Assembly: GCF_019375555.1 (NCBI RefSeq)
Contig: NZ_JAHXDN010000003.1
Location: forward strand, 186,001-250,000
DNA from: Roseobacter insulae
Lineage (GTDB): Bacteria > Pseudomonadota > Alphaproteobacteria > Rhodobacterales > Rhodobacteraceae
DNA length: 64,000 nucleotides
Direction of reading: 5' to 3'
Positions 1 through 64,000 of this stretch are shown here, piece by piece. The notes beneath the pieces are model-generated. The model saw only the letters and a program-made list of their open reading frames with translations, was not told the DNA's origin and made no database searches. A program made the translations under genes and the position numbers. Position 1 is the first letter of the stretch, and each line of letters starts with the position of its first letter.

Positions 1-51
1 CGCCATCGTCATGCCAAGCACCAGTGCCGGCAAAATCATCATCCTGCGCAT
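1..51 (-). CDS. Start of a secreted or membrane protein, cut by window edge
   Basis: Only 17 codons are inside the window. They begin at an ATG preceded by an AGGAGA ribosome binding site about seven bases upstream, and encode MRRMMILPALVLGMTMA, which looks like the positively charged start and hydrophobic core of a signal peptide. The gene follows the MmgE/PrpD gene on the same strand with a 63-base gap, so it may be the next gene of that operon. Its function cannot be told from what is visible. Confidence 0.5.
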   Translation of the reverse strand, partial: MRRMMILPALVLGMTMA

Positions 52-114
52 CAGAGGTCTCCTGTCCAGTCGGCTGTATAACGGGCCCGTCGGCAAGATG
101 GTTCCCCCGATCGA

Positions 115-1470
115 TCAGATGGCGGGAACATGCCGATCGACCGGTGTGAGGCACAGATCGCGAAGCCGCGCGAAATCGTTTTCCGCGAGGCTGTCGAAAT
201 GGCGGCAGAGCGTTTCGATTTCCCGCGCACGCGCACGGCCCAGAACAGGGTCGGCGAAGAGGTGAAACTTTTCTGAAATCTCGGCATCTGACAGGGGCAG
301 ATCGGTATCCCCACGCGGGGTGCGTGGCGACGACGTGATCTCGGTGCCATCGGTCAGCGTCAACGTGACCTGCGCCCATCTCTTACCGTCACTCATACTT
401 GTAAAGTGCGGGTCATCAATCAGTTGCGTCGCATTGCTCACGCGGAGGATCTCGGGGTCACGCAGTGTCGATGGGGTCAGTTCCCTCGCGCCAACCTGTC
501 CCCGGACGATCATCGCGGCCACCGGAAAGGCAATGGCATAGGCAAATTCATCTGCGGTCGCGGGGCGGTGACCGGCAAGCCGCGTTGCATTGTGAAACGT
601 CTTGATGTCGACGCGGGCAATCTGACGGTGAGTCAGCCCGTGGTCTCGCATCAGGTCGCCGGCGGCATCCATGGCCGGATGCGCCCACCGGCAACAGGGG
701 TAGGGCTTGTAATGGGTGTCTTCTACCAGTCGCCACGCCTTCCCAAGATCATGCCAGTACTCTGGCGCCTGTTCACAGGTCAGGGCAGGCGCACCGGTGA
801 ATCCCATTTGCGCAAGGTAGGCCGCTGTCACCCCCGAAGGCGCTCCCCATCCGACGCCGTCGCGCAGCATTGTGGGGTGATCGATACAACGCATCATCTG
901 ACTGCGTGGCCCGTGGTACTCGCCAATACCCGCCGCATGACGGATCTGGTCCGCCGTGCAGTCCAACGCCCGTGCCGCCGCCGTGGCGACGCCCACCGCA
1001 GTCCAGGCACCGGATGTGTGATACTCTGCGCAGGTGGCATGTTGCGCCAGCCCGGCGCGGTAGCTGACCTCGTAGGCGATGGCCAAAAGAACTGCAAAAT
1101 CAGACCCTTTCATCTCTCCCCTGATGTCAGAGAGCGCCAGCATGGCGGGGAAAACCGCAGCCCCTGCATGTCCTTTGCAGGGCGACGACCCGTCATGCGC
1201 GTCGATACTGTCGACCGTGAATGCCCCGGCCATGGCCGCGCCCGCCGGGCTGACGGTCGCCCCGTTCATCAGGATACGTGATCCGCCGGCCTGTCCTGTT
1301 CCAAAAAGCGCCATCGCGCAGTTGCGCGCAATGTCGGACATAGGCGTGGTACTGGCTGCCGCCGCAACACCCATTGTGTCGAGAAAGGACCGGCGCAGCA
1401 CCGCCAGCACCGCTTCGGGCAGGTCATCATATGTCAGCGCGGCAGCGAAGTCGTGAAAGGCCGGGGGCAT
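115..1470 (-). CDS. MmgE/PrpD family protein
   Basis: A 451-residue protein of the MmgE/PrpD family, which includes 2-methylcitrate dehydratase, cis-aconitate decarboxylase and many proteins of unknown substrate. The length is normal for the family (about 450), and the start MPPAFHDFAAALTYDDLP followed by FLDTMGVAAA and later HAGAAVFPAMLAL fits its all-helical N-terminal domain. I chose ATG at 1470; an upstream TTG would add 13 residues but has no better ribosome binding site. It lies 66 bases after the hydrolase-dehydrogenase fusion gene on the same strand, so a role in acyl-CoA or methylmalonate-linked catabolism is possible. The substrate is not predictable from sequence. Confidence 0.85.
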   Translation of the reverse strand: MPPAFHDFAAALTYDDLPEAVLAVLRRSFLDTMGVAAAASTTPMSDIARNCAMALFGTGQAGGSRILMNGATVSPAGAAMAGAFTVDSIDAHDGSSPCKGHAGAAVFPAMLALSDIRGEMKGSDFAVLLAIAYEVSYRAGLAQHATCAEYHTSGAWTAVGVATAAARALDCTADQIRHAAGIGEYHGPRSQMMRCIDHPTMLRDGVGWGAPSGVTAAYLAQMGFTGAPALTCEQAPEYWHDLGKAWRLVEDTHYKPYPCCRWAHPAMDAAGDLMRDHGLTHRQIARVDIKTFHNATRLAGHRPATADEFAYAIAFPVAAMIVRGQVGARELTPSTLRDPEILRVSNATQLIDDPHFTSMSDGKRWAQVTLTLTDGTEITSSPRTPRGDTDLPLSDAEISEKFHLFADPVLGRARAREIETLCRHFDSLAENDFARLRDLCLTPVDRHVPAI

Positions 1471-1536
1471 GCAATACTCACTGTGGTCTGCCGGAAGCTT
1501 ACGCTGCAAAATCCGTCGGGAATGCCTGTTCGCGAC

Positions 1537-3462
1537 CTATGTCTGCCGTCCGCGTCCGGCAAACCGGGGCAGCATGGCCGAGAAATCCTTGCCCCGGCCG
1601 TCTTCTTGCTGCACGAACTGGGCGTACAGCGCCTGCGCCAGCGCACCCATGGGGGTGTCGGCATCGACTGCCTCTGCCGCCTGTTGCGACAGACCGAGGT
1701 CCTTCAACATCAGTTCCGCCGCGAACCCAGGAAGGTAATCATTGTCAGCCGGGCTTTCAGGGCCAACGCCGGGGGCAGGGCAGTAGGCATTCATTGACCA
1801 GCTATAGCCTGATGAGGTGCTGACGACATCGAACATCTTCTGCCGGTCGAGACCCAATTTATCGGCCAGGGCAAAAGCCTCGCAGGTGGCGATCATCGTG
1901 GCGCCAAGAATCATGTTGTTGCAGATTTTTGCGGCCTGACCCGCCCCGGCGTCACCGCAATGCACGGCCTTTTGCCCCATGATGTCAAAGAGCGGCCGGG
2001 CCTTTTCGAAGCCTTCTGCCGTGCCACCCGCCATGAATGTGAGCGTTCCGCCCGCCGCACCGCCGATCCCGCCTGAAACCGGTGCATCCACGAAGAGCAG
2101 GCCACGCGCGGTGGCCTTTTCGGCAACGGCGCGCGCGCTTTCGACATCCACGGTCGAGCAATCCAGAAACAGGGCGCCCGGTTGCATTGCGGGCAGAACC
2201 TCGGATGCGACCTTGCGCAGGATGTCACCGTTTGGCAGCATCGAAATCACCACGTCGGCATCCTGCGCGGCCTCCGCTGCCGAGGCCACCATGTGCACGC
2301 CCTCTGCGGTGATATCCGCCGTGTCAAAGCCTGCGACCTTGTGACCTGCCTTGGCGAGATTGATGGCCATGGGCGCGCCCATGTTACCCAGGCCCACAAA
2401 GCCGATATTGCGCGTTGTCATCTGCGTCTCTCCCAGTTTCAGTGCCTCTTTTCCCAGTGGCATCAGCATTTTGCTGACGCTGGCCGACGGGACGGCCTGA
2501 TCGGCGAATTGCCACCGGGGCGCGCGGTCCTTGTCAATGATCGCCGCGCGTATACCTTCCAGAAAATCGCCGTGCTCCATCGCCCGGTAGGTAAAGCGGT
2601 ACTCCAGGTCGAGCGCCTTGGCCATGGTCAGGGACGGGCCGCGCAGCCGGTGCAGCAGTTCAACACAGCAGGCCATCGACAGCGGGCTGTTGCGCGCCAT
2701 TCTGTCCAGTGTTGCAGAAGCGAATTCCCCGCCGGAATGGCGCAGCGAGTTCAGGATATCGCCAAGCGTTTCCCCGCCGAAATGCTGATTTATCGTATCA
2801 AGATCGCCAGCAAGGTGCCCCGCCGGAGGTGGCTTTGCCGCCTGATCCAGAACATCGGTATCCGCACCGGCCTCCAGTGCTGCAATCAGCGAGGGCCAAT
2901 CCGCCTGAGGGATGAAGAGATCGGCAAACCCGGCCAGAATGGCATCTGCGGCGGTCATCCGTGTGCCCGTGGTGCCAAGATATTCACCCAGCCGACCCGG
3001 CGCGAGGGCGAGGATCAGCGAGCCGCCAACATCGGGCACAAGGCCGATCCCGCATTCCGGCATCGCAATTTGGCTGGTTTCGCCGACAACACGGTGCGAA
3101 CCATGGCATCCGATACCAACGCCGCCACCCATGGTAAAACCGTGCAGGAACGAGATGACGGGCTTGGGATATTCAAAGATTTTCGCATTCAGGCGATACT
3201 CATCCGCCCAGAATTTCTGGCCGTATGCATAGTTTCCCTGAAGGCCGGTCTGGTACAGTTCGGCAATGTCACCACCCGCGCAGAAGGCGCGTTCGCCCAT
3301 CGCGTCCAGAACGATCCGGGTCACGGCAGGGTCCGTGCGCCAGGCATCAAACGCCGCTTCGATCGCAAGGCACATGTCATACGTCATTGCGTTGAGAGCA
3401 TCGGGCCGTTGCAGGGTGATACGCCCTGTCGTGCCGCGAACAGATATGGAGAGGTCTTTCAT
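1537..3462 (-). CDS. Fused 3-hydroxyisobutyryl-CoA hydrolase / 3-hydroxyisobutyrate dehydrogenase
   Basis: A 641-residue ORF joining two successive valine catabolism enzymes. Residues 1-347 are an enoyl-CoA hydratase-fold 3-hydroxyisobutyryl-CoA hydrolase: oxyanion motif MGGGVGIG near 111-118, MPE with Glu136 and PDVGG with Asp144, matching the acidic pair of the hydrolase family. Residues 348-641 are a complete 294-residue 3-hydroxyisobutyrate dehydrogenase (MmsB): the Rossmann motif GLGNMG, DAPVSGG, and GQAAKICNN with the catalytic Lys. The two are normally separate, adjacent genes. The junction keeps an internal ATG at 2421 preceded by GGGAGA, so MmsB may also be made alone. The first enzyme would release free 3-hydroxyisobutyrate and the second would oxidise it to methylmalonate semialdehyde for MmsA. 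Confidence 0.9.
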   Translation of the reverse strand: MKDLSISVRGTTGRITLQRPDALNAMTYDMCLAIEAAFDAWRTDPAVTRIVLDAMGERAFCAGGDIAELYQTGLQGNYAYGQKFWADEYRLNAKIFEYPKPVISFLHGFTMGGGVGIGCHGSHRVVGETSQIAMPECGIGLVPDVGGSLILALAPGRLGEYLGTTGTRMTAADAILAGFADLFIPQADWPSLIAALEAGADTDVLDQAAKPPPAGHLAGDLDTINQHFGGETLGDILNSLRHSGGEFASATLDRMARNSPLSMACCVELLHRLRGPSLTMAKALDLEYRFTYRAMEHGDFLEGIRAAIIDKDRAPRWQFADQAVPSASVSKMLMPLGKEALKLGETQMTTRNIGFVGLGNMGAPMAINLAKAGHKVAGFDTADITAEGVHMVASAAEAAQDADVVISMLPNGDILRKVASEVLPAMQPGALFLDCSTVDVESARAVAEKATARGLLFVDAPVSGGIGGAAGGTLTFMAGGTAEGFEKARPLFDIMGQKAVHCGDAGAGQAAKICNNMILGATMIATCEAFALADKLGLDRQKMFDVVSTSSGYSWSMNAYCPAPGVGPESPADNDYLPGFAAELMLKDLGLSQQAAEAVDADTPMGALAQALYAQFVQQEDGRGKDFSAMLPRFAGRGRQT

Positions 3463-3849
3463 GCGAATCTGATACGGCAGTTGTCAGAGGGCAGCAACCG
3501 GATCGACGTGTCCAATCGGGCGCAAATGGCGTGTTTCAATTGTCATTGTTCGCGGTATGAGAGAATGGCGGCGACAAACGCCCGGCGGAAGCTGCAACCT
3601 AAGCGAGAAACCGCTGATGTCCGGCGTAAAAATTACGGCATCGGGATGGGCTATCTGAAAAAGTAAAAATGGTTAATCAGCGTAACACTATGTATTTTAT
3701 ACAAAATTCTTTAGAGGTTAAAGAAAAACTAATTAAAAAATTTGCGGCGAAAATTTGCCTATGGTACGGTTCGGTACGTGAAGGGAGCCCGGCAAAAAAA
3801 ATCAGCGCGGGCTCTGGTGGTGTAAATGTAGAGATTTGAAGGGATTCTC
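3463..3849. other. Divergent intergenic region, AT-rich
   Basis: A gap of 387 bases between the leftward fusion gene and the rightward VPLPA-CTERM gene. It becomes strongly AT-rich from about 3660 to 3760 and presumably holds promoters for both genes. GAGCCCG (about 3786) and CGGGCTC (about 3810) could form a 7-bp stem in the leader of the surface protein mRNA. I see no convincing gene or named regulatory motif. Confidence 0.5.
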
Positions 3850-4557
3850 ATGAAAAGAAATTTGATCTCATCGGTGGCCGTTTTGGCGCTGAGTGCAGGG
3901 GTGGCATCCGCCGCGACCTTCTCCGGCAGCACATCCGGCTACTTTTACAAGGAAAACGGTGCCAGCGGCACCTACACCGGTATCAACAGCGGTGGCAAAA
4001 GCCTGCATTGGGGCTGGACGCCATTCTGGGAAGATACCGACTGGTTTACAGGTGACACAAGCTACCTGAAAATCCGCGACTACAGCTTTGATCAGCACCT
4101 GAACAAGGGGAAGAACAAGATCAAAGTTGGCCGCTTCGACTGGTGGAACGCGTCTTCGACGCGGTATGATCCGGAGTTCACCGCGAAAGCGGTGCTGCGT
4201 TTCAACCTTGATACCCCTAAGGATTTGCCAACGGCCTACGACTGGGTCGGGTTCGACATCACGTCGACCGCAAACTCGGGCGATCCGTCTGCCGACTCCA
4301 TTCTGGGGTGGTCTTTCGACGACTACAATCTGGATCTTCCGGTGTCGCTGGGCAAAGGTATCAAGCTGACAGGCTTCTCCTATAAGGCCTGGGGCGGGAC
4401 GTTGACCGGCAACAACTGGGAAAACGCAGAAGACACATGGAGTTCCCTGAAAGTCTACGCGCATGTGGAAGTTGTTCCACTGCCGGCGGCGGCATGGATG
4501 CTTCTGGCGGGTGTCGGCGGTCTGGCCGGCCTGAGCCGTCGCAAGAAAGCAGCCTGA
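3850..4557 (+). CDS. VPLPA-CTERM sorting domain surface protein
   Basis: A 235-residue exported protein. It has a signal peptide (about residues 1-22, ending GVASAA), a beta-rich mature part rich in Trp, Tyr, Gly and Ser, and a C-terminal tail VPLPAAAWMLLAGVGGLAGL followed by SRRKKAA. That tail is the tripartite VPLPA-CTERM signal (short motif, membrane helix, basic end) recognised by an exosortase-type sorting enzyme in Rhodobacterales. The central region resembles choice-of-anchor K domains, a tentative match. An AAGGGA ribosome binding site precedes the ATG and a strong terminator follows. It is probably an extracellular or biofilm-matrix protein; the exosortase is not in the window. Confidence 0.85.
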   Translation: MKRNLISSVAVLALSAGVASAATFSGSTSGYFYKENGASGTYTGINSGGKSLHWGWTPFWEDTDWFTGDTSYLKIRDYSFDQHLNKGKNKIKVGRFDWWNASSTRYDPEFTAKAVLRFNLDTPKDLPTAYDWVGFDITSTANSGDPSADSILGWSFDDYNLDLPVSLGKGIKLTGFSYKAWGGTLTGNNWENAEDTWSSLKVYAHVEVVPLPAAAWMLLAGVGGLAGLSRRKKAA

Positions 4558-4579
4558 GCCTTCAGACAGCAAAAGTAGA

Positions 4580-4611
4580 AAAAGCGGCTCCACCCGGAGC
4601 CGCTTTTTTTA
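4580..4611 (+). terminator. Rho-independent terminator
   Basis: GCGGCTCC at 4584-4591 pairs with GGAGCCGC at 4596-4603 around an ACCC loop, flanked by AAA/TTT and followed by seven T residues. It lies 23 bases after the VPLPA-CTERM stop codon. The A-run on the other side means it may also serve the convergent mmsA gene. Confidence 0.92.
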
Positions 4612-4644
4612 TGCCTTGGTCAGAGTGCGCCGATGGGCATCCGG

Positions 4645-6144
4645 TCACTCCATCACGGGAATGGAGAATTCGCCGCCTTCCTTGATGCCCGATGGCCAGC
4701 GCGATGTGACCGTCTTCGTGCGTGTGTAGAACTTGAAGGCATCCGGCCCGTGCTGGTTCAGGTCGCCAAAGACGGATTTCTTCCAGCCGCCGAAGGTGTG
4801 GTAGGCCAGCGGCACCGGGATCGGCACGTTCACACCGATCATGCCCACGTTGACGCGGTTGGCAAAGTCGCGCGCAGCATCGCCGTCGCGGGTGAAGATC
4901 GCGGTGCCGTTGCCGTATTCATGGTCCATCGCGAGACCAAGCGCTTCCTCGTAGGATTGCGCGCGCACGGTGGACAGCACGGGGCCAAAAATCTCGTGCT
5001 TGTAGATGTCCATATCCTTGGTGACATTGTCAAAAAGATGTGGCCCGACAAAGAACCCATCTTCGTAGCCCTGAAGGTTGAAATCACGACCGTCCACCAC
5101 AAGCTTCGCACCCTGATCGATGCCGGTTTGCACCAGCCGTTCGATGTTCGCCTTGGCCGCGGCAGTTACCACGGGGCCGTAATCCACGTCCTTGCCTGCG
5201 GTGTAGGGGCCGACTTTCAGCTTTTCGATGCGGGGCACCAGCTTTTCAATCAGCCGGTCGGCTGTGTCGTCCCCCACTGGCACGGCGACGGAAATTGCCA
5301 TGCAGCGTTCGCCGGCAGCACCGTATCCGGCGCCGACAAGCGCGTCTGCCGCCTGATCCATATCCGCATCCGGCATGACGATCATATGGTTCTTGGCGCC
5401 GCCAAAGCATTGCACCCGCTTGCCGTTCGCGCAGCCGGTTGAATAGATGTATTCGGCAATCGGTGTGGAGCCGACGAAGCCGATCGACTGGATCACGTCG
5501 TTGTGCAGGATGGCGTCCACGGCTTCCTTATCCCCGTTCACAACCTGCAGAACGCCTTTCGGCAGACCGGCTTCTTCCATCAGTTCGGCCAGCATCAGGG
5601 GCACCGAAGGGTCGCGTTCGGAGGGTTTGAGGATGAAGGCGTTGCCGCAGGCGATGGCGGGCGCAAACATCCACATCGGGATCATTGCGGGGAAGTTGAA
5701 GGGCGTGATGCCCGCCGTGACACCCAACGCCTGCCGCATCGAATACATGTCGATGCCGGGACCGGCGCTGTCGGTATACTCACCCTTCAGCAGCTGCGGC
5801 GCGCCGATACAGTATTCTACAACCTCCAACCCGCGCTGCACGTCACCGGCGGCGTCGGGCAGGGTCTTGCCGTGTTCGCGGCTCAGCGCTTCGGCCAGCT
5901 TCTCCATGTCGCGGTTCAGAAGGTCGACGAACTTCATCAGCACCCGGGCGCGACGCTGCGGATTGACCGCAGCCCAGCCGCGCTGTGCCTCGGCGGCATA
6001 GGCGACGGCCTGATCGACCTCGGCCGTGGAGGCCAGCGGGCATTTTGCCTGCACCTCGCCGGTGGCCGGGTTCATGACATCCGCAAACCGGCCCGATGTG
6101 CCTTTGACATGCTGTCCGTTGAGGTAATGGGTGAGTTCTTGCAT
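4645..6144 (-). CDS. mmsA: CoA-acylating methylmalonate-semialdehyde dehydrogenase
   Basis: A 499-residue aldehyde dehydrogenase superfamily enzyme that converts methylmalonate semialdehyde, NAD and CoA to propionyl-CoA, the last step of distal valine breakdown. It shows TPFNFPAMIPMWM, the NAD-binding lysine motif ILKPSERDPS, FVGSTPIAEYIY, and the catalytic Cys near residue 281 in GERCMA. The position of the usual general-base Glu reads GGAKNH, with Asn instead, as is typical of the CoA-acylating MmsA branch. The ATG has a clear GGAGG site. It is divergent from a LysR regulator, with a 187-base promoter region rich in TTGCAA repeats. Confidence 0.95.
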   Translation of the reverse strand: MQELTHYLNGQHVKGTSGRFADVMNPATGEVQAKCPLASTAEVDQAVAYAAEAQRGWAAVNPQRRARVLMKFVDLLNRDMEKLAEALSREHGKTLPDAAGDVQRGLEVVEYCIGAPQLLKGEYTDSAGPGIDMYSMRQALGVTAGITPFNFPAMIPMWMFAPAIACGNAFILKPSERDPSVPLMLAELMEEAGLPKGVLQVVNGDKEAVDAILHNDVIQSIGFVGSTPIAEYIYSTGCANGKRVQCFGGAKNHMIVMPDADMDQAADALVGAGYGAAGERCMAISVAVPVGDDTADRLIEKLVPRIEKLKVGPYTAGKDVDYGPVVTAAAKANIERLVQTGIDQGAKLVVDGRDFNLQGYEDGFFVGPHLFDNVTKDMDIYKHEIFGPVLSTVRAQSYEEALGLAMDHEYGNGTAIFTRDGDAARDFANRVNVGMIGVNVPIPVPLAYHTFGGWKKSVFGDLNQHGPDAFKFYTRTKTVTSRWPSGIKEGGEFSIPVME

Positions 6145-6240
6145 CTGATCCTCCGGGGTGATGAGCGACGCACGGTCGTGTCGCTATGTGATCCACGCAG
6201 ACAGAGCCTCGGGCCCGGCTGCGGTTGACCGGCAGCATAG

Positions 6241-6300
6241 TCTTGCAAAAACCGACGGGAAAGGGGCAAGGTGGCAAAGTTGTTTTGCAATTTTGCAAAA
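6241..6300. promoter_or_regulatory. Repeated TTGCAA boxes, candidate LysR operator
   Basis: The mmsA-lysR divergent region has three TTGCAA cores: 6243-6248, 6285-6290 and 6293-6298, the last inside the perfect palindrome TTTTGCAAAA at 6291-6300. Spaced T-rich/A-rich half-sites between a LysR gene and its divergent target are the usual layout for LysR control. Assigning them to this regulator is inference. Confidence 0.5.
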
Positions 6301-6331
6301 TGGGTGCTTGCGGGCAAGGGAGAATGAGCCA

Positions 6332-7228
6332 GTGCAAACGAACTGGGATGACCTGCGCCTGTTTCTGGCAGTCGCCCGCGAAGAGAGCCTGTCGGGCGCG
6401 GGCAAAATCCTGCGGCTTGACCCGGCCACTCTGGGGCGTCGCATGCAGCGGCTGGAGGCCACGTTGCAGGCCAATCTGTTCGCCAAATCGCCACAGGGCT
6501 ACGCGCTGACGGAGGCGGGCGTATCCCTGTTGGCGCGTGCGGAAACGGCAGAGCGGGCCATGCGCGGAGTGGTTGCGGATTTACCGGCGCAGACCGATCA
6601 ACTGAGCGGGCAGATCCGTATCGGTGCCCCGGATGGCAGTGCCAATTACCTGCTGCCCCAGGTCTGTGCGGCGATTTCCGATGACAATCCTGATCTCGAT
6701 ATCCAGATCGTGGCGCTGCCGCGGGTTTTTAATCTGTCGCGGCGCGAAGCGGACATGGCGATTGCTGTCAGCGCGCCCACGGCGGGTCGGCTGGTGGTGC
6801 AGAAAATCACCGACTACCACCTTCATCTCGCGGCCTCCGACACCTATCTCGCGGCACATCCGGCAATTATCAGCACGGCTGACCTGCGCCAGCACCGGAT
6901 TGTCGGCTACATCCCAGACATGATTTTCGACCGGGAGTTGGACTATCTGAGCGATCTTGGGATTTCCCGCGTGTCGCTGGCGTCTAATTCGGTTTCGGTT
7001 CAGATCAACTGGATTCGCCAGGGCGGCGGCATCGGAATCGCGCATGATTTCTCCGTTCCCGCGATGCGCGGCGTGCGGCGTATTCTGACGGATCAGATCA
7101 GTCTGACCCGGGCTTTCTACCTGATCCGTCACGCCGATGATCAACGCAACACCCGTCTCAGCCGGTTTGCAGAGGCGCTGAGCACAGGTCTGCGCGCAGA
7201 AGTTGCAAGACTTGAAGCGCTGGCTTGA
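6332..7228 (+). CDS. LysR family transcriptional regulator
   Basis: A 298-residue LysR-type regulator. The N-terminal helix-turn-helix spans about residues 1-60 (WDDLRLFLAVAREESLSGAG, then LDPATLGRRMQRLE), and an effector-binding domain follows. I chose GTG at 6332 because an AAGGGAG site sits nine bases upstream and the product starts just before the HTH, as usual in the family; an in-frame ATG 174 bases upstream would add an implausible extension. It is divergent from mmsA, so it probably controls valine catabolism genes. The inducer is unknown. Confidence 0.9.
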   Translation: MQTNWDDLRLFLAVAREESLSGAGKILRLDPATLGRRMQRLEATLQANLFAKSPQGYALTEAGVSLLARAETAERAMRGVVADLPAQTDQLSGQIRIGAPDGSANYLLPQVCAAISDDNPDLDIQIVALPRVFNLSRREADMAIAVSAPTAGRLVVQKITDYHLHLAASDTYLAAHPAIISTADLRQHRIVGYIPDMIFDRELDYLSDLGISRVSLASNSVSVQINWIRQGGGIGIAHDFSVPAMRGVRRILTDQISLTRAFYLIRHADDQRNTRLSRFAEALSTGLRAEVARLEALA

Positions 7229-7288
7229 CTTGAAATGGCTTTGCGGTGACGCTGAGACAGGTTTCAACACGTTCCAAGGAGGTCCGAC

Positions 7289-7723
7289 ATGTTGGTGTCC
7301 CAGATTCTAAAAACCAAAGCTTTGCAAGATGTTGTAACGGTTTCCCCAACCCTGTCGGTCGCAGAAGCAGCCAAGATTTTGTCCGAAAAGCGGATTGGTA
7401 CCGTTGTGGTGTCGCGTGACGGCAAATCTGCAGATGGAATTTTGTCGGAACGGGACATCGTGCGGGATATCGGTGTGCGCGGTGCAGGCTGCCTGACCAA
7501 TCCGGTTGACACGCTGATGACGACGAAGCTGGTCACCTGCGGGCCGCAGGACGCAGCGGATTCGGTGCTGCAGAAAATGACCGATGGACGGTTTCGCCAC
7601 ATGCCGGTGCTGGATGGCGACTCGCTGATTGGCGTGATTTCGCTTGGCGATGTGGTCAAGGCCAAGCTGATGGAACTGGCGATGGAGAAAGATGCCCTCG
7701 AAGGGATGATCATGGGCCACTGA
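7289..7723 (+). CDS. CBS domain protein
   Basis: A 144-residue protein made of two CBS motifs (about residues 8-60 and 75-130), which together form one Bateman module that binds adenosine nucleotides. Recognisable parts are GTVVVSRDGKSADGILSERDIVR in the first repeat and RHMPVLDGDSLIGVISLGDVV in the second. No catalytic domain is attached, so it is probably a stand-alone nucleotide sensor. A strong AGGAGG site precedes the ATG. The next gene, coaD, starts 99 bases later in the same direction and may be co-transcribed. The partner protein cannot be named. Confidence 0.9.
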   Translation: MLVSQILKTKALQDVVTVSPTLSVAEAAKILSEKRIGTVVVSRDGKSADGILSERDIVRDIGVRGAGCLTNPVDTLMTTKLVTCGPQDAADSVLQKMTDGRFRHMPVLDGDSLIGVISLGDVVKAKLMELAMEKDALEGMIMGH

Positions 7724-7822
7724 TACGGCCGTTTTCCGATCCTTGCACAGACAGGATAACTGCTTGCAATTCCGGGCCTTAAATGGTCGGGTTGCCCGAA
7801 CATCCACGACAGGAGAGCCCAC

Positions 7823-8320
7823 ATGCGCGTTGGCCTCTATCCCGGTACCTTCGACCCGATCACACTGGGCCACATTGACATTATTCGCCGGGCAGCGGTT
7901 CTGCTGGACCGGCTGGTCATCGGGGTTGCGATCAATCGCGACAAGGGGCCGCTGTTCCCTCTGGAAGAACGCGTTGCGCTGATCGAGGCAGAATGCGTGG
8001 AACTGGCCGCTCAGACCGGGATCGAAATCCTTGTGCATCCGTTCGAGAACCTGCTGATCGATTGCGCCCGCGACGTCGGGGCGCAGATCATCGTGCGGGG
8101 TCTGCGCGCGGTCGCGGATTTCGAGTATGAATACCAGATGGTGGGCATGAACCGGCAACTGGACGACGGGATCGAAACCGTCTTTCTGATGGCCGAAGCC
8201 CAGCATCAGGCCATCGCGAGCAAACTCGTGAAGGAAATCGCCCGGCTTGGCGGGGATGTCAGCAAATTCGTGACGCCGCGCGTTAACGCGGAACTGGTGC
8301 AGCGCATGGGTAACCGCTGA
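7823..8320 (+). CDS. coaD: Phosphopantetheine adenylyltransferase
   Basis: A 165-residue CoaD, which transfers AMP from ATP to 4'-phosphopantetheine to give dephospho-CoA in coenzyme A biosynthesis. The nucleotidyltransferase signature GTFDPITLGHIDI (with the T/HxGH motif) is at the start, RGLRAVADFEYEYQM follows, and the C-terminal segment reads AIASKLVKEIA where many relatives have ISSTKVRE. Length matches the family. It ends three bases before the convergent gap gene, with no room for a separate terminator. Confidence 0.95.
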   Translation: MRVGLYPGTFDPITLGHIDIIRRAAVLLDRLVIGVAINRDKGPLFPLEERVALIEAECVELAAQTGIEILVHPFENLLIDCARDVGAQIIVRGLRAVADFEYEYQMVGMNRQLDDGIETVFLMAEAQHQAIASKLVKEIARLGGDVSKFVTPRVNAELVQRMGNR

Positions 8321-8323
8321 GCG

Positions 8324-9325
8324 TCAGAGCAGGCGCCCCATGCGTCTTGCGGTGTCCAGCATGCGGTTCGAAAACCCCCATTCGTTGTCATACCATGCCA
8401 GGATGCGCACAAGGTTGCCGTCCTGAACCCGGGTCTGATCCACTGCAAGGATGGCGCTGTGCGGATCCTGCCGGAAGTCGGATGAAACGAGCTTGCGGTC
8501 CGTGGTGGCGATGATGTCTTTGAACGCGGTAGCAGAGGCCTCGCGGAAGATGGCGTTGACCGCATCGACCGACACGCTGCGCGCAACCTCCACCGTCAGG
8601 TCGATGCAGGAAACATTGGGCGCGGGCACACGGATAGCCTGACCGGTGATGCGCCCCTCAAGCGCGGGAATGACCTGACCCAGGGTGCTGGCGGCGCCCG
8701 TGGATGTCGGGATCATCGAGAGGGCCGCCGCCCGGGCGCGGTAGAGATCGGCATGCGGCGAATCGTGGGTAGGTTGCGTGCTGGTATAGCTGTGCACGGT
8801 GGTCATCATCCCCCGTTTGATCTGCAGCGCCTCGTGCAACACATGCGCGACCGGCACCAGACAGTTCGTCGTGCAGGACCCGTTGGATAAAATCACGTCC
8901 TCCGCTGTGATCCGCGCGTCATTCACACCAAAGACGATCGTCTTGCCCGCCCCCTTGGCCGGGGCCGAGAGCAGAACGCGCCTTGTGCCATTCTCCAGAT
9001 GGCGGCGCGATGCAGCCGGTGCAAGGAACTTGCCACTGCATTCCAGCGCGATATCGACATCTGCCCACTGCAGGTCAGCGGGGTCCTCATGCGCAGTGAT
9101 GCGGAGAGCTGCGTTGCCAAGCATCAGGTTTGCACCGTCCAGCTTTACCGGCAACGGAAGCCGCCCGTGCAGGCTGTCGAATTCAAGGAGATGCGCCAAT
9201 GTGTCGGCAGGGGCGGGATCGTTGAGTGCAACCACCTGCATATCGGTCTGCCCGGACGCAAGAAGCGCGCGCAGAACCGTGCGCCCTATACGACCGAACC
9301 CATTAATGGCCAATCTGACTGTCAT
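8324..9325 (-). CDS. gap: Glyceraldehyde-3-phosphate dehydrogenase, NAD-type
   Basis: A 333-residue phosphorylating GAPDH. It has INGFGRIGR, the active site SNGSCTTNC, TTVHSYTSTQ and a C-terminal WYDNEWGFSNRM. Residues 35-36 are Asn-Asp in VVALND; the Asp corresponds to Asp32 of classical GAPDHs, which selects NAD, so this copy is probably the glycolytic form. ATG at 9325 is preceded by GGAAAG; an upstream GTG would add 12 residues. It is third in a minus-strand group of gap, a 47-codon membrane gene and gap. Confidence 0.93.
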   Translation of the reverse strand: MTVRLAINGFGRIGRTVLRALLASGQTDMQVVALNDPAPADTLAHLLEFDSLHGRLPLPVKLDGANLMLGNAALRITAHEDPADLQWADVDIALECSGKFLAPAASRRHLENGTRRVLLSAPAKGAGKTIVFGVNDARITAEDVILSNGSCTTNCLVPVAHVLHEALQIKRGMMTTVHSYTSTQPTHDSPHADLYRARAAALSMIPTSTGAASTLGQVIPALEGRITGQAIRVPAPNVSCIDLTVEVARSVSVDAVNAIFREASATAFKDIIATTDRKLVSSDFRQDPHSAILAVDQTRVQDGNLVRILAWYDNEWGFSNRMLDTARRMGRLL

Positions 9326-9368
9326 CTTGTGTACTTTCCGTGGTGCGCGCGGCGCGATCACTCGGGCA

Positions 9369-9512
9369 TTATCGCCAGAAGGCGAGCCACTCGATCAGTT
9401 CAAACAGCTTTTTCCCCAGAAAGACAACATGTTCCGTGCCGTAGATCATGATGTCCACGGCCACGAGCGCGACAATGATCAGCCCGAGCACAAGTGCGAT
9501 GCCGTTGGTCAT
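9369..9512 (-). CDS. Small single-pass membrane protein, 47 aa
   Basis: A 47-residue protein starting MTNGIALVLGLIIVALVAVDI, one hydrophobic helix of about 20 residues followed by a short amphipathic tail ending LIEWLAFWR. The ATG is preceded by AGGGAAAGG. It sits in the same direction between two gap genes. I infer that it is a real gene from the good ribosome binding site, the membrane-helix composition and the position; similar small ORFs are, as far as I recall, kept at this place in other roseobacters. Function unknown. Confidence 0.7.
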   Translation of the reverse strand: MTNGIALVLGLIIVALVAVDIMIYGTEHVVFLGKKLFELIEWLAFWR

Positions 9513-9613
9513 ACAATGCCTTTCCCTGCTGGCGCGGTGCCGCTTGCATGCGCGGGCACAAACGTGGGGCAGGGTATGCCAGTCTGTCCGGGCGCCCGCA
9601 AGCACCCCGTTGC

Positions 9614-10615
9614 TCAGCCAAGGTGACCCATGCTGACGGCGACATCGGCCATCCGCGCAGAGAACGCCCATTCATTGTCATACCATGCCAGCACCCGCAC
9701 GGTGCGGCCTGCCACGACCTTGGTCTGTTCCGGCGCGACGATGCAGCTTTGTTCGGTGTGGTTGAAGTCGATGGAAACCTTGGCTTCGGCATCATAGCCC
9801 ATGACCCGGGACATCGGGCCCATGGCGGCGGCTTCCAGCGCGGCGTTCACCTCTTCGACCGTAACATCGCGCGGCGCTTCGAACGTCAGGTCCACGGCGG
9901 ACACGTTGGGTGTCGGCACGCGCATCGCGGTTCCGTCGAGTTTCCCGGCAAGCTTGGGCAAGACCTCGCCAAGCGCCTTCGCCGCCCCGGTTGACGTCGG
10001 AATGATGGCCATCGCGGCCGCGCGGGCGCGGTAGAGATCATCGTGGCGGCGGTCGAGGGTCGGCTGATCCCCGGTATAGGAGTGGATTGTCGTCATGATA
10101 CCGCGCTCGATGCCGATCGCCTCGTCCATCACCTTGGCCAGCGGGGCGAGACAGTTGGTCGTGCAGGACCCGTTGGAGATCACCGCGTCAGAGGGCAGCA
10201 GGTCGCGATGGTTCACGCCATAGACAATCGTCCTGTCCACCTTTTTCGCCGGGGCCGATATCAGAACGCGCTTGGCACCACGTTCAATATGGGTGCGCGC
10301 CTTGTCGCCATCGTTGAATTTGCCTGTGCACTCCAGAACCACGTCAACGCCGGTCCAGTCCAATGCGTTCATGTCATAGGTCGACATCATGCGGATGGGG
10401 CCGCGCCCCAGATCCAGAGAGTTCGCGCCAACGACCACATTGCCGGGGAAACGGCCGTGCACGGAGTCGTATTTGATCAGATGGGCGGCAGTTTCCAGCG
10501 GCCCGGTGGCGTTGATCGCGACGACATCTATGTCATTGCGCCCCGACGTGGCGATATGAGACAATGTGCATCTGCCGATGCGACCGAAACCGTTGATACC
10601 GACTTTGATGGTCAT
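9614..10615 (-). CDS. gap: Glyceraldehyde-3-phosphate dehydrogenase, probable NADP-type
   Basis: A second 333-residue GAPDH with INGFGRIGR, SNGSCTTNC, TTIHSYTGDQ and WYDNEWAFSARM. At residues 35-36 it has Asn-Ala (VVAINATGPLETAAHL) where the other copy has Asn-Asp. Loss of the Asp that binds the adenosine ribose of NAD is characteristic of NADP-using GAPDHs such as Bacillus GapB, so this copy may work in gluconeogenesis or under NADPH demand. ATG at 10615 has GGAGAG upstream. Cofactor preference is inference from one position. Confidence 0.93.
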   Translation of the reverse strand: MTIKVGINGFGRIGRCTLSHIATSGRNDIDVVAINATGPLETAAHLIKYDSVHGRFPGNVVVGANSLDLGRGPIRMMSTYDMNALDWTGVDVVLECTGKFNDGDKARTHIERGAKRVLISAPAKKVDRTIVYGVNHRDLLPSDAVISNGSCTTNCLAPLAKVMDEAIGIERGIMTTIHSYTGDQPTLDRRHDDLYRARAAAMAIIPTSTGAAKALGEVLPKLAGKLDGTAMRVPTPNVSAVDLTFEAPRDVTVEEVNAALEAAAMGPMSRVMGYDAEAKVSIDFNHTEQSCIVAPEQTKVVAGRTVRVLAWYDNEWAFSARMADVAVSMGHLG

Positions 10616-10830
10616 GAATACTCTCCACACGGAACATTTGCGCGCTCTATAACCGCATTCCCGCTGTGGCGGAATGCCGAAAGCGACGTGTTTTCCGAGT
10701 GTTAGCGTTAAACTTTGGCAACAGTCTGTTGCCTGCCCGCCCAAGTTGCATTCTGCGCATGCATTGCCAAGCTCACTGCATCGCTCTAGGTCTTTGAGGG
10801 AAAGACGATTGTTTGGTAAAGGAACGCACG

Positions 10831-11808
10831 ATGAGCGGATTGCTGGCCCTGTTGGATGATGTTGCGAGTATCGCCAAGGTGGCTGCGGCCTCCGTGGACG
10901 ATGTCATTGGTCAGGCGGCCAAGGCCGGTGCCAAGGCCGCGGGCGCGGTGATCGACGATGCGGCGGTGACACCGAAATATGTGCAGGGTTTTTCAGCCGA
11001 CCGCGAGTTGCCGATCATCTGGCGCATCGCCAAGGGTTCCTTCATCAACAAGCTGGTCTACCTGCTGCCTGTCGGGCTGCTGCTGGCGAATTTCGCCCCC
11101 TGGCTCATCACGCCGCTGCTCATGCTGGGCGGGTGTTACCTGTGTTTTGAAGGCGCGGAGAAGGTTGCCCATGCGCTCGGCTACGGCGGACACGGGCATG
11201 AGGCGCAGGAGGCTGACGGGCAATCATATGACGACCCGGCCCATCTGGAGGAGGAAAAGGCGGCGGGGGCCATCAAGACCGATTTCATCCTGTCCGCGGA
11301 GATCATGACCATCTCGCTGGCCGCGATCCCGCCGAGCAACTTCTGGATGGAGGCAGCCACGCTGGCGGCGGTTGCCATCATGATAACGGTTGCCGTTTAT
11401 GGCTCGGTCGCGCTGATCGTCAAGGCGGATGATGTGGGGCTCGCGATGGCGAAAGAGGGACGTCTGGGACTGACGCGTGCGCTGGGGCGGGGAATCGTCA
11501 AGGCGATGCCTGGTGTGATGTGGGCGCTGACGGTGATCGGGACGGCCGCGATGCTCTGGGTGGGTGGCAGCATCGTGATCCACGGGCTGGAAGTGCTGGG
11601 GCTCGGATGGCTTGGGCATACGATCCACGACATCGCCTACGCCGTGGGACACGCCTTGCCGCCCGCCATGCTTGCATTCGGTGAATGGACAACCAAGGCG
11701 GTTCTGGACGGAGTCTTCGGCCTGATGCTGGGGCTGGTACTTATTCCGGTCGCGGAAAAATTCGTGACGCCGTTTTGGCAAAAGACCTTCGCGCGCAAGG
11801 GGACCTGA
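10831..11808 (+). CDS. DUF808 family inner membrane protein
   Basis: A 325-residue integral membrane protein of the DUF808 (YedI-like) family. It starts MSGLLALLDDVASIAKVAAASVDDV and then has several hydrophobic segments, including KLVYLLPVGLLLANF, the LLMLGGCYLCFEGAEK block characteristic of the family, and later helices near AATLAAVAIMITVAV and VLDGVFGLMLGLVLIPV. The biochemical role is not established. The ATG at 10831 has AAAGGA upstream; an earlier ATG-rich stretch would add six residues. It is divergent from the second gap gene. Confidence 0.85.
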   Translation: MSGLLALLDDVASIAKVAAASVDDVIGQAAKAGAKAAGAVIDDAAVTPKYVQGFSADRELPIIWRIAKGSFINKLVYLLPVGLLLANFAPWLITPLLMLGGCYLCFEGAEKVAHALGYGGHGHEAQEADGQSYDDPAHLEEEKAAGAIKTDFILSAEIMTISLAAIPPSNFWMEAATLAAVAIMITVAVYGSVALIVKADDVGLAMAKEGRLGLTRALGRGIVKAMPGVMWALTVIGTAAMLWVGGSIVIHGLEVLGLGWLGHTIHDIAYAVGHALPPAMLAFGEWTTKAVLDGVFGLMLGLVLIPVAEKFVTPFWQKTFARKGT

Positions 11809-11858
11809 CCGGGCCGCGCGACCATTGCCTCAGCAGGAATGGCGGCTGGCGGGTTCAG

Positions 11859-12062
11859 CTAGTGCGTTTTGGCACCGAAGTTCATGCAGAGCGACATCAG
11901 CTTCGAGCCGCCCATATGGATCACGATCAATGCGAGCACGGATACCGTGCCAAAAGACCAGTAATTCACAAGCGCCTGCGTAACGCCTTCGCCGGTAGCC
12001 AGGGTAATTAGAGCGACGCACATACCTATACATCCGGCCAACAGGCTATATGCAATTCCCAT
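11859..12062 (-). CDS. Small two-helix membrane protein, 67 aa
   Basis: A 67-residue protein with two hydrophobic segments, about residues 2-22 (GIAYSLLAGCIGMCVALITL) and 33-50 (FGTVSVLALIVIHMGG). GGGAGG stands seven bases before ATG 12062; a second in-frame ATG two codons upstream is too close to that site, so I prefer the inner start. It is convergent with the DUF808 gene and 256 bases downstream of tkt. No family recognised. Confidence 0.55.
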   Translation of the reverse strand: MGIAYSLLAGCIGMCVALITLATGEGVTQALVNYWSFGTVSVLALIVIHMGGSKLMSLCMNFGAKTH

Positions 12063-12318
12063 CTTCATGCCTCCCACGGACTGCTCGACCGCACGCGAAT
12101 CTGTCTGGGTCAGATTTTTCTGCGTGACATGCTTTGTATGAGTCAATCGGCGGCATCGAGCCAGCGATGAGATGTCAGCAGTCGGATTTAGGCAAAAATC
12201 CACCGAAATTCGCCGACCTTTACCGGCAAATCATCGGATTTTGCACGTGCGGCGCGGTTTTCCTCCGAGCCGCACGCGATTTTTCGCGCGCCTTCGTCCG
12301 GTTGGGACGATCAATATC

Positions 12319-14337
12319 TCACTTGATGAGTGATTTGGCCTTGTCAGCGACGGCTTGCGCAGTGATCCCGAATTCCTTGTAAAGGGTGGCAGCGGGCGCG
12401 GAGGCACCAAAATCATGCATGCCGACGAAGCCGGCTTTTTCACGTTTGCCCCGCTCGCCGAACAGCCAGCGGTCCCAGCCAAAGCGGATGCCCGCCTCAA
12501 CCGCGACACGCACCGGGCCGCCGGGCAGAACGCGTTTGCGATAGCTTTCGTCCTGCTCTTCGAAAAGCTCCCAACAGGGCATTGAAACAACGCGCGTGCC
12601 GATCCCCTCTGCCTGCAGCAGGTCCCGGGCCGCCAGCGCGATTTCAACTTCGGAGCCGGTGGCCAGCAGGATGGCCTGACGCTTGCCCTCCGCATCCGCC
12701 AGAACATAGGCCCCCTGCGCGGTAAGGTTCTTGGTTTTGTGCTCTGTCCGTACCGTGGGCAACCCCTGGCGTGTGAGGGACAGCACGGAGGGGATCTTCC
12801 TGGACGTCAGGGCCAATTCCCAGGCTTCTGCGGTCTCGATCGTATCGGCGGGGCGGAACACATGGGTGTTTGGTGTCGCACGGCTGATCGCCAGATGTTC
12901 GACCGGCTGGTGTGTCGGGCCATCTTCGCCCAGCCCGATACTGTCATGGGTCATAACGAAAACGGTCGGGATTTTCATCAGCGCGGCGAGGCGCATGGCG
13001 GGGCGCGCGTAATCGGTGAAACACATGAAGGTGCCGCCGTAGGGGCGGATGCCGCCATGCAGTGCCATACCGTTCATCGCCGCGGCCATCCCATGTTCGC
13101 GGATGCCCCAGTAAACGTAGCGGCCCGCGCGGCTGTCGACGTCAAAAACGCCCAGATCCCCAGTTTTCGTGTTATTCGACCCGGTAAGGTCGGCAGAACC
13201 GCCGACGGTCTCCGGCACGACCGGGTTGATGACTTCGAGCACTTTTTCAGAACTCGCGCGCGTGGCGAGTTTGGGGGCACCTTCGGACATCTGCTTTTTG
13301 AACGCCTTGATCGTGGCGCTCAGCTTCTTGGGCACGTCCAGCGCGTAGGCCCGGTTGAAGGTCTCGCGCTTGGCGCGGGGCAGGGTGTCGAAACGCTCTT
13401 CCCAGGCGCGGCGGGTTTCTGCCCCGCGGGCACCGATCGCTTCCCATGCGGCTTTGACATCCGCGGGCACTTCGAAGGGGCCGGTCTTCCACCCGTAAGC
13501 TTCCTTGGCCGCCGCCAGCTGATCGGCATCCGTCAGGGCGCCGTGACCCTTGGAGGTGTCCTGCGCCGCATGGCCCAGGGCGATATGGGTCTTGCAGGCG
13601 ATCATGGTCGGCTTGTTGCCTTTCTTGGCCTGCGTCAGCGCAGCGTCGATGGCCGCCGGATCGTGACCGTTCACTTCCAGCACCGCCCAGCCGGCGGATT
13701 TGAACCGCCCGATCTGATCGGTACGGTCTGACAGGCTTACCGGCCCGTCGATGGTGATGTTGTTGTTGTCCCAAAGGACGATTAGTTTGCTCAGCTGGTG
13801 CCGTCCGGCCAGCGTAATCGCCTCCTGGCTCACGCCCTCCATCAGGCAGCCGTCGCCCGCGATCACATAGGTATAGTGATCGACAACCTTCTTGCCATAT
13901 TGCGCGCGCTGGATTTCCTCGGCCATGGCGAAGCCGACCGAGTTTGCGATCCCCTGACCCAGCGGGCCGGTGGTGGTCTCGATGCCCGTCGCGTGGCCAT
14001 ATTCCGGGTGCCCGGCAGTGATCGACCCCCATTGGCGGAAGTTCTTGATCTGCTCAAGGGTCATGTCGGCATAGCCTGTCAGGTGCAGCAGCGAATAGAG
14101 CAGCATGGAGCCATGACCCGCAGACAGGATGAAGCGATCGCGGTCCGGCCAGTGGGGTTGTGTCGGATCGAACCGCAGGTGTTTTTCGAAGAGCACGGTA
14201 GCCACGTCGGCCATTCCCATCGGCATGCCGGAGTGTCCCGACTTCGCGGCCGCCACCGCGTCCAGCGTCAGGGTGCGGATGGCAGTGGCTTTAGACCAGT
14301 GATCGGGGTTGGCGGCAGCGAGGGCTTTGAGATCCAC
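12319..14337 (-). CDS. tkt: Transketolase
   Basis: A 672-residue thiamine diphosphate enzyme moving two-carbon ketol units between sugar phosphates in the pentose phosphate pathway. The ThDP/metal motif [13 protein letters not shown] and the following [10 protein letters not shown] are clear, as is the central pyrimidine domain ([19 protein letters not shown]) and a normal C-terminal domain. The start is GTG at 14337 with AAAGGA upstream, giving the conserved beginning [23 protein letters not shown]. Length is typical. Confidence 0.95.
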
Positions 14338-14616
14338 GGGGCAGTATCCTTTGTCGGTTTAAGCGGCCCGAAACAGGGCTGTGCAGCCTGACGGCCAAGC
14401 TCGCTGCGCTCAATATCAGTCACCCCGCAAAGATCAAGGGCAGGCAGGTGCCTTTACCTGCCAATGACTTCAACAGCGTCCGCCAAGCGCTTGATCCCTA
14501 AGCAGGGTATATTTGTTGCGCTGCTCGATTAGAGTTACCTTAATGAAATGGGGCAGCGATTCGCGCCCAAGGCAGTTGGGCAGCTGATCCCGGACAATGG
14601 GACGCACGAGGTGGGC

Positions 14617-15102
14617 ATGAGTGAAATCGAGGAACTAAACAGTCGTATAATGGCGGCGATGGACCGGGTGGCGCAGGGCGTCGACGGCCTTGGCGCGGCC
14701 GAGAACGCGGATGTCGAGGCGCTCAAGCAGGAGCTGGACGAAGAGAAAACCGTCAACGCGCAGCTGACCGAACGGGTTCGGGTTCTGGGGGAGCGGCAGG
14801 AAAAGGCGCTGGCCTCTCTCGAAGCAAAGGCGACGGAGACGGCGGAGCGTATGAGCAAGCTCGACACGGATCTGCAGCGCCTTCGGCGGGCAAACGCCCA
14901 GCTCAGCGAGGCCTGTGAAGCATTGCGCGCCGCGAATGCCGAAGGGGTGGGTGAGCCGCATCTGATCAACAAGGCGATGATGGCGGAACTGGAAGCCCTG
15001 CGGGCCGCGCGGGCGGCGGAAATCGCCGAGGCGGATGAGATCATCGCCGCACTGACCCCGCTGCTTGAAGCCAGCGGCGCACAATCAGAGGAGACCGCCT
15101 GA
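14617..15102 (+). CDS. Coiled-coil protein encoded upstream of zapA
   Basis: A 161-residue protein dominated by a long alpha-helical coiled coil (about residues 25-120), rich in Glu, Ala, Leu, Lys and Arg, with the start MSEIEELNSRIMAAMDRVAQ. It has no signal peptide or membrane helix. Its TGA overlaps the ATG of zapA by one base (TGATG), so the two are translationally coupled and probably work together at the division site. ATG 14617 is preceded by GAGGTG; an upstream ATG would add 23 residues. No enzymatic motif. Confidence 0.8.
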   Translation: MSEIEELNSRIMAAMDRVAQGVDGLGAAENADVEALKQELDEEKTVNAQLTERVRVLGERQEKALASLEAKATETAERMSKLDTDLQRLRRANAQLSEACEALRAANAEGVGEPHLINKAMMAELEALRAARAAEIAEADEIIAALTPLLEASGAQSEETA

Positions 15103-15494
15103 TGCCCGAAGTCACAATCACCATCGGTGGCCGCCAGTTCGATGTGGCCTGTCAGGCCGGAGAAGAACACTACCTGCATACCGCCGCAAAGATGCTGGAT
15201 GACGAAGCGCAGGTTCTCTCGGATCAGGTGGGGCGTATGCCCGAAGCACGCATGTTGCTGATGGCCGGTCTGATGCTGGCCGACAAAACCGCCAATATCG
15301 AGGATCGTGTTTCCGAAGTTCAGGCCCGGCTCACCGAGCGGGAAGCCGAATTAGCGGGATTGCGCGAGGCCCAGTCCCAGCCCGAGCGGGTGGAGGTGCC
15401 CGTGGTGCCGCAGTCGGTAACGGACACGCTGGCGGAACTGGCCGCGCGCGCTGAGGCGCTTGCCGTCTCGGTGGAAGAGAAAGCCAAGGCCTGA
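15102..15494 (+). CDS. zapA: Cell division protein ZapA
   Basis: A 130-residue ZapA, an FtsZ-binding protein that promotes bundling of Z-ring protofilaments in the cytoplasm. The globular N-terminal domain reads EVTITIGGRQFDVAC and EEHYLHTAAKMLDDEA, then RMLLMAGLMLADKT, followed by a C-terminal coiled coil (DRVSEVQARLTEREAEL). It overlaps the upstream coiled-coil gene by one base. A probable 6S RNA follows directly, the conserved neighbour of zapA in many proteobacteria. Confidence 0.9.
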   Translation: MPEVTITIGGRQFDVACQAGEEHYLHTAAKMLDDEAQVLSDQVGRMPEARMLLMAGLMLADKTANIEDRVSEVQARLTEREAELAGLREAQSQPERVEVPVVPQSVTDTLAELAARAEALAVSVEEKAKA

Positions 15495-15495
15495 C

Positions 15496-15683
15496 GCGCC
15501 GGCTGGCGAGACCTGTCGTCAGGCTGTCCGCCCGGAGCCCACTTTTGGCTGGCACGATGATCAGCGATGCGATTGTATCGGTGGCCAACATATGGCGGCG
15601 CGGTAGCTGCCGGGCGATCCTGCTGCCGTGGTGCTGAAGGCGCAGCAAGAGCTCATCACCCCGGCGGTCATCCCAGCCGCCGC
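15496..15683 (+). ncRNA. ssrS: Probable 6S RNA
   Basis: The 190 bases immediately after zapA are non-coding. GCGCCGGCTGG at 15496-15506 can pair with CCAGCCGCCGC at 15673-15683 (one internal mismatch), closing a molecule of about 188 nt, the size of 6S RNA. Internal hairpins are visible, for example TGCTGC with GCAGCA around 15620-15655, leaving an opened centre as expected for the RNA that mimics an open promoter and binds RNA polymerase. The zapA-6S order is conserved in many proteobacteria. Exact ends are not determined and no covariance search was possible. Confidence 0.65.
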
Positions 15684-15835
15684 TCGGGCATGAATTGCGC
15701 AGCCGACCGGGCAGATGGCTTATGTCTGGTGGTCCAAGGGGACGCGGCGAGCCTCACCACTGTCCCTGCGGATGCCAAAAAGCGAACGCGACGGTTCGTG
15801 CAAGGTGCAGGCGGCGTTGCCGCGCCCTAGACCCG

Positions 15836-16198
15836 TCAGCCGTTTGCTTCGCGGATCTTGTCAGCGGCATCCTTGTCGAATGTCACACCGTTTTCCTCCA
15901 GCAGCGTATCCAGCTCGCCTGACAGCGTCATCTCGGTAATGATGTCGCAACCGCCGACGAACTCGCCCTTGACATAAAGCTGAGGGATCGTCGGCCAGTC
16001 GGAGAAATCCTTGATGCCCTGCCGGATGCCTTCGTCGGCCAGCACGTTCACATCGGAAAAGTCCACGCCCATGTAGTTCAGCACCCCGGCCACGCGGCTG
16101 GAGAATCCGCATTGCGGCATTTCCTTGGTGCCCTTCATGAACAGGACAACGTCGTTGCTGGAAATGGTGTCTTTGATTTGTGCGTTTGTGTCGGTCAT
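15836..16198 (-). CDS. grxD: Monothiol glutaredoxin, Grx4 family
   Basis: A 120-residue monothiol glutaredoxin with the active site CGFS ([12 protein letters not shown]), WPTIPQLYV and GGCDIITEM glutathione-binding motifs. Grx4-type proteins bind a [2Fe-2S] cluster with glutathione and work with BolA proteins in iron-sulfur delivery and iron sensing. The bolA-like gene lies 61 bases upstream on the same strand, supporting a Grx4-BolA pair. GAAGGGAAA precedes the ATG. Confidence 0.95.
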
Positions 16199-16259
16199 GT
16201 CGTTTCCCTTCGGGATTATGGGTATCGCGCTGCCCGCGGCAGGCGGAAAGAGGTCCGGT

Positions 16260-16496
16260 TCAGTCCGGGGCTTTGGTTGTCAGGGCGAGCGCGTGAAGCG
16301 CGCCGTTGGAGCCATCCATCTTGCCCTTGAGTGCCGCATAAACAGCGCGTTGCTGCTGTACCCGGTTCTTGCCGCGAAAGCTTTCGTCGATGACCAGCGC
16401 CGCCATATGTACGCCGTCGTCCCCTTCGACCTTGATCTCGGCATCCGGGAAGCTGGCGCGCAGCAGGTCTTCGATTTCGCGGGCTTGCATTGGCAT
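16260..16496 (-). CDS. BolA family protein
   Basis: A 78-residue BolA-fold protein. It has the class-II-KH-like pattern [19 protein letters not shown], then [27 protein letters not shown] and [11 protein letters not shown] His in the C-terminal part and the missing Cys are typical of BolA/IbaG partners of monothiol glutaredoxin. It precedes grxD on the same strand. Start chosen at ATG 16496, six bases after GGAGG; a second in-frame ATG two codons later is possible. Confidence 0.9.
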
Positions 16497-16660
16497 ATGG
16501 AGCCTCCATGTTGAACTTGGCCTAGATGTAAGGGGCAGGGCAGGCGGGGACAAGATGTCAATTTGTGCGGTCCTGCGCAGAAGGCGCACTGCGCTGTGAG
16601 CAGATTTCGGGCAGACATTTCCGGCAACATCGGGAATAGTCCGGAACGAGGAGAGACACG

Positions 16661-17629
16661 ATGGAGATTTTCGAAAATGCGCCGGAACAGGCGCTGGCGT
16701 GGCACGAAGCGGGGCGTGGCGCGGTTCTGGCGACCGTGATTGAAACCTGGGGGTCCGCGCCGCGACGGGTGGGGGCGCAACTGGTGATCTCTGGCGACGG
16801 AGAAATGCAGGGGTCCGTCTCCGGCGGATGCGTGGAGGGCGCGGTGGTGCTCGAAGCGACGGACGCTCTGGAGAAAGGTGAACAGCGCATATTGGAATAT
16901 GGCGTCAGTGACAGCGATGCCTTCGCCGTGGGATTGGCCTGCGGTGGCACGATCCGCGTTCTGGTCGAACCGATCGGGGCGGTAATGCCGGTCGAGGTGC
17001 TGCGCCGCCTGATGGAGGCGCGCGCCGCCCGTGAACCCGTGGCCTACGAAGCCAACCTCGACAGCGGGGCAAGGCGTCTGGTGTCTGATACCTACGCGGA
17101 CAGGTTCGCGATGGACCGGTCGGGGTTCGAACAGGACGGCGCGGTCTTTGTGGGTATTCACAATCCGCCGCTGAGGCTGGTTGTCGTTGGCGCGGTGCAT
17201 ATTGCGCAGGCGCTGGTGCCGATGGCCCGGATCGCGGGCTATGATCCCTTCGTGGTCGATCCCCGCGCGGCTTTTGGCTCCGAGGCGCGGTTCCCGGGGG
17301 AAAAGCTGGTGCCTGACTGGCCGGACGAGGCACTGGAAGAGATCGGCGTGGACAGCCGGACCGCCGTTGTGCTGCTGACCCATGATCCGAAACTCGACGA
17401 TCCGGCCTTGCATGTGGCCCTGAAATCAAGGGCCTTTTACATCGGCGCACTGGGCTCGAAACGCACCCATGCCAAGCGCGTGGACCGCTTGCAGCAGGAT
17501 GGGTTCGACAGCGCGGACATTGCGCGCATCAACGGCCCTGTCGGCTTGGATATCGGTGCTGCCAGCCCGCCGGAGATTGCGGTCGCCATCCTGGCGGAGA
17601 TGACCCGGACGCTGAGGCGCGGCGCGTGA
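16661..17629 (+). CDS. XdhC/CoxI family molybdoenzyme maturation protein
   Basis: A 322-residue XdhC/CoxI family protein. These bind molybdenum cofactor, help sulfurate it and insert it into xanthine dehydrogenase-family hydroxylases. The N-terminal domain shows the conserved GSVSGGCVEGAV stretch; the C-terminal Rossmann domain begins VVVGAVHIAQALVPMARIAGYD, with GAVH where GAGH is more usual. A GAGGAGAG site precedes the ATG. Its TGA overlaps the GTG of the next gene (GTGA), so the two are coupled. The structural subunits S, L and M follow in the same direction. Confidence 0.9.
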   Translation: MEIFENAPEQALAWHEAGRGAVLATVIETWGSAPRRVGAQLVISGDGEMQGSVSGGCVEGAVVLEATDALEKGEQRILEYGVSDSDAFAVGLACGGTIRVLVEPIGAVMPVEVLRRLMEARAAREPVAYEANLDSGARRLVSDTYADRFAMDRSGFEQDGAVFVGIHNPPLRLVVVGAVHIAQALVPMARIAGYDPFVVDPRAAFGSEARFPGEKLVPDWPDEALEEIGVDSRTAVVLLTHDPKLDDPALHVALKSRAFYIGALGSKRTHAKRVDRLQQDGFDSADIARINGPVGLDIGAASPPEIAVAILAEMTRTLRRGA

Positions 17630-18630
17630 AATTCGGCGCTGTTGCCATCGGCTCGGCGGAAGGCACGGTGCTGGCGCATTCGGTCTCGCTTGGCGGGCGT
17701 CGCCGGTTGCGCAAGGGGCGAGTTCTGGACGCCGATGACATCGCGGCGCTGGCCGGGGCGGGAATAGAAACCGTGACGGTGGCGCGCCTTGAAGCAGGCG
17801 ATATCTTTGAAAACGAGGCGGCCCGCGCGCTGGCCGCAGCCCTGGTGCCCGATCCCGATGTGCAGCACGTGCGCCTGACTGACCCCTTTACCGGCCGCGT
17901 CAACCTCTTTGGAACCGGCCCCGGGGTGGCCGTTCTGGATGTTGCCGCGATCGAGGCGGTCAATCGCGTGCATCCGATGATCACCGTCGCAACAGTGCCC
18001 CCCTTTCAGCAGATGGCGGACGGCGGAATGCTGGCCACGATCAAGATCATCTCTTACGCGGTTCCGGACATCGCGCTGCAACAGGCCTGCGCGCTGGCCC
18101 GCGCGGCCATCCGGCTGGCCCCGCCGGTGGTGCAGACCGTGGGGCTGATCATTACCGAGATCGCGGGCGGCGCAGGCAGCAAGGGGCAAAAGGCCATTGC
18201 CGACAGGGTGACGGCCTTTGGGCTGACGCTGGACCCGCCGCTTGTCGTGCCGCATCAGGAAACAGCCCTGTCACGCGCGCTGATCGACAGCCCCAGCGAC
18301 CTGACGATGATCCTGACCGGATCGGCCACGTCCGATGTCGATGACGTGGCGCCAGCTGCGGTGCGCATGGCCGGGGGGCGGGTTACCCGTTTCGGGATGC
18401 CGGTGGACCCGGGCAACCTGCTTTTCATCGGCGATCTGTCGGATCATCCGGTCATTGGCCTGCCGGGGTGCGCGCGCTCCCCGGCGCTGAACGGGGCGGA
18501 TTGGGTGCTGGCGCGTGTGATCTGTGGCATCGACGTGACCGACGAGGACATCGCGGCGATGGGGGTGGGCGGATTGCTCAAGGAAATTCCCACGCGGCCG
18601 CAGCCCCGGGCCGGGAAACGCCAAGGCTGA
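17626..18630 (+). CDS. Molybdopterin-binding protein, MoeA/CinA-like fold
   Basis: A 334-residue protein with a MoCF-like molybdopterin-binding domain. The N-terminal half reads GRRRLRKGRVLDADDIAAL, as in MoeA-related proteins, and the C-terminal half contains ILTGSATSDVDDVAPAAVRMAGG with VIGLPGCARSPALNGADWVL. It starts with GTG at 17626, inside the end of the XdhC gene. Homologues often accompany CoxL-type hydroxylases and probably help load their molybdenum cofactor. The usual MobA-like cytidylyltransferase half seen in some relatives is absent. Confidence 0.8.
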   Translation: MKFGAVAIGSAEGTVLAHSVSLGGRRRLRKGRVLDADDIAALAGAGIETVTVARLEAGDIFENEAARALAAALVPDPDVQHVRLTDPFTGRVNLFGTGPGVAVLDVAAIEAVNRVHPMITVATVPPFQQMADGGMLATIKIISYAVPDIALQQACALARAAIRLAPPVVQTVGLIITEIAGGAGSKGQKAIADRVTAFGLTLDPPLVVPHQETALSRALIDSPSDLTMILTGSATSDVDDVAPAAVRMAGGRVTRFGMPVDPGNLLFIGDLSDHPVIGLPGCARSPALNGADWVLARVICGIDVTDEDIAAMGVGGLLKEIPTRPQPRAGKRQG

Positions 18631-18745
18631 TCCCGATTTCCGGCGCATTATGATGCACCTTCAGCAGGTTGCTGAAGTTTTGGGTTCTCAACCGTGAAGG
18701 GGCGTGCTTAACTCGCCGCAACAACAATGCTTAAGGGAGGAAACC

Positions 18746-19231
18746 ATGGCTCAGGTCTCAATGACCGTGAACGGGAAAGCCGCGTCCGGGGATGTGGAGG
18801 GGCGGACACTGTTGTCGTCTTTCCTGCGCGACACGCTGGAACTGACAGGGACTCATGTCGGCTGTGACACCAGCCAGTGCGGGGCCTGCGTGGTGCATGT
18901 CAACGGAGAAGCAGTGAAAGCCTGCACCATGCTGGCCGCCGAGGCTGCCGGGGCGGAGGTCACCACCATCGAGGCGATGGCCAACGCGGATGGCTCGCTC
19001 AGCACCATTCAGCAGGCGTTTCAGGATCATCACGGGTTGCAGTGCGGGTTTTGCACCCCGGGCATGGTGATGAGCGCGGCAGCTTTGCTGAAGGACAATC
19101 CAACGCCGACAGAGACCGAGATACGCGAATATCTCGAAGGCAACATCTGTCGTTGCACGGGCTATCACAACATCGTCAAGGCGATCATGGCCGCATCCGG
19201 CCAGGACGTCAGCAGCATTGCGGCGGAATAA
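18746..19231 (+). CDS. coxS: [2Fe-2S] small subunit of CoxL-type molybdenum hydroxylase
   Basis: A 161-residue iron-sulfur subunit. The plant-type ferredoxin domain carries CDTSQCGAC and a later Cys (GEAVKAC), and the C-terminal helical domain carries CGFCTPG and CRCTGY, giving the eight ligands of two [2Fe-2S] clusters that pass electrons from the molybdenum site to FAD. ATG 18746 has a strong AGGGAGGA site. A stem-loop lies between it and the L subunit gene. Confidence 0.93.
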
Positions 19232-19249
19232 CTCAGGCGACCGGTGACG

Positions 19250-19270
19250 CCGGCGTGAGCCTCACGCCGG
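19250..19270 (+). promoter_or_regulatory. Intercistronic stem-loop between S and L genes
   Basis: CCGGCGTGA at 19250-19258 and TCACGCCGG at 19262-19270 form a perfect 9-bp stem with a GCC loop. No T-run follows, so it is more likely an RNA processing or stability element than a terminator, perhaps adjusting the ratio of small to large subunit. Confidence 0.6.
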
Positions 19271-19324
19271 GCCGGGTCTACCGTTCGCAGAAGGAATACG
19301 CACCGAATTTCAGGGAGGAATAAC

Positions 19325-21685
19325 ATGCCAAAAGACGGAGGCATTGGCGCAAGCTCAAAGCGCCGCGAAGACGTCCGGTTTCTGACCGGCGCCGGAAATT
19401 ATACAGATGACATCAACATCCGGGGGCAGGCGCATGTGTACTTCCTGCGTTCGGATATCGCCCATGGAACCATCACATCCATCAACACCTCGGCGGCCGA
19501 AGCGATGCCCGGTGTGGTCAAGGTGTTCACGGGGGTTGATTTCGAAGCCGTGGGGGGCATGCCGTGTGGCTGGCAGGTGACCGACAGGCACGGTCAGCCG
19601 ATGCAGGAACCGCGCCACCCGATCCTTGCCCATGGCAAGGTGCGCCACGTCGGCGAACCGATCGCCGCGGTTGTTGCGGAGACACTGGAACAGGCGCGAG
19701 ATGCTGCCGAGGCGATCGAGCTGGACATTGCCGAATTGCCGGCGGTCATCGATATGAAAGCGGCAGTTTCCGCTGACGCGCCGAAAGTGCATGAGGATCT
19801 GACGTCAAACCTTTGTTATGATTGGGGTTTTGTCGAGGAAAACAAGGCTGCCACGGAGGAGGCTTTTGCCAAGGCGTCGCATGTGACCACGCTGGAGCTG
19901 GTGAACAACCGGCTTGTGGCCAACCCGATGGAACCACGCGTGGCAGTGGGCGATTACGCGCGCGGCACGGACGATTCGACACTCTACACCACTTCGCAGA
20001 ACCCGCATGTGATCCGCCTTCTGATGGGCGCCTTCGTGCTGGGCATCCCAGAACACAAGCTGCGGGTCGTGGCCCCGGATGTGGGTGGCGGTTTTGGCAC
20101 CAAGATCTTCCATTACCAGGAAGAGGCTTTCTGCACCTTCGCCGCCAAGGCCTGCAACCGGCCGGTGAAATGGACCTCCAGCCGGACCGAGGCCTTCATG
20201 TCGGATGCCCATGGCCGGGATCATGTGACAAGGATCGAACTGGCGCTTGACGGGGACAACAACTTCACCGCGCTGCGGACCGAGACCTATGCCAATATGG
20301 GCGCGTATCTCAGCACGTTCGCGCCCAGTGTCCCGACATGGCTGCACGGCACGTTGATGGCGGGCAACTATAAAACCCCCCTGATCTATGTGAACGTCAA
20401 GGCCGTGTTCACCAATACGGTGCCCGTCGATGCCTATCGTGGCGCGGGCCGCCCGGAGGCCACCTTCCAGCTGGAACGGGTCATCGACAAGGCCGCGCGC
20501 GAGCTGGGTGTCGACCCGATTGCGCTCCGGCGGCAGAACTTCGTCACCGAGTTTCCCTATGCCACGCCGGTGGCCGTCGAATATGACACCGGCGACTATG
20601 TGGCCACGATGGACAAGCTGGAAGAGATGGCGGACCTGTCGGGCTTTGACGCGAGGCGTCAGGCTTCGGAGGCCAAGGGCAAATGGCGCGGGCTTGGCGT
20701 GAACTGTTATATCGAGGCCTGCGGCATTGCACCCAGCAATCTTGTTGGTCAGCTTGGAGCCCGGGCGGGGCTTTATGAAAGCGCCACAGTGCGGGTCAAT
20801 GCCACGGGCGGGCTGGTCGTGATGACCGGCAGTCACAGCCACGGGCAGGGGCATGAGACCTCCTTTGCGCAGGTGGTGGCCGACATGATCGGCATCGATG
20901 AGAACATGGTCGAGATCGTGCATGGTGACACCGCGAACGCGCCGATGGGTATGGGCACTTACGGGTCCCGGTCACTGGCCGTGGGCGGGTCCGCCATGGT
21001 GCGCGCCACGGAGAAGATCATCGCCAAGGCCAAGAAGATCGCCAGCCATCTGCTGGAGGCGTCGGAAGGCGATATCGAGCTCAAGGACGGTGCGTTCAGC
21101 GTGGCGGGGACGGATAAGTCGGTGGCCTGGGGCGACGTGACCCTGGCAGCTTACGTGCCGCACAACTACCCGCTGGAAGAGATCGAACCGGGGCTGGAGG
21201 AAACCGCCTTTTACGACCCCAGCAACTTCACCTATCCAGCCGGGGCTTATGCCTGCGAGGTCGAGGTTGATCCGGACACCGGCAAGGTGACCATCGAACG
21301 GTTCACCGCCGTCGACGATTTCGGCAATGTGGTCAACCCGATGATCGTCACCGGCCAGGTCCATGGCGGCCTGGCGCAGGGGATCGGGCAGGCATTGCTG
21401 GAGAACTGCGCCTATGATGAAAACGGCCAGTTGCTGAGCGCTTCCTACATGGATTACGCGATGCCGCGGGCGGATGATCTGCCGATGTTCGGGGTTGATC
21501 ATTCCTGCCAGACGCCCTGCACACACAACCCGCTGGGGGTGAAGGGATGCGGCGAGGCCGGCGCGATCGGATCCCCGCCCTCTGTCGTCAACGCTGTTGT
21601 GGATGCGTTGCAGTCGGGCGGCAAGGACGTGACCCATATCGACATGCCGCTGACACCGGCACGCGTCTGGGCGGCGATGCAATGA
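19325..21685 (+). CDS. coxL: Molybdenum-binding large subunit, form II CoxL type
   Basis: A 786-residue xanthine dehydrogenase-family large subunit that binds the molybdopterin cytosine dinucleotide cofactor. The active-site loop reads AYRGAGR at residues 370-376. This is the form II signature, unlike form I CO dehydrogenase (AYRCSFR), whose Cys binds copper. Form II proteins are often named carbon monoxide dehydrogenase, but CO oxidation is doubtful for most and the real substrate is unknown. Other family motifs are VGGGFGTK, and [16 protein letters not shown] near the C-terminus with the conserved Glu. AGGGAGGA precedes the ATG. Confidence 0.93.
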
Positions 21686-21699
21686 GCCAAACGGGTAGG

Positions 21700-21735
21700 G
21701 CGGGGGCCAGCCCCCGCACCCCCGGGATATTTTTG
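21700..21735 (+). repeat. Rhodobacteraceae-type intergenic element
   Basis: GCGGGGGC (21700-21707) and GCCCCCGC (21710-21717) form a tight hairpin, followed directly by ACCCCCGGGATATTTTTG (21718-21735). From memory, this combination recurs in intergenic regions of many Rhodobacteraceae genomes; I found only one copy in this window. Here it lies between the L and M subunit genes and could act as a partial terminator or a stability element. Confidence 0.55.
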
Positions 21736-21783
21736 AACCAGAGAGGCCAGATAGGGCAGGCTGGTTTTGGAGAGGACTGAAAG

Positions 21784-22575
21784 ATGTATGATTTTGATGT
21801 GGAAATGCCGACGAGTGTCGCGGAGGCTGTCGCGGCCCTGAGCCAGGAAGATGCGCAGGCTCTGGGTGGGGGGCAAACACTGATCCCGACGCTGAAACAA
21901 CGGCTTGCCAGCCCTTCGGTTCTGGTCAGCCTCAACGGCATTGCCGAGATGAAGGGCGTCTGCATAGGCGAGGATGGCCAGCTCTGTGTCGGGGGGGCGA
22001 CATCCCATGCTGTTGTTGCCAAGGACGCGGCGGCCCATTTTGCGGGGCTTGCGGAATTGGCGAGCCATATCGGTGATCCGGCGGTCCGCAACCGGGGCAC
22101 CATCGGGGGCAGCCTCGCCAATAACGATCCCTCCGCCTGCTATCCGGCAGCGGCCCTCGGGTCGGGCGCGACGATTGTCACCAACGCCCGGTCGATTGCG
22201 GCTGACGACTTTTTTCAGGGCATGTTCACCACCGCGCTCGACGAGGGAGAGATCATTACCGAAGTCCGCTTCCCGATCCCCCAGGCCGCGAACTATCAGA
22301 AGTTCCTGCAACCCGCGTCGCGGTTCGCACTTGTCGGTGTGTTCGTGGCGAAGTTTGCCGACGGGGTGCGGGTTGCGGTGACCGGTGCTTCCAACGACGG
22401 GGTTTTTCGCTGGACCGAGGCGGAAACGGCGCTGGGATCTGATTTCTCGGCGGGTGCCGTTGATGGTCTGACGGTTTCGGGTGACGATATGATCAGCGAC
22501 CTGCATGGCACCGGAGCGTATCGGGCGCATCTGGTGGGGGTGATGACCAAACGCGCGGTTGCCGCAGCCGGTTGA
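21784..22575 (+). CDS. coxM: FAD-binding medium subunit of CoxL-type hydroxylase
   Basis: A 263-residue FAD subunit. It has the PCMH-type FAD motifs GGGQTLIPTLKQR near residue 28 and GDPAVRNRGTIGGSLANNDP near residue 100, and the C-terminal CO dehydrogenase flavoprotein domain. It takes electrons from the iron-sulfur subunit and passes them on, probably to quinone. The order S-L-M with XdhC in front is one of the common form II layouts. It is separated from coxL by 98 bases that hold the repeat element. Confidence 0.92.
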   Translation: MYDFDVEMPTSVAEAVAALSQEDAQALGGGQTLIPTLKQRLASPSVLVSLNGIAEMKGVCIGEDGQLCVGGATSHAVVAKDAAAHFAGLAELASHIGDPAVRNRGTIGGSLANNDPSACYPAAALGSGATIVTNARSIAADDFFQGMFTTALDEGEIITEVRFPIPQAANYQKFLQPASRFALVGVFVAKFADGVRVAVTGASNDGVFRWTEAETALGSDFSAGAVDGLTVSGDDMISDLHGTGAYRAHLVGVMTKRAVAAAG

Positions 22576-22599
22576 CGCAACAGTATAATATTATTTGGA

Positions 22600-22625
22600 A
22601 AGCCCTGCCCGGTGTGGCGGGGCTT
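22600..22625 (+). terminator. Possible terminator after the cox genes
   Basis: AAGCCCTGCC (22600-22609) pairs with GGCGGGGCTT (22616-22625), ten pairs with one G-T, loop CGGTGT. Only a weak T-containing tract follows (GTTAATGT), so it may be a poor intrinsic terminator or only a 3'-end hairpin. Confidence 0.4.
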
Positions 22626-23051
22626 GTTAATGTGGATCGGATGCAGCCGCGCCTGCTGCGACGGCATCATGCCGGTCCCGCATGCCGGTGCGCGTTTGGG
22701 GCATCGGGTGTTTCCGGGGCGTGACATTGTGCCGTAAACGGGATGCACGAGGGATGAGTGACTGCGGTGAGGCCGAGGTAACGCTGCATGTCTTGCCGCT
22801 CTTGATTCTGGCGGCTCGAAAAAGACGGTGCCGGTCAGTGGCGTGCGGGTGGTCCTGCCAATTACCTCCTTGGGTTTCTTCAGGTTAGAGCTTGGCCCGC
22901 TGCGGCTTTGATGCCCCACAGGAGCGCAGCCGACAACGGCACGATCTTACTGTTCAGTTTTCGGTCTGCCGCGGTGGGAATCGTGGTAAAGCCGCGACGG
23001 TTGGTGGCCCCTGCCTCGTCTGAACCCGAACCGCTATGGTGCGCGTGTCGC
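22626..23051. other. Non-coding or decayed region, nothing recognised
   Basis: About 425 bases between the cox genes and the LysE-family pseudogene. All six frames give only short translations without recognisable motifs, and no tRNA or strong hairpin is seen. It borders a pseudogene, so it may be decayed sequence. Confidence 0.4.
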
Positions 23052-23696
23052 TTATCCGCGACTGGTCAGCAGCTTGAGGCTGGCGAAGGTGAAAAACGCG
23101 CCAAGGGGTGCTTGTATATATACCTGCGCGCCCTGTCGCAGAGTGTCACCATGATGGGCGTCGAAAATGTGACCGCGTAAAGCACATGGATCACGATCGA
23201 CAGCAAAAAGGGGCCCCCGGCGATCACCGCGGCCACCGACAGCGGTGCACCGGGCTGGCGCCCCAGCGCGATGATGGCAACCCAGGCCAGCGCTGCCTTT
23301 GGGTTGGTCATCTGGATGAAATATCCCCTCAGTGCGTAGCCAAGCGGTGAACCCTGTGTAGCTGTCCAGCCTGCGCGTCTCGATATCATACGCGGAGGCG
23401 GCGGATTTGAACGCCTTTTATGCCAGCCAGAACAGGTAGAGCCCGCCGATCATCCCGATCAGCGTGATGGCCGCGGCATAAGTCACCAGAACGGCCGAGA
23501 GGCCCAGGGCTGTCAGCATTGCCCAGGTGAAGGACCCGGTGGTGGCCCCGAAGGCCAGCGCGATGCCGGATCTGCGGCCAACCCCTATCGCGGTGCCGAT
23601 CGCGGCCAGAACGTTCGGACCGGGACTGCAAATGCCCAGAAGAAATGCAAAGTAAGCCAATAAGATCCCCGGCAGGTAGGGATAGGACTGGTCCAT
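23052..23696 (-). pseudogene. LysE-family amino acid exporter, broken
   Basis: A LysE/RhtB-type exporter that can be read only by changing frame. The first 92 codons (MDQSYPYLPGILLAYFAFLL, LGICSPGPNVLAAIGTAIGV) end at a TAA at 23418-23420, where relatives have Tyr in a LAYKAF-like context; the same frame continues with KAFKSAASAYDIE. The middle part, SPLGYALRGYFIQMTNPKAA, is in another frame after a shift between about 23345 and 23390. The last part, APLGAFFTFASLKLLTSR, is in a third frame after a shift near the TATATATA run at 23115-23122. With one nonsense mutation and two frameshifts, the gene is inactive. Confidence 0.85.
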
Positions 23697-23839
23697 GCTG
23701 AGCCCATTCGTTTGCGTGAAGACGGTGCCGGGATGGGTTCACCATCAAGGAATGTGCAACAGAGCTGGTGTTTCCGGCCATTTTTGCAGCAGACCGATAG
23801 TTGTGTATCGCACCAGTTGCAGGGTTTGTGCCCGCACAT

Positions 23840-23872
23840 AAAAAAACGCCCTGGCCTTTCGGTCGGGGCGTT
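23840..23872 (-). terminator. Rho-independent terminator of infC
   Basis: On the minus strand AACGCCCCGACC (23872-23861) pairs with GGCCAGGGCGTT (23856-23845) around GAAA, followed by a run of T. It lies 25 bases after the infC stop, so infC appears to be transcribed alone and not with rpmI-rplT. Confidence 0.9.
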
Positions 23873-23897
23873 CCTGTGGCATCACCTGCGCGCGGTG

Positions 23898-24446
23898 CTA
23901 TTTCGGCAGCGGTCCGATCAGCATCACCATCTGGCGGCCTTCCATCTTGGGGAAGTTCTCTACGCGGCCAGCGTCCTTGGTGTCTTCGGCAACCCGTTCC
24001 AGCAGTTCGCGACCGAGGTTCTGGTGCGCCATCTCGCGCCCCCGGAACCGCAGGGTGATTTTCACCTTGTCGCCATTCTCCAGAAACTTGAACACGTTAC
24101 GCATTTTGACATCGTAGTCATTGGTGTCCGTGTTCGGGCGGAACTTGACCTCTTTGATCTCAATGATCTTCTGCTTTTTGCGGGCTTCGCTCTCGCGCTT
24201 TTGCTGTTCATATTTGAACTTGCCAAAATCCATGATCTTGCACACGGGCGGGTTGGCGTTTGGCGAAATCTCCACAAGATCAAGGCCCGCTTCATCTGCC
24301 ATGTCCATGGCGCGGTCGGGAGTAACGACGCCTACGTTCTCTCCATCTGCGCCAATGAGGCGAATTTCCGGGCTTCTGATCTTTTCGTTGACGCGCGGGC
24401 CGGTTTCTCTTTGGGGCGGCGCGTTATGGGGTCTGCGAGCGATGAT
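23898..24446 (-). CDS. infC: Translation initiation factor IF-3, AUC start
   Basis: IF-3 binds the 30S subunit, keeps it free of 50S and checks start codon pairing. The ATG usually picked (24308) leaves 136 residues and cuts the N-terminal domain, but the frame stays open upstream and encodes the conserved [20 protein letters not shown]. No ATG, GTG or TTG precedes it in frame. The likely start is one of two adjacent ATC codons (24446-24444 or 24443-24441) just after an AAGGAC site at 24456-24451. That gives 182 residues, the normal length. Non-AUG starts are the basis of IF-3 autoregulation (AUU in E. coli). [11 protein letters not shown] marks the interdomain linker. Confidence 0.92.
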
Positions 24447-24648
24447 GGTCGTCCTTGAATTGTTCCTAAATCTGGAAGTGCAAACTAACCGCGGGACAGC
24501 GCTACTTCAAGCCGCAAATTAGGCTGGAATGGGCCGATTGGAACAGTTTTCCCCCTTGAAGGTTTCCTCCCGGAGGCGCAACTGCCATCACACAACTCAA
24601 TATCGTCCGCGGCCTGTGCCCCGGGCAGCTACAGAGGGAGCACTTGAC

Positions 24649-25557
24649 ATGAAAAATCTGGTCTGGATCATTCTGGCCGCTGTTGTCATCGGGGGTGGCT
24701 ATATGCTGTACATCGGGCAGACACCCAGGGACGTGGCGCAGGATGCCACGGAGGCCATCAGCGAAGCTGAACCGCTTGAGACTGCGGAAGAAGCGCTGGA
24801 CGCGACCACCGATGCCGTAACGGAAGCCGCGGGAACTGTCGCAGACACGGCCTCGGACGCCGCTGAAGCCGTTACCGACATGGCGACCGACGCGGCGGAA
24901 GGGGCAGCAGCGCTGGTCGATGATACGGCAGCAGCCGCCACGGATGCGGCGTCAGACCTGGTGGATACGGCGACCGGCGTCACAGAGCAGGCCGGGGACG
25001 CGGCCAGTGACCTGGGCGAGGCCGTTCAGGACAGCGCCAGCGAGCTTGCCGATACGGTGACCGACACCGCGCAGGACGCATTGACGGAAGGCACCGAAGC
25101 CGTTGATGCCGGAACCGACGCGGTTGCGGAAGGTGTCGATGCGGTAACCGACGCAGCAGAGGCGGCGACCGAGGAAACAGCGGCGGCCACGGAGACGGCT
25201 GCTGAAGCGGCAGAAACCGGTTCGGATGCCGTTGCCGAAGGTGTCGATGCGGTAGATGAAGCAGCCGAGGCGGCGACCGAAGAAACGGCAACTGCCGCGG
25301 AAACGGCGACCGACGCGACTGGCGCGACTGACGTGGCCACGAGCGATTCCCTTGCCGCGGTCGATACTGCGAAGGCCCCCGAGGCACTGACCGTCGACGG
25401 GTTTGACTTTGCCAAGGTCAGCGAGATGATCGAAAACTCCGACCTCGGCACCTCCCAGAAGCTGGTTCTGACCAACACCGTCAAGCGGGCACAGGACAAT
25501 CCGGAGCTGCTGAAGGCGGCACTGACCCAGCTGCGTGACGCATTGGGCATGCAATAA
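24649..25557 (+). CDS. Membrane-anchored Ala/Asp/Glu/Thr-rich repeat protein
   Basis: A 302-residue protein with an N-terminal membrane helix (residues 4-22, VWIILAAVVIGGGYMLYIG), a long acidic low-complexity region of Ala, Asp, Glu, Thr and Val (about 28-240), and a distinct C-terminal domain of about 55 residues (ALTVDGFDFAKVSEMIEN to LRDALGMQ). The middle resembles amphipathic helix repeats of LEA or apolipoprotein type. It includes a 36-codon tandem duplication, 25117-25224 and 25225-25332, both starting DAVAEGVDAV. GAGGGAG precedes ATG 24649. It probably faces the periplasm; function unknown. Confidence 0.8.
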   Translation: MKNLVWIILAAVVIGGGYMLYIGQTPRDVAQDATEAISEAEPLETAEEALDATTDAVTEAAGTVADTASDAAEAVTDMATDAAEGAAALVDDTAAAATDAASDLVDTATGVTEQAGDAASDLGEAVQDSASELADTVTDTAQDALTEGTEAVDAGTDAVAEGVDAVTDAAEAATEETAAATETAAEAAETGSDAVAEGVDAVDEAAEAATEETATAAETATDATGATDVATSDSLAAVDTAKAPEALTVDGFDFAKVSEMIENSDLGTSQKLVLTNTVKRAQDNPELLKAALTQLRDALGMQ

Positions 25558-25561
25558 TGAC

Positions 25562-25593
25562 AAAGCCGCCCGGGGGCGACACCGGGCGGCTTT
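25562..25593. terminator. Bidirectional terminator hairpin
   Basis: AAAGCCGCCCGG (25562-25573) pairs perfectly with CCGGGCGGCTTT (25582-25593). It sits between the convergent repeat-protein gene and fpr and has A/T ends on both sides, so it can serve both. Confidence 0.8.
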
Positions 25594-25615
25594 ACGCCAG
25601 CGGCTTCGCGCGGCG

Positions 25616-26464
25616 TCAGCCTACGAAGGCTTTTTCCACCACGTAGTGTTTCGGGTCAGAATTGGCACCTTCCTCCAGACCGAATCCTTCCAGAATCTCC
25701 TTGAGGTCGGTGTTCAGACCCATGGATCCGCAAACCATCGCGCGGTCGGTGTCGGGCGAGATGCCCTCGATGCCCAGATCGGCAAAAAGAGTGCCATCGG
25801 TCAGCAGATTGGTCACGCGCCCCATCTTCGGAGAAGTTTCGCGGGTCGTCGTCGGATAATACGTCAGCTTCCGCAGGTTCTCCTCGCCCAGTAGCTCCAG
25901 CATCAGTTCGTCCGACCGCAGGTTTTCGATCAACTGGCGCCCGTATTCAAGCTCCGCCACATCGCGGCAGGTATGGGTGACGATGACCTGATCATAATCC
26001 TCATAGGTCTGCGGGTCACGCAGCAGCGAGGCAAAGGGCGCAAAGCCGGTCCCGGTGGCAAAAAACCACAGACGTTTGCCGGGCAGCAGCGCGTCATGCA
26101 CCAGCGTGCCCACGGGTTTGGGGCGCAGGATGATCTCATCCCCCGGCTGGATATGCTGCAATCTGGAGGTCAGCGGGCCATCCTGTACCTTGATCGAATA
26201 GAACTCCAACTCCTCGTCCCAGGACGGCGAGGCAATGGAATAGGCCCGCAGCAGCGGCTTTTGACGGCCGGTTTTCGGGTCAGGATCGCCCATCAGGCCG
26301 ATCATCACAAACTCGCCCGACCGGAACCGCAACGAGGCGGGGCGGGTGACCCGGAAGGAAAACAGGCGATCCGTCCAGTGTTGAACGGAAGTCACGGTCT
26401 GCGCATCTGGCAGCGTGGGCACTTTGACGGCGGATGCTTCGGTCACGGGTGTTTGCTCGGTCAT
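25616..26464 (-). CDS. fpr: Ferredoxin--NADP reductase
   Basis: A 282-residue bacterial FNR. It has the FAD motif RAYSIASP, the NADP-binding GTGFAPFASLL, VCGSMG, and the C-terminal VEKAFVG typical of this bacterial subclass. It is the last gene of the sulfate assimilation cluster, 72 bases after the DUF934 gene. Its likely job is to move electrons from NADPH through ferredoxin to sulfite reductase, which here has no flavoprotein (CysJ) partner. It may also serve oxidative stress defence, as Fpr does elsewhere. Confidence 0.93.
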   Translation of the reverse strand: MTEQTPVTEASAVKVPTLPDAQTVTSVQHWTDRLFSFRVTRPASLRFRSGEFVMIGLMGDPDPKTGRQKPLLRAYSIASPSWDEELEFYSIKVQDGPLTSRLQHIQPGDEIILRPKPVGTLVHDALLPGKRLWFFATGTGFAPFASLLRDPQTYEDYDQVIVTHTCRDVAELEYGRQLIENLRSDELMLELLGEENLRKLTYYPTTTRETSPKMGRVTNLLTDGTLFADLGIEGISPDTDRAMVCGSMGLNTDLKEILEGFGLEEGANSDPKHYVVEKAFVG

Positions 26465-26536
26465 AATGATATCGACGCAGGCCTACCACCTGCGCGTCCC
26501 TTTTAGAAAGAAGAGTGGATGGGGGAAAGGTGTCAA

Positions 26537-26938
26537 TCAGCCGCGCAGCCGCGCCTGATAGTTGTTATCCTGCCAGTTGGCGCGGAACTGCCATTGATCC
26601 TCGGGTTGGCGCGCGGCCAGTTCGTCCGAGATTTCGACCTCGTCGAATCCGGATCGGCGCGCCATTGCGTATTGATCCGCCAGCACGTGCCCTCTCGCAC
26701 GCAGTCGCCCCGTGAAGCCGCGCAACCGCAGTTGCCTTGCGATCGTAAAGCCGCGACCATCGGCGGAAGAGGGAAAATCGACCCGGATCATCCGCAGCCC
26801 GTCGCACAGCGGAATATCCGCCGGGTTTGCGTCCGAAGGCACGTCCAGCGCGCTGGCGTCATTGGCCGCATCAAGGGTGATGAAGGGCTCGGACCAGTCG
26901 TCGCTGGTAAAACCGCTATCATTGACGAGAGTGCTCAT
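26537..26938 (-). CDS. DUF934 family protein of sulfate assimilation
   Basis: A 133-residue DUF934 protein, a family almost always found with cysI and cysH. It contains PSSADGRGFTIARQLRLRGFTG and the conserved C-terminal SGFDEVEISDELA. The molecular role is not established; a part in sulfite reduction or electron delivery is suggested by context. Its ATG overlaps the cysH stop (ATGA). Confidence 0.88.
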   Translation of the reverse strand: MSTLVNDSGFTSDDWSEPFITLDAANDASALDVPSDANPADIPLCDGLRMIRVDFPSSADGRGFTIARQLRLRGFTGRLRARGHVLADQYAMARRSGFDEVEISDELAARQPEDQWQFRANWQDNNYQARLRG

Positions 26939-27684
26939 ATCGGGGCTCCTGTGCGGACCATTTTGCCATTGACGAAGTGGATGCCACATTCGTCCTTTTC
27001 GGTATCGCGCCAGCGGCCCGCGCGGGGGTCTTCGCCAGCTGAGACGGGGGAGGTGCAGGGCGCACATCCGATGGAAGGGTAGCCGCGCGCCACCAGCGGA
27101 TGCCGGGGCAAACGGTTTTCGGCGATATAATCGGCCACGTCGCCGGGCTGCCAATAGGCGAGCGGATTGACCTTGATGCGCCCGGTGCCGCCTTCGACCT
27201 CGAAGAACGGCAGCGCCGCCCGCTGGCCCGACTGGAAACGCTTGCGACCGGTGATCCAGCCGCCGTGCGCTTCAAGCGCGCGTCGCAGGGGCCGGGTTTT
27301 CCGCAGGGCGCAACAGGCGTCCGTGTCCGTCAGATGCAATCTGCCGTCGGGGTCTTCGACGGGCACCTCCGCGCTGCGGATGATCTTCAGGCTGCGCAGA
27401 CCCAGACGTTCCGCCACCTCCTGCTGATAGACCAGTGTCTCGGCAAAGAGCATTTCGGTGTCGATGAAGATCACCGGCACGTCGCGGTTCACCATTGCCG
27501 TCAGGTGCAGGAGTGCGACGGATTCCGCGCCGAAGCTGGAGACCAGCGCCAGTTCCGGCACCGCGTCGACCGCCACCCGCAGCACATCGGTCGCACTATG
27601 GTGGTGCAGCCGGGCATTCAGCTGCGCCACCTTAGTGCTCAATGCCGGATCAATTGCCTGGGGGGCTGGAAGATCAAGCGGCAT
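26935..27684 (-). CDS. cysH: Assimilatory adenylyl-sulfate (APS) reductase
   Basis: A 249-residue CysH-family protein that reduces activated sulfate to sulfite using thioredoxin. The PP-loop-like region is SSFGAESVALLHL, and the catalytic Cys is in ECGIHFVNGKMVR. It keeps the paired cysteines CC (in DACCALRKTRPL) and CxxC (in GCAPCTSP), which bind a [4Fe-4S] cluster. These four Cys mark the APS-using class and are absent from PAPS reductases such as E. coli CysH. The start overlaps the end of cysI by 11 bases. Confidence 0.93.
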   Translation of the reverse strand: MPLDLPAPQAIDPALSTKVAQLNARLHHHSATDVLRVAVDAVPELALVSSFGAESVALLHLTAMVNRDVPVIFIDTEMLFAETLVYQQEVAERLGLRSLKIIRSAEVPVEDPDGRLHLTDTDACCALRKTRPLRRALEAHGGWITGRKRFQSGQRAALPFFEVEGGTGRIKVNPLAYWQPGDVADYIAENRLPRHPLVARGYPSIGCAPCTSPVSAGEDPRAGRWRDTEKDECGIHFVNGKMVRTGAPI

Positions 27685-29338
27685 TAGCCTGTGCCTCGGG
27701 GTAGAGGGCAGCTTTGAAGGGTGCAAGACCCAGGCGACGGTAGGTCTGCAGGAAGGTCTCCGCAGGCTCGGAGCGCAGGTCAAGATAGGCCATGACCAGA
27801 CGTTCCACCGCCGGGATGATCTCTTCGGCGGAGAACCCGGGGCCAGCGCGTTCGCCGATGCTCGCGTCCTGTGTGCCGTCGCCACCCAGCGTGATCTGGT
27901 AGTTCTCCACGCCGGCGCGGTCGAGCCCCAGAATACCGATGTGACCCACGTGGTGGTGACCACAGGCGTTGATGCAGCCGGAGATCTTGATTTTCAGCGG
28001 GCCCACGTCGTGCTCCAGTTTCAGCTCGTCAAACCGCGTGGCGATCTCCTGCGCGATCGGGATCGACCGGGCGGTGGCCAGGGCGCAGTAGTCCATGCCG
28101 GGGCAGGCGATGATGTCGGAAATCAGCCCGACGTTCGCAGTGCCCAGTCCCGCCGCCCGCAGCGCGGAGTAAACCGACGGCAGGTCGTTCTTGTGCACAT
28201 GCGGCAGGATCACGTTCTGTTCGTGGCTGATGCGCAGCTCGTCGTGACCGTAGCGCTTGGCAAGGTCCGCCATCAGGCGCATCTGTCCGGAGGTGGCATC
28301 GCCCGGTGTGGCGCCATGCGCCTTGAGGCTGATCGTGACAATCGCATAATCCGGTTCGCGGTGCTCGGCGAGATTGGTATCGGCCCAGCTGCGGAACGCC
28401 GGATAGTGCTGGCGGGCGTCGTGATAGTCCCGCACCGCTTCCTTGCGGAAGGTGGGCAGGGCGAAATCGGCCTCAATCGCTGCCAGCATCTGCTGGTCCA
28501 CACCGCTGAACTGCGGGCGGATCAGCGCATAGCGCTCTTCGACGCGGGCCTTGAAGTCATCCAGCCCGTTTTCATGCACGGTGATCTTGATGCGCGCCTT
28601 ATACTTGTTGTCGCGACGGCCCAGCAGGTTGTAGACGCTGACAATCGCTTCGAGATAGGGCAGCAGGTCTTCGCGCGGCAGGAAGTCTTTCAGCACCTTG
28701 CCGATCATCGGGGTGCGGCCAAGCCCGCCGCCGACGATGACCTCGAAACCGGCCAGGCCGTCCCGCTCGATCATGCGCAACCCGATGTCATGGGCGCGTG
28801 TCACCGCGCGGTCGTTTGGCGATCCGGTCACCGCCACCTTGAACTTGCGCGGCAGGAACTGGAATTCCGGATGGTCGGTGGACCATTGGCGGATCAGCTC
28901 GGCCACGGGGCGTGGGTCAGCAATCTCATCGGCCGCGGCCCCGGCAAAATGGTCCGCAGTCACGTTGCGGATGGTGTTGCCAGAGGTCTGGATCGCATGC
29001 ATCTGCACTTCTGCCAGCGCGTCGAGCATATCGGGCACATCGCGCAGCTCCGGCCAGTTGTACTGGATGTTCTGGCGCGTGGTGAAATGGCCATATCCCT
29101 TGTCCCAATTATCCGCGATGTCAGCGAGCACATGCATCTGGCGGCTGTTGAGCGTGCCGTAGGGAATGGCAACCCGCAACATATAGGCGTGCAGTTGCAG
29201 GTAAAGCCCGTTCATCAGCCGCAGCGGTTTGAATTCATCCTCGGTCAGCGCGCCGTCGATGCGGCGTTCCACCTGCGCGCGGAACTGCGCGTTGCGCTCC
29301 TTGATGAAGGCGCTGTCGAAATCGGTGTAGTTATACAT
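27674..29338 (-). CDS. cysI: Sulfite reductase hemoprotein (nitrite/sulfite reductase family)
   Basis: A 554-residue siroheme and [4Fe-4S] enzyme reducing sulfite to sulfide by six electrons. The two ferredoxin-like half domains include RQNIQYNWPEL and SHEQNVILPHV. The cluster ligands are CPGMDYC (C-x5-C) and SGCINACGHH (C-x3-C) in the C-terminal part. The operon context with cysG and cysH points to sulfite, not nitrite. It overlaps the DUF2849 gene by eight bases and cysH by eleven. Confidence 0.93.
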   Translation of the reverse strand: MYNYTDFDSAFIKERNAQFRAQVERRIDGALTEDEFKPLRLMNGLYLQLHAYMLRVAIPYGTLNSRQMHVLADIADNWDKGYGHFTTRQNIQYNWPELRDVPDMLDALAEVQMHAIQTSGNTIRNVTADHFAGAAADEIADPRPVAELIRQWSTDHPEFQFLPRKFKVAVTGSPNDRAVTRAHDIGLRMIERDGLAGFEVIVGGGLGRTPMIGKVLKDFLPREDLLPYLEAIVSVYNLLGRRDNKYKARIKITVHENGLDDFKARVEERYALIRPQFSGVDQQMLAAIEADFALPTFRKEAVRDYHDARQHYPAFRSWADTNLAEHREPDYAIVTISLKAHGATPGDATSGQMRLMADLAKRYGHDELRISHEQNVILPHVHKNDLPSVYSALRAAGLGTANVGLISDIIACPGMDYCALATARSIPIAQEIATRFDELKLEHDVGPLKIKISGCINACGHHHVGHIGILGLDRAGVENYQITLGGDGTQDASIGERAGPGFSAEEIIPAVERLVMAYLDLRSEPAETFLQTYRRLGLAPFKAALYPEAQANAA

Positions 29339-29636
29339 TGCTCAGTGCCTCTTGTTTACCATGGGCATAATTGGACGGTCCGCGGGCGCGGAAATCTTCG
29401 CGGAAATGCGTAGGCTTTGGCGTCGCGCCTGAGGCATCGACATCCGCGAGATACGCACCCACAACCAAATCGGTCTGTTGCGAGGCGTCGATCAGGCGCA
29501 GATCGGCATCGGCCTCATCGGTCAGGACTTCGGCTTGCGACAGATCGCGTGTCCACCCGCTCGCGGTTTGATAGATGACGTCGCCTTCAAGCAAGGCGTT
29601 TGCAGTGACAACTTTCGGCTTGAATTCTCGTGCCAT
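29331..29636 (-). CDS. DUF2849 family protein
   Basis: A 101-residue DUF2849 protein, starting MAREFKPKVVTANALLEGDVIY and containing GWTRDLSQAEVLTDEADAD. The family is small, mainly alphaproteobacterial, and lies between cysG and cysI in sulfate assimilation operons. Its start overlaps the cysG stop by one base and its end overlaps cysI. No catalytic motif is visible; a helper role for sulfite reductase is inference from context. Confidence 0.88.
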   Translation of the reverse strand: MAREFKPKVVTANALLEGDVIYQTASGWTRDLSQAEVLTDEADADLRLIDASQQTDLVVGAYLADVDASGATPKPTHFREDFRARGPSNYAHGKQEALSNV

Positions 29637-31066
29637 CAGAGGGCCTCCTGTGCCTGGATTGGGTAGGTGTAAAGAGCGTGTTCGGTATCTGCGCGGCGCA
29701 ACCGGGCGGCGGCCGCCTCGCGCGGGGCCAGCCCGTAGAACATCAGGGCCGGGCCTGTCATCTCTGCGGCTGCCAGAGCGTGCGGCAGCGCATCAAGGGT
29801 GGTCTCCAGAATGCGCTGATCAGGACGCGAGGCGTTTTCGATCACGGTCACGGGCGTGTGGCGATCCGCGCCATGCATGATCAGGCGGCCCTGGATGAAG
29901 CGCGCTGATTTCTTGCCCATGTAGATCGCGGCCACTTCGCCGGGTCGGGCAAGGGTTGCCCAGTCGTGATCGGCAAAGCCCTTCATATCGTGGCCCGTCA
30001 GGAAGCGCACCGAGGAATTGCGCCCGCGTCTGGTCAGGCTCTGGCCGATCTCGGCCACGGCGGCAGAGGCGGAGGTGATCCCCGGCACGATGCTCCACGC
30101 GATCTGATGCGCGTCCACCGCGTCGATCTCTTCGTCCAGACGTCCGAAAACGGTGGCATCGCCGGATTTAAGGCGGACGACCTGCGCGCCGCTCAGCCCG
30201 TGCTGAACAATCAGGTCGTTGATCTCTTCCTGCTTCATCGAGGGGCCAAAACCCTCCTTGCCGGCATCGATCATGATGGCTTCGCGGCGGGCCAGTTCGA
30301 GAATGGGTTTGCTGATCAGGCGGTCGTAGATCACCACATCCGCTTCATCGAGCACCCGGCGGGCCTTCATCGTCAACAGGTCGGGATCGCCCGGACCGCC
30401 CCCCACGAAATGCACGTGACCGGGGCGCGCCTTGCGGGTCAGATGTTCCGCGAGCAGTTTGTCGAGCGCGCCGTTTACGCCCTTTTCGCCCGCCGTCATC
30501 GCTGCCGGGCCGGATTTGAAATAGTATTCCCGCCAGAAATCCCGCCGCGCGCGGCCGAAGGGGAGCGCTTCGGCCGCCTTGCGGAACCGCTTGCCGATAC
30601 GGGCAAGCGGTCCCAACGCCGCAGGCAGGCGTTCTTCGAGATCCGCCTTGATGGCGCGGGCCAGCACAGGAGCAGCGCCTTCGGTCCCGATGGCAATGGT
30701 CACCGGGTCACGATCCACAATCGCTGGCGTGATGAACTGGCTGTCTTCAAGGTTGTCCACGACGTTGACCAGGGCACCGTCGGCGCGGGCAATGGCGGCT
30801 GTGCGAGCGTCTTCCACCGCGTCTTCATCTGCGGCGTAAAACAGCGCTGCGCACATCGTATCACCGGGGGCCATGGCGCGGCGCACCAGCGCCAGTTTGC
30901 CCTCGGCTGCCCAGTTCTCGATTTCTGGCGCGGGATTTGGCGTGAACACGGTGATGCGACCGGCGGTCTTCATCAGAAGGCGCAGCTTGGCCAGCGCAGC
31001 CTCGCCACCGCCGGACAGCACGATGCGACGCCCATGGACGCGCAGGAAGATCGGGAAATGGTCCAT
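29636..31066 (-). CDS. cysG: Siroheme synthase
   Basis: A 476-residue trifunctional protein. The N-terminal part (about 1-200) is the precorrin-2 dehydrogenase/sirohydrochlorin ferrochelatase, beginning MDHFPIFLRVHGRRIVLSGG. The C-terminal part (about 215-460) is uroporphyrinogen-III C-methyltransferase with VGGGPGDPDLLTMKA, VIYDRLIS and VVRLKSGDATVFGR. It makes the siroheme needed by the sulfite reductase two genes downstream. ATG 31066 has an AAAGGCG site; longer readings upstream run into the divergent lrp gene. First gene of the operon. Confidence 0.93.
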   Translation of the reverse strand: MDHFPIFLRVHGRRIVLSGGGEAALAKLRLLMKTAGRITVFTPNPAPEIENWAAEGKLALVRRAMAPGDTMCAALFYAADEDAVEDARTAAIARADGALVNVVDNLEDSQFITPAIVDRDPVTIAIGTEGAAPVLARAIKADLEERLPAALGPLARIGKRFRKAAEALPFGRARRDFWREYYFKSGPAAMTAGEKGVNGALDKLLAEHLTRKARPGHVHFVGGGPGDPDLLTMKARRVLDEADVVIYDRLISKPILELARREAIMIDAGKEGFGPSMKQEEINDLIVQHGLSGAQVVRLKSGDATVFGRLDEEIDAVDAHQIAWSIVPGITSASAAVAEIGQSLTRRGRNSSVRFLTGHDMKGFADHDWATLARPGEVAAIYMGKKSARFIQGRLIMHGADRHTPVTVIENASRPDQRILETTLDALPHALAAAEMTGPALMFYGLAPREAAAARLRRADTEHALYTYPIQAQEAL

Positions 31067-31207
31067 GAGGCATCGCCTTTCGGTAATTCTTGGGTCCAAT
31101 ATAGGAAATATTCCCACATATTCGCTAGGTTTCGGTGTTGATAAGGACGTTTGTTCTGTTTTAGATGCAGGAGAGAACAATTGACCGATTTGCAGGAAGA
31201 GGCTGGA

Positions 31208-31675
31208 ATGAGCGTTCGCATAGACGACACAGACAGGAAAATTCTCGGTGAGCTTCAGCGGGATGCGAGCCAGTCTCTGGACGAAATTGCGGCCCGGGTG
31301 GGCTCTTCCAAGACGCCGGTGTGGAACCGGATTCGCAAAATGCGCGATGCCGGGGTGATCGGGCAGCAGACGGTTGTCCTGGATGCCGAGGCGCTCGGTT
31401 TCGAGGCCTGTTTCTTTGTGTTGATCCGCACGTCGGAGCATGAAGCGGAATGGCAGGCCGCCTTTCTGAAAGCTTTGCGTGACAGACCCGAGGTGCAGGA
31501 AGCCCACAGGCTGGCCGGAGATATCGATTACATTCTTAAAGTTCGGGTGAAGAACGCGCGCGCTTACGATGCCTTTTATCAGGCGCTGATCTCAGAAGTG
31601 CGGGTGCATAACGTGACGGCCCTGCTGTCGATGGAGGAGATCAAATCCACCACGATGCTGCCGCTGCAGGCGTGA
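31208..31675 (+). CDS. Lrp/AsnC family regulator
   Basis: A 155-residue Lrp/AsnC regulator. The N-terminal HTH (IDDTDRKILGELQRDASQSL, DEIAARVGSSKTPVWNRIRKM) is followed by a RAM ligand-binding domain (VQEAHRLAGDIDYILKVRV). It is divergent from cysG, with a 141-base gap that is AT-rich and holds an imperfect palindrome GGAAATATTCC at 31104-31114. Control of the sulfate assimilation operon is therefore likely, with cysteine or a related compound as possible effector. ATG 31208 has AGGAAGAGG upstream; a TTG at 31181 behind AGGAGAG is an alternative. Confidence 0.9.
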   Translation: MSVRIDDTDRKILGELQRDASQSLDEIAARVGSSKTPVWNRIRKMRDAGVIGQQTVVLDAEALGFEACFFVLIRTSEHEAEWQAAFLKALRDRPEVQEAHRLAGDIDYILKVRVKNARAYDAFYQALISEVRVHNVTALLSMEEIKSTTMLPLQA

Positions 31676-31763
31676 TCCGGCGGCGCGGCTGACGCCGCAC
31701 GACAGTCTTGGCGCGGCTTCAATGTGAGCCCCCAATGATCAGACCATCGGTATGGATATCGGG

Positions 31764-32945
31764 TTACAGCGCGACTTGCAGCGCCCGCAGGCCATGGAAA
31801 TGATAGGTGTTTGCATAGACCGGCGGGGTGACCAGTTTCATGGCAGGGGCGTAGTCAAAGAGCCGCTGCAAGCCGATTTGCAGCTCCAGCCGAGCGAGGG
31901 GGGCGCCGACACAGAAATGCAGACCGCCGCCGAAGGCCGCATGTGCGGCGGGCGGTCGGAAAGGGTCGAACCGGTGCGGGTCGGTGACACGCGCCGGGTC
32001 TCGGCCGGCGGACCCGAGCATGAGCGCCACTTGTTGCCCTTTCTCCAGCACGTGCCCTCCGACCTCGATGTCCTGATAGGCGTAGCGGGTGAACATGTGC
32101 AGCGGCGGGTCAAACCGCAAGACCTCCTCCACCGTCGCGGCGATATTGTCCGGCCTCAGCGCCCGGGGCGGCGTATCATTTTCCAGCAGGGCCTTGACCG
32201 CGTTGCCCATGGTGTGAACCGTGGCCTCGTGCCCGGCGTTCAGCAGCAGGATACAGGTGCCGATCATCTCGTCTCGCGTCAGCTTCTCACCGTCTTCTTC
32301 TGCTGCAATCAGGTGGGTAATCAGATCGTCCGTCGGGTCGGTACGGCGCTTTTCGATGTAGTCTGAGAGGAAAGCTGCGAACTCCCGCGCAGCCGTGTTT
32401 GCAGCCTCCTCGGTCGTGCGATCCCGGCCCGCCTGGTACATGGCGACCATCGTGTTGGACCATTTCAGCAAATCGTCCGACATCGCCTCGGGCACCCCCA
32501 GCAGGCGGGCGATGATGCGCACCGGCAGGGCCGTGCAATAGGCTGGAATGAGATCAAACGGTGTGGTGGGAAAAGCGTCGAGCAGGGTGTCGCAGATCGC
32601 ATTGATATCCGGCGACAGGGCCTTGATCCGGCGGGATGTGAAGGCGCGCAGAACCAGCCCGCGCAGGCGGGTGTGGGTCGGCGGCTCCATGTCCAGCATC
32701 GAATACCGCTCGACGGCCTCAAAGGCGGCCAGATGCGTCGGCGTTTCGGTTTTCTGTGCGTCCGGGACAGCGCGGCCCAACCGGCGATCACGCAGAAGGG
32801 CGTGCACGGTGTTGGCATCAAAAGCGGCCATCATCCCGTAGTCCTGCCAGAACCGGATGGGGTCATCCGCGAGAACGCGGTCGTAAAGCGCATAGGGGTT
32901 CTGAACGAAGGACGGATCGAGCGGAGACTGAATAAGTGTTTTCAT
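31764..32945 (-). CDS. Cytochrome P450
   Basis: A 393-residue soluble bacterial P450. The heme loop reads FGGGLHFCVGAPLARLE with the Cys ligand, the I-helix has NAGHEATVHTMG, and the K-helix ExxR is EEVLRFDPP. There is no membrane anchor or fused reductase, so it needs a separate ferredoxin system; none is adjacent. Substrate unknown. It stands alone between the lrp gene (convergent) and dctB (divergent). Confidence 0.93.
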   Translation of the reverse strand: MKTLIQSPLDPSFVQNPYALYDRVLADDPIRFWQDYGMMAAFDANTVHALLRDRRLGRAVPDAQKTETPTHLAAFEAVERYSMLDMEPPTHTRLRGLVLRAFTSRRIKALSPDINAICDTLLDAFPTTPFDLIPAYCTALPVRIIARLLGVPEAMSDDLLKWSNTMVAMYQAGRDRTTEEAANTAAREFAAFLSDYIEKRRTDPTDDLITHLIAAEEDGEKLTRDEMIGTCILLLNAGHEATVHTMGNAVKALLENDTPPRALRPDNIAATVEEVLRFDPPLHMFTRYAYQDIEVGGHVLEKGQQVALMLGSAGRDPARVTDPHRFDPFRPPAAHAAFGGGLHFCVGAPLARLELQIGLQRLFDYAPAMKLVTPPVYANTYHFHGLRALQVAL

Positions 32946-33004
32946 GCCGCCCTTTAACCCGCAGGCCACTGGTCAAGGCAAGAGGCTGTTTGTAAACTGC
33001 CGCA

Positions 33005-34753
33005 ATGTCCGGTCCGGTGATGCAACGCGCATTGATCATTCTGATTTTCCTCGGTGCCGTTGCCGCGGCGTCGGCAGGTGTGTGGCGTTACGGATACCTA
33101 CAGGCGCTCGACCAGCTGGCGCGGCAGGGGCAGGGTGATCTTGCGCTGGCAAGCGACCGGCTGGTTGGCCAGCTGAGACGTTTCGGCGAACTGGCCGTGA
33201 TTCTGGCGGATCACCCGCAGAGCGCCGAACTTGCCGAAGGGCGAGGGAGCGAGGCGGCGCGGCTGCTCTATCTGGATGTGGCGGACAAAACCGATGCGCT
33301 GGACGTTCTCTTTGTCGACGTCGCCGGACGGGTTCAGGCGTCGGCGCGCGGACCCGTTGGCGGAGACCTGAGCGACACGGATTACGTGAAACGGGCGCAG
33401 AAGGGTGCCTTGGGCTGGGGGCATGGTATCTCCAAGCCTCTGGCGCAGCGCGCTTTTTACTATGCAGCACCGTCTTTCGGCGCAAGCGGCAAAGTCAACG
33501 GCGCGGTTGTTGTCGCGGCGGGTATGGACGGTATCGAAGACGCCTGGCGCGGTGGGCTGAGGGCCGTCTTCTTTACCGACGCGCGTGGTCAGGTCTTTGT
33601 GACGAACCGGTCGGAACTGGTGCTCTGGCAGCGCGCTGCAGGCGGGCCGGGACTGGCACCGCCCGAGGGCGATGTGCCGCCGTTTGCCAGCTACGAAACC
33701 GGCGGACACGAAATCTGGCAGTTGGGTTGGGGTCCGTATCTGCCGCAAAACGCGCTGCATCTAGTGCGGCCTTTGCCGGTCATCGGTCTGACGGGCGAGG
33801 TCCTGATGGACGTCGCACCGGCGCGACAGCTGGCCAAGCTGCAGGCGACGGTGGTTGCCGCGCTTTGCCTTGCATTCGGTGCCCTGCTGTTTCTGGCGAC
33901 TGAACGGCGGCGCACGCTGGCGCGCGCCAATGCGGATCTTGAGGAGCGCGTCGCGCGCCGCACAACTGCCTTGTCCGAGATCAACATGGCATTGCGCCAG
34001 GAAGTGTCGGAGCGCAAGGACGCCGAAACAGCGCTCGCCCGGGCGCAGGCGGATCTGGTGCAGGCCGGCAAGCTGAGCGCCTTGGGCAAGATGAGCGCGG
34101 GCATCAGTCACGAGCTCAATCAGCCTCTGATGGCGATCCGGTCGTTTGCCGAGAACGCAGCACTGTTTCTGGAGCGCGGCAAACCGGAGCGGGCGGCGGA
34201 AAATCTGGGCCGGATATCGGATATGGCCCGGCGCATGGGGCGGATCATCAAGAACCTGCGCGCCTTTTCAACCCAGCAGACCGAGCCTGTTACCCGAGTC
34301 GATCTGGTCGCAGTTCTGGACAGCGCGGTAGAGATGATCAGCGCCCGGGCGCGGACCATGGGTATCGTGCTGGACTACAAGCGTGTCCCGCATCCGATCT
34401 GGGTGCAGGGCGGTGAGGTGCGGCTGGGACAGGTGTTCGTGAACCTGATGACCAATGCGCTTGATGCGATGAACGGCAGTGACGCCGGTGTTCTGACCCT
34501 TCGGGTGACGCAGGGCGAAACGCTTGTGGTGGACGTCTGCGACACCGGGCCGGGTGTGGCGGATCCGGCGAAGGTCTTTGATCCCTTTTACTCGACAAAA
34601 GAGGTGGGCGCCTCTGAGGGAATGGGGCTTGGTCTCTCGATCTCCTACGGCATCATGCAGAGTTTCGGGGGTGAAATCCGGGTGCGCAATACCCACCCCG
34701 GCGCGGTGTTTTCGGTGGAAATTCAGCCATGGGAGGCACGCGAGGCCGCATGA
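33005..34753 (+). CDS. dctB: C4-dicarboxylate sensor histidine kinase DctB
   Basis: A 582-residue membrane sensor kinase. An N-terminal helix (about 8-26) and a second near 278-298 flank a periplasmic double-PAS-type region with the GDLSDTDYVKRAQ and YYAAPSFG motifs of DctB sensors. A coiled coil leads to the H-box ISHELNQPLMAIRSFAENA (His near residue 369), then the N-box NLMTNALDAM and G-boxes DTGPGV and GMGLGLSI. It overlaps dctD by four bases. An alternative ATG five codons downstream is possible. It senses dicarboxylates outside and phosphorylates DctD. Confidence 0.92.
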   Translation: MSGPVMQRALIILIFLGAVAAASAGVWRYGYLQALDQLARQGQGDLALASDRLVGQLRRFGELAVILADHPQSAELAEGRGSEAARLLYLDVADKTDALDVLFVDVAGRVQASARGPVGGDLSDTDYVKRAQKGALGWGHGISKPLAQRAFYYAAPSFGASGKVNGAVVVAAGMDGIEDAWRGGLRAVFFTDARGQVFVTNRSELVLWQRAAGGPGLAPPEGDVPPFASYETGGHEIWQLGWGPYLPQNALHLVRPLPVIGLTGEVLMDVAPARQLAKLQATVVAALCLAFGALLFLATERRRTLARANADLEERVARRTTALSEINMALRQEVSERKDAETALARAQADLVQAGKLSALGKMSAGISHELNQPLMAIRSFAENAALFLERGKPERAAENLGRISDMARRMGRIIKNLRAFSTQQTEPVTRVDLVAVLDSAVEMISARARTMGIVLDYKRVPHPIWVQGGEVRLGQVFVNLMTNALDAMNGSDAGVLTLRVTQGETLVVDVCDTGPGVADPAKVFDPFYSTKEVGASEGMGLGLSISYGIMQSFGGEIRVRNTHPGAVFSVEIQPWEAREAA

Positions 34754-35982
34754 GCAGGAAAGTCCTTCTGGTGGATGACGATGCGGCGGTTCGTGACGCC
34801 GTGTCCCAAACGCTCGAATTGGCCGATCTGGAGCCGGTGACCGCGAATTCCTTCGTTGCCGCCAAGGATTTCATCACGCCGGAATTCGACGGTGTCATCC
34901 TGTCCGATCTCAGGATGCCCGGACGCGACGGTTTCCATCTTTTGTCATTCACCCGGTCACAGGATGAAGACTTGCCCGTTATCCTGCTGACCGGCGAGGG
35001 CGATATTCCGACCGCGATGAAGGCGGTGGGACAGGGCGCGTTCGACTTTCTGGAAAAGCCCTGTGCCCCGGCAGATTTACTGGCCGTGCTGGAACGGGCG
35101 CTGAAGACGCGCGGCCTCGTGCTCGACAATCGCAGGCTGAGAACCTTGATTGCGACCGGGGATCCGGCGGCGCGGATGCTGTTTGGGGCGTCGCAGCTGG
35201 CAGAGGGATTGCGTGCACGGGTGCGCCGCGTCGCGGTGACCGATACGGAGGTGCTGGTGACCGGGGCACCGGGTACGGGAATATCGAAAGTCGCGGAGGT
35301 TATTCACTTGTGCTCACCGCGGTCCAAGGCACCCTTTGTCAAACGCGCCGCGGCGGGCCTCGACGCGGGGGCTCTGAACGCGGCGCTGGCCGCAGGACGG
35401 ACAGGCAGCCTGTTCATAGACGAGATCACGCAGATGCCGGCACAGGCACAGCTGGTGTTGATGGAAGCGCTGGAAACCGGTGCCGAGACACGGATCATTG
35501 CCGGGTCGAACCGGGATCTGGCGGCCTGTGTGGAGGCCGGTCAATTGAATTCCGAACTCTACTACAGGTTGGAGGTGACGCCGGTGCGCATTCCACCCCT
35601 CTCCGAACGGCCGGAGGATATTCCCACGCTATTCCGCCATTATGTCGCGCAAGCCAGCGAGCAGGCGGGCCTGAGCGCGCCCGATATCACGCCGCAGGTC
35701 GTGGCCGGTCTGATGGCGCGCGACTGGCCGGGAAACGCCCGTGCCCTGATGTCGGAGGCCATGCGATTTTCGCTTGGACTGGCAGAGGATGTGGCGCCGG
35801 ATACAGCCCTCGGGCTGGCCGAGCAAATGGCGCAGGTGGAGCAGAGCCTTCTTGAACAGGCGCTCAGACGGGCGGAAGGCAAGGCCACCGTGGCAGCGCA
35901 GGCGCTGAAGCTGCCGCGCAAAACCTTCTATGACAAGCTGGCACGTTACGGGATTCGGGCGGAAAATTACCGCCTGGAGTAA
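34750..35982 (+). CDS. dctD: DctD-like response regulator with degenerate AAA+ domain
   Basis: A 410-residue NtrC-family regulator. The receiver domain has the acidic DDD pocket, phosphoacceptor Asp53 in LSDLRMPGRDG, and Lys in FLEKP. The AAA+ domain is shortened. The Walker A reads GAPGTGISK (172-180), with Ile where the nucleotide-binding Lys should be. The whole ELFGHEKGAFTGA segment that contacts sigma-54 is missing. Walker B (LFIDEI, 221-226) and RLEVTPVRIPPLSERPEDIP remain. A Fis-type HTH ends the protein (ATVAAQALKLPRKTFYDKLARYGI). It probably acts without sigma-54, like the GAFTGA-less NtrC of Rhodobacter. Confidence 0.9.
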   Translation: MSRKVLLVDDDAAVRDAVSQTLELADLEPVTANSFVAAKDFITPEFDGVILSDLRMPGRDGFHLLSFTRSQDEDLPVILLTGEGDIPTAMKAVGQGAFDFLEKPCAPADLLAVLERALKTRGLVLDNRRLRTLIATGDPAARMLFGASQLAEGLRARVRRVAVTDTEVLVTGAPGTGISKVAEVIHLCSPRSKAPFVKRAAAGLDAGALNAALAAGRTGSLFIDEITQMPAQAQLVLMEALETGAETRIIAGSNRDLAACVEAGQLNSELYYRLEVTPVRIPPLSERPEDIPTLFRHYVAQASEQAGLSAPDITPQVVAGLMARDWPGNARALMSEAMRFSLGLAEDVAPDTALGLAEQMAQVEQSLLEQALRRAEGKATVAAQALKLPRKTFYDKLARYGIRAENYRLE

Positions 35983-36032
35983 TGTGCGGATTTTCGCACA
36001 ACCTGCGCCTGCGCCGTGCGGTTCTTCGCACA
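35983..36032. promoter_or_regulatory. Two tandem palindromes, candidate DctD sites
   Basis: TGTGCG-GATTTT-CGCACA at 35983-36000 and CGTGCG-GTTCTT-CGCACA at 36015-36032 share the pattern GTGCGGNTNTTCGCACA. Their starts are 32 bases apart, close to three helical turns, so two dimers would bind the same face. They lie directly after dctD and about 200 bases before dctP. I see no good TGGC-N10-GC sigma-54 promoter between them and dctP. Confidence 0.65.
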
Positions 36033-36230
36033 GGGTTTTGCGAAGCGGCCTGGCATCCTGCGGCAACTATGCCCGCTAGCGCGTTGAAATTAATGCTGTA
36101 ACGGGGGCGACACGGTATGTTTTTTATATCTCTTGCCCTGTGACCTGTCAGGCTATTTGATAAGGCACAGCGCATCGCTTCGCGGTGCCCGTTTAAGGAT
36201 CGTAATCAACAGTTCCTGGGAGGAAACCAC

Positions 36231-37232
36231 ATGAGAATACTGACCGCTGCCCTGACAGCTTTGACCCTTTCCGTGAGTGCATCTGCCGTGGCGGCAGCCT
36301 GCGATGACGGCGAGATCGTGATCAAGTTCAGTCACGTCACCAACACCGACCGCCACCCCAAGGGTATTGCCGCCTCGCTGCTGCAAACACGGGTGAACGA
36401 GGAAATGAACGGTAAGGCTTGTATGGAAGTCTTCCCCAACTCGACCCTCTATAACGACGACCAGGTGCTCGAAGCGCTGCTGCAGGGCGATGTGCAGCTT
36501 GCCGCGCCGTCGCTGTCCAAGTTCGAGCAGTTCACCAAGGTGTTCCGCATCTTCGATCTGCCGTTCATGTTCAAGAACATCGACGCGGTCGATGCCTTCC
36601 AGAACTCCGAAACGGGTCAGGCGATGAAGGAATCGATGACGCGCCGCGGCCTGCTGGGACTGGCGTTCTGGCACAACGGCATGAAACAGATGTCTGCCAA
36701 CAAGGCGCTGAACAGCCCCTCGGACGCCAGCGGCCTGAAATTCCGCGTCCAGAACTCGGATGTGCTGAAGGCGCAGATGGCAGCTTTGGGCGGCTCTCCG
36801 CAGCCGATGGCCTTCTCCGAAGTCTACGGCGCGCTGCAGACCGGCGTTGTGGACGGGCAGGAGAATACATGGTCCAACATCTACGGCCAGAAGTTCTTTG
36901 AAGTTCAGGACGGCATTACCGAAACCAACCATGGCATCATCGACTATATGCTCGTGACCTCCACCGACTGGTGGGATGCGCTGGACGCTGATGTGCGCGA
37001 CCAGCTGGCCACGATCATCTCGGAAGTGACCGAGGCCCGCAACGCGGAATCCACCGCTGTCAACGAACAGGCCAAGGCCGCGATCATCGAGGCCGGCGGT
37101 GTCGTGCGCCAGTTGGATGATGCGACCCGCGCCGAATGGGTCAGCGTGATGAAACCGGTCTGGGACCAGTTCAAGGATGACGTCGGTCAGGAAAATATCG
37201 ACGCAGCTCAGGCGATCAACGCCGGGTTCTAA
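36231..37232 (+). CDS. dctP: TRAP transporter solute-binding protein DctP
   Basis: A 333-residue periplasmic binding protein with a signal peptide (about 1-22, ending SAVAAA). It has DctP-family features: KFSHVTNTDRHPKGIAA, the conserved Arg/Gly region GLKFRVQNSDVLKAQMAALG and the helix QTGVVDGQENTWSNIY. It should bind C4-dicarboxylates such as succinate, fumarate or malate and deliver them to DctQM. GGGAGGA precedes the ATG. Confidence 0.94.
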   Translation: MRILTAALTALTLSVSASAVAAACDDGEIVIKFSHVTNTDRHPKGIAASLLQTRVNEEMNGKACMEVFPNSTLYNDDQVLEALLQGDVQLAAPSLSKFEQFTKVFRIFDLPFMFKNIDAVDAFQNSETGQAMKESMTRRGLLGLAFWHNGMKQMSANKALNSPSDASGLKFRVQNSDVLKAQMAALGGSPQPMAFSEVYGALQTGVVDGQENTWSNIYGQKFFEVQDGITETNHGIIDYMLVTSTDWWDALDADVRDQLATIISEVTEARNAESTAVNEQAKAAIIEAGGVVRQLDDATRAEWVSVMKPVWDQFKDDVGQENIDAAQAINAGF

Positions 37233-37247
37233 GTCAATCTGACTATT

Positions 37248-37272
37248 CCGCCCGGCCCGGATGGCCGGGCGG
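37248..37272 (+). promoter_or_regulatory. Intercistronic hairpin between dctP and dctQ
   Basis: CCGCCCGGCC (37248-37257) and GGCCGGGCGG (37263-37272) form a perfect 10-bp stem with a CGGAT loop, followed by ATTTT. It is a leaky terminator or 3'-stabilising hairpin, which would let the binding protein be made in excess over the membrane subunits, as is usual for such operons. Confidence 0.75.
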
Positions 37273-37298
37273 ATTTTACTTTGGGGGAGGGGGCGCGC

Positions 37299-37979
37299 AT
37301 GTCGCATTCCTACGAAGCGGACACGCTACTGGGCCGGATCGTCAATGAAATCGAGGAAACGGCGATTGCTCTGATCCTTGGCCTGATGACCATCCTGACC
37401 TTTATCAACGTGGTGTTGCGCTACGGGTTCAATACCGGCATTATCTGGGGGCTCGAAGCGGTCACTTTCCTGTTTGCCTGGCTGGTGCTGTTCGGCGTGA
37501 GCTACGCGGTGAAGGTCACGGCACATCTGGGTGTCGATGCGCTGATAAACCTCTTTTCTCCCCCGGTGCGCCGCGCATTCGCGCTGGTCGCGGCGGCGGT
37601 CTGCATCAGCTACGCCTTCCTTGTCTTCAAGGGCGCGTGGGACTACTGGGCCCCCTTTGCCGGCTTCGATGCGACCAGTGGGCGCTGGTTTCCAACAGGG
37701 TTCGAGAACAGTCGCGATCAGGCATGGTATGAGGTCGTCGACATGCCCATGCCCGAGTGGCTGCGCTGGATCGAACCGATCTTCAACGAAGGCGAAGAAT
37801 ACGAGAAAATACCCCGTTTCATTCCCTATGCGATGCTGCCCTTTGGCATGGCGTTGCTGCTGTTCCGGTTCGTTCAGGCAACCATCCGGCTGCTGAAGGG
37901 GCAGGCCACCAGTCTGATCGTCAGCCATGAGGCCGAAGACGAAGTCGAAGCCGTCAAACATATGAACGCGGGGAACTGA
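37299..37979 (+). CDS. dctQ: TRAP transporter small permease DctQ
   Basis: A 226-residue inner-membrane protein with four expected helices (around 25-45, 55-75, 90-112 and 170-190). It carries the family pattern in TFINVVLRYGFNTGIIWGLEAVTFLFAW. Between helices three and four is a long soluble insertion with DATSGRWFPTGFENSRDQAW, longer than in basic DctQ. The start ATG 37299 follows a very purine-rich GGGGGAGGGGG site. Confidence 0.9.
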   Translation: MSHSYEADTLLGRIVNEIEETAIALILGLMTILTFINVVLRYGFNTGIIWGLEAVTFLFAWLVLFGVSYAVKVTAHLGVDALINLFSPPVRRAFALVAAAVCISYAFLVFKGAWDYWAPFAGFDATSGRWFPTGFENSRDQAWYEVVDMPMPEWLRWIEPIFNEGEEYEKIPRFIPYAMLPFGMALLLFRFVQATIRLLKGQATSLIVSHEAEDEVEAVKHMNAGN

Positions 37980-37982
37980 CCC

Positions 37983-39362
37983 ATGGAAGTCGCAGTATTA
38001 TTTACCATGGTCGTTGGCCTGATGCTGATCGGTGTGCCGATCGCGGTGAGCCTTGGCATGTCCTCCATCGTGTTCCTGCTGGTGCTGAGCGATACCTCGC
38101 TCGCCTCTATCGCGCAGACGCTGTTTCAGGCGATGGCGGGGCATTACACGCTGCTGGCCATCCCCTTCTTCATTCTGGCCTCAAGCTTCATGTCCACCGG
38201 TGGTGTGGCCAAGCGGATCATTCGCTTTTCCATCGCTCTGGTCGGCCATCTACCCGGCGGCCTTGCAATTGCAGGCGTCTTTGCCTGTATGCTCTTTGCC
38301 GCGCTTTCAGGCTCCTCTCCGGCGACGGTGGTCGCCATCGGCTCCATCGTGATCGCGGGCATGCGGCAAGTCGGCTATACCAAGGATTTCGCCGCCGGGG
38401 TGATCGCAAACGCCGGGACGCTGGGCATCCTGATCCCGCCCTCGATCGTCATGGTGGTCTACGCCTCCGCCACCGACGTCTCTGTCGGGCGGATGTTTCT
38501 GGCGGGGGTGATTCCGGGGCTGCTTGCCGGCTCCATGCTGATGTTCACGATCTACATCATTGCAAAGCTGCGCGACCTGCCGAGGGGCGAATGGCGCGGG
38601 TGGGGCGAGGTGTTCGACTCCGGTCGCGAAGCAGGCTGGGGCCTGTTTCTGATCGTGATCATCCTGGGCGGCATCTACGGCGGTATCTTCACGCCGACCG
38701 AGGCGGCGGCGGTGGCGGCGGTCTACGCTTTCTTCATCGCCAGCTTCGTCTATCGCGATATGGGGCCGCTGCATGTCAAAGGCGATGACACGCAGAACCT
38801 GACGCTGATGCGCAAACCGCTTGCCCTGATCACGGCCTTTTTTCACCGGGACACCAAGAATACGCTGTTCGAGGCGGGCAAGCTGACCGTCACCCTGATG
38901 TTCATCATTGCCAACGCGCTGATCCTCAAGCACGTGCTGACCGACGAACAGATCCCGCAGCAGATCGCGAGCGCCATGCTGGACGCCGGGTTCGGACCCA
39001 TCGTCTTTCTGGTGATCGTGAACGTTATCCTGCTGATCGGGGGCCAGTTCATGGAGCCCTCGGGCCTGCTGGTGATCGTGGCGCCGCTGGTGTTCCCGAT
39101 TGCCATTGAGCTGGGCATTGATCCCATTCATCTGGGCATCATCATGGTCGTGAACATGGAGATCGGGATGATCACGCCGCCCGTGGGTCTCAACCTCTTT
39201 GTCACCTCCGGCGTGGCGAATATGCCGATGATGAGCGTGGTGAAGGCGGCGCTGCCCTTCACTGCCGTGCTCTTCGTCTTCCTGATCATGGTCACCTACA
39301 TTCCGATCATCAGCACCTGGCTGCCCACGCTTGTGATGGGGCCGGAGATCATCGTGAAGTAG
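37983..39362 (+). CDS. dctM: TRAP transporter large permease DctM
   Basis: A 459-residue membrane protein with about twelve helices that uses sodium or proton gradients to move the substrate from DctP into the cytoplasm. It has the DctM-family start VVGLMLIGVPIAVSLGMSS, GSSPATVVAIGSIVIAGM, and the C-terminal EIGMITPPVGLNLFVTSGVANMP region. It begins three bases after dctQ. Confidence 0.94.
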   Translation: MEVAVLFTMVVGLMLIGVPIAVSLGMSSIVFLLVLSDTSLASIAQTLFQAMAGHYTLLAIPFFILASSFMSTGGVAKRIIRFSIALVGHLPGGLAIAGVFACMLFAALSGSSPATVVAIGSIVIAGMRQVGYTKDFAAGVIANAGTLGILIPPSIVMVVYASATDVSVGRMFLAGVIPGLLAGSMLMFTIYIIAKLRDLPRGEWRGWGEVFDSGREAGWGLFLIVIILGGIYGGIFTPTEAAAVAAVYAFFIASFVYRDMGPLHVKGDDTQNLTLMRKPLALITAFFHRDTKNTLFEAGKLTVTLMFIIANALILKHVLTDEQIPQQIASAMLDAGFGPIVFLVIVNVILLIGGQFMEPSGLLVIVAPLVFPIAIELGIDPIHLGIIMVVNMEIGMITPPVGLNLFVTSGVANMPMMSVVKAALPFTAVLFVFLIMVTYIPIISTWLPTLVMGPEIIVK

Positions 39363-39453
39363 CAAGCCTGCGACCCTTGGCACGGCCCTCGCGCCCTGCC
39401 GGTTCTGCCTGCGTCTGTGCGGCACCGGGTCGTCGCGGCCGATCCGGCGCAAG

Positions 39454-40200
39454 TCAGCTGTTGGCGAGGGCGGTGATGATCGGGGAGAAGTCTTCGGCTT
39501 TCAGACTCGCCCCGCCGACCAGCGCACCGTCCACGTCTGACGTCGCAAAGATATCCGCCGCATTCTCCGGTTTGACAGACCCACCGTACAGCAGGCGAAT
39601 GTCATTTCCGGCCGCGCCGAACCGGGCGACCAATGCCTCCCGCAGCGCGCTGTGGACCTCGGCGATTTGCTCCAGCGTCGGGATCTTGCCGGTTCCGATC
39701 GCCCAGATCGGTTCGTAGGCAACCACGAGGTTGTCGCCTGTGCTGTCGTCGGGAACCGAGCCGGCAAGCTGCGAGCCGATGATCGGCAGCGCCTCACCGG
39801 CCTCGCGTTGGGCGAGGCTTTCGCCGATGCACACGATGGCTGTCAGCTGCGCCGCCTGTGCGGCTTCGGCCTTGGCACGCACCAGCGCGTCGGTCTCGCC
39901 ATATGCGTCCCGGCGTTCGGAGTGACCGACAATGACATAGGAGGCCGCAGCATCGGCAATCATGCCCGCCGCGATGTCACCGGTATACGCACCCTTGGGC
40001 GCGGCATGACAATCCTGTGCGCCGATGCGGACCGGGCCAGTCGCGGTTGTCGCGGCAGCGGGGATCAGAAGATAGGAGGGCACGCAAACCGCAATGTCGC
40101 AAGGGCTGTCACGATGATCGGACGCCAGCTTTTCCAGCATCGCGAGGCTTGCCTGTGTGCCGTTCATCTTCCAGTTGCCAGCCGCCAGTTTCCGCCGCAT
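39454..40200 (-). CDS. tpiA: Triose-phosphate isomerase
   Basis: A 248-residue TIM barrel enzyme interconverting dihydroxyacetone phosphate and glyceraldehyde 3-phosphate. The substrate-binding AAGNWKMNG is at the start, the catalytic His in VIVGHSERR, and the catalytic Glu and mobile loop in AYEPIWAIGTGK. ATG 40200 is preceded by GGAGG six bases upstream; in-frame ATGs further out would put that site inside the gene. It is convergent with dctM. Confidence 0.95.
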   Translation of the reverse strand: MRRKLAAGNWKMNGTQASLAMLEKLASDHRDSPCDIAVCVPSYLLIPAAATTATGPVRIGAQDCHAAPKGAYTGDIAAGMIADAAASYVIVGHSERRDAYGETDALVRAKAEAAQAAQLTAIVCIGESLAQREAGEALPIIGSQLAGSVPDDSTGDNLVVAYEPIWAIGTGKIPTLEQIAEVHSALREALVARFGAAGNDIRLLYGGSVKPENAADIFATSDVDGALVGGASLKAEDFSPIITALANS

Positions 40201-40361
40201 ATGATCCTCCATCAATAGGTTGCGGTTGTTGGTAGCAGGCGGATGCAACGGCGGCAATCAACGAGGGCGCGAACGGCCAGGCGTCCTGTCAGGAAAGATC
40301 GTGCCGCGACCGTCCCGTAGCATCCTTTGACATGTTGGTGAGACAGAGCCCTGCCTGAGGG

Positions 40362-40706
40362 TCACCCGAACTTGATCGACTCGCCACAGCCACAGGCTTC
40401 GGTCACATTGGGATTGCGAAACTTGAAGCCGCTTTCCAGCAGCGAGGTTTCATAGTCAATTTCCGTACCGAAGAGGAACATCTGCGCCATCGGTGCGATC
40501 AGCACGCGCGCGCCATCCTGTTCCACAACTTCATCATTGGGATCAGGATCCGTGACGTATTCCATGGTGTATTCCATGCCCGCGCAGCCGCCTTTCTTGA
40601 CACCGATGCGCAGCCCGGCATGCCCGGCCGACTGCATCAGTCTCGATACCTGCGCCGCCGCCTTGGGCGTCAGTGTCACGGCTTGTTTGCCCGGAATGCC
40701 AAACAT
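40362..40706 (-). CDS. A-type iron-sulfur carrier, HesB/IscA/SufA family
   Basis: A 114-residue A-type carrier with the three conserved Cys: one in KKGGCAGMEYTMEY and two in the C-terminal EACGCGESIKFG. These proteins hold an Fe-S cluster or iron and hand it to apoproteins. Start ATG 40706 with AAGGAGACG. A SufT-like gene follows 125 bases upstream on the same strand, suggesting a shared role with the SUF system. Exact subtype (SufA or ErpA) is not certain. Confidence 0.92.
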   Translation of the reverse strand: MFGIPGKQAVTLTPKAAAQVSRLMQSAGHAGLRIGVKKGGCAGMEYTMEYVTDPDPNDEVVEQDGARVLIAPMAQMFLFGTEIDYETSLLESGFKFRNPNVTEACGCGESIKFG

Positions 40707-40831
40707 GAAACGTCTCCTTTCCCCTAACTTAGGCAGTGGCGCGCCGCGTAACAAGCGCGAGACGCCCGATTTCAGGGCCGGTCTTCTGAGCACCCGCTGC
40801 ACCCCGCCCCGGCGCACAGGTGAGGCTCATC

Positions 40832-41194
40832 TTACATGAAGCCCAGTTCCAGGCGCGCTTCGTCCGACATCATGTCCATGCCCCAGGGCGGTTCCCACAC
40901 GAGGTCGACAGTGACATGTTTCACACCGGCAATCGGCTCGACCGCATCCGCGACCCACCCCGGCATTTCCCCCGCGACGGGGCAGCCCGGGGCGGTCAGC
41001 GACATCTTGATAGCCACTTCGTTTTCATCATTGATATCAATGGTGTAAATAAGCCCAAGCTCGTAGATATTGACCGGGATTTCCGGGTCATAGACGGTTC
41101 GGCACGCCTCGACTATCTGCTCATACAGCGGATGGTCGGTGGTCGATGGCGCAATCAGCGGCGCGCCTTCAAGCTGTTCGGGGGCATTGGTCAT
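40832..41194 (-). CDS. sufT: SufT-like MIP18/DUF59 protein
   Basis: A 120-residue DUF59/MIP18 domain protein: EACRTVYDPEIPVNIYELGLIY, then the conserved LTAPGCPVAGEMPGWV with the family Cys, then DLVWEPPWGMDMMSDEAR. SufT-type proteins support maturation of Fe-S proteins. It is the last host gene before the prophage end. Confidence 0.9.
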   Translation of the reverse strand: MTNAPEQLEGAPLIAPSTTDHPLYEQIVEACRTVYDPEIPVNIYELGLIYTIDINDENEVAIKMSLTAPGCPVAGEMPGWVADAVEPIAGVKHVTVDLVWEPPWGMDMMSDEARLELGFM

Positions 41195-41287
41195 CTGCGG
41201 CCTCAGAAATTATCCTTACCGTTTATATAAGGTTAGCGGGCGAGAGGGTAAAGGGGCCGACGTCATCTTGCTGTTTTTGTCGTCCCG

Positions 41288-41314
41288 TGTAGCCGCGTGA
41301 CTGTAGCGTGACAC
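41288..41314. mobile_element. Candidate prophage end (Mu-like)
   Basis: Two related boxes stand side by side: TGTAGCCGCGTGAC (41288-41301) and TGTAGCGTGAC (41302-41312). Mu-like phages have termini starting TG with repeated transposase-binding sites just inside. The boxes lie between the last host gene and the last phage gene. A second direct repeat, TTTAAAGAC, is at 41358-41366 and 41382-41390. The exact end (41288 or 41302) cannot be fixed without the other end. Confidence 0.4.
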
Positions 41315-41406
41315 GGATTTTTTCAGTGAATGACAGAGATAATTGCAGCAAACGATTTTTAAAGACGGACTTTCATCCCGGTTTAAAGACCATTTGAAGG
41401 ATCCCT

Positions 41407-44310
41407 TCAAGCGGCCAGTGTCAGACGCAGATCGTTGCCTACCTGTGCCACCGTATCATTGCCCAGCCCGTTGACAATCGAAACGCTGTCGTAGCTACCA
41501 GCCAGCAGGTCGACGGAGAACAGGGTGTAGGGTCCAGCCTCAAGGCCCAGAGCGTCGATCTCCAGCGCGCCGCCAAGGGTCACCCTGCTGTCCACGTTCG
41601 GATCAGCTTCAAAGAGGCCTGAGCGCATCTCGCCCACTGTGCCCATGCCGAAGGTTGCGGTGCCATTGATCTGCCCGATTATGATGGGGTCTGTGGTTGC
41701 GCGGCCAAGGCGTGCGACGCCGATGACGTTCTCATTATCGATCGGGATCCCGGTCACGTCTCTGAGGTAGAGCGTGCAGGCCTGGTTTGCCGTGAACACA
41801 TCGCGCGCCACGATGCCCGTGAAACCCGAGGTCTCGCCGGTCACGACCTCACCGTATTTGAACTGGCCCGCCGTCTTCACGCCCATGCCGTTGATCGCCA
41901 CCACGCAGGTCGATCTGAAGGCCGTGGTTGAACCCGGCGCAAGTGTCAGGCTGGCGATGCCGCCAGCGGCTCCATCGAAGCCGACCCTGCTTTCGAAGCC
42001 ATGCACCTCGAACTTGCGGCCAGTCGCCAGCGCAGCGGACGAGGTGTCCACGCCCAGCAGCAGCTCGCCCCGGTCAAAGACTGTCACGTTGCCGCCAAAG
42101 GTCAGCGCCCCGTCGTTCCGGAAGCGACCGGCATAGACCTCCAGATCAGGATCAAACGATCCGCCGTGCTGAACCACCTCTGCTGCGCCGCCACGGAAGT
42201 TGCCGACCCTGAAGAAGCCGCCGCCGAGGATGTTCTGGTTGACCTCGAGCTGCCCGCCGAACTGGGTGAAATCTCCATCCGTGCCGATGTCCACGGTTTC
42301 AATCGGGTTCTCGGGCGTTTCGGAACTCGACACCCTGTGGTTATCGAGATCAACGCTGTCGCCTGCCACCTTGCCGGGCAGAATGCCTCCGGACCAGTCG
42401 TTGGCAACACCCCAGTTGATCCCGGGCGTGTCCAGTTCGTTGGGTGGTGAGAACAGGCAGGTGCGCGCCGGAGAGGTCGGCAATGGCTTGTTCAGGCGCG
42501 TGCGCACCCAGTCGCGCATCAGCGCAACCTCGGCAACCGGATTATCCGCCGCACGGAGATAATCAAAGAGGTCAAAGCGATCTGCTGTTCCGTCCGACAG
42601 CACAAGCTGCGCATAGGCGTCCAGCGTCGTGCCATCCTTGATGGCCTGCGAAACGCTGACGTTCTTGTCCGGCACATTCAGCCAGTTCACGACGGCAATC
42701 TCGCTGTCATTGCTCTCAAGGCTGGCCAGCGCGTTGATCACGATGTCCTCGCCCTCGGTGGCCACGCCATGCGCGCGCACCCCGTCATTGCCCTCTGTTG
42801 CGTCGGCCACGATCATGCCGCGGATGCCAACCTTGTTGCCGCTGAGATTGATCGCGCGTGCTGTCTCGAAGGAGGCGCGATCCTGCTCCTTCTGCCCCGC
42901 GCCGAGGAACATCGGGTTCTCCGCATAGGAAAAGTTGCCGAGCTGCGCGCCGGGAATTGGCACGCTGATATCAAGACCCGCCGACTGTTCCTGATCCTCA
43001 CTGTCCGGCCCACCGCCCAGCAGGATGCCGAGGTTGTTGCACAGGAAGGTGCTGTCGCGCATGGTTACGCCCGGCCTTGCCTGCACGCCTGTCAAAGACC
43101 CCTGTTCGAACACGGAGTTGTAGATGTAGAGGTTCTCACCATCGCCGGAAGAGTAGACGACGTGGCTGTATTGCGTGGGCGGCTGTGGCCCGAGATAGGA
43201 ACCGTCGAAGCGATAGAAATACTGCCAACCGGCCTGACCGAGATAGCAGTCGACAATCGCCACGCCATCGTAGTTGTTCAGGTATACGCCCTGTTCGCGG
43301 GTCGCCTTGACGAGCCAGAAGCCCGACGTCGGCGCGGATCGATAGTAAAAATCCCAGCCCTTCACCTTGTAATAGGTGCAATATTCGGTGATCCGGACGC
43401 TGCCCCTGATGTTCGTTGAGTGGTCCGCCTCGCAGTCATAGTACATGCAGAAGCGTTGGCCGTCGACGTTCTGCTTTTCCGCGAACCGCAGGCCTTCAAT
43501 GACACAGAAGCTGCCGCCATTCAGGGCAAACTGAATGATCGGCTTTGCGCCGGTACCATAGGCCCCGATGCGCGCGCAGTTCAGGCCGTTGAAGCCTTCC
43601 ACCGAGCCGAAGGCCCCGGAGGGCACCGTGGTGCCCCGCTTGAACAGCAGCCAGTGACACCCGGGGCCTGTGCTCTTCTTGTAGCCCCAGATCTGGTTGC
43701 CGCGATCACTGTCAACGGCCAGCTCCGGGATCTCGCCATAGCGCAGAACGCCGTCGGCTTCAGGAACGTCCGGGCCAACGCTAGCCGGATTGTTCTTCAG
43801 CCAGCTCTGGTTGGCGTTCGAGATGCCCTCGCGCGCCTCGATCTGGGCCTTGGTAAAGCCGCCCTCCGCGTCGATGTGGGTGACGGTGTGGTTGACCGCT
43901 GTCGAGAACCTGACGGACCCGTCGGGATCGCGGGGCGGCATGAAGTGCCAGCCCGGTGCCCAGCCCTTGAGTTGAAGGCCCTGGGAGACCGGGCAGGTGA
44001 AGGACTGCACAAGGCCGTCGACCAGCAGATCGAAGGCGATTTCGTCTCCCGGCACGGTGATGATCTTGGTCAGGTCAACAACCAGCCGACCGTCCGATCG
44101 AACGCTAATGCGTCCATGGGCGGGCTGTGTCTGAACCGCCAGCGTGGTCGCCCCCGGCACCGTGATATGCTGGCTGCGCAGGCTCGTGACAGTGTCCAGC
44201 TGCGATGTGGTCACATTCGCGTAGCTCGGGAGATCGAGCACCGTTCCGTCTGCGTTGTATTGAACGGCGACGCCTTGCGGCAGGCCGATTTCCGTGCTGT
44301 CGAGCGCCAC
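41407..44310 (-). CDS. Large phage tail spike/appendage protein
   Basis: A 967-residue protein, last in the phage operon. The middle (about 200-560) has the pattern of a right-handed beta-helix with many short Gly/Asn-rich turns. After about residue 600 come NWGVANDWSGGILPGKVAGD and repeated Gly-rich strands that look like autotransporter passenger repeats. No signal peptide. I chose GTG 44310, which overlaps the previous stop (TAGTG) and has GGAGG nine bases upstream. It is probably the host-recognition or polysaccharide-binding spike. Confidence 0.7.
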   Translation of the reverse strand: MALDSTEIGLPQGVAVQYNADGTVLDLPSYANVTTSQLDTVTSLRSQHITVPGATTLAVQTQPAHGRISVRSDGRLVVDLTKIITVPGDEIAFDLLVDGLVQSFTCPVSQGLQLKGWAPGWHFMPPRDPDGSVRFSTAVNHTVTHIDAEGGFTKAQIEAREGISNANQSWLKNNPASVGPDVPEADGVLRYGEIPELAVDSDRGNQIWGYKKSTGPGCHWLLFKRGTTVPSGAFGSVEGFNGLNCARIGAYGTGAKPIIQFALNGGSFCVIEGLRFAEKQNVDGQRFCMYYDCEADHSTNIRGSVRITEYCTYYKVKGWDFYYRSAPTSGFWLVKATREQGVYLNNYDGVAIVDCYLGQAGWQYFYRFDGSYLGPQPPTQYSHVVYSSGDGENLYIYNSVFEQGSLTGVQARPGVTMRDSTFLCNNLGILLGGGPDSEDQEQSAGLDISVPIPGAQLGNFSYAENPMFLGAGQKEQDRASFETARAINLSGNKVGIRGMIVADATEGNDGVRAHGVATEGEDIVINALASLESNDSEIAVVNWLNVPDKNVSVSQAIKDGTTLDAYAQLVLSDGTADRFDLFDYLRAADNPVAEVALMRDWVRTRLNKPLPTSPARTCLFSPPNELDTPGINWGVANDWSGGILPGKVAGDSVDLDNHRVSSSETPENPIETVDIGTDGDFTQFGGQLEVNQNILGGGFFRVGNFRGGAAEVVQHGGSFDPDLEVYAGRFRNDGALTFGGNVTVFDRGELLLGVDTSSAALATGRKFEVHGFESRVGFDGAAGGIASLTLAPGSTTAFRSTCVVAINGMGVKTAGQFKYGEVVTGETSGFTGIVARDVFTANQACTLYLRDVTGIPIDNENVIGVARLGRATTDPIIIGQINGTATFGMGTVGEMRSGLFEADPNVDSRVTLGGALEIDALGLEAGPYTLFSVDLLAGSYDSVSIVNGLGNDTVAQVGNDLRLTLAA

Positions 44311-46334
44311 TAGACAAGCCTCCAGACTGATGAAAGACAACTGTTCTGACTGGTCGTCCCGGCAAAGCGCAGGGCGCGCGTTTCATCCGACCCGGCAATG
44401 ACCGCCCCGACGTTCTGTTCGCGGCCATCGGGATCGGCGACTGCCCCCAGTGGCGTGACGCCCGAGAAGACGGTTATCGCGCTTTCGGCGGCCCCGCACA
44501 TGAACACCATGTCATTGGTCAGCACGGCCAGATCGAGGATGCTTTGGTTGGTGCCACTGGCATTGCCGGTGTTCGTTGCAATCAGGGTGGACGGCGGGAT
44601 CGCAAAGATCGTCGTGCGACCGCCGCGATCCATGCTGGCGCTGAAGGTCAGTGCGAGGTCCAGCGTATCGCCCGCTGGCCGGACAAATGAGTGCTGGTAG
44701 GCAATGACCCTGCCCCCGGTCTGGGCAACATCGGCGACCCCGATATCGGAGCCGTTCGCTGTTACCGTGTTCAGCGTACGGCCCGCGTTATTGTCGACCG
44801 CAGATGTCTGCATGACCAGCACGTAACCGGCAGGAATGGCGGTGATGTCGATGCCGGTCTGGCTGATCAGGGCTGCGTGGGTTGCGATATAGGCACTGTC
44901 ATAGAGTGTCGTGATCGATGCGCCTGCACTGGCCGGTGGCACCGGGATACCCGAGAGCTCCAGATCGGTTGCCGGATTGGTGCCGTCGTCGTTGGACAGA
45001 CGGCAACTGATCAACGTGCCGAGATCATCGGAGGTCAGCGCATAGGTGGCCGAGGTCGCCCCCGTGATGTCAGCGCCGTCGCGCAGCCATTGGTAGGTGA
45101 AGGTATAGGCGCCGATCCAGAAGCCGGTGAGCGCGCTCAGAACCGATCCCGTCGTCAGATTGGCCACTGGCCCGTCGGGCAGGATGCCCGCGTTGCCGAT
45201 GTACACCGGACCAACGGTCGCCGCCGTCCGGACCTGAGCCGCTGAGATGCTGTAGGTGCCGTTGAGATAATCGTTCGGTGCTGCGATGCCGGAGAGGGTC
45301 ACCTGCGTGGTTTTGGCATCCGCGACGATGTCCTCGACGCTGATCACGATCTTCGCCTCAGCCGGAACCTGACTGTGGGTGAAGGCCTGAATGACGGCTG
45401 TGGTCAGCTCGAAAAACGCCTCGTTGCCCTGATCGTCAGCCACCCGCACGCGCACTCTCTGGGCTGCCAGAAGGGCATAGTTGCTGGCGCGCGTTGTCCA
45501 TGGCCCCGTCCCGCCTGCCTGCGTCTGAAAGCCAACCGAGGCAATTGTCCCGGCGTTGCTGATGAAGTTGGCCAGCGACGCGATCGACGCATGGTCCGCG
45601 ATCTCGGAAATGAGCTGTGTGCTGTAGGTCAGCTGGTCCTGCGGCGTCACACCGCCCCCTGCCACGGTGATCTCCGAGGCGACGACCGGGCCAATGACGG
45701 CCGAGTAGCTGGTGACGGCATCGGCGGCGTTCTCGCCGGTGCTGGCAAAGCGGTAGTACATGCCGTCCAACAGCGCCGGGCTGGTGGTGTCGGTATCGCC
45801 GGTCGAGGACCAGCCGGAGGTGCCGCTGGCGCTGATCTCCCAGCGGCTTGTAACGGTGACATTGGTGCCGTCAAAGGTTGCAACAACGCCGGTAAGATTG
45901 CCGCCGATGATCGGGGTGCCGCTGGCCGAGGCGGGCGCGGTCAGGACGGGTGCGGCATCAAGCACGGTACGCGGTGCCACGGTAAAGGTGCGGCTGTTGC
46001 CGCTGGTCGGCCAGGACACGGTGATGCTGAAGCGGTTGGTCTGGCCCACCGTGAAGGGGGTGATGGCATCGGGCGTGTCACCGATGAAATTCGGCACAAC
46101 GTCCGGCAGCTCGCCGACGTCCGCAGGATCGGCGCTTTCGTAGTTGCCCGGATCGAGGAACTGGACCCAGCCGGTGGTATCCTGCAGCGCTTGCCCCACG
46201 ACAAGCGCGGAACTGGCGGGCGTGACGCCGCCCACGGCCACGCTGATGACCTCAAGCACCTGTTGTGCGCTCAGCGCGTGCCCGACCAGCAGACCGCCCC
46301 ATTGCGCCAGATTATGTCCCGCCAGCAGTCGCAT
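44310..46334 (-). CDS. Phage tail fibre-like protein with Ig-like domain
   Basis: A 674-residue Thr/Ser/Ala/Gly-rich beta protein. A clear bacterial Ig-like module reads FTYQWLRDGADITGATSATY followed by ALTSDDLGTLISCRL around residues 410-450; the rest appears to be further beta-sandwich repeats (for example FSITVSWPTSGNSRTFTVAP). No signal peptide. Placed between small tail genes and the spike, it is probably a fibre or adhesin-like tail decoration. Start ATG 46334 overlaps the stop of the 83-aa gene. Confidence 0.7.
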   Translation of the reverse strand: MRLLAGHNLAQWGGLLVGHALSAQQVLEVISVAVGGVTPASSALVVGQALQDTTGWVQFLDPGNYESADPADVGELPDVVPNFIGDTPDAITPFTVGQTNRFSITVSWPTSGNSRTFTVAPRTVLDAAPVLTAPASASGTPIIGGNLTGVVATFDGTNVTVTSRWEISASGTSGWSSTGDTDTTSPALLDGMYYRFASTGENAADAVTSYSAVIGPVVASEITVAGGGVTPQDQLTYSTQLISEIADHASIASLANFISNAGTIASVGFQTQAGGTGPWTTRASNYALLAAQRVRVRVADDQGNEAFFELTTAVIQAFTHSQVPAEAKIVISVEDIVADAKTTQVTLSGIAAPNDYLNGTYSISAAQVRTAATVGPVYIGNAGILPDGPVANLTTGSVLSALTGFWIGAYTFTYQWLRDGADITGATSATYALTSDDLGTLISCRLSNDDGTNPATDLELSGIPVPPASAGASITTLYDSAYIATHAALISQTGIDITAIPAGYVLVMQTSAVDNNAGRTLNTVTANGSDIGVADVAQTGGRVIAYQHSFVRPAGDTLDLALTFSASMDRGGRTTIFAIPPSTLIATNTGNASGTNQSILDLAVLTNDMVFMCGAAESAITVFSGVTPLGAVADPDGREQNVGAVIAGSDETRALRFAGTTSQNSCLSSVWRLV

Positions 46335-46585
46335 CAGATTTCCGGCGTGTCAGCGATCAGGACCAACCGGCCCTGTCCCTGGATGTAGAGCTTTTCGTTT
46401 GCGACGAGCGCCAGCGAGGTCGGGGCCAGTCCGGACCAGACGCCGTCGGCGGGCGGCACGTCGGCATTCAGCTCGGTTGCGTATTCCCCGACGCCGGTCT
46501 TGAAGCCGAAGGTCGCATTCTGCGGGCCGGTGGCCACGTGCAGCCAGCCGTTGTCTGCATCCATGTCTACGTTTCTGGTTGCCAT
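46334..46585 (-). CDS. Small phage protein, 83 aa
   Basis: An 83-residue protein, MATRNVDMDADNGWLHVATG onward, with a beta-rich composition and the ending LVLIADTPEI. An AAAGGAG site stands before the ATG. Located among tail fibre genes; possibly a small fibre-associated structural protein. No family recognised. Confidence 0.6.
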   Translation of the reverse strand: MATRNVDMDADNGWLHVATGPQNATFGFKTGVGEYATELNADVPPADGVWSGLAPTSLALVANEKLYIQGQGRLVLIADTPEI

Positions 46586-46590
46586 GTTCG

Positions 46591-46962
46591 CTACTCCTTT
46601 GAAGCGTGTTTAAAGAGGGTGAAAACCGCCATGACACCGCCCATGATCAGGGTCAGCCAGAGCGGGTATAGGATGGTGGAGCCTGTCACGTCGCCGGTGT
46701 CGATCGCGCGGTACCAGGCGAATGCGCCCAACCCCCAGAACAAAAGGTCAAGGCCCACGTCCCAGAGGGCTGCTTCGCGCTCGATGTACTGCCAAAGCTC
46801 AAAGGCCAGTATCAGGGCCAGCGTCACGCCGAGGACAACGTCCAGAGGCCAGAGCGGCAGCAGACCAACCAGCAGGGCGGCACCTGCGATCATATGAGCG
46901 CCCTGATTGAGGCCAGCGACATAGGGATCATCCGAAAAGGTTTCAGGATCAAAAAGGGTCAT
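46591..46962 (-). CDS. Phage-encoded membrane protein, 123 aa
   Basis: A 123-residue protein with about four hydrophobic segments (GAHMIAGAALLVGLLPLW, PLDVVLGVTLALILAFELW, DVGLDLLFWGLGAFAWY, LWLTLIMGGVMAVFTLF). The N-terminus is acidic and soluble. Its start overlaps the preceding gene by four bases (ATGA). Possible roles are a holin-like lysis protein, a superinfection exclusion protein or an unknown membrane factor; nothing in the sequence decides. Confidence 0.6.
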   Translation of the reverse strand: MTLFDPETFSDDPYVAGLNQGAHMIAGAALLVGLLPLWPLDVVLGVTLALILAFELWQYIEREAALWDVGLDLLFWGLGAFAWYRAIDTGDVTGSTILYPLWLTLIMGGVMAVFTLFKHASKE

Positions 46963-47384
46963 CCGGGCGGCTCCAGTTGAGACATGAAGGTGGCAACGGC
47001 GGCATCGATCTCGGCTTGGCTGGTTGCGGCCTCGACAGAGTTGATCGCGCCGAGGCGAAACGTCTCCAATGGGGCCGCAATACCCTTCCAGAGCGCGTAG
47101 AGATTGAGGATTACCTGAGCGACTTCGGCGATGGTGGGCGCGGTGATCCCGATCTCGGCCTCGAGCAGCTCGTAGTCTGACAGATCGGTCGGCGGTGTGG
47201 GTTCCGCGACATAGGCCCGTGCTTCGTCGCGCTTTTCCGGATAGAGCATTTCCTGCCCCGGTATGATGGTGATGTACTGGGCACGCACCGCACCGGCTGC
47301 CTCGTTGATCGCGACGATCGCGCTGGCCTGCTGGGTGGCCAATTCCAATGCAATGCTGTCTGATGTTCGGTTCAAGGTGATCAT
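46959..47384 (-). CDS. Phage tail-region protein, 141 aa
   Basis: A 141-residue mostly helical protein, MITLNRTSDSIALELATQQA onward, with ALWKGIAAPLETFRLG and a C-terminal helix SQAEIDAAVATFMSQL. It overlaps both neighbours by four bases. It may be a fibre assembly chaperone given its place beside fibre genes, but this is inference from position. Confidence 0.6.
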   Translation of the reverse strand: MITLNRTSDSIALELATQQASAIVAINEAAGAVRAQYITIIPGQEMLYPEKRDEARAYVAEPTPPTDLSDYELLEAEIGITAPTIAEVAQVILNLYALWKGIAAPLETFRLGAINSVEAATSQAEIDAAVATFMSQLEPPG

Positions 47385-47767
47385 GTCACCACCTGCTTCT
47401 CGGTCGGCAGCATGGGCGACGGGCCGGTCACGGTAATGATGTAGGTACCGGGATCCGGCAAGTTGATCACCTCGGTCTGCGGATCCTGATCCGTCGTGAT
47501 CGATCCGAGCTGCTCGCCCGAGATGTTGTCCTCGATGTTGATGACGGTACCTGGGGGGCAATCGGCGATCGTGTGTTCGGTGCCGTTGCTCACGATGCCT
47601 GGCGACGGCGGGCGCAGGGTCAGCGCGCCACCCCCGTCCAGGTAGTATTTGACCAGCTCGGCAGGCGAAATTTGGGAGGGCGATTGCGTGGCACCTGTTG
47701 GCAGGGTTGGCGATCTGCCTGCCTGCCAGATCGTGCCGTCAGGGTTGGTGAAAAACCAGTAGATCAT
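47381..47767 (-). CDS. Phage tail-region protein, 128 aa
   Basis: A 128-residue protein beginning MIYWFFTNPDGTIWQAGRSP, with a C-terminal beta domain ending TYIITVTGPSPMLPTEKQVVT. It overlaps the gpJ-like gene by four bases. Small proteins of this look follow the tail-tip protein in other phages and are thought to attach to fibres. Function unknown. Confidence 0.6.
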   Translation of the reverse strand: MIYWFFTNPDGTIWQAGRSPTLPTGATQSPSQISPAELVKYYLDGGGALTLRPPSPGIVSNGTEHTIADCPPGTVINIEDNISGEQLGSITTDQDPQTEVINLPDPGTYIITVTGPSPMLPTEKQVVT

Positions 47768-50256
47768 CGCGTCGTCACCTGCGCACCCAGCGTGACCGCC
47801 TGCACGTTGTTCTCCGGCGATGTCGGCACGTCCGAGGTGGTGATCCCGATGTAGAGGCGCAGATGGGCGCTATCAAAAGGACCCTGCACGTGAAAGATCG
47901 TGCTCTGGGCAATCCAGCCCCCTGCGGCGACCGGGCTGATCAGAACGTTCCCAAAACCACTCCAGACCCCGCCGTTGAGGTAGCGGATTTGCAGAAAGGC
48001 CTGAGAGGGCACAACCCGGGTGATCGTCTGCGGGCCATCGCCGGTCTGCTGAACGAACTGGTAGAGACCCGCGCGATGCACCTGAAATGACGCGTTCACA
48101 TGGGAGACCTGGCCATTTCCGGAAGGGCCAAAGAAAAACTCCGCATGTACCGCGTTGTAACGGTATGCGGCACCCGGCAGCACGATCTCATTAAAGTCCG
48201 TCACCGCGCCGATCTGGATCCACTCGCGGGCCACCAGATCCTGCAGCTCCATCGAGCCGTTGCGGTTGATCTGCCAGCCTGAGACCCCTGAAACGAAGTT
48301 GTCCGACTGCAGGACCCCGCCAAAGATCGCCATGCCGTTGACCTGAAATGCGGGCGCATCCAGATCCTCGGGCCGGAGCCGCAAATCGAGCGTGGTCACC
48401 GGCTCCCACGCGGTCCAGACCGTGGGACGGAACACGACGAACCGGGCGCGCACCCGGTAGTCCTTGTTCGGCAGGATGCCCTCGGCAACAACATGCGCGC
48501 CCCCCGCGACATCCAGCGCCGAGGCCTTCACGATCGAGGTGCCGTCGGCGGCCTCGATCTCGAACTGGACGCCGCGCACGTCCTCCTGATCGCCGGTCCA
48601 GACGATCCGGATTGCGGGCCGGGCGGGGGCGTCGTTCTCGTCCTCGATCGCAACCGCCGTTACCGCGAAGCCGTCAACCGTCTGCGGTGGCAGATCGGTC
48701 ACGGACGTCGGCAGGTTGGGGGTCGGCAACTCGTATGCCGGCAGCCACGCCGCATCGTCGGGATCCCGCTCCTTCAGCGTAAGGCGCGGCGTGCCTGTGA
48801 GCAGCGGATCGATCATTGTATCGACCTCGAAGGCCTTGGCCGCATAACCGTGCCGGTCGGAAGTCCAGGAGACCACGTCAAGCGGTTCCAGCACCAGCGC
48901 ATCCTGCGGCAGGGTCAGCACGTGGCGGATGACCCGGCGCTCTTCCTCGACATAGGCCCGCATGATGCGCTGCACCTGGTTGGGATAGGGTGCCGCGCTG
49001 AGCGTCAGATCGGCGACACGGCGCTGGGACGGGTCGGCCAGGGCATACTCGGCGTTGTAGCGGGCCGGGGCGTCCCGTGGCTCCCACAGCGCCGCCGGAT
49101 CGGGGTAGACCACGGAGACGCCGTTGAAGGGTTCCTGCTCGATTGCATAGGGCGTGTGCTCTTCGCTCTCGGTCACAATCACGTCGTCATCGGTGAAGAA
49201 ATAGACCGGCAAGCCCGGCCCGCCGAGCCGCAGCTTCCAGATCCCGCCGTTCTCGGCCAGCTCACCCGAGCAGGCGTTCAGGACCTCCTCGATGACGGAG
49301 GCGGGTTCGTCATCGACAAAGACCTCATAGGCGGCGCGGTATTGGGGTTCGGTGCCACCCGCATCGAGCGCCATGGCCAGATCGGCGTTGTTCATCTGCG
49401 CCCACCAGTTGGCCAGCGGCAGATCCGCGGCCTCCGATCCACCGCCCCAGATGTAGCCGCCACCGATGTCGATGCCGCGCTTGATGTTGTAGATCAGGAC
49501 AGCGGCATTGTCGGTCTGCGCCCAGGTGCTGCGATCATCGTAGCGATGCGCGCCCACGCCACCGACGGTGTCATCGAGGCGCGGGTCGTAAAGCGGGATG
49601 CCCCCCAGAACGAAGCGCACCTTGGGGAAACTCGAATAGATGGTGCGGTTGTAGCGGAAGGTCACGATCGCATAGTTGATCCCGCGCCCCACCATCGCGG
49701 CGGTCCAGGGCCGGTCGGGGTGGGTGCCATATTTGGCCAGCAGCATCGGGTCGGCCACGGTCTGGCTGCCATCGTAGAACCTGACCCAGCCGTGCCCTGC
49801 GAAACGGCCTTCGAAGGGCAGGCCGTAATCGGCATGCGGGGTGGCGCCAAGGCTGACCGTCTCCCCGTCCACGATCATGCCTTCGAGCGTCTGGCCCGGC
49901 ACGTCGCCCAGCTCGATCACGTAGGTGAGGTAGGCGTTGGGCACGCCGCCTGCGGTGCCGTGGCTCATGGGCGGGCAGGCAAGCGTGCCCTCCGTCGCAT
50001 AGGTGCCCAGAATGAAGGAGGCGGGATTGGTGCCGCCGGTCTGGGTCTGCGCGGTGCGGATCCCCGGTTGCGGACCGGCGGAGCCGCCGCTTTTTCGGGT
50101 CAGGGCCGCGCGCAGGGCGGAGAAGGCGACCGTGGTGAGCAGACGGCCAACAAAAGTGGTGGTCAGAAATGAACCGATGCCACCAACAGCAAAGCCCAAC
50201 CCGCCTGTTGCAAACCCTGCAGCGATTGCACCGACGGCTTTGACGACTTTCCCCAT
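47764..50256 (-). CDS. Tail tip / host specificity protein, lambda gpJ-like
   Basis: An 830-residue tail-tip protein. The N-terminus is hydrophobic and Gly-rich (about 1-50), then comes a body with PASFILGTYATEGTLACPP, NYAIVTFRYNRTIYSSFP and GIDIGGGYIW, as in central tail hub proteins of long-tailed phages. A fibronectin type III-like part near 530-640 (PAIRIVWTGDQEDVRGVQFE) precedes a C-terminal domain likely to contact the host. Gene order after the tape measure, two tip proteins and an NlpC-like protein matches lambda M-L-K-J. Confidence 0.82.
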   Translation of the reverse strand: MGKVVKAVGAIAAGFATGGLGFAVGGIGSFLTTTFVGRLLTTVAFSALRAALTRKSGGSAGPQPGIRTAQTQTGGTNPASFILGTYATEGTLACPPMSHGTAGGVPNAYLTYVIELGDVPGQTLEGMIVDGETVSLGATPHADYGLPFEGRFAGHGWVRFYDGSQTVADPMLLAKYGTHPDRPWTAAMVGRGINYAIVTFRYNRTIYSSFPKVRFVLGGIPLYDPRLDDTVGGVGAHRYDDRSTWAQTDNAAVLIYNIKRGIDIGGGYIWGGGSEAADLPLANWWAQMNNADLAMALDAGGTEPQYRAAYEVFVDDEPASVIEEVLNACSGELAENGGIWKLRLGGPGLPVYFFTDDDVIVTESEEHTPYAIEQEPFNGVSVVYPDPAALWEPRDAPARYNAEYALADPSQRRVADLTLSAAPYPNQVQRIMRAYVEEERRVIRHVLTLPQDALVLEPLDVVSWTSDRHGYAAKAFEVDTMIDPLLTGTPRLTLKERDPDDAAWLPAYELPTPNLPTSVTDLPPQTVDGFAVTAVAIEDENDAPARPAIRIVWTGDQEDVRGVQFEIEAADGTSIVKASALDVAGGAHVVAEGILPNKDYRVRARFVVFRPTVWTAWEPVTTLDLRLRPEDLDAPAFQVNGMAIFGGVLQSDNFVSGVSGWQINRNGSMELQDLVAREWIQIGAVTDFNEIVLPGAAYRYNAVHAEFFFGPSGNGQVSHVNASFQVHRAGLYQFVQQTGDGPQTITRVVPSQAFLQIRYLNGGVWSGFGNVLISPVAAGGWIAQSTIFHVQGPFDSAHLRLYIGITTSDVPTSPENNVQAVTLGAQVTTR

Positions 50257-50257
50257 C

Positions 50258-50674
50258 TCAGACCCCCAAAGCTTCGGCGGCGGCGGTCAGCGGCACGGTG
50301 CCCAGGCCGCTGGCGCGCAGCACGTAGATCGAGGCCCCCTGCACGATGCCAAGCGAGAGCACGCGGCCTTCGCGGATCACCGCGCCGTCACCTTCGAAGG
50401 CCATTGAAACGGGTTTCGACGGGAGGCAACACAGCGCCAGATCAACATGGTCCGTGAAGCCGTCAATCTGTAGCAGCCTCAGGCCTGCCTTCGTCGAGCT
50501 GTAGGCACCCCGATAACGTTCCGCATAGTCCACGCCGGTCATCGCCTCGACACCGCCTGCCAGAAACAACGCGCAGTCGTGCTCACCTGCCACAAAGGGC
50601 CTACGCGCCGCTGCGTGCAGGTAGATGATCAGCCGGTTGCGCCAGTCTGGGCGTCGCTGGTTGATATCCGCCAT
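50258..50674 (-). CDS. NlpC/P60-like tail protein (DUF6950 type)
   Basis: A 138-residue protein with RRPFVAGEHDCALFLAGGVEAMTGVD, where the Cys is the likely catalytic residue of an NlpC/P60-like fold. The C-terminal half (DGAVIREGRVLSLGIVQG) fits the DUF6950 type. In lambda-like tails this position (gpK) holds a peptidoglycan hydrolase needed for DNA entry. ATG 50674 overlaps the stop of the preceding gene (TGATG). Confidence 0.75.
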   Translation of the reverse strand: MADINQRRPDWRNRLIIYLHAAARRPFVAGEHDCALFLAGGVEAMTGVDYAERYRGAYSSTKAGLRLLQIDGFTDHVDLALCCLPSKPVSMAFEGDGAVIREGRVLSLGIVQGASIYVLRASGLGTVPLTAAAEALGV

Positions 50675-51366
50675 TATCTCGAACTCCCCCAGTCGGGCCG
50701 CGCGGTCGGGTTCACCCATCCGCCGGGCTGGGCAGAGGGCGGGGCGGCACCGGCAGGCGCGGATCCGCGCGCCTCGCCCCAGGCGGTCTCGACCGAACCG
50801 CTGATATCGGTGTACTGGCGGAGCAAATCGCCGGGGTGGCGCGCCTGCAGCGCGGCGTCGGACTTCTTCAGGGGCAGGGTGCGGGTCAGCACATGGGCGG
50901 CGCTCTGCACGGCCAGCTCGGCGCGGGCGTCACCCCCCATCGCCGCACGGGTCGAGGTAAGGCCCTTGGCAAAGCCCTTGAAGCGGCGCACCGGCTCTGC
51001 GATGGGTGCGCGGGTCAGCGGATCGAAATTGGCCACATGGATCTGCAGCGGCGCGTCATTGGTGTCGTAGAGGCCCACGGCGACCCGGAACTCCTCCGAG
51101 ATCGGCGAGAAGGTCAGCCGGGTTGTGCGCACGTTGAGGCCGGGCGCGCTGACCAATGGGGCGATCCTGATCAGCGATCCGGCCCCGTAGTAGGTGCGGT
51201 CCTCGCCCCCGATCGAAAAGACGCGGTGATCCGCGCCGGTCCAGAAGCCGATCGATACCGCCGTGCCCGTGGCCTTCTCGCGGGCGGTGATCCAGACGAG
51301 CAGTCGGGCATGTCCCGCGCCACGTTCCGAAAGGTGGGTCAAAAGGGCTGAAGGCAGATCACGCAT
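50674..51366 (-). CDS. Phage tail tip protein (lambda gpL position)
   Basis: A 230-residue protein: MRDLPSALLTHLSERGAGHA, then a beta-rich body with FSIGGEDRTYYGAGSLIRI and TRLTFSPISEEFRVAVGLYD. The family is not certain; it may be DUF2163-related. Position between the previous tip protein and the NlpC-like gene matches gpL of lambda or gp13 of gene transfer agents. Confidence 0.65.
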   Translation of the reverse strand: MRDLPSALLTHLSERGAGHARLLVWITAREKATGTAVSIGFWTGADHRVFSIGGEDRTYYGAGSLIRIAPLVSAPGLNVRTTRLTFSPISEEFRVAVGLYDTNDAPLQIHVANFDPLTRAPIAEPVRRFKGFAKGLTSTRAAMGGDARAELAVQSAAHVLTRTLPLKKSDAALQARHPGDLLRQYTDISGSVETAWGEARGSAPAGAAPPSAQPGGWVNPTARPDWGSSR

Positions 51367-51369
51367 GTC

Positions 51370-52032
51370 TCACCTCAAGGTCTGCATGAACTTGAAGCTC
51401 ATGCCGTCACGTAGGAATTTCGACTGGCGCCCGGTCTGGACGCTGTCAGGCACGATCACCGCCTTGCAATGGGCGCGTCCAAGCGTCACGGCAGCGTCAA
51501 TAACGGCACCCGGCTCCAGCGGCGGGATCACTTCGAAGAGCGGTGTTGTGCCAGCGCCATCTGCCAGCACCTGCGTCTCCTGGACGCGGTGCAGCCCGTA
51601 GCGCAGCGGGTTGCTGCCATAGGTGAAGGAAAGATAATCGCCCCGGGTGAGCGCGTAGCCCGGCGTCAGCCCCTTGAGGCTGATCAGCCGCGCGTCGCCG
51701 CCGTCGAGCGCCGCGATCTGCGGGCTGGCACCGGCGATGATCGATCCGGTGGGATCCTGGCGGGGATGGGGAAACCGCGTGTGGTACGCGAGAAACGAGG
51801 CTCCGGCCCCGCGCATCAGGTCGATCAGCGCCTGTGCATCGAGCGCCTCATAAGGCAACAGCCTGCCCAGCATGACCTCGCCCTGCCAAAGCCGTGTGCC
51901 GATATCCTCGGGCAGGATTTCGCCGCCAGCAGTGCGGCTCGTCTGAACGGCCTCCGGCAGGTCAAACTCAACCGATTTGACCGGCAGGGCGTCCAGAAAC
52001 TCCGCGATGCTCATGGGGAAGGACACCGGCAT
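51370..52032 (-). CDS. Phage distal tail protein-like
   Basis: A 220-residue protein, MPVSFPMSIAEFLDALPVKS onward, beta-rich, with GTRLWQGEVMLGRLLPYEA and a C-terminal FLRDGMSFKFMQTLR. It directly follows the tape measure gene (start overlaps its stop), the usual place of gpM or distal tail protein. Homology not recognised beyond that. Confidence 0.65.
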   Translation of the reverse strand: MPVSFPMSIAEFLDALPVKSVEFDLPEAVQTSRTAGGEILPEDIGTRLWQGEVMLGRLLPYEALDAQALIDLMRGAGASFLAYHTRFPHPRQDPTGSIIAGASPQIAALDGGDARLISLKGLTPGYALTRGDYLSFTYGSNPLRYGLHRVQETQVLADGAGTTPLFEVIPPLEPGAVIDAAVTLGRAHCKAVIVPDSVQTGRQSKFLRDGMSFKFMQTLR

Positions 52033-54062
52033 TATCCGCGCCTCCTTGGGTTCTCGTTGATCTGGCCAACGCGACCCGGCAGGGTCTCGCGGTCATACTC
52101 CTCGATGGCAGCCTGCATGCCCCGGTACGCGGCCTCCTCGATCTCTCGATCGCCGCGCGCGCCGGACACATCGATCGCCACCTGCAGCGGTGGTCGGCTG
52201 TCATTTGCCGATTGCAGCAGACGGGAGACATTGCCCCCCACGGGACCGCCATTTGCGAAGGCTCCGATCGGGCCTCCGGCGTTCATAATCTCCAGAATTG
52301 GGCGGTAGCGCGCCGTGGCGGCCGCGTTCATCATGAACTCGCCGTTGGACCCCCACATCAGCACCCGGTCATCCTTGGGACCACCCGGCCCAAACACAGG
52401 GCCACCCTCGGCCCGCGCCGGGATCAGGGAGGGGAAGATCGCGCCGATCAAACCACCGCCACCGCCGCCGAAGGGGCCGGTGCCGAGCAGCTGGCCCTGA
52501 ATGGCGGCGTCCAGAATGGTGGTGCCAAGGTTGCGCACCACATCCGTCAGGCTCTTGCTCTTGTCGAAGATGTCATCGAGCACGCCGGTGGCGCTGCGGC
52601 CCATCAGATCCCAGGCGGCCTGTTTGCGCTCGACGGCCAGCGTCTCGGCGTCGTGCTCGCGGATCAGCCCCTCGATCGTCGCGCGTTCTGCTTCCGTGGC
52701 CGATGCCAGGGTCTCGCGGTTGCGGATGATCTCGCGCTGGATCGGATCGGTCTCGCGCAGGATCGCCAGCTCGTCGCGCAGGCTTTGGGTCAGGTTCTTG
52801 ACTGCCTCGCGTTGACGCTCGGCACCGCCGGTGTCTGGCTTTTTTGCCGTGCGGCGATTGATCGCAATCACACCGTTTTCGCCAACCTGACCGAAATTCG
52901 TGCGCTCCCGGACTTTGGCGCGGGCCTGATCCGGACCGCCTGGAGCGGCCAGATCGGACAGCGCCACCATGCCCTGCGCCACGCGCAGGCTTACGCCGAG
53001 ATCCTGTGCGAGCGCAGCTGCCGCCGCTGCCGCCGCCTCGACACCGCCGGACATCTCCACCCCGGAGAAATCCCCGCCCGCCCGGTAGGCCTCGAGCAGC
53101 TGACGGCTCAGCGCTTCCGCCTCGGATCGGGACCGGACATAGAGGCTGTTCTGGTTGTCCAGCTTGCGGGCGATGATCTCCTCGCCCTCGACGCGGGACC
53201 GGACGTAGAACCTGTAGGCATTGCTGATCCGGTTCAGTCGGGCCTGCTCCTTTGCAAGACTTGCTTCCGCTCTGTCCAGCGTTGCCAGCTTTTCGCGCCA
53301 CGCATCGATTTGCTTGTCCAGCTGTTGGACGGTTGCACCCTGAGCCTCATTCTCGCGCAGGGGCACAATGGCGGCAAGCTGCTGGACTTCCAGCCTCTCG
53401 CGCTCGAGCCGGTTGATTTCACGCTGGATCGTCAGCCGTTCCGTGCTGGCAATTCCGGTCTGAAGCAAGGCCAGTTTCTGCTGGCTGTCGACTGTCTGGC
53501 TTTCCAGCTCGGCCAGCGCGTCCTTCAGGCTGTCAACGTCCTTTTCCGCACCGCGTGCCGAGGTGGCATACTGAAAAAGGGCCGCTCCCGCCGCGATGGT
53601 ACCGATGGTGATCAGGTTGATCGGGCTGACAAGTGACACGAAGGCCGCCTTCAGCGCCTTGACAGCACCGCGTGCCCCCAGCGGGCCGAGTACCTGCGAA
53701 ATCTGCGTACCCTGCTGGAGGGCGAGCTGGATGGGGTTCTGCCCCGCCGCCATCATGACGCCAAGGTCGTTGTACTGGGCAAAGAGGTTGCCGACGCTGC
53801 CCGCCGCGAGCTGGTTGGACGTCGCCAGCCTGCGCGCCTCGAGCGAGGCCCCGAGCTTGGCGGTTTTCAGCTTGGTCATCTTGGCCGCAGCCAGATCGGC
53901 CTGTCCGGAGAATGTTTTCAGTTGCGCGCCGCTGGCCTTCCACGCATCACCGATGGTGAAGGCGGCGGTTTTCGTGACCTGAATTTCATTACGCAGCCCG
54001 GCAAACTCCGAGAGCGCCTGCTTGGCGTTGGCGGTCAGCACCATGGACAGCTTGATAGCCAC
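52032..54062 (-). CDS. Tail length tape measure protein
   Basis: A 676-residue lambda-family tape measure protein. It starts with GTG at 54062 (AIKLSMVLTANAKQALSEFA) after GGAGAGAG. Long alpha-helical and coiled-coil stretches dominate (about 200-330 and 410-500), with a hydrophobic segment near 143-165 (VSLVSPINLITIGTIAAGAA). NQLAAGSVGNLFAQYNDLGV and GQNPIQLALQQGTQI are typical of TMP_2 proteins. It sets tail length and is ejected with the DNA. It follows the G/GT gene pair, the standard arrangement. Confidence 0.9.
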   Translation of the reverse strand: MAIKLSMVLTANAKQALSEFAGLRNEIQVTKTAAFTIGDAWKASGAQLKTFSGQADLAAAKMTKLKTAKLGASLEARRLATSNQLAAGSVGNLFAQYNDLGVMMAAGQNPIQLALQQGTQISQVLGPLGARGAVKALKAAFVSLVSPINLITIGTIAAGAALFQYATSARGAEKDVDSLKDALAELESQTVDSQQKLALLQTGIASTERLTIQREINRLERERLEVQQLAAIVPLRENEAQGATVQQLDKQIDAWREKLATLDRAEASLAKEQARLNRISNAYRFYVRSRVEGEEIIARKLDNQNSLYVRSRSEAEALSRQLLEAYRAGGDFSGVEMSGGVEAAAAAAAALAQDLGVSLRVAQGMVALSDLAAPGGPDQARAKVRERTNFGQVGENGVIAINRRTAKKPDTGGAERQREAVKNLTQSLRDELAILRETDPIQREIIRNRETLASATEAERATIEGLIREHDAETLAVERKQAAWDLMGRSATGVLDDIFDKSKSLTDVVRNLGTTILDAAIQGQLLGTGPFGGGGGGLIGAIFPSLIPARAEGGPVFGPGGPKDDRVLMWGSNGEFMMNAAATARYRPILEIMNAGGPIGAFANGGPVGGNVSRLLQSANDSRPPLQVAIDVSGARGDREIEEAAYRGMQAAIEEYDRETLPGRVGQINENPRRRG

Positions 54063-54425
54063 TCAACTCTCTCCGTTCATTGCGGCGCGCGCGCCGATTT
54101 CGATCATCTGCAGATCAGACCAGAGCGCGGGCGATGGTTTGATCCGTGCCAGTTTCAACCCGTCCCGCACGCCGGCGTAGTCGAGGCCCACCGCGTGCAT
54201 CGGGCCGTCCGCCCGCGCCACGATGCGCCACTGCGTGCAGACCGCGAGGTAGGCCATCACCGCGTCCACGTTCTCCGGCCAGACACCCGCGTCTTCGCGC
54301 TCCAGCATCTGCGGGGGCAGGACGATCCCCCATTTCTCCGCGTCGGTCCGGGCATTGTCCGCAGGCTGATCGGCGGGCCTCTCCGAGAGCGTGCCGAGGA
54401 CGGAGGCGCGCCCGGCCCATTTCAG
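54063..54425 (-). CDS. Tail chaperone T part, expressed by -1 frameshift (DUF1799)
   Basis: The reading frame after the G gene. It has a DUF1799-like core, GVWPENVDAVMAYLAVCTQWR. No ATG, GTG or TTG occurs before the ATG at 54308, yet the frame is open back through the G stop codon, reading LKWAGRASVLGTLSERPADQ and so on for 39 codons. That is what a lambda T domain reached by ribosomal frameshift looks like. Slipping at GGGAAAC gives a 230-residue GT fusion (110 + 120). GT proteins bridge the tape measure and tail tube subunits during assembly. Confidence 0.8.
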   Translation of the reverse strand: MKWAGRASVLGTLSERPADQPADNARTDAEKWGIVLPPQMLEREDAGVWPENVDAVMAYLAVCTQWRIVARADGPMHAVGLDYAGVRDGLKLARIKPSPALWSDLQMIEIGARAAMNGES

Positions 54426-54754
54426 TTTCCCGCGCGGGCCTTGGCGACGGCGGCGGCATATGTGTTGATCATCGCCAGTCGCGCGCCGTAGTTGCCGATC
54501 ATCGTGTTGAGCAGCTCAGGGCTAAAGGGCAGGGCCTTGCCGTCGTCATCCTGAATGTCGCTCAGGTCGACCACGGTGGTGCGCAGGAACTCGGCCATAT
54601 CCTCACCGTTCATGCCAAGATCGAACTGCTCGACGGTCTCGGCAGGCTGCACCTTGAACCGCGCGCGGAAGCTGTCCTCTCGGTGCCCGTCATCGATGGG
54701 GGTCAGCACTTTCACTTCAGCCCAGAATTTCGGCTCTTTCTCAATCTTGAACAT
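54422..54754 (-). CDS. Tail assembly chaperone (lambda G-like)
   Basis: A 110-residue protein, MFKIEKEPKFWAEVKVLTPI onward, ending AKARAGN. It lies between the tail tube gene and the tape measure gene, the position of lambda gpG. The last two codons, GGA AAC, with the G before them form GGGAAAC immediately ahead of TGA. AGAAGGAA precedes the ATG. It should coat the tape measure protein until the tube polymerises. Confidence 0.82.
   Translation of the reverse strand: MFKIEKEPKFWAEVKVLTPIDDGHREDSFRARFKVQPAETVEQFDLGMNGEDMAEFLRTTVVDLSDIQDDDGKALPFSPELLNTMIGNYGARLAMINTYAAAVAKARAGN
54425..54431 (-). promoter_or_regulatory. Programmed -1 ribosomal frameshift site GGGAAAC
   Basis: In the G frame the codons are GCG GGA AAC TGA. 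G-GGA-AAC fits the X-XXY-YYZ slippery pattern, and the stop codon follows at once. After a -1 slip the next codons are CTG AAA TGG, entering the open T frame. Lambda's G-T site is the near-identical G-GGA-AAG. Confidence 0.8.
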
Positions 54755-54769
54755 CGGCAGTGTTCCTTC

Positions 54770-55696
54770 TCAGGTCAGGGTAAGGGTCCACTGGTCATTG
54801 CCAGCGTTGGTGCGGGGGACGAGGCGCAGGGGCCATTCGGTGATATTCTGGGGCTTCTCCAGCCCTTGGGGGCGTTGCATCTGCGCCAGAGGCACCGCGA
54901 TTGTCGCGACCTTGCCCGCGCCAACACCGTGTTGGAGGTTGATGGCGACGTCATTCGCGTTGAAGGCTGCCGAATAAGGATCGAAGGTGGCCAGCGGAAC
55001 CGCCTGGATCGTACATTCGATCTGCTCGGACTTGCCCGTGATCAGAACTTCCTCCGGTCCGATCAGAAACCGGTTCTCGACCGCGTTACCAAGGTCCATC
55101 ATGAAGCTGCGGGTCACCAGCGTTGTGCCACCCAGGGTCAGATCCGTGAAGGCCTTGCTGACCTGCTGCGGTTTCTGCCATGTCGAGAAATCAGGCGTGG
55201 GCCTCACCGCCGCTGCGGGCAGCGCGAACAAGCCGGTGAACTCGAACATGATGTGCGGGATGTTCTGCGCGTTCAGTTCGAACTTGGCGTTGCCGCGCGC
55301 GCCCAGCAGAGCGTGCAGCGTGTCGCCGATGAAAAAGTGGATGGTCAGGCTCTCCGGGTCGCGGGTGATCGGATTGTAGGTCACCGAGGTGCCTGGCACG
55401 ACGGTTTCCGCCACACCGCAGCCGCGCAGCAACGGCCCCCATGGCGGGGGTGTTCCCGCCGTGCCCGACGGTGCAAGCTCGACCTTGAAACTCAGCGTGG
55501 AATGCAGCTCGACCGGAATTGTGCCCTGCGACCCGAAGTAGGGCAGCTCCAGTTCCCGGTCCAGGTCGTTGCCTTCCATCGGTGTCAGGCTGACTTCCTT
55601 GGCATAGATTGCCTGTGACCCGGTCGGAACGGCGTCAACACCGTATGTGCCCTCGATCGCTGCGGCGAGGATCTTGTCTTCCCAAAATTCGGCCAT
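54770..55696 (-). CDS. Phage major tail tube protein
   Basis: A 308-residue protein starting MAEFWEDKILAAAIEGTYGV, as in major tail proteins of transposable siphoviruses. It is beta-rich, with FGSQGTIPVELHSTLSFKVE and a C-terminal Ig-like-sized extension (TEWPLRLVPRTNAGNDQWTL). It sits directly before the G/GT chaperone genes, the standard place of the tube protein. Confidence 0.82.
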   Translation of the reverse strand: MAEFWEDKILAAAIEGTYGVDAVPTGSQAIYAKEVSLTPMEGNDLDRELELPYFGSQGTIPVELHSTLSFKVELAPSGTAGTPPPWGPLLRGCGVAETVVPGTSVTYNPITRDPESLTIHFFIGDTLHALLGARGNAKFELNAQNIPHIMFEFTGLFALPAAAVRPTPDFSTWQKPQQVSKAFTDLTLGGTTLVTRSFMMDLGNAVENRFLIGPEEVLITGKSEQIECTIQAVPLATFDPYSAAFNANDVAINLQHGVGAGKVATIAVPLAQMQRPQGLEKPQNITEWPLRLVPRTNAGNDQWTLTLT

Positions 55697-55699
55697 GGA

Positions 55700-55825
55700 T
55701 CAGGCTCCTTTCGCGGGCGTCTTGCCCATGGGTTTTGGCGTGGGTTTTGCGGGCTTGGCCTTGACCAGCTCGCCGTCCTTGTCGCGGGTGTAGCTGCCGC
55801 CCTGTTGCGGAAGAGGTTGGGTCAT
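55700..55825 (-). CDS. Small phage protein, 41 aa
   Basis: A 41-residue basic, Pro/Lys-rich peptide (MTQPLPQQGGSYTRDKDGEL, then KAKPAKPTPKPMGK). Its ATG overlaps the stop of the terminator-like gene by one base, and it ends three bases before the tail tube gene, so translational coupling supports a real gene. Function unknown. Confidence 0.55.
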   Translation of the reverse strand: MTQPLPQQGGSYTRDKDGELVKAKPAKPTPKPMGKTPAKGA

Positions 55826-56253
55826 CAGAAGATCCTCAACTGATCGGAGATCGCGAAATCGATCTGGTAAATGAAGGTGCCGGTGGACGAGCTGACCAGC
55901 TCGGCACGGATGAACTTGAAGACACCCATGCCCCCGGGCGGCAGCCACCCGGCGATGGCCTCGATGATCCGAAACAGAAAGCCGCGCAGATCCGCCAGCA
56001 CACGTCTGGCAGCGGGGTTGTGATCCCGGATGGTCAGAACGACGCTCACGCCTTCGGAGATTTCCTGCGTGTAGGCCCCCGTCGCCGCATCGGCACTGCC
56101 GCCCTGAATGCCGCTTGGCAGCACGTGGGCTGCCGGGGTGACCTGCGGCAGGCGCTTGGCGCGGGTCAGCTCCGCCAGATCGCCCGCGCCCTCGACGCGG
56201 CCATTCAACTCGGCGATCTGATCCGACAGACGGGTGATGACCGCATCGATCAT
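55825..56253 (-). CDS. Tail terminator-like protein
   Basis: A 142-residue protein: MIDAVITRLSDQIAELNGRV, LTRAKRLPQVTPAAHVLPSG, RVLADLRGFLFRIIEAIAGW and FKFIRAELVSSSTGTFIYQI. The pattern and the position between the gp36-like connector and the tail tube fit phage tail terminator proteins (lambda gpU/gp37 type), which cap the finished tail. It overlaps the next gene by one base. Confidence 0.72.
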   Translation of the reverse strand: MIDAVITRLSDQIAELNGRVEGAGDLAELTRAKRLPQVTPAAHVLPSGIQGGSADAATGAYTQEISEGVSVVLTIRDHNPAARRVLADLRGFLFRIIEAIAGWLPPGGMGVFKFIRAELVSSSTGTFIYQIDFAISDQLRIF

Positions 56254-56681
56254 CAGATGAAGCCTTTCAGCGTCTGCTCGGTCAGCGGGCGTTCGCGGTC
56301 GGTGAGCCGTGCGCCGGAACTGCCGGAACCGGGCGCTTCGACGCCGTCGATCGGCAGCGTGACGGAGCCGCTCGAGATCGCCTCGAGAGATTTCATCGCG
56401 GCCTTGTAGTCGGCCTCGATCTTGGGATCCGGCTCGTAGGTGTGCAGCTTGTAGATCGTGATGTCGATCGCCAGCGTCCGGATCAGCGCCGGGGTCGCGG
56501 CCATGGGCAGTGCGTAGCGCTTGGCGACGTAGCCATCGATCAGCGCGTCCGTGTCCGCCAGCGCCCGGTCGATCACGCCTGTGTCGATCGTGTCCGTGGC
56601 CACGTCGCCGCGATCGGTGAGCTGCACCAGCAGGTTTTCACCAAAGCGGTCTGTCAGATCTGCAAGGGTGGTGTAGGTCAC
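56253..56681 (-). CDS. Mu gp36-like protein (DUF1320), head-tail connector
   Basis: A 142-residue DUF1320 protein: YTTLADLTDRFGENLLVQLTD, DTGVIDRALADTDALIDGYV and AKRYALPM are family hallmarks. In Mu-like phages gp36 follows the head genes and is thought to form part of the connector. Start ATG 56681; stop overlaps the next start by one base. Confidence 0.87.
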   Translation of the reverse strand: MTYTTLADLTDRFGENLLVQLTDRGDVATDTIDTGVIDRALADTDALIDGYVAKRYALPMAATPALIRTLAIDITIYKLHTYEPDPKIEADYKAAMKSLEAISSGSVTLPIDGVEAPGSGSSGARLTDRERPLTEQTLKGFI

Positions 56682-56738
56682 GGGATCGGCATCCTTGGGG
56701 CAGGGGTGGTGACGGGCGGCGTACCGCCCATCGGTTGA

Positions 56739-57407
56739 TCAGTTGGTGCTTTGCGCTTTCCGGACGTCGACCTTCACGGCCAGTGACGGCTCCGCTTCCA
56801 GGGCGGCAAGCTGGCGCTGGGTCAGCTCATTGGCTGGAATGACAACGGGAGTTGCGTCGAACTTGCGCCCGGCGCGCCAGAAGCCTTTCTCCGGGCCGGT
56901 CACAGTGACCTCGAGGTCATCCGGGCCGGGCTGGTCGAGCGGGTCGGGCATCGGGTCACGTGTCTCGCCAAGACCATCCCAGATCACGGCCTGACCGGGC
57001 TTTTCGAATGCCGTTTCAAGCCGGTTCGAAAGCGCCTCGACAAGTTCGAGCAGCGCGCCGTGCCGTTCCACGAGCGCGACATGGGCGTCTTGCAGCGCAT
57101 CGACCTGGTTCTCGAGGGCGGCGATCCGTTCCGCCGCCCCCGCGTCGCTCTGCACGGGAGAATGGTTGTCGGACGCAGGTCCGGACGATGCCGATCCTGC
57201 CGGTCCTGCGTCCTGATCCGTTGCCTTTTCAGGCGCGGGGGTCTTGGCCTCGGGCGCGGGTTTCGCGTCCTTGGCGTTGTGGGGTGCGGAGGCGGGTGTG
57301 TCACCCGCCTCCTTTTGCGTCACAGTGTCAGCCTGTCGCTGATCTTCGGTCGACGCCTGCTCGGGCTCCTTGCCCTTGGTATTGGTGGTTTTCTTGCGCG
57401 GTGCCAT
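56739..57407 (-). CDS. Mu gp35-like protein (HI1506-related)
   Basis: A 222-residue protein in two parts. The first 95 residues are disordered and rich in Lys, Ala, Pro, Glu and Asp; a short coiled coil (AALENQVDALQDAHVALVE) follows. The C-terminal part, VTGPEKGFWRAGRKFDATPV to QRQLAALEAEPSLAVKV, matches the HI1506/gp35 family of Mu-like phages. It may be a minor capsid-associated protein. A small stem-loop (GGGCGG, CCGCCC) lies between it and the gp36-like gene at 56714-56729. Confidence 0.75.
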   Translation of the reverse strand: MAPRKKTTNTKGKEPEQASTEDQRQADTVTQKEAGDTPASAPHNAKDAKPAPEAKTPAPEKATDQDAGPAGSASSGPASDNHSPVQSDAGAAERIAALENQVDALQDAHVALVERHGALLELVEALSNRLETAFEKPGQAVIWDGLGETRDPMPDPLDQPGPDDLEVTVTGPEKGFWRAGRKFDATPVVIPANELTQRQLAALEAEPSLAVKVDVRKAQSTN

Positions 57408-57432
57408 GAACGGCCCTCCGGGGGTTGGTGTC

Positions 57433-57507
57433 TGGTGGCGGGGGCGGGGATCGAACCCGCGACCTTCAGGTTATAAGCCTGACGAGCTAGCTCTGCTCCA
57501 CCCCGCT
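57433..57507 (-). tRNA. Initiator-like tRNA with UAU anticodon, in prophage
   Basis: A 75-nt cloverleaf including encoded CCA (57435-57433). Acceptor AGCGGGG / CCCCGCC, D stem GAGC/GCTC, anticodon arm TCAGG-CTTATAA-CCTGA, T arm GCGGG-TTCGATC-CCCGC. The anticodon is TAT (57475-57473), nominally Ile for AUA. Two initiator-tRNA marks are kept: an unpaired 1-72 position (A and C) and A11-U24. The third mark, three G-C pairs in the anticodon stem, is reduced (A29-U41). The 7-nt D loop lacks the GG pair that normally contacts the T loop. It lies between gpT and the gp35-like gene. Confidence 0.75.
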
Positions 57508-57516
57508 GCGGTGTCT

Positions 57517-58407
57517 TTAGAGCCAGTCGGCCAGCATCAGCTTGGCGGTGCCCTTCCACTTGTTGGTAGCGCCGTTCGCCTGCCGCTCGGAGTTCAGCAA
57601 CTCAATCGCTGCACCCTCGAGCTGCTGCGGCACAACCAGCAGCTTGCCGCGCAGGCCCAGCTTGCGGCCATGATCGCCCGTCATCGTGCCGATCGCGACA
57701 CGCGCGGCCTCATAGTTCTCGGGGGTCAGTGGCTGCTGTGAGCCATAGGCCATCTGCCAGAAGCCATAGCCCGTGTTGTTGCGACCATCGACGCCGTAGA
57801 GGAATTCCTTGTTGTGGAAAACAGACGGGTCATTGACGTTATCCACTGCCACAAACTGCGGAGCTTCGCGGTCCTGGTAGATGACTGGCTTGATTGCCCG
57901 GCTGTCGTCCATCAGGAACCACGCGGGACCGGTGCCGCCGCCGGTGTTCGAAACCGTGATGATGCTGCCATCGTCGGCAATTACCGGGTGATCGGTGTCG
58001 AAGAAATACTGGCCATCATAGCAGCGCTGATCAAAGCCGCCCGCCAGGGCACCAAAGCACTGCTGGTCAGGATGCGCGCCCGTGGCCCGTCCCATCTCGG
58101 TAAAGAGTGGATTGTAGATCCCGAGATTGTCGTCCTTGATGTGATTTCGCTGGACGCGGACGGTCAGTTCGAAATCCTTGTTCTTGACCGTGTACTCATG
58201 TTCCATCAGCGCCTGGAGCTGGCGGGGGCCGATCCACTCGCGCATGTTGGGCAGGCTGCCGAGCCATCCGTAGGTGTTTTCGCTGGTGGTCGAAGGAACC
58301 ACAGTGGCAATCGCGGCGTACTGGCTTTCGACCTGTGACAGACCCGCCTGATAGAGCGCACTGAAGCCGGTGCGGAGGCCTTGAAGTGTTTCTCTTGTGA
58401 CTAGCAT
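57517..58407 (-). CDS. Mu-like major head protein gpT
   Basis: A 296-residue major capsid protein. Family signatures are TRETLQGLRTGFSALYQAGL, the conserved TTSENTYGWLGSLPNMREW, and YEAARVAIGTMTGDHGRKLG with LLVVPQQLEGAA. It forms the head shell. Start ATG 58407; an 11-base gap separates it from the decoration protein gene. Confidence 0.93.
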   Translation of the reverse strand: MLVTRETLQGLRTGFSALYQAGLSQVESQYAAIATVVPSTTSENTYGWLGSLPNMREWIGPRQLQALMEHEYTVKNKDFELTVRVQRNHIKDDNLGIYNPLFTEMGRATGAHPDQQCFGALAGGFDQRCYDGQYFFDTDHPVIADDGSIITVSNTGGGTGPAWFLMDDSRAIKPVIYQDREAPQFVAVDNVNDPSVFHNKEFLYGVDGRNNTGYGFWQMAYGSQQPLTPENYEAARVAIGTMTGDHGRKLGLRGKLLVVPQQLEGAAIELLNSERQANGATNKWKGTAKLMLADWL

Positions 58408-58418
58408 GGAGTTGCTCC

Positions 58419-58856
58419 TTACGCCGCTGCGGCTTTGGTGAGGGCTTCGTCGAGGCGGACCCAGACGCCACGTGCGTCGAGGCCTTCGATCACGCCAGCG
58501 GGGGACCGGGTGGCCGTGGCATCGGTCTTGGCGACCGTCTGGTCATCGACCGCATAGGCCACCGCGCCGATGTCGGCGGCGGTGATTTCATCCGCGCCCG
58601 CCGAATTTGCGAAAGAGTAGCAACCAGTGCGGTATTCGATGTTCACATCGCCATCGGCACCGCCAGCGTTGCTCACATCCGCATGACCAACACCGACACC
58701 TACCAGTCCGGTGGCGGTCTGGCCGTTGGTGATGAAGCCCGCAGCGTTGCGCATGAGCAATGCGCCGACGAAGAGGACAGCGGTTGCGGCAACAGCGCCC
58801 TGGCGCAGGTCACCTTCGATGCGGGGGGTCGTACGCCCTTTGGTCAGAGCCACCAT
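58419..58856 (-). CDS. Capsid decoration-like protein
   Basis: A 145-residue protein, MVALTKGRTTPRIEGDLRQG, rich in Ala, Gly, Val and Thr, with ITAADIGAVAYAVDDQTVAK and SPAGVIEGLDARGVWVRLDE. The size, composition and place between the protease/scaffold and the major head protein fit DUF2190-like or D-like decoration proteins. Probably stabilises the capsid surface. Confidence 0.72.
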   Translation of the reverse strand: MVALTKGRTTPRIEGDLRQGAVAATAVLFVGALLMRNAAGFITNGQTATGLVGVGVGHADVSNAGGADGDVNIEYRTGCYSFANSAGADEITAADIGAVAYAVDDQTVAKTDATATRSPAGVIEGLDARGVWVRLDEALTKAAAA

Positions 58857-59465
58857 TTAGGAAGCCTCCTTGTTTTCGGATTGCAGGGATTTCGCATAGG
58901 CCTCTTCGGTGAGGCCAAGCTGGCTGGCGATAAGGCGCTGATCGGCATTGAGCGAGACCTCGCCATCCTTCGGCGCGGGCGGCTCGAGGGTGGTGGCCGT
59001 TTTGCCCAGCTTGGGCAACGCGGCAATCAGAGCGGCGGCGTTTTCGGGATCTGCCTGATGCAGGGCAATCCACTTGTCCTTGGAGGCCTCGTTGACGCCC
59101 GCGCGGCGCTCGGCCAGCGCGGTCTGAAAGAAGCTCTCGGAGGCGGCGTCGGACTGACCTTCCTGCAGCGATGTGACGGTCGCGCTCAGCTCGGTCACGG
59201 TCGAGGTCAGCGCGGCGTTGCTGGCCTGAAGGGCTGCGATGGTTTTGTCGTCGCTCTTCGTCGCGGCCTGGGCGGCGGCGACAATCGCATCGGGCTTGGC
59301 GTCGGCCTCAAGGCCCAGGGCAACGCCCACCTCGCCAAGCGCGGACTGCATTGCGGCATCGCTGCCCTTGCCCTTCATCTTGGCCGAAAGGGCTTTCATG
59401 ATGTCATCATCCGATGACGCGGCATCGATGCTGAGCATCTCGATCAGTTTTTCGCGGAAGTTCAT
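58857..59465 (-). CDS. Nested scaffold protein (Mu gpZ-like), internal start
   Basis: An in-frame internal ATG at 59465 is preceded by AGGAGA at ideal spacing (AGGAGACCGGG-ATG) and begins MNFREKLIEMLSIDAASSDD. The 202-residue product is the helical scaffold part of the protease gene. Mu (I/Z) and lambda (C/Nu3) make their scaffolds from the same kind of nested gene. Independent translation is inferred from the ribosome binding site. Confidence 0.75.
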   Translation of the reverse strand: MNFREKLIEMLSIDAASSDDDIMKALSAKMKGKGSDAAMQSALGEVGVALGLEADAKPDAIVAAAQAATKSDDKTIAALQASNAALTSTVTELSATVTSLQEGQSDAASESFFQTALAERRAGVNEASKDKWIALHQADPENAAALIAALPKLGKTATTLEPPAPKDGEVSLNADQRLIASQLGLTEEAYAKSLQSENKEAS

Positions 59466-59957
59466 CCCGGTCTCCTGTTGGTGAAGCGAGGTCATGCCCC
59501 GCAGGTTTGGTTTGTTCACAAGGCTGGCGCGCAGGATCGCTTGAATGGTTTTCGGGCCATTCTTCGGATGCACGATGACCGGGCTGATCCCGCGATAGGC
59601 ACGCGAGGTGACCAGTTCAGCGCCCTGCGTTGTCCACTCCACCTGACCCCAAATCCCGTCGGGGCGGGCTTCCATCGCGACAATCCAGCCGCGCGCCGGA
59701 GCAGGCTGGCCGCTTGGGGCCGCAAGATCGGTGGCGTGGTTTTCGTCAATGGGCAGCCTGTCATCGACTGCAAAACTTGCAGCGATGATCTGGTCCGGGT
59801 TCGTTACATGGTAGGGACCTCGCGCATCGGACGTTCCGATCACACCAGCCTCACCCGCCGGAAGCAGGTGGATCCATTCAGGAGCCGCATTTTCCGCTAC
59901 CGTGTCCGGCAGGGATTGCGCACTCATCAGGGCTGTGAGGTGATCGGCAAGTGTCAT
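58857..59957 (-). CDS. Phage head maturation protease with C-terminal scaffold (Mu gpI)
   Basis: A 366-residue protein of the Mu I family. The N-terminal ~155 residues are the protease: LLPAGEAGVIGTSDARGPY, the His-containing PIDENHATDLAAPSGQPAPA, GWIVAMEARPDGIWGQVEWT and YRGISPVI. The C-terminal ~200 residues are a helical scaffold that can also start internally at 59465. Start ATG 59957; the longer reading adds 12 residues without better support. The protease cleaves scaffold and itself during head assembly. Confidence 0.87.
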   Translation of the reverse strand: MTLADHLTALMSAQSLPDTVAENAAPEWIHLLPAGEAGVIGTSDARGPYHVTNPDQIIAASFAVDDRLPIDENHATDLAAPSGQPAPARGWIVAMEARPDGIWGQVEWTTQGAELVTSRAYRGISPVIVHPKNGPKTIQAILRASLVNKPNLRGMTSLHQQETGMNFREKLIEMLSIDAASSDDDIMKALSAKMKGKGSDAAMQSALGEVGVALGLEADAKPDAIVAAAQAATKSDDKTIAALQASNAALTSTVTELSATVTSLQEGQSDAASESFFQTALAERRAGVNEASKDKWIALHQADPENAAALIAALPKLGKTATTLEPPAPKDGEVSLNADQRLIASQLGLTEEAYAKSLQSENKEAS

Positions 59958-59983
59958 GCCGCATTTCTGCCGGATTGGCCGAT

Positions 59984-60012
59984 CGCAAAACATCCGCGCA
60001 ATTGCGCGGATG
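59984..60012 (-). terminator. Perfect palindrome with T-run, likely terminator
   Basis: A perfect 22-bp palindrome at 59991-60012 gives a 9-bp stem (CATCCGCGC/GCGCGGATG) with an AATT loop, followed on the minus strand by TTTT. It lies between gpG and the protease gene, inside the late operon, so it may reduce or punctuate late transcription. Confidence 0.6.
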
Positions 60013-60061
60013 CCAGGGGCAACGATCTCGGGTGCACGTTAGGCGGTGTCCGCAGGCGGGG

Positions 60062-60562
60062 TCAATCCTCCGCCGCTTCTTCCAGCCATTCCTCGACCGT
60101 TGCGACGATCGCGGCGCGATCACTGCTCGATATCCCGACGAACGGTCGGGCCGGAATTCTCCCCCATGGGATCGGACTGCCGCGCGATGTCGTGCCAAAG
60201 GCACCCTTGGCCGCACCGAAGTGCATGACGGCAGCCTGTATCTTGTTGGTCCCGATCACCAGCTGATCGCGTCCTGCGTCATGAAAGAAGCTCCGGCGCA
60301 GGGGCAGGGTGTCCAGGTTAGGCCCGTGCAACGGCCTGGGATCCACGGACAACCCCTGCCGGATGTAGTTGTCGATCGTGGCCTGCGATTTCGGTGCCCA
60401 GGGAATGCCTTCCGGAGACACGCCCTCGTCAAACCGCTTCTCGGTGCTGTCCTCCAGCAGATCCCCCAGCACTTCGAAGACCGGCGTCATATCTGACAGA
60501 CGGGCGCTCAGCTCTGAGAGAGCGGCTTCGACCTCGGCATCATTGAATTTGACGTCAACCAT
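60062..60562 (-). CDS. Phage virion morphogenesis protein (Mu gpG)
   Basis: A 166-residue Mu gpG-family protein: MVDVKFNDAEVEAALSELSA, EDSTEKRFDEGVSPEGIPWA and SPIPWGRIPARPFVGISSSD. The family ARPFLG-like motif is present as ARPFVG. It is involved in tail completion or head-tail joining. Start ATG 60562 with AAAGGA upstream; 124 bases separate it from F. Confidence 0.87.
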   Translation of the reverse strand: MVDVKFNDAEVEAALSELSARLSDMTPVFEVLGDLLEDSTEKRFDEGVSPEGIPWAPKSQATIDNYIRQGLSVDPRPLHGPNLDTLPLRRSFFHDAGRDQLVIGTNKIQAAVMHFGAAKGAFGTTSRGSPIPWGRIPARPFVGISSSDRAAIVATVEEWLEEAAED

Positions 60563-60686
60563 CTCTATGATCCTTTCCTGCAGACGTGACACGGTGATAT
60601 TCTGCCTGCCGTAGCCTGATCCACGGGTCTGAGCGTTTTGCGGGGTTTCCGGGAAACCGGCTGGCAGGCCCCGCCGTCTGCATCCT

Positions 60687-61841
60687 TCACTCGGACTTGT
60701 TGATGAACTGGCGCACCTTGCGGTCCCGGTCACGATCTTTCCGCGAGAGCTTCAGGTAACTCAGCACAAAGAGCTCGTCCTGCTCGACCACCGCCTTGAC
60801 GACGAGGATCTGGCCACCGCCTTCAGGATCCTCATGGATGAAGACGCGGCGGTTGGAGCCCTGAGACAGTTTCCGGGTGGCCTTGTCGACGGCACGCTGG
60901 ATCAGCTTGTAATCCGCCACCGTCAGATCGGGGTGATTGCGGAGTTGCTTTGCCACCGTGTCAGGCGACAACACAGCGGTTCGGGTCCGGACCTTCAGGG
61001 CCTCGGCGTCGGCCCTGGCGATCCGGGCAACCGGCCACTTGCCGACGGGGTTGGCAAACCAGCTCTCAAAGGCGCGGCCCTGCAGCCAGTCCTGGATAAG
61101 ATCGATCGCGGGTCGGGACGGGAGCTGATCGACTTTGGGCTTCAGCGCGCGGATCGTATCATCCACCGTCGCCCCCGGCGCGTAGTCCCAGCCCTTGTCG
61201 ATCCCAACGGGAGCACCTGTGCGCGGATCCCGCGTCGCCCAGTCCGGCGGCAAGGTCACGTCGGGCTTGCCACCCACCCGGATCGCCCCGGCAAGGGTGC
61301 GGGCACCACGCACGAAACAGGCGCAGCCCCAGCCATTGATCGGGTAGTGGGTCTTCCAGAAGGGGTGATCCACCGGCAGGATCAGCCCGTCCCAGCCCAG
61401 ATGCTCAGGCCGGTAGTTCTCCGCGCCTGAGTGGCGGTAGACGAGGTACCTGAATGCCCCGCTGAAGTGCTGGGCGTAGCGGCCTGCCGCACGGGTGGTC
61501 GCCAGATTGGTGCGATAGATGACCTTGGTGCGCCATGCCTCGCCCCTGGCCGTGCCTTCGCCGGTCCAGCCGTGCCAGCCGCGTGTCTCCACGATCTGGC
61601 GGAAGTCGCGCCGGAACTCCTCCAGCGAGGTGCCCTCAGAGATTGCCTTGTCGACGGCGGCTCCCAGATCGGCGAGCAGGTCGGCCTTGGTCGCCCCGGC
61701 CACCATGAAGGCGCGGTCATGCTGGGCGCGGCTGATGTCGTCCCAGCGCGACGTGGGCACCAGATCCCCGAGGCGCAGCCTGAAGGCCGCAACCTGCTCC
61801 TTGAAGGGTTGCCGGAAAACCGCGCTGATCGGCTCAGCCAT
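60687..61841 (-). CDS. Minor head protein F with C-terminal PBECR-like nuclease domain
   Basis: A 384-residue protein in two parts. Residues 1-240 are the Mu F/SPP1 gp7-like minor head protein: KVIYRTNLATTRAAGRYAQH, LPVDHPFWKTHYPINGWGCAC. The region from about 268 to 368 (KWPVARIARADAEALKV, VLSPDTVAKQLRNHPDL, DYKLIQRAV, RRVFIHEDPEGGGQILVVKA, LFVLSYLKLSR) resembles the PBECR family (phage-Barnase-EndoU-ColicinE5/D-RelE-like nucleases) known at the end of such head proteins. It may enter the cell with the DNA. It overlaps the portal gene by eight bases. Confidence 0.87.
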   Translation of the reverse strand: MAEPISAVFRQPFKEQVAAFRLRLGDLVPTSRWDDISRAQHDRAFMVAGATKADLLADLGAAVDKAISEGTSLEEFRRDFRQIVETRGWHGWTGEGTARGEAWRTKVIYRTNLATTRAAGRYAQHFSGAFRYLVYRHSGAENYRPEHLGWDGLILPVDHPFWKTHYPINGWGCACFVRGARTLAGAIRVGGKPDVTLPPDWATRDPRTGAPVGIDKGWDYAPGATVDDTIRALKPKVDQLPSRPAIDLIQDWLQGRAFESWFANPVGKWPVARIARADAEALKVRTRTAVLSPDTVAKQLRNHPDLTVADYKLIQRAVDKATRKLSQGSNRRVFIHEDPEGGGQILVVKAVVEQDELFVLSYLKLSRKDRDRDRKVRQFINKSE

Positions 61842-63459
61842 CGCCGACCTGCGCGCGGCCTCCGGCCTCAGCGGCGATCATCGCGTCGGCCAGCACTTCG
61901 CCGAAGGCCGAAGCATCGAGTTCGGGGTAGGCGGCGAGCCACATTTCACGCACCTCGGCGAGCGACCCGGCCTGCGACATCATCAGCTCCAGTTGCTCGA
62001 CCATTGCCTGCATGATGGGGGCGGCGTCCTCATCGAGAAGATCGGCCAGTTCGTCGTCAAGGCTCGTGCGCCTGAGCGCCCCTCTCAGCGCCGTTGAAGC
62101 CTGTAGCGCCTCGTTGCCCGAGAGATCGTCCAGCGGCTTTTCTACCCGTTTAAGAATTGGCCTGCGGCGTTTAAATCCATCACCCGGATTTGCATCTGCT
62201 GGTTTCTCGGGGGAAACGGTCAGAATTTCCTCTTTTTCGTCTGGCTCCTCGATGTTCAGGCGCTTGTAGAGACCCTTGGTTCCGACGCGCAGGCCGAGCG
62301 GCACGACCTTGACCAGCGCGCTGGTCAGCGCCTGGATGTCTTCAGGCTCAGGTCGAGCAATCGAGAGGACCGGGTAATCCTGCTGCGGGCCATACTCGAG
62401 ATCCACGAAGGGACGTACCAGATCGCGGTTGATGATGGCCGAGAGCGCGCAGGCGTCCGCCTTCTCGATGTCTTCCTGCACCTCGCGATGCTCCTTGCCG
62501 GAGCCAAGCCCGCCGGTTTCGGCGTCCGTTGTGGCCGTCTGTCCCAGCACCGCCTTGGAGATCTGCTTGTCGAGCCAGTCAGCGCGGCGTTCGTAGTGGT
62601 CCGTGCTGGCCCCGACGTTCGAGCTTTCGATGAACTCGATCATCATGCTGTCGGGAATGATGGCGGCGCAATCGCCCGCAATCTCAGACACGGCCCGGAA
62701 AAGCGTGTCCTTGTCCGCCTCCGACGCGCCCGCGCCCCATTTGCCGACGCGCAGGGGTTGGCCATAGGTTTGTGTGAATATCGCCCAGTCACGCTCGGTG
62801 TAGGCTTTGAACATCCAGTTGAACATCGCGACGCGCGCCAGTCCGGAGCGCAGTGCCAGCCCCGATTTGGCTTTCATCTGGGCGAAGATGAACTTGAAGG
62901 CGGGCAGCGGAAGTTCCTGCCCGTTCTCGTCCAGCATCATCGGCGTGGCCAGATCGGACCGGTCAAACCGGAACCAGCGCGGGTCGCGCCATTCAAGCCG
63001 CGCGGGACGCCACTGGCTCATGGAGGTTTCCCAGATGACCTCGGTAAAGCTGTAGCCCTTGCCGATCGCGTCCAAAATATCGAAAAGCTCCAGTGCCAGC
63101 TCCTTGCGGGTCAGCCACTTCCGAATGCTCTCAGCGATCCGCTCGTCCTCCGCGCTGTCGGTTGCGGGTTCGACGGTGATGTCGAGCTGGCTCACGGACC
63201 GGCGGCGGGTGCCCAGCACGCCGAGGTAGTGCGGATTGCGCTCCTCGATCGTCTCAGCCAGCTCCAGGTACCGGACCGGATCACCGCGATCCGCCGCGCG
63301 CAGGATCTCCGCCAGCCGCACCGGGTTCAGCCCTTCACCGGGGTAGCTGGTGATAGGCGATCGCACGCCACCCAGCGTCGGGGCGGCGACCTCCTTCTTC
63401 AGCTCGCCCCGGCGCATAGGATTGCCGAAGCGGTCGTAGATTACGGGTTTATTGGCCAT
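61834..63459 (-). CDS. Phage portal protein, Mu gp29/DUF935 family
   Basis: A 541-residue portal protein: ERNPHYLGVLGTRRRSVSQL, EVIWETSMSQWRPARLEWRD, FIFAQMKAKSGLALRSGLAR, YTERDWAIFTQTYGQPLRVG, and AVLGQTATTDAETGGLGSGK are characteristic of DUF935. It forms the dodecameric ring through which DNA is packaged. The C-terminal 150 residues are acidic and probably face the head interior or connector. Confidence 0.93.
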   Translation of the reverse strand: MANKPVIYDRFGNPMRRGELKKEVAAPTLGGVRSPITSYPGEGLNPVRLAEILRAADRGDPVRYLELAETIEERNPHYLGVLGTRRRSVSQLDITVEPATDSAEDERIAESIRKWLTRKELALELFDILDAIGKGYSFTEVIWETSMSQWRPARLEWRDPRWFRFDRSDLATPMMLDENGQELPLPAFKFIFAQMKAKSGLALRSGLARVAMFNWMFKAYTERDWAIFTQTYGQPLRVGKWGAGASEADKDTLFRAVSEIAGDCAAIIPDSMMIEFIESSNVGASTDHYERRADWLDKQISKAVLGQTATTDAETGGLGSGKEHREVQEDIEKADACALSAIINRDLVRPFVDLEYGPQQDYPVLSIARPEPEDIQALTSALVKVVPLGLRVGTKGLYKRLNIEEPDEKEEILTVSPEKPADANPGDGFKRRRPILKRVEKPLDDLSGNEALQASTALRGALRRTSLDDELADLLDEDAAPIMQAMVEQLELMMSQAGSLAEVREMWLAAYPELDASAFGEVLADAMIAAEAGGRAQVGDG

Positions 63460-63747
63460 TTAGCGGCTCCTTTGCACCAGGTCTGATTTCAACAGTTCGA
63501 TGCACGAGCGAGCGCGACCGAAATTTGGGAAACCGCGCACCTTGGAATTGTAGTATTCACGCTCTCGGTCCAACAGACGACGCCACACACCATGAAACCG
63601 ACGCCCGTCAGGCCGTTGCCCCTCAAGCATCGTGCGAATAAGGGTGCAAGCGTCCAAGCAGAGTTGCTCAACCTTACGATCACGCTTTTGCCAATAGCTG
63701 GCACGCGCTGCCATGTCGTTCGCAACTTCAGCAGGTGACGGCGACAT
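63460..63747 (-). CDS. Unknown phage accessory protein, 95 aa
   Basis: A 95-residue basic protein (MSPSPAEVANDMAARASYWQ onward, with RRFHGVWRRLLDREREYYNS and a C-terminal CIELLKSDLVQRSR). No family recognised. ATG 63747 has GAGGAA upstream; a GTG at 63759 is an alternative. It occupies the place where Mu has its large terminase gene next to the portal, and its base composition is visibly lower in G+C than its neighbours, so it looks like a recently added gene. Confidence 0.6.
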   Translation of the reverse strand: MSPSPAEVANDMAARASYWQKRDRKVEQLCLDACTLIRTMLEGQRPDGRRFHGVWRRLLDREREYYNSKVRGFPNFGRARSCIELLKSDLVQRSR

Positions 63748-63755
63748 CAGGTTCC

Positions 63756-64000
63756 TCACTTCGTCACATGCCGGACGGCGCGCATCACGGCATCCTCAAT
63801 ATGGGTCATGGCAAGGCTCAGATCGCGGCTCGCCATGCGCTCGCCGGTTGGATCGGTGCCGCCCACGGCATGCAGCGTCATCAAAAGGCTGTGCCCCTGC
63901 GCCTTGATCTGATCCACTTGACGTTTTTCCAGGTCAGTCAGCTTGCGATACTGCCGCATGGTCGAGTTGTTATGCGTCCGAGCGTCGGATGTGCTGTCGA
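63756..64000 (-). CDS. Acb2/Tad1-type hairpin protein, putative anti-defence sponge
   Basis: A small protein with YRKLTDLEKRQVDQIKAQGH near the start and DLSLAMTHIEDAVMRAVRHV near the end, two amphipathic helices joined by a short loop. This matches, from memory, the Acb2/Tad1 hairpin domain, whose members bind cyclic nucleotide signals of CBASS or Thoeris immunity. The first ATG inside the window is at 63959 (67 residues) and has a poor ribosome binding site. The frame stays open to the window edge (DSTSDARTHNNST), so the gene probably starts beyond it. Confidence 0.65.
   Translation of the reverse strand, partial: DSTSDARTHNNSTMRQYRKLTDLEKRQVDQIKAQGHSLLMTLHAVGGTDPTGERMASRDLSLAMTHIEDAVMRAVRHVTK

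Follow-up and report, generated by a model that had tools for sequence, protein, structure and literature searches.

In bacteriophage lambda, the short product of gene G (gpG) and the longer product of a -1 frameshift (gpGT) have roles as tail assembly chaperones (PMC5009743, available portion). These chaperones are absent from the mature lambda particle. The same portion of that source notes G_GGA_AAC and A_AAA_AAC in haloarchaeal viruses. A frameshift has already been predicted for Burkholderia phage KL1, in which GGGAAAC directly precedes TGA (excerpt of PMC3483164), and 7% frameshifting has been measured for a chaperone cluster resembling an HK97 protein (excerpt of PMC3711429).

We analyzed a 64,000-nt stretch of Roseobacter insulae DNA (referred to here as the window), in which two overlapping frames are located between the gene in the tail-tube position and the tape measure gene. 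The tail module is ordered on the minus strand as tail terminator, tail-tube-position protein, G, -1 frame, and tape measure. Its relevant features are as follows.

54770..55696, minus strand: immediate 5' neighbor of G, occupying the tail-tube position (phrog_290, E=4.4e-23; the family is named "minor tail protein")
54422..54754, minus strand: G, predicted tail assembly chaperone, zero frame, 110 aa (phrog_569, E=1.3e-16)
54439..54442, minus strand: weak Shine-Dalgarno-like AAGG, -11 to -8 from the heptamer, a position favored in the family
54425..54431, minus strand: slippery heptamer G_GGA_AAC adjoining the G stop, read from the sequence; at the corresponding position, 326 of 342 distinct frames carry X XXA AAC/T
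54063..54431, minus strand: -1 frame between the slip and its TGA, predicted to encode the T part of GT (phrog_680, E=3.7e-20)
54393..54416, minus strand: candidate stimulatory hairpin, six contiguous pairs (one G-U), starting 8 nt past the heptamer and homologous to that of relatives (alignment A4)
54081..54299, minus strand: DUF1799 (PF08809), residues 45-117 of the -1 frame (Pfam, E=4.6e-11, 43.2 bits)
52032..54062, minus strand: tail tape measure protein, GTG start directly past the GT stop (PF06791, E=2.8e-14)

G starts with ATG and ends with the codons GCC CGC GCG GGA AAC, followed by TGA (54424..54422). The original prediction, made from the letters of the window, had placed GGGAAAC next to the G stop, and the heptamer indeed lies at 54431..54425, adjoining that TGA. 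From the slip, the -1 frame begins with CTG (54425..54423) and runs for 120 codons to a TGA at 54065..54063; a ribosome shift would thus yield a predicted G-T fusion of 230 aa (110 + 120). The length of 120 codons agrees with the prediction, but the frame does not open exactly at the slip as proposed: the whole open stretch comprises 150 codons and starts approximately 28 codons 5' of the heptamer, where it also lacks a usual start. Correctly anticipated were the lack of a usual start in the first 39 codons (the earliest ATG, GTG, or TTG past the slip is the ATG at 54308, codon 40) and the DUF1799-like domain, whose Pfam match passes the cutoff of 26 bits and lies past the junction. The tail tube and tape measure neighbors stand in lambda order, again as predicted, with the tube role assigned by position only. 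G had no match above the Pfam cutoff.

The protein encoded at 54770..55696 had no Pfam match, and its position suggests a tail-tube role. The AlphaFold2 models were of high predicted quality (pLDDT of 95.2 for G and 91.1 for the T part). Neither model matched anything in the PDB at E<=0.001. Against BFVD, the G model had three matches at E<=0.001, all to unnamed viral models, and weak ones (E of 0.046 to 0.058) to models annotated as "tape measure chaperone." Gene order, the PHROG tail families, and the predicted G fold with its weak matches point to the chaperone identity of the pair. Both phrog_569 and phrog_680, as well as some records (NC_020839 and NC_020866), label the G or T part as "tail length tape measure protein," a name that seems to have been carried over in error from the neighboring gene. 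Elsewhere in the window (56739-63459), a Mu-like head module (portal, F, I protease, and gpT) is joined to a tail module resembling those of RC1 and vB_ThpS-P1, two phages that PMC5488378 (available portion) describes as siphoviruses.

We consider it highly probable (about 94%) that a programmed -1 ribosomal frameshift makes two predicted tail assembly chaperones from one gene. The majority of ribosomes would reach the TGA of G and release the 110-aa protein, while a minority would slip back one base on G_GGA_AAC, with GGA re-pairing on GGG and AAC on AAA. The slipped ribosomes would decode CTG as leucine and continue past the stop for 120 residues that include DUF1799; the resulting GT fusion of 230 aa would carry the sequence ARAGN-LKWAGR across its junction. 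If the division of labor is that of lambda, G would bind the tape measure protein, and the tail tube subunit would be recruited by the T part. The occurrence of the shift, its frequency, and the chaperone functions are inferred; the frequency may be low, because in E. coli slippage at A_AAA_AAC is weaker than at A_AAA_AAG (PMC5009743, available portion).

Relatives were collected from phage records, viral contigs, and bacterial genomes. Among phage records, 17 had a match; vB_ThpS-P1, RC1, and RS1 matched over 98% of the query, and cyanophages, Serratia phages, and Pseudomonas phages matched over 61 to 75%. Nine of the 17 were taken for reading of the site (RC1 and RS1 are identical here), and all nine had GGGAAAC or AAAAAAC adjoining the G stop, which is TAG in phage PS-1 and TAA in Medea1. 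Viral-contig relatives came from several searches, three of which contributed at most 80 of 533, of 171, and of 118 relatives. Bacterial-genome relatives comprised seven loci from one set and others found with the Pfam DUF1799 model, which matched in 17 of 295, 30 of 398, and 16 of 289 genomes (the window's genome and a few others being counted repeatedly); nine Pfam-model matches were left out of the locus set. An iterated HMM built from nine proteins identified 397 frames in 396 sequences (395 loci plus the copy in the window), and removal of 55 duplicates resulted in 342 distinct DUF1799 frames. Codon, start, and RNA statistics refer to 106 clusters (70% identity) of the 326 heptamer-bearing entries only.

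X XXA AAC/T was present at the equivalent place in 326 of the 342 distinct frames and adjoined the G stop in 313. A first pass gave 310 touching sites (200 AAAAAAC, 109 GGGAAAC, and 1 AAAAAAT), with TGA as the stop in 237, TAA in 44, and TAG in 29; three further touching sites (L113, L389, and L392) were found among the remaining 32 frames. One additional locus (L063) has A AAA AAG with the G stop 18 nt on, which raises the conserved count to 327 of 342. Conservation of the heptamer and of both frames among homologs, which had been named as a way to check the prediction, is therefore borne out. Within the Pfam-model subset, 60 of 63 loci carried the heptamer (the window's own, L001, included), the other three being L063, L030 (an identical duplicate of L014 and L088), and L070 (below the cutoff).

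The heptamer is not universal, because 12 relatives (L139, L143-L151, L154, and L157) keep both frames intact without a canonical one. These have GCA AAA GTT or GTC and then TAA (i.e., GCAAAAG in place of the heptamer) and are closely related, with DNA 88 to 100% identical to that of L150 over 260 nt. The original prediction had taken intact frames without a slippery site as evidence against it; such frames exist in this close group and in part count against it, but the site of the window is canonical. The GCAAAAG group possibly uses a single-tRNA A_AAA slip or another solution. The other three frames without a canonical site are L070 (a sub-threshold match), L359 (a contig end), and L128, in which nine consecutive A at the junction (approximately 2340-2400) leave the G and DUF1799 frames out of register, possibly as a result of sequencing error or transcription slippage. 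A different kind of variation was observed in 13 loci (L129-L132, L135, L136, L142, and L152; L035 and L029; L045, L061, and L069), which keep the heptamer with the stop 9 to 54 nt on.

Chance is a poor account of these sites, because among 2,949 other distinct mechanical ORFs (>=100 aa, both strands of the same DNA) only 7 had any XXXYYYZ adjoining the stop (3 of them XXXAAAZ), and one of the seven was the published site of the KL1 G gene. Codon choice was also skewed at the heptamer. The -1 frame lysine was AAA in all 106 clusters, compared with 644 AAG and 373 AAA in the rest of the same genes, and the glycine codon was GGA in the 50 GGGAAAC clusters, while GGA was the rarest glycine codon elsewhere in G (21 of 362). 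The constant AAA and GGA point to the slip itself, in a comparison for which the clusters had been selected for carrying the heptamer. The first -1 codon past the slip in the 326 entries was CTG in 237, CTA in 75 (stop TAA or TAG), CTC in 13, and TTG in 1. AAC followed by a stop always gives CTR, and hence leucine in the -1 frame, because all stops start with T and continue with A or G; the TTG of the single AAAAAAT-TGA case is also leucine. K2 and L3 are invariant in the segment before the DUF1799 domain (alignment A2). The leucine of this KL pair may itself be under selection, so slipperiness need not be the only reason for the C of the heptamer.

We assessed RNA structure in the 55 nt beginning 5 nt past the heptamer. 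This region was more stable than dinucleotide shuffles across the 106 clusters, at a mean z of -1.58, with 57% below -1.5, while three control regions gave means of -0.03, -0.49, and -0.15. Against synonymous-codon shuffles (same frame; nt 10-60 counted from the heptamer start), the mean z was -1.3, with 42% of the clusters below -1.5 and none above +1.5; the controls gave -0.36 and -0.09, and a paired t test against the first gave p=4e-7 for clusters that are not fully independent. The longest helix began 5 to 7 nt past the heptamer in 54 of the 106 clusters. The hairpin of the window itself was no more stable than shuffles (z of +1.4 for dinucleotide and +0.13 for synonymous shuffles), and the stimulators of the window are therefore only plausible. 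No Rfam match at E<=1 was obtained for 54200-54800 of the window.

Covariation of the hairpin was weak in sets of 19 and 18 sequences, which were drawn from the 326 entries on the basis of junction motifs and made nonredundant at 90% identity. Pairs changed on both sides numbered 2 of 9 and 1 of 8, a level reached by 285 and 490 of 500 shuffles; little covariation is possible in the 19-sequence set because in the core pairs the partner of a wobble base is mostly a fixed G. The number of paired cells and the covariation score were attained by 1 and 11 of 500 shuffles in one set and by 66 and 48 of 500 in the set of the window. Upstream of the heptamer, the signal was weaker than that of the hairpin: Shine-Dalgarno-like 4-mers starting at -19 to -9 were present in 41 of the 106 clusters, with a peak of 25 at -11, versus 6 and 12 in two bins upstream and 9 in a bin downstream. 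Part of this excess may be an amino acid preference, and the position of the AAGG in the window is at most suggestive of an upstream stimulatory element. Together with the conserved heptamer, junction, and frames, the hairpin signal of the family supports the original judgment that recoding is very likely.

The T part could instead be made as a separate protein, either by ribosomes that terminate at TGA and reinitiate on the CTG that overlaps it (CTGA) or from a start within the frame. The RC1 and RS1 records begin the second gene at that CTG, which is the codon found in 237 of the 326 entries. A restart has no need of a heptamer, however, and it cannot explain the heptamer because 88 of the 326 entries have CTA (75) or CTC (13, with the stop 9 to 54 nt on) there, neither being a usual start; the one TTG is a possible start. 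The Shine-Dalgarno-like peak, approximately 13 nt from the CTG, is also further away than is usual for a start. We rejected the CTG restart as the main route, since the CTA and CTC entries keep the heptamer, and regard it as very improbable for the window. An own start at the ATG at 54308 would give an 81-aa DUF1799 protein; the corresponding ORF (54063..54308) is present in the window, and vB_ThpS-P1 is annotated with such an internal start. This protein would lack the segment before the domain that holds the invariant K2 and L3, and no Shine-Dalgarno sequence was seen by eye upstream of 54308. Nor does the downstream frame have a conserved own start in the 90 of 106 clusters that could be scored: between the heptamer and the TQW motif, 9 of the 90 had no start and 16 had one within 12 codons, with the median first start (in clusters having one) at codon 27. 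In 23 of the 90, a start lies upstream of the heptamer within the open -1 frame, and an own start is possible there. Because starts are found at no fixed place, the internal ATG was rejected as the main route, and we give it as little credence as the CTG restart. The six A of the AAAAAAC members and the nine A and broken register of L128 would fit a sequencing error, gene decay, or slippage of transcription along an A run, but the site of the window has three A only and 106 clusters show the same arrangement, which leaves this explanation a negligible probability.

A variant of the frameshift explanation, with the same peptide either way, is that most slippage happens as the ribosome pauses at the touching stop and not as a tandem slip with AAC in the A site. 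The stop touches the heptamer in 313 of the 326 entries, compared with a distance of 15 nt in lambda and an average distance of 26 nt for the training-set sites of SEA-PHAGES (PMC10885494, available portion). Against this, the 13 relatives with distant stops retain the heptamer; all three stops are used; and the base past the stop is not fixed (A in 33, T in 32, C in 24, and G in 11 of 100 clusters). Leucine after lysine is moreover satisfied by any CTN, so placing a stop there also ends G at little cost. We therefore hold this variant to be possible but rather unlikely. Equally tentative is the idea that DUF1799 pairs carry a composite termination-coupled signal, consisting of a Shine-Dalgarno-like element, X_XXA_AAC, the stop as the next codon, and a hairpin 5 to 7 nt on. 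If it were true, the touching stop would raise slippage at an AAC-ending heptamer that is otherwise weak in bacteria, and the GT:G ratio would be tied to release factor activity. The loci with displaced stops provide a natural means of testing what the touching stop contributes, and the family offers several hundred natural sites at which to ask whether an adjacent stop aids -1 frameshifting in bacteria.

Under the programmed frameshift that we favor, DUF1799 is most likely the T portion that frameshifting adds to one member of a tail chaperone pair. Several records present it as a separate gene, as a hypothetical protein, or under the name "tape measure." X XXA AAC adjoining the G stop could serve as an annotation rule for such pairs. 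The encoding of the DUF1799 family by a frameshift with a touching stop and hairpin seems to be unreported in the open-access literature searched, where we found no statement of DUF1799 as frameshift encoded; most subscription papers (e.g., Xu 2004) were outside this scope. The available text of an open-access paper naming DUF1799 lists it as a separate gene and does not use "frameshift." The word is likewise absent from the available text of the vB_ThpS-P1 genome and virion proteomics paper (PMC5488378) and of a survey of alphaproteobacterial phages (PMC10783043), and in that of PMC8541194 it occurs once, within the reference list.

The proposed mechanism is the known one of lambda G/GT, and GGGAAAC touching a stop had been predicted for KL1; what is new is the family-wide pattern, not the kind of mechanism. 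The locus resembles lambda in its place between tail tube and tape measure, the GGGAAA core, the -1 direction of the predicted shift, and a predicted short and long product. The original prediction had set lambda's G-GGA-AAG at the same place; GGGAAAG does occupy the equivalent place, but it ends in G and not C, and the lambda G stop lies 15 nt downstream and does not touch the heptamer. E. coli dnaX similarly combines a slip heptamer with a downstream stem-loop and an upstream Shine-Dalgarno-like element (PMC5009743, available portion), but it uses A_AAA_AAG at about 50% and its shifted product is the shorter one (excerpt of PMC3711429). The pre-tape measure chaperones of phiCbK and Colossus have the slip sites AAAAAAC and GGGAAAC, as printed in the available portion of PMC3556154. 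Serratia phage vB_SmaS-Smarc2 has a DUF1799-type pair with AAAAAAC adjoining TGA, annotated as a joined "pre-tape measure frameshift protein," but infects another host and is only approximately 34% identical over the matched part. KL1 (gp18/gp19; locus L397, 1250-1621) shares GGGAAAC immediately 5' of the G-gene TGA and GKL at the junction. It differs in a T part without the TQW...GLDY motif (by eye) and in an extra gene between the T part and the tape measure. The likeness of its junction suggests either a shared ancestor or a rule shared across T families.
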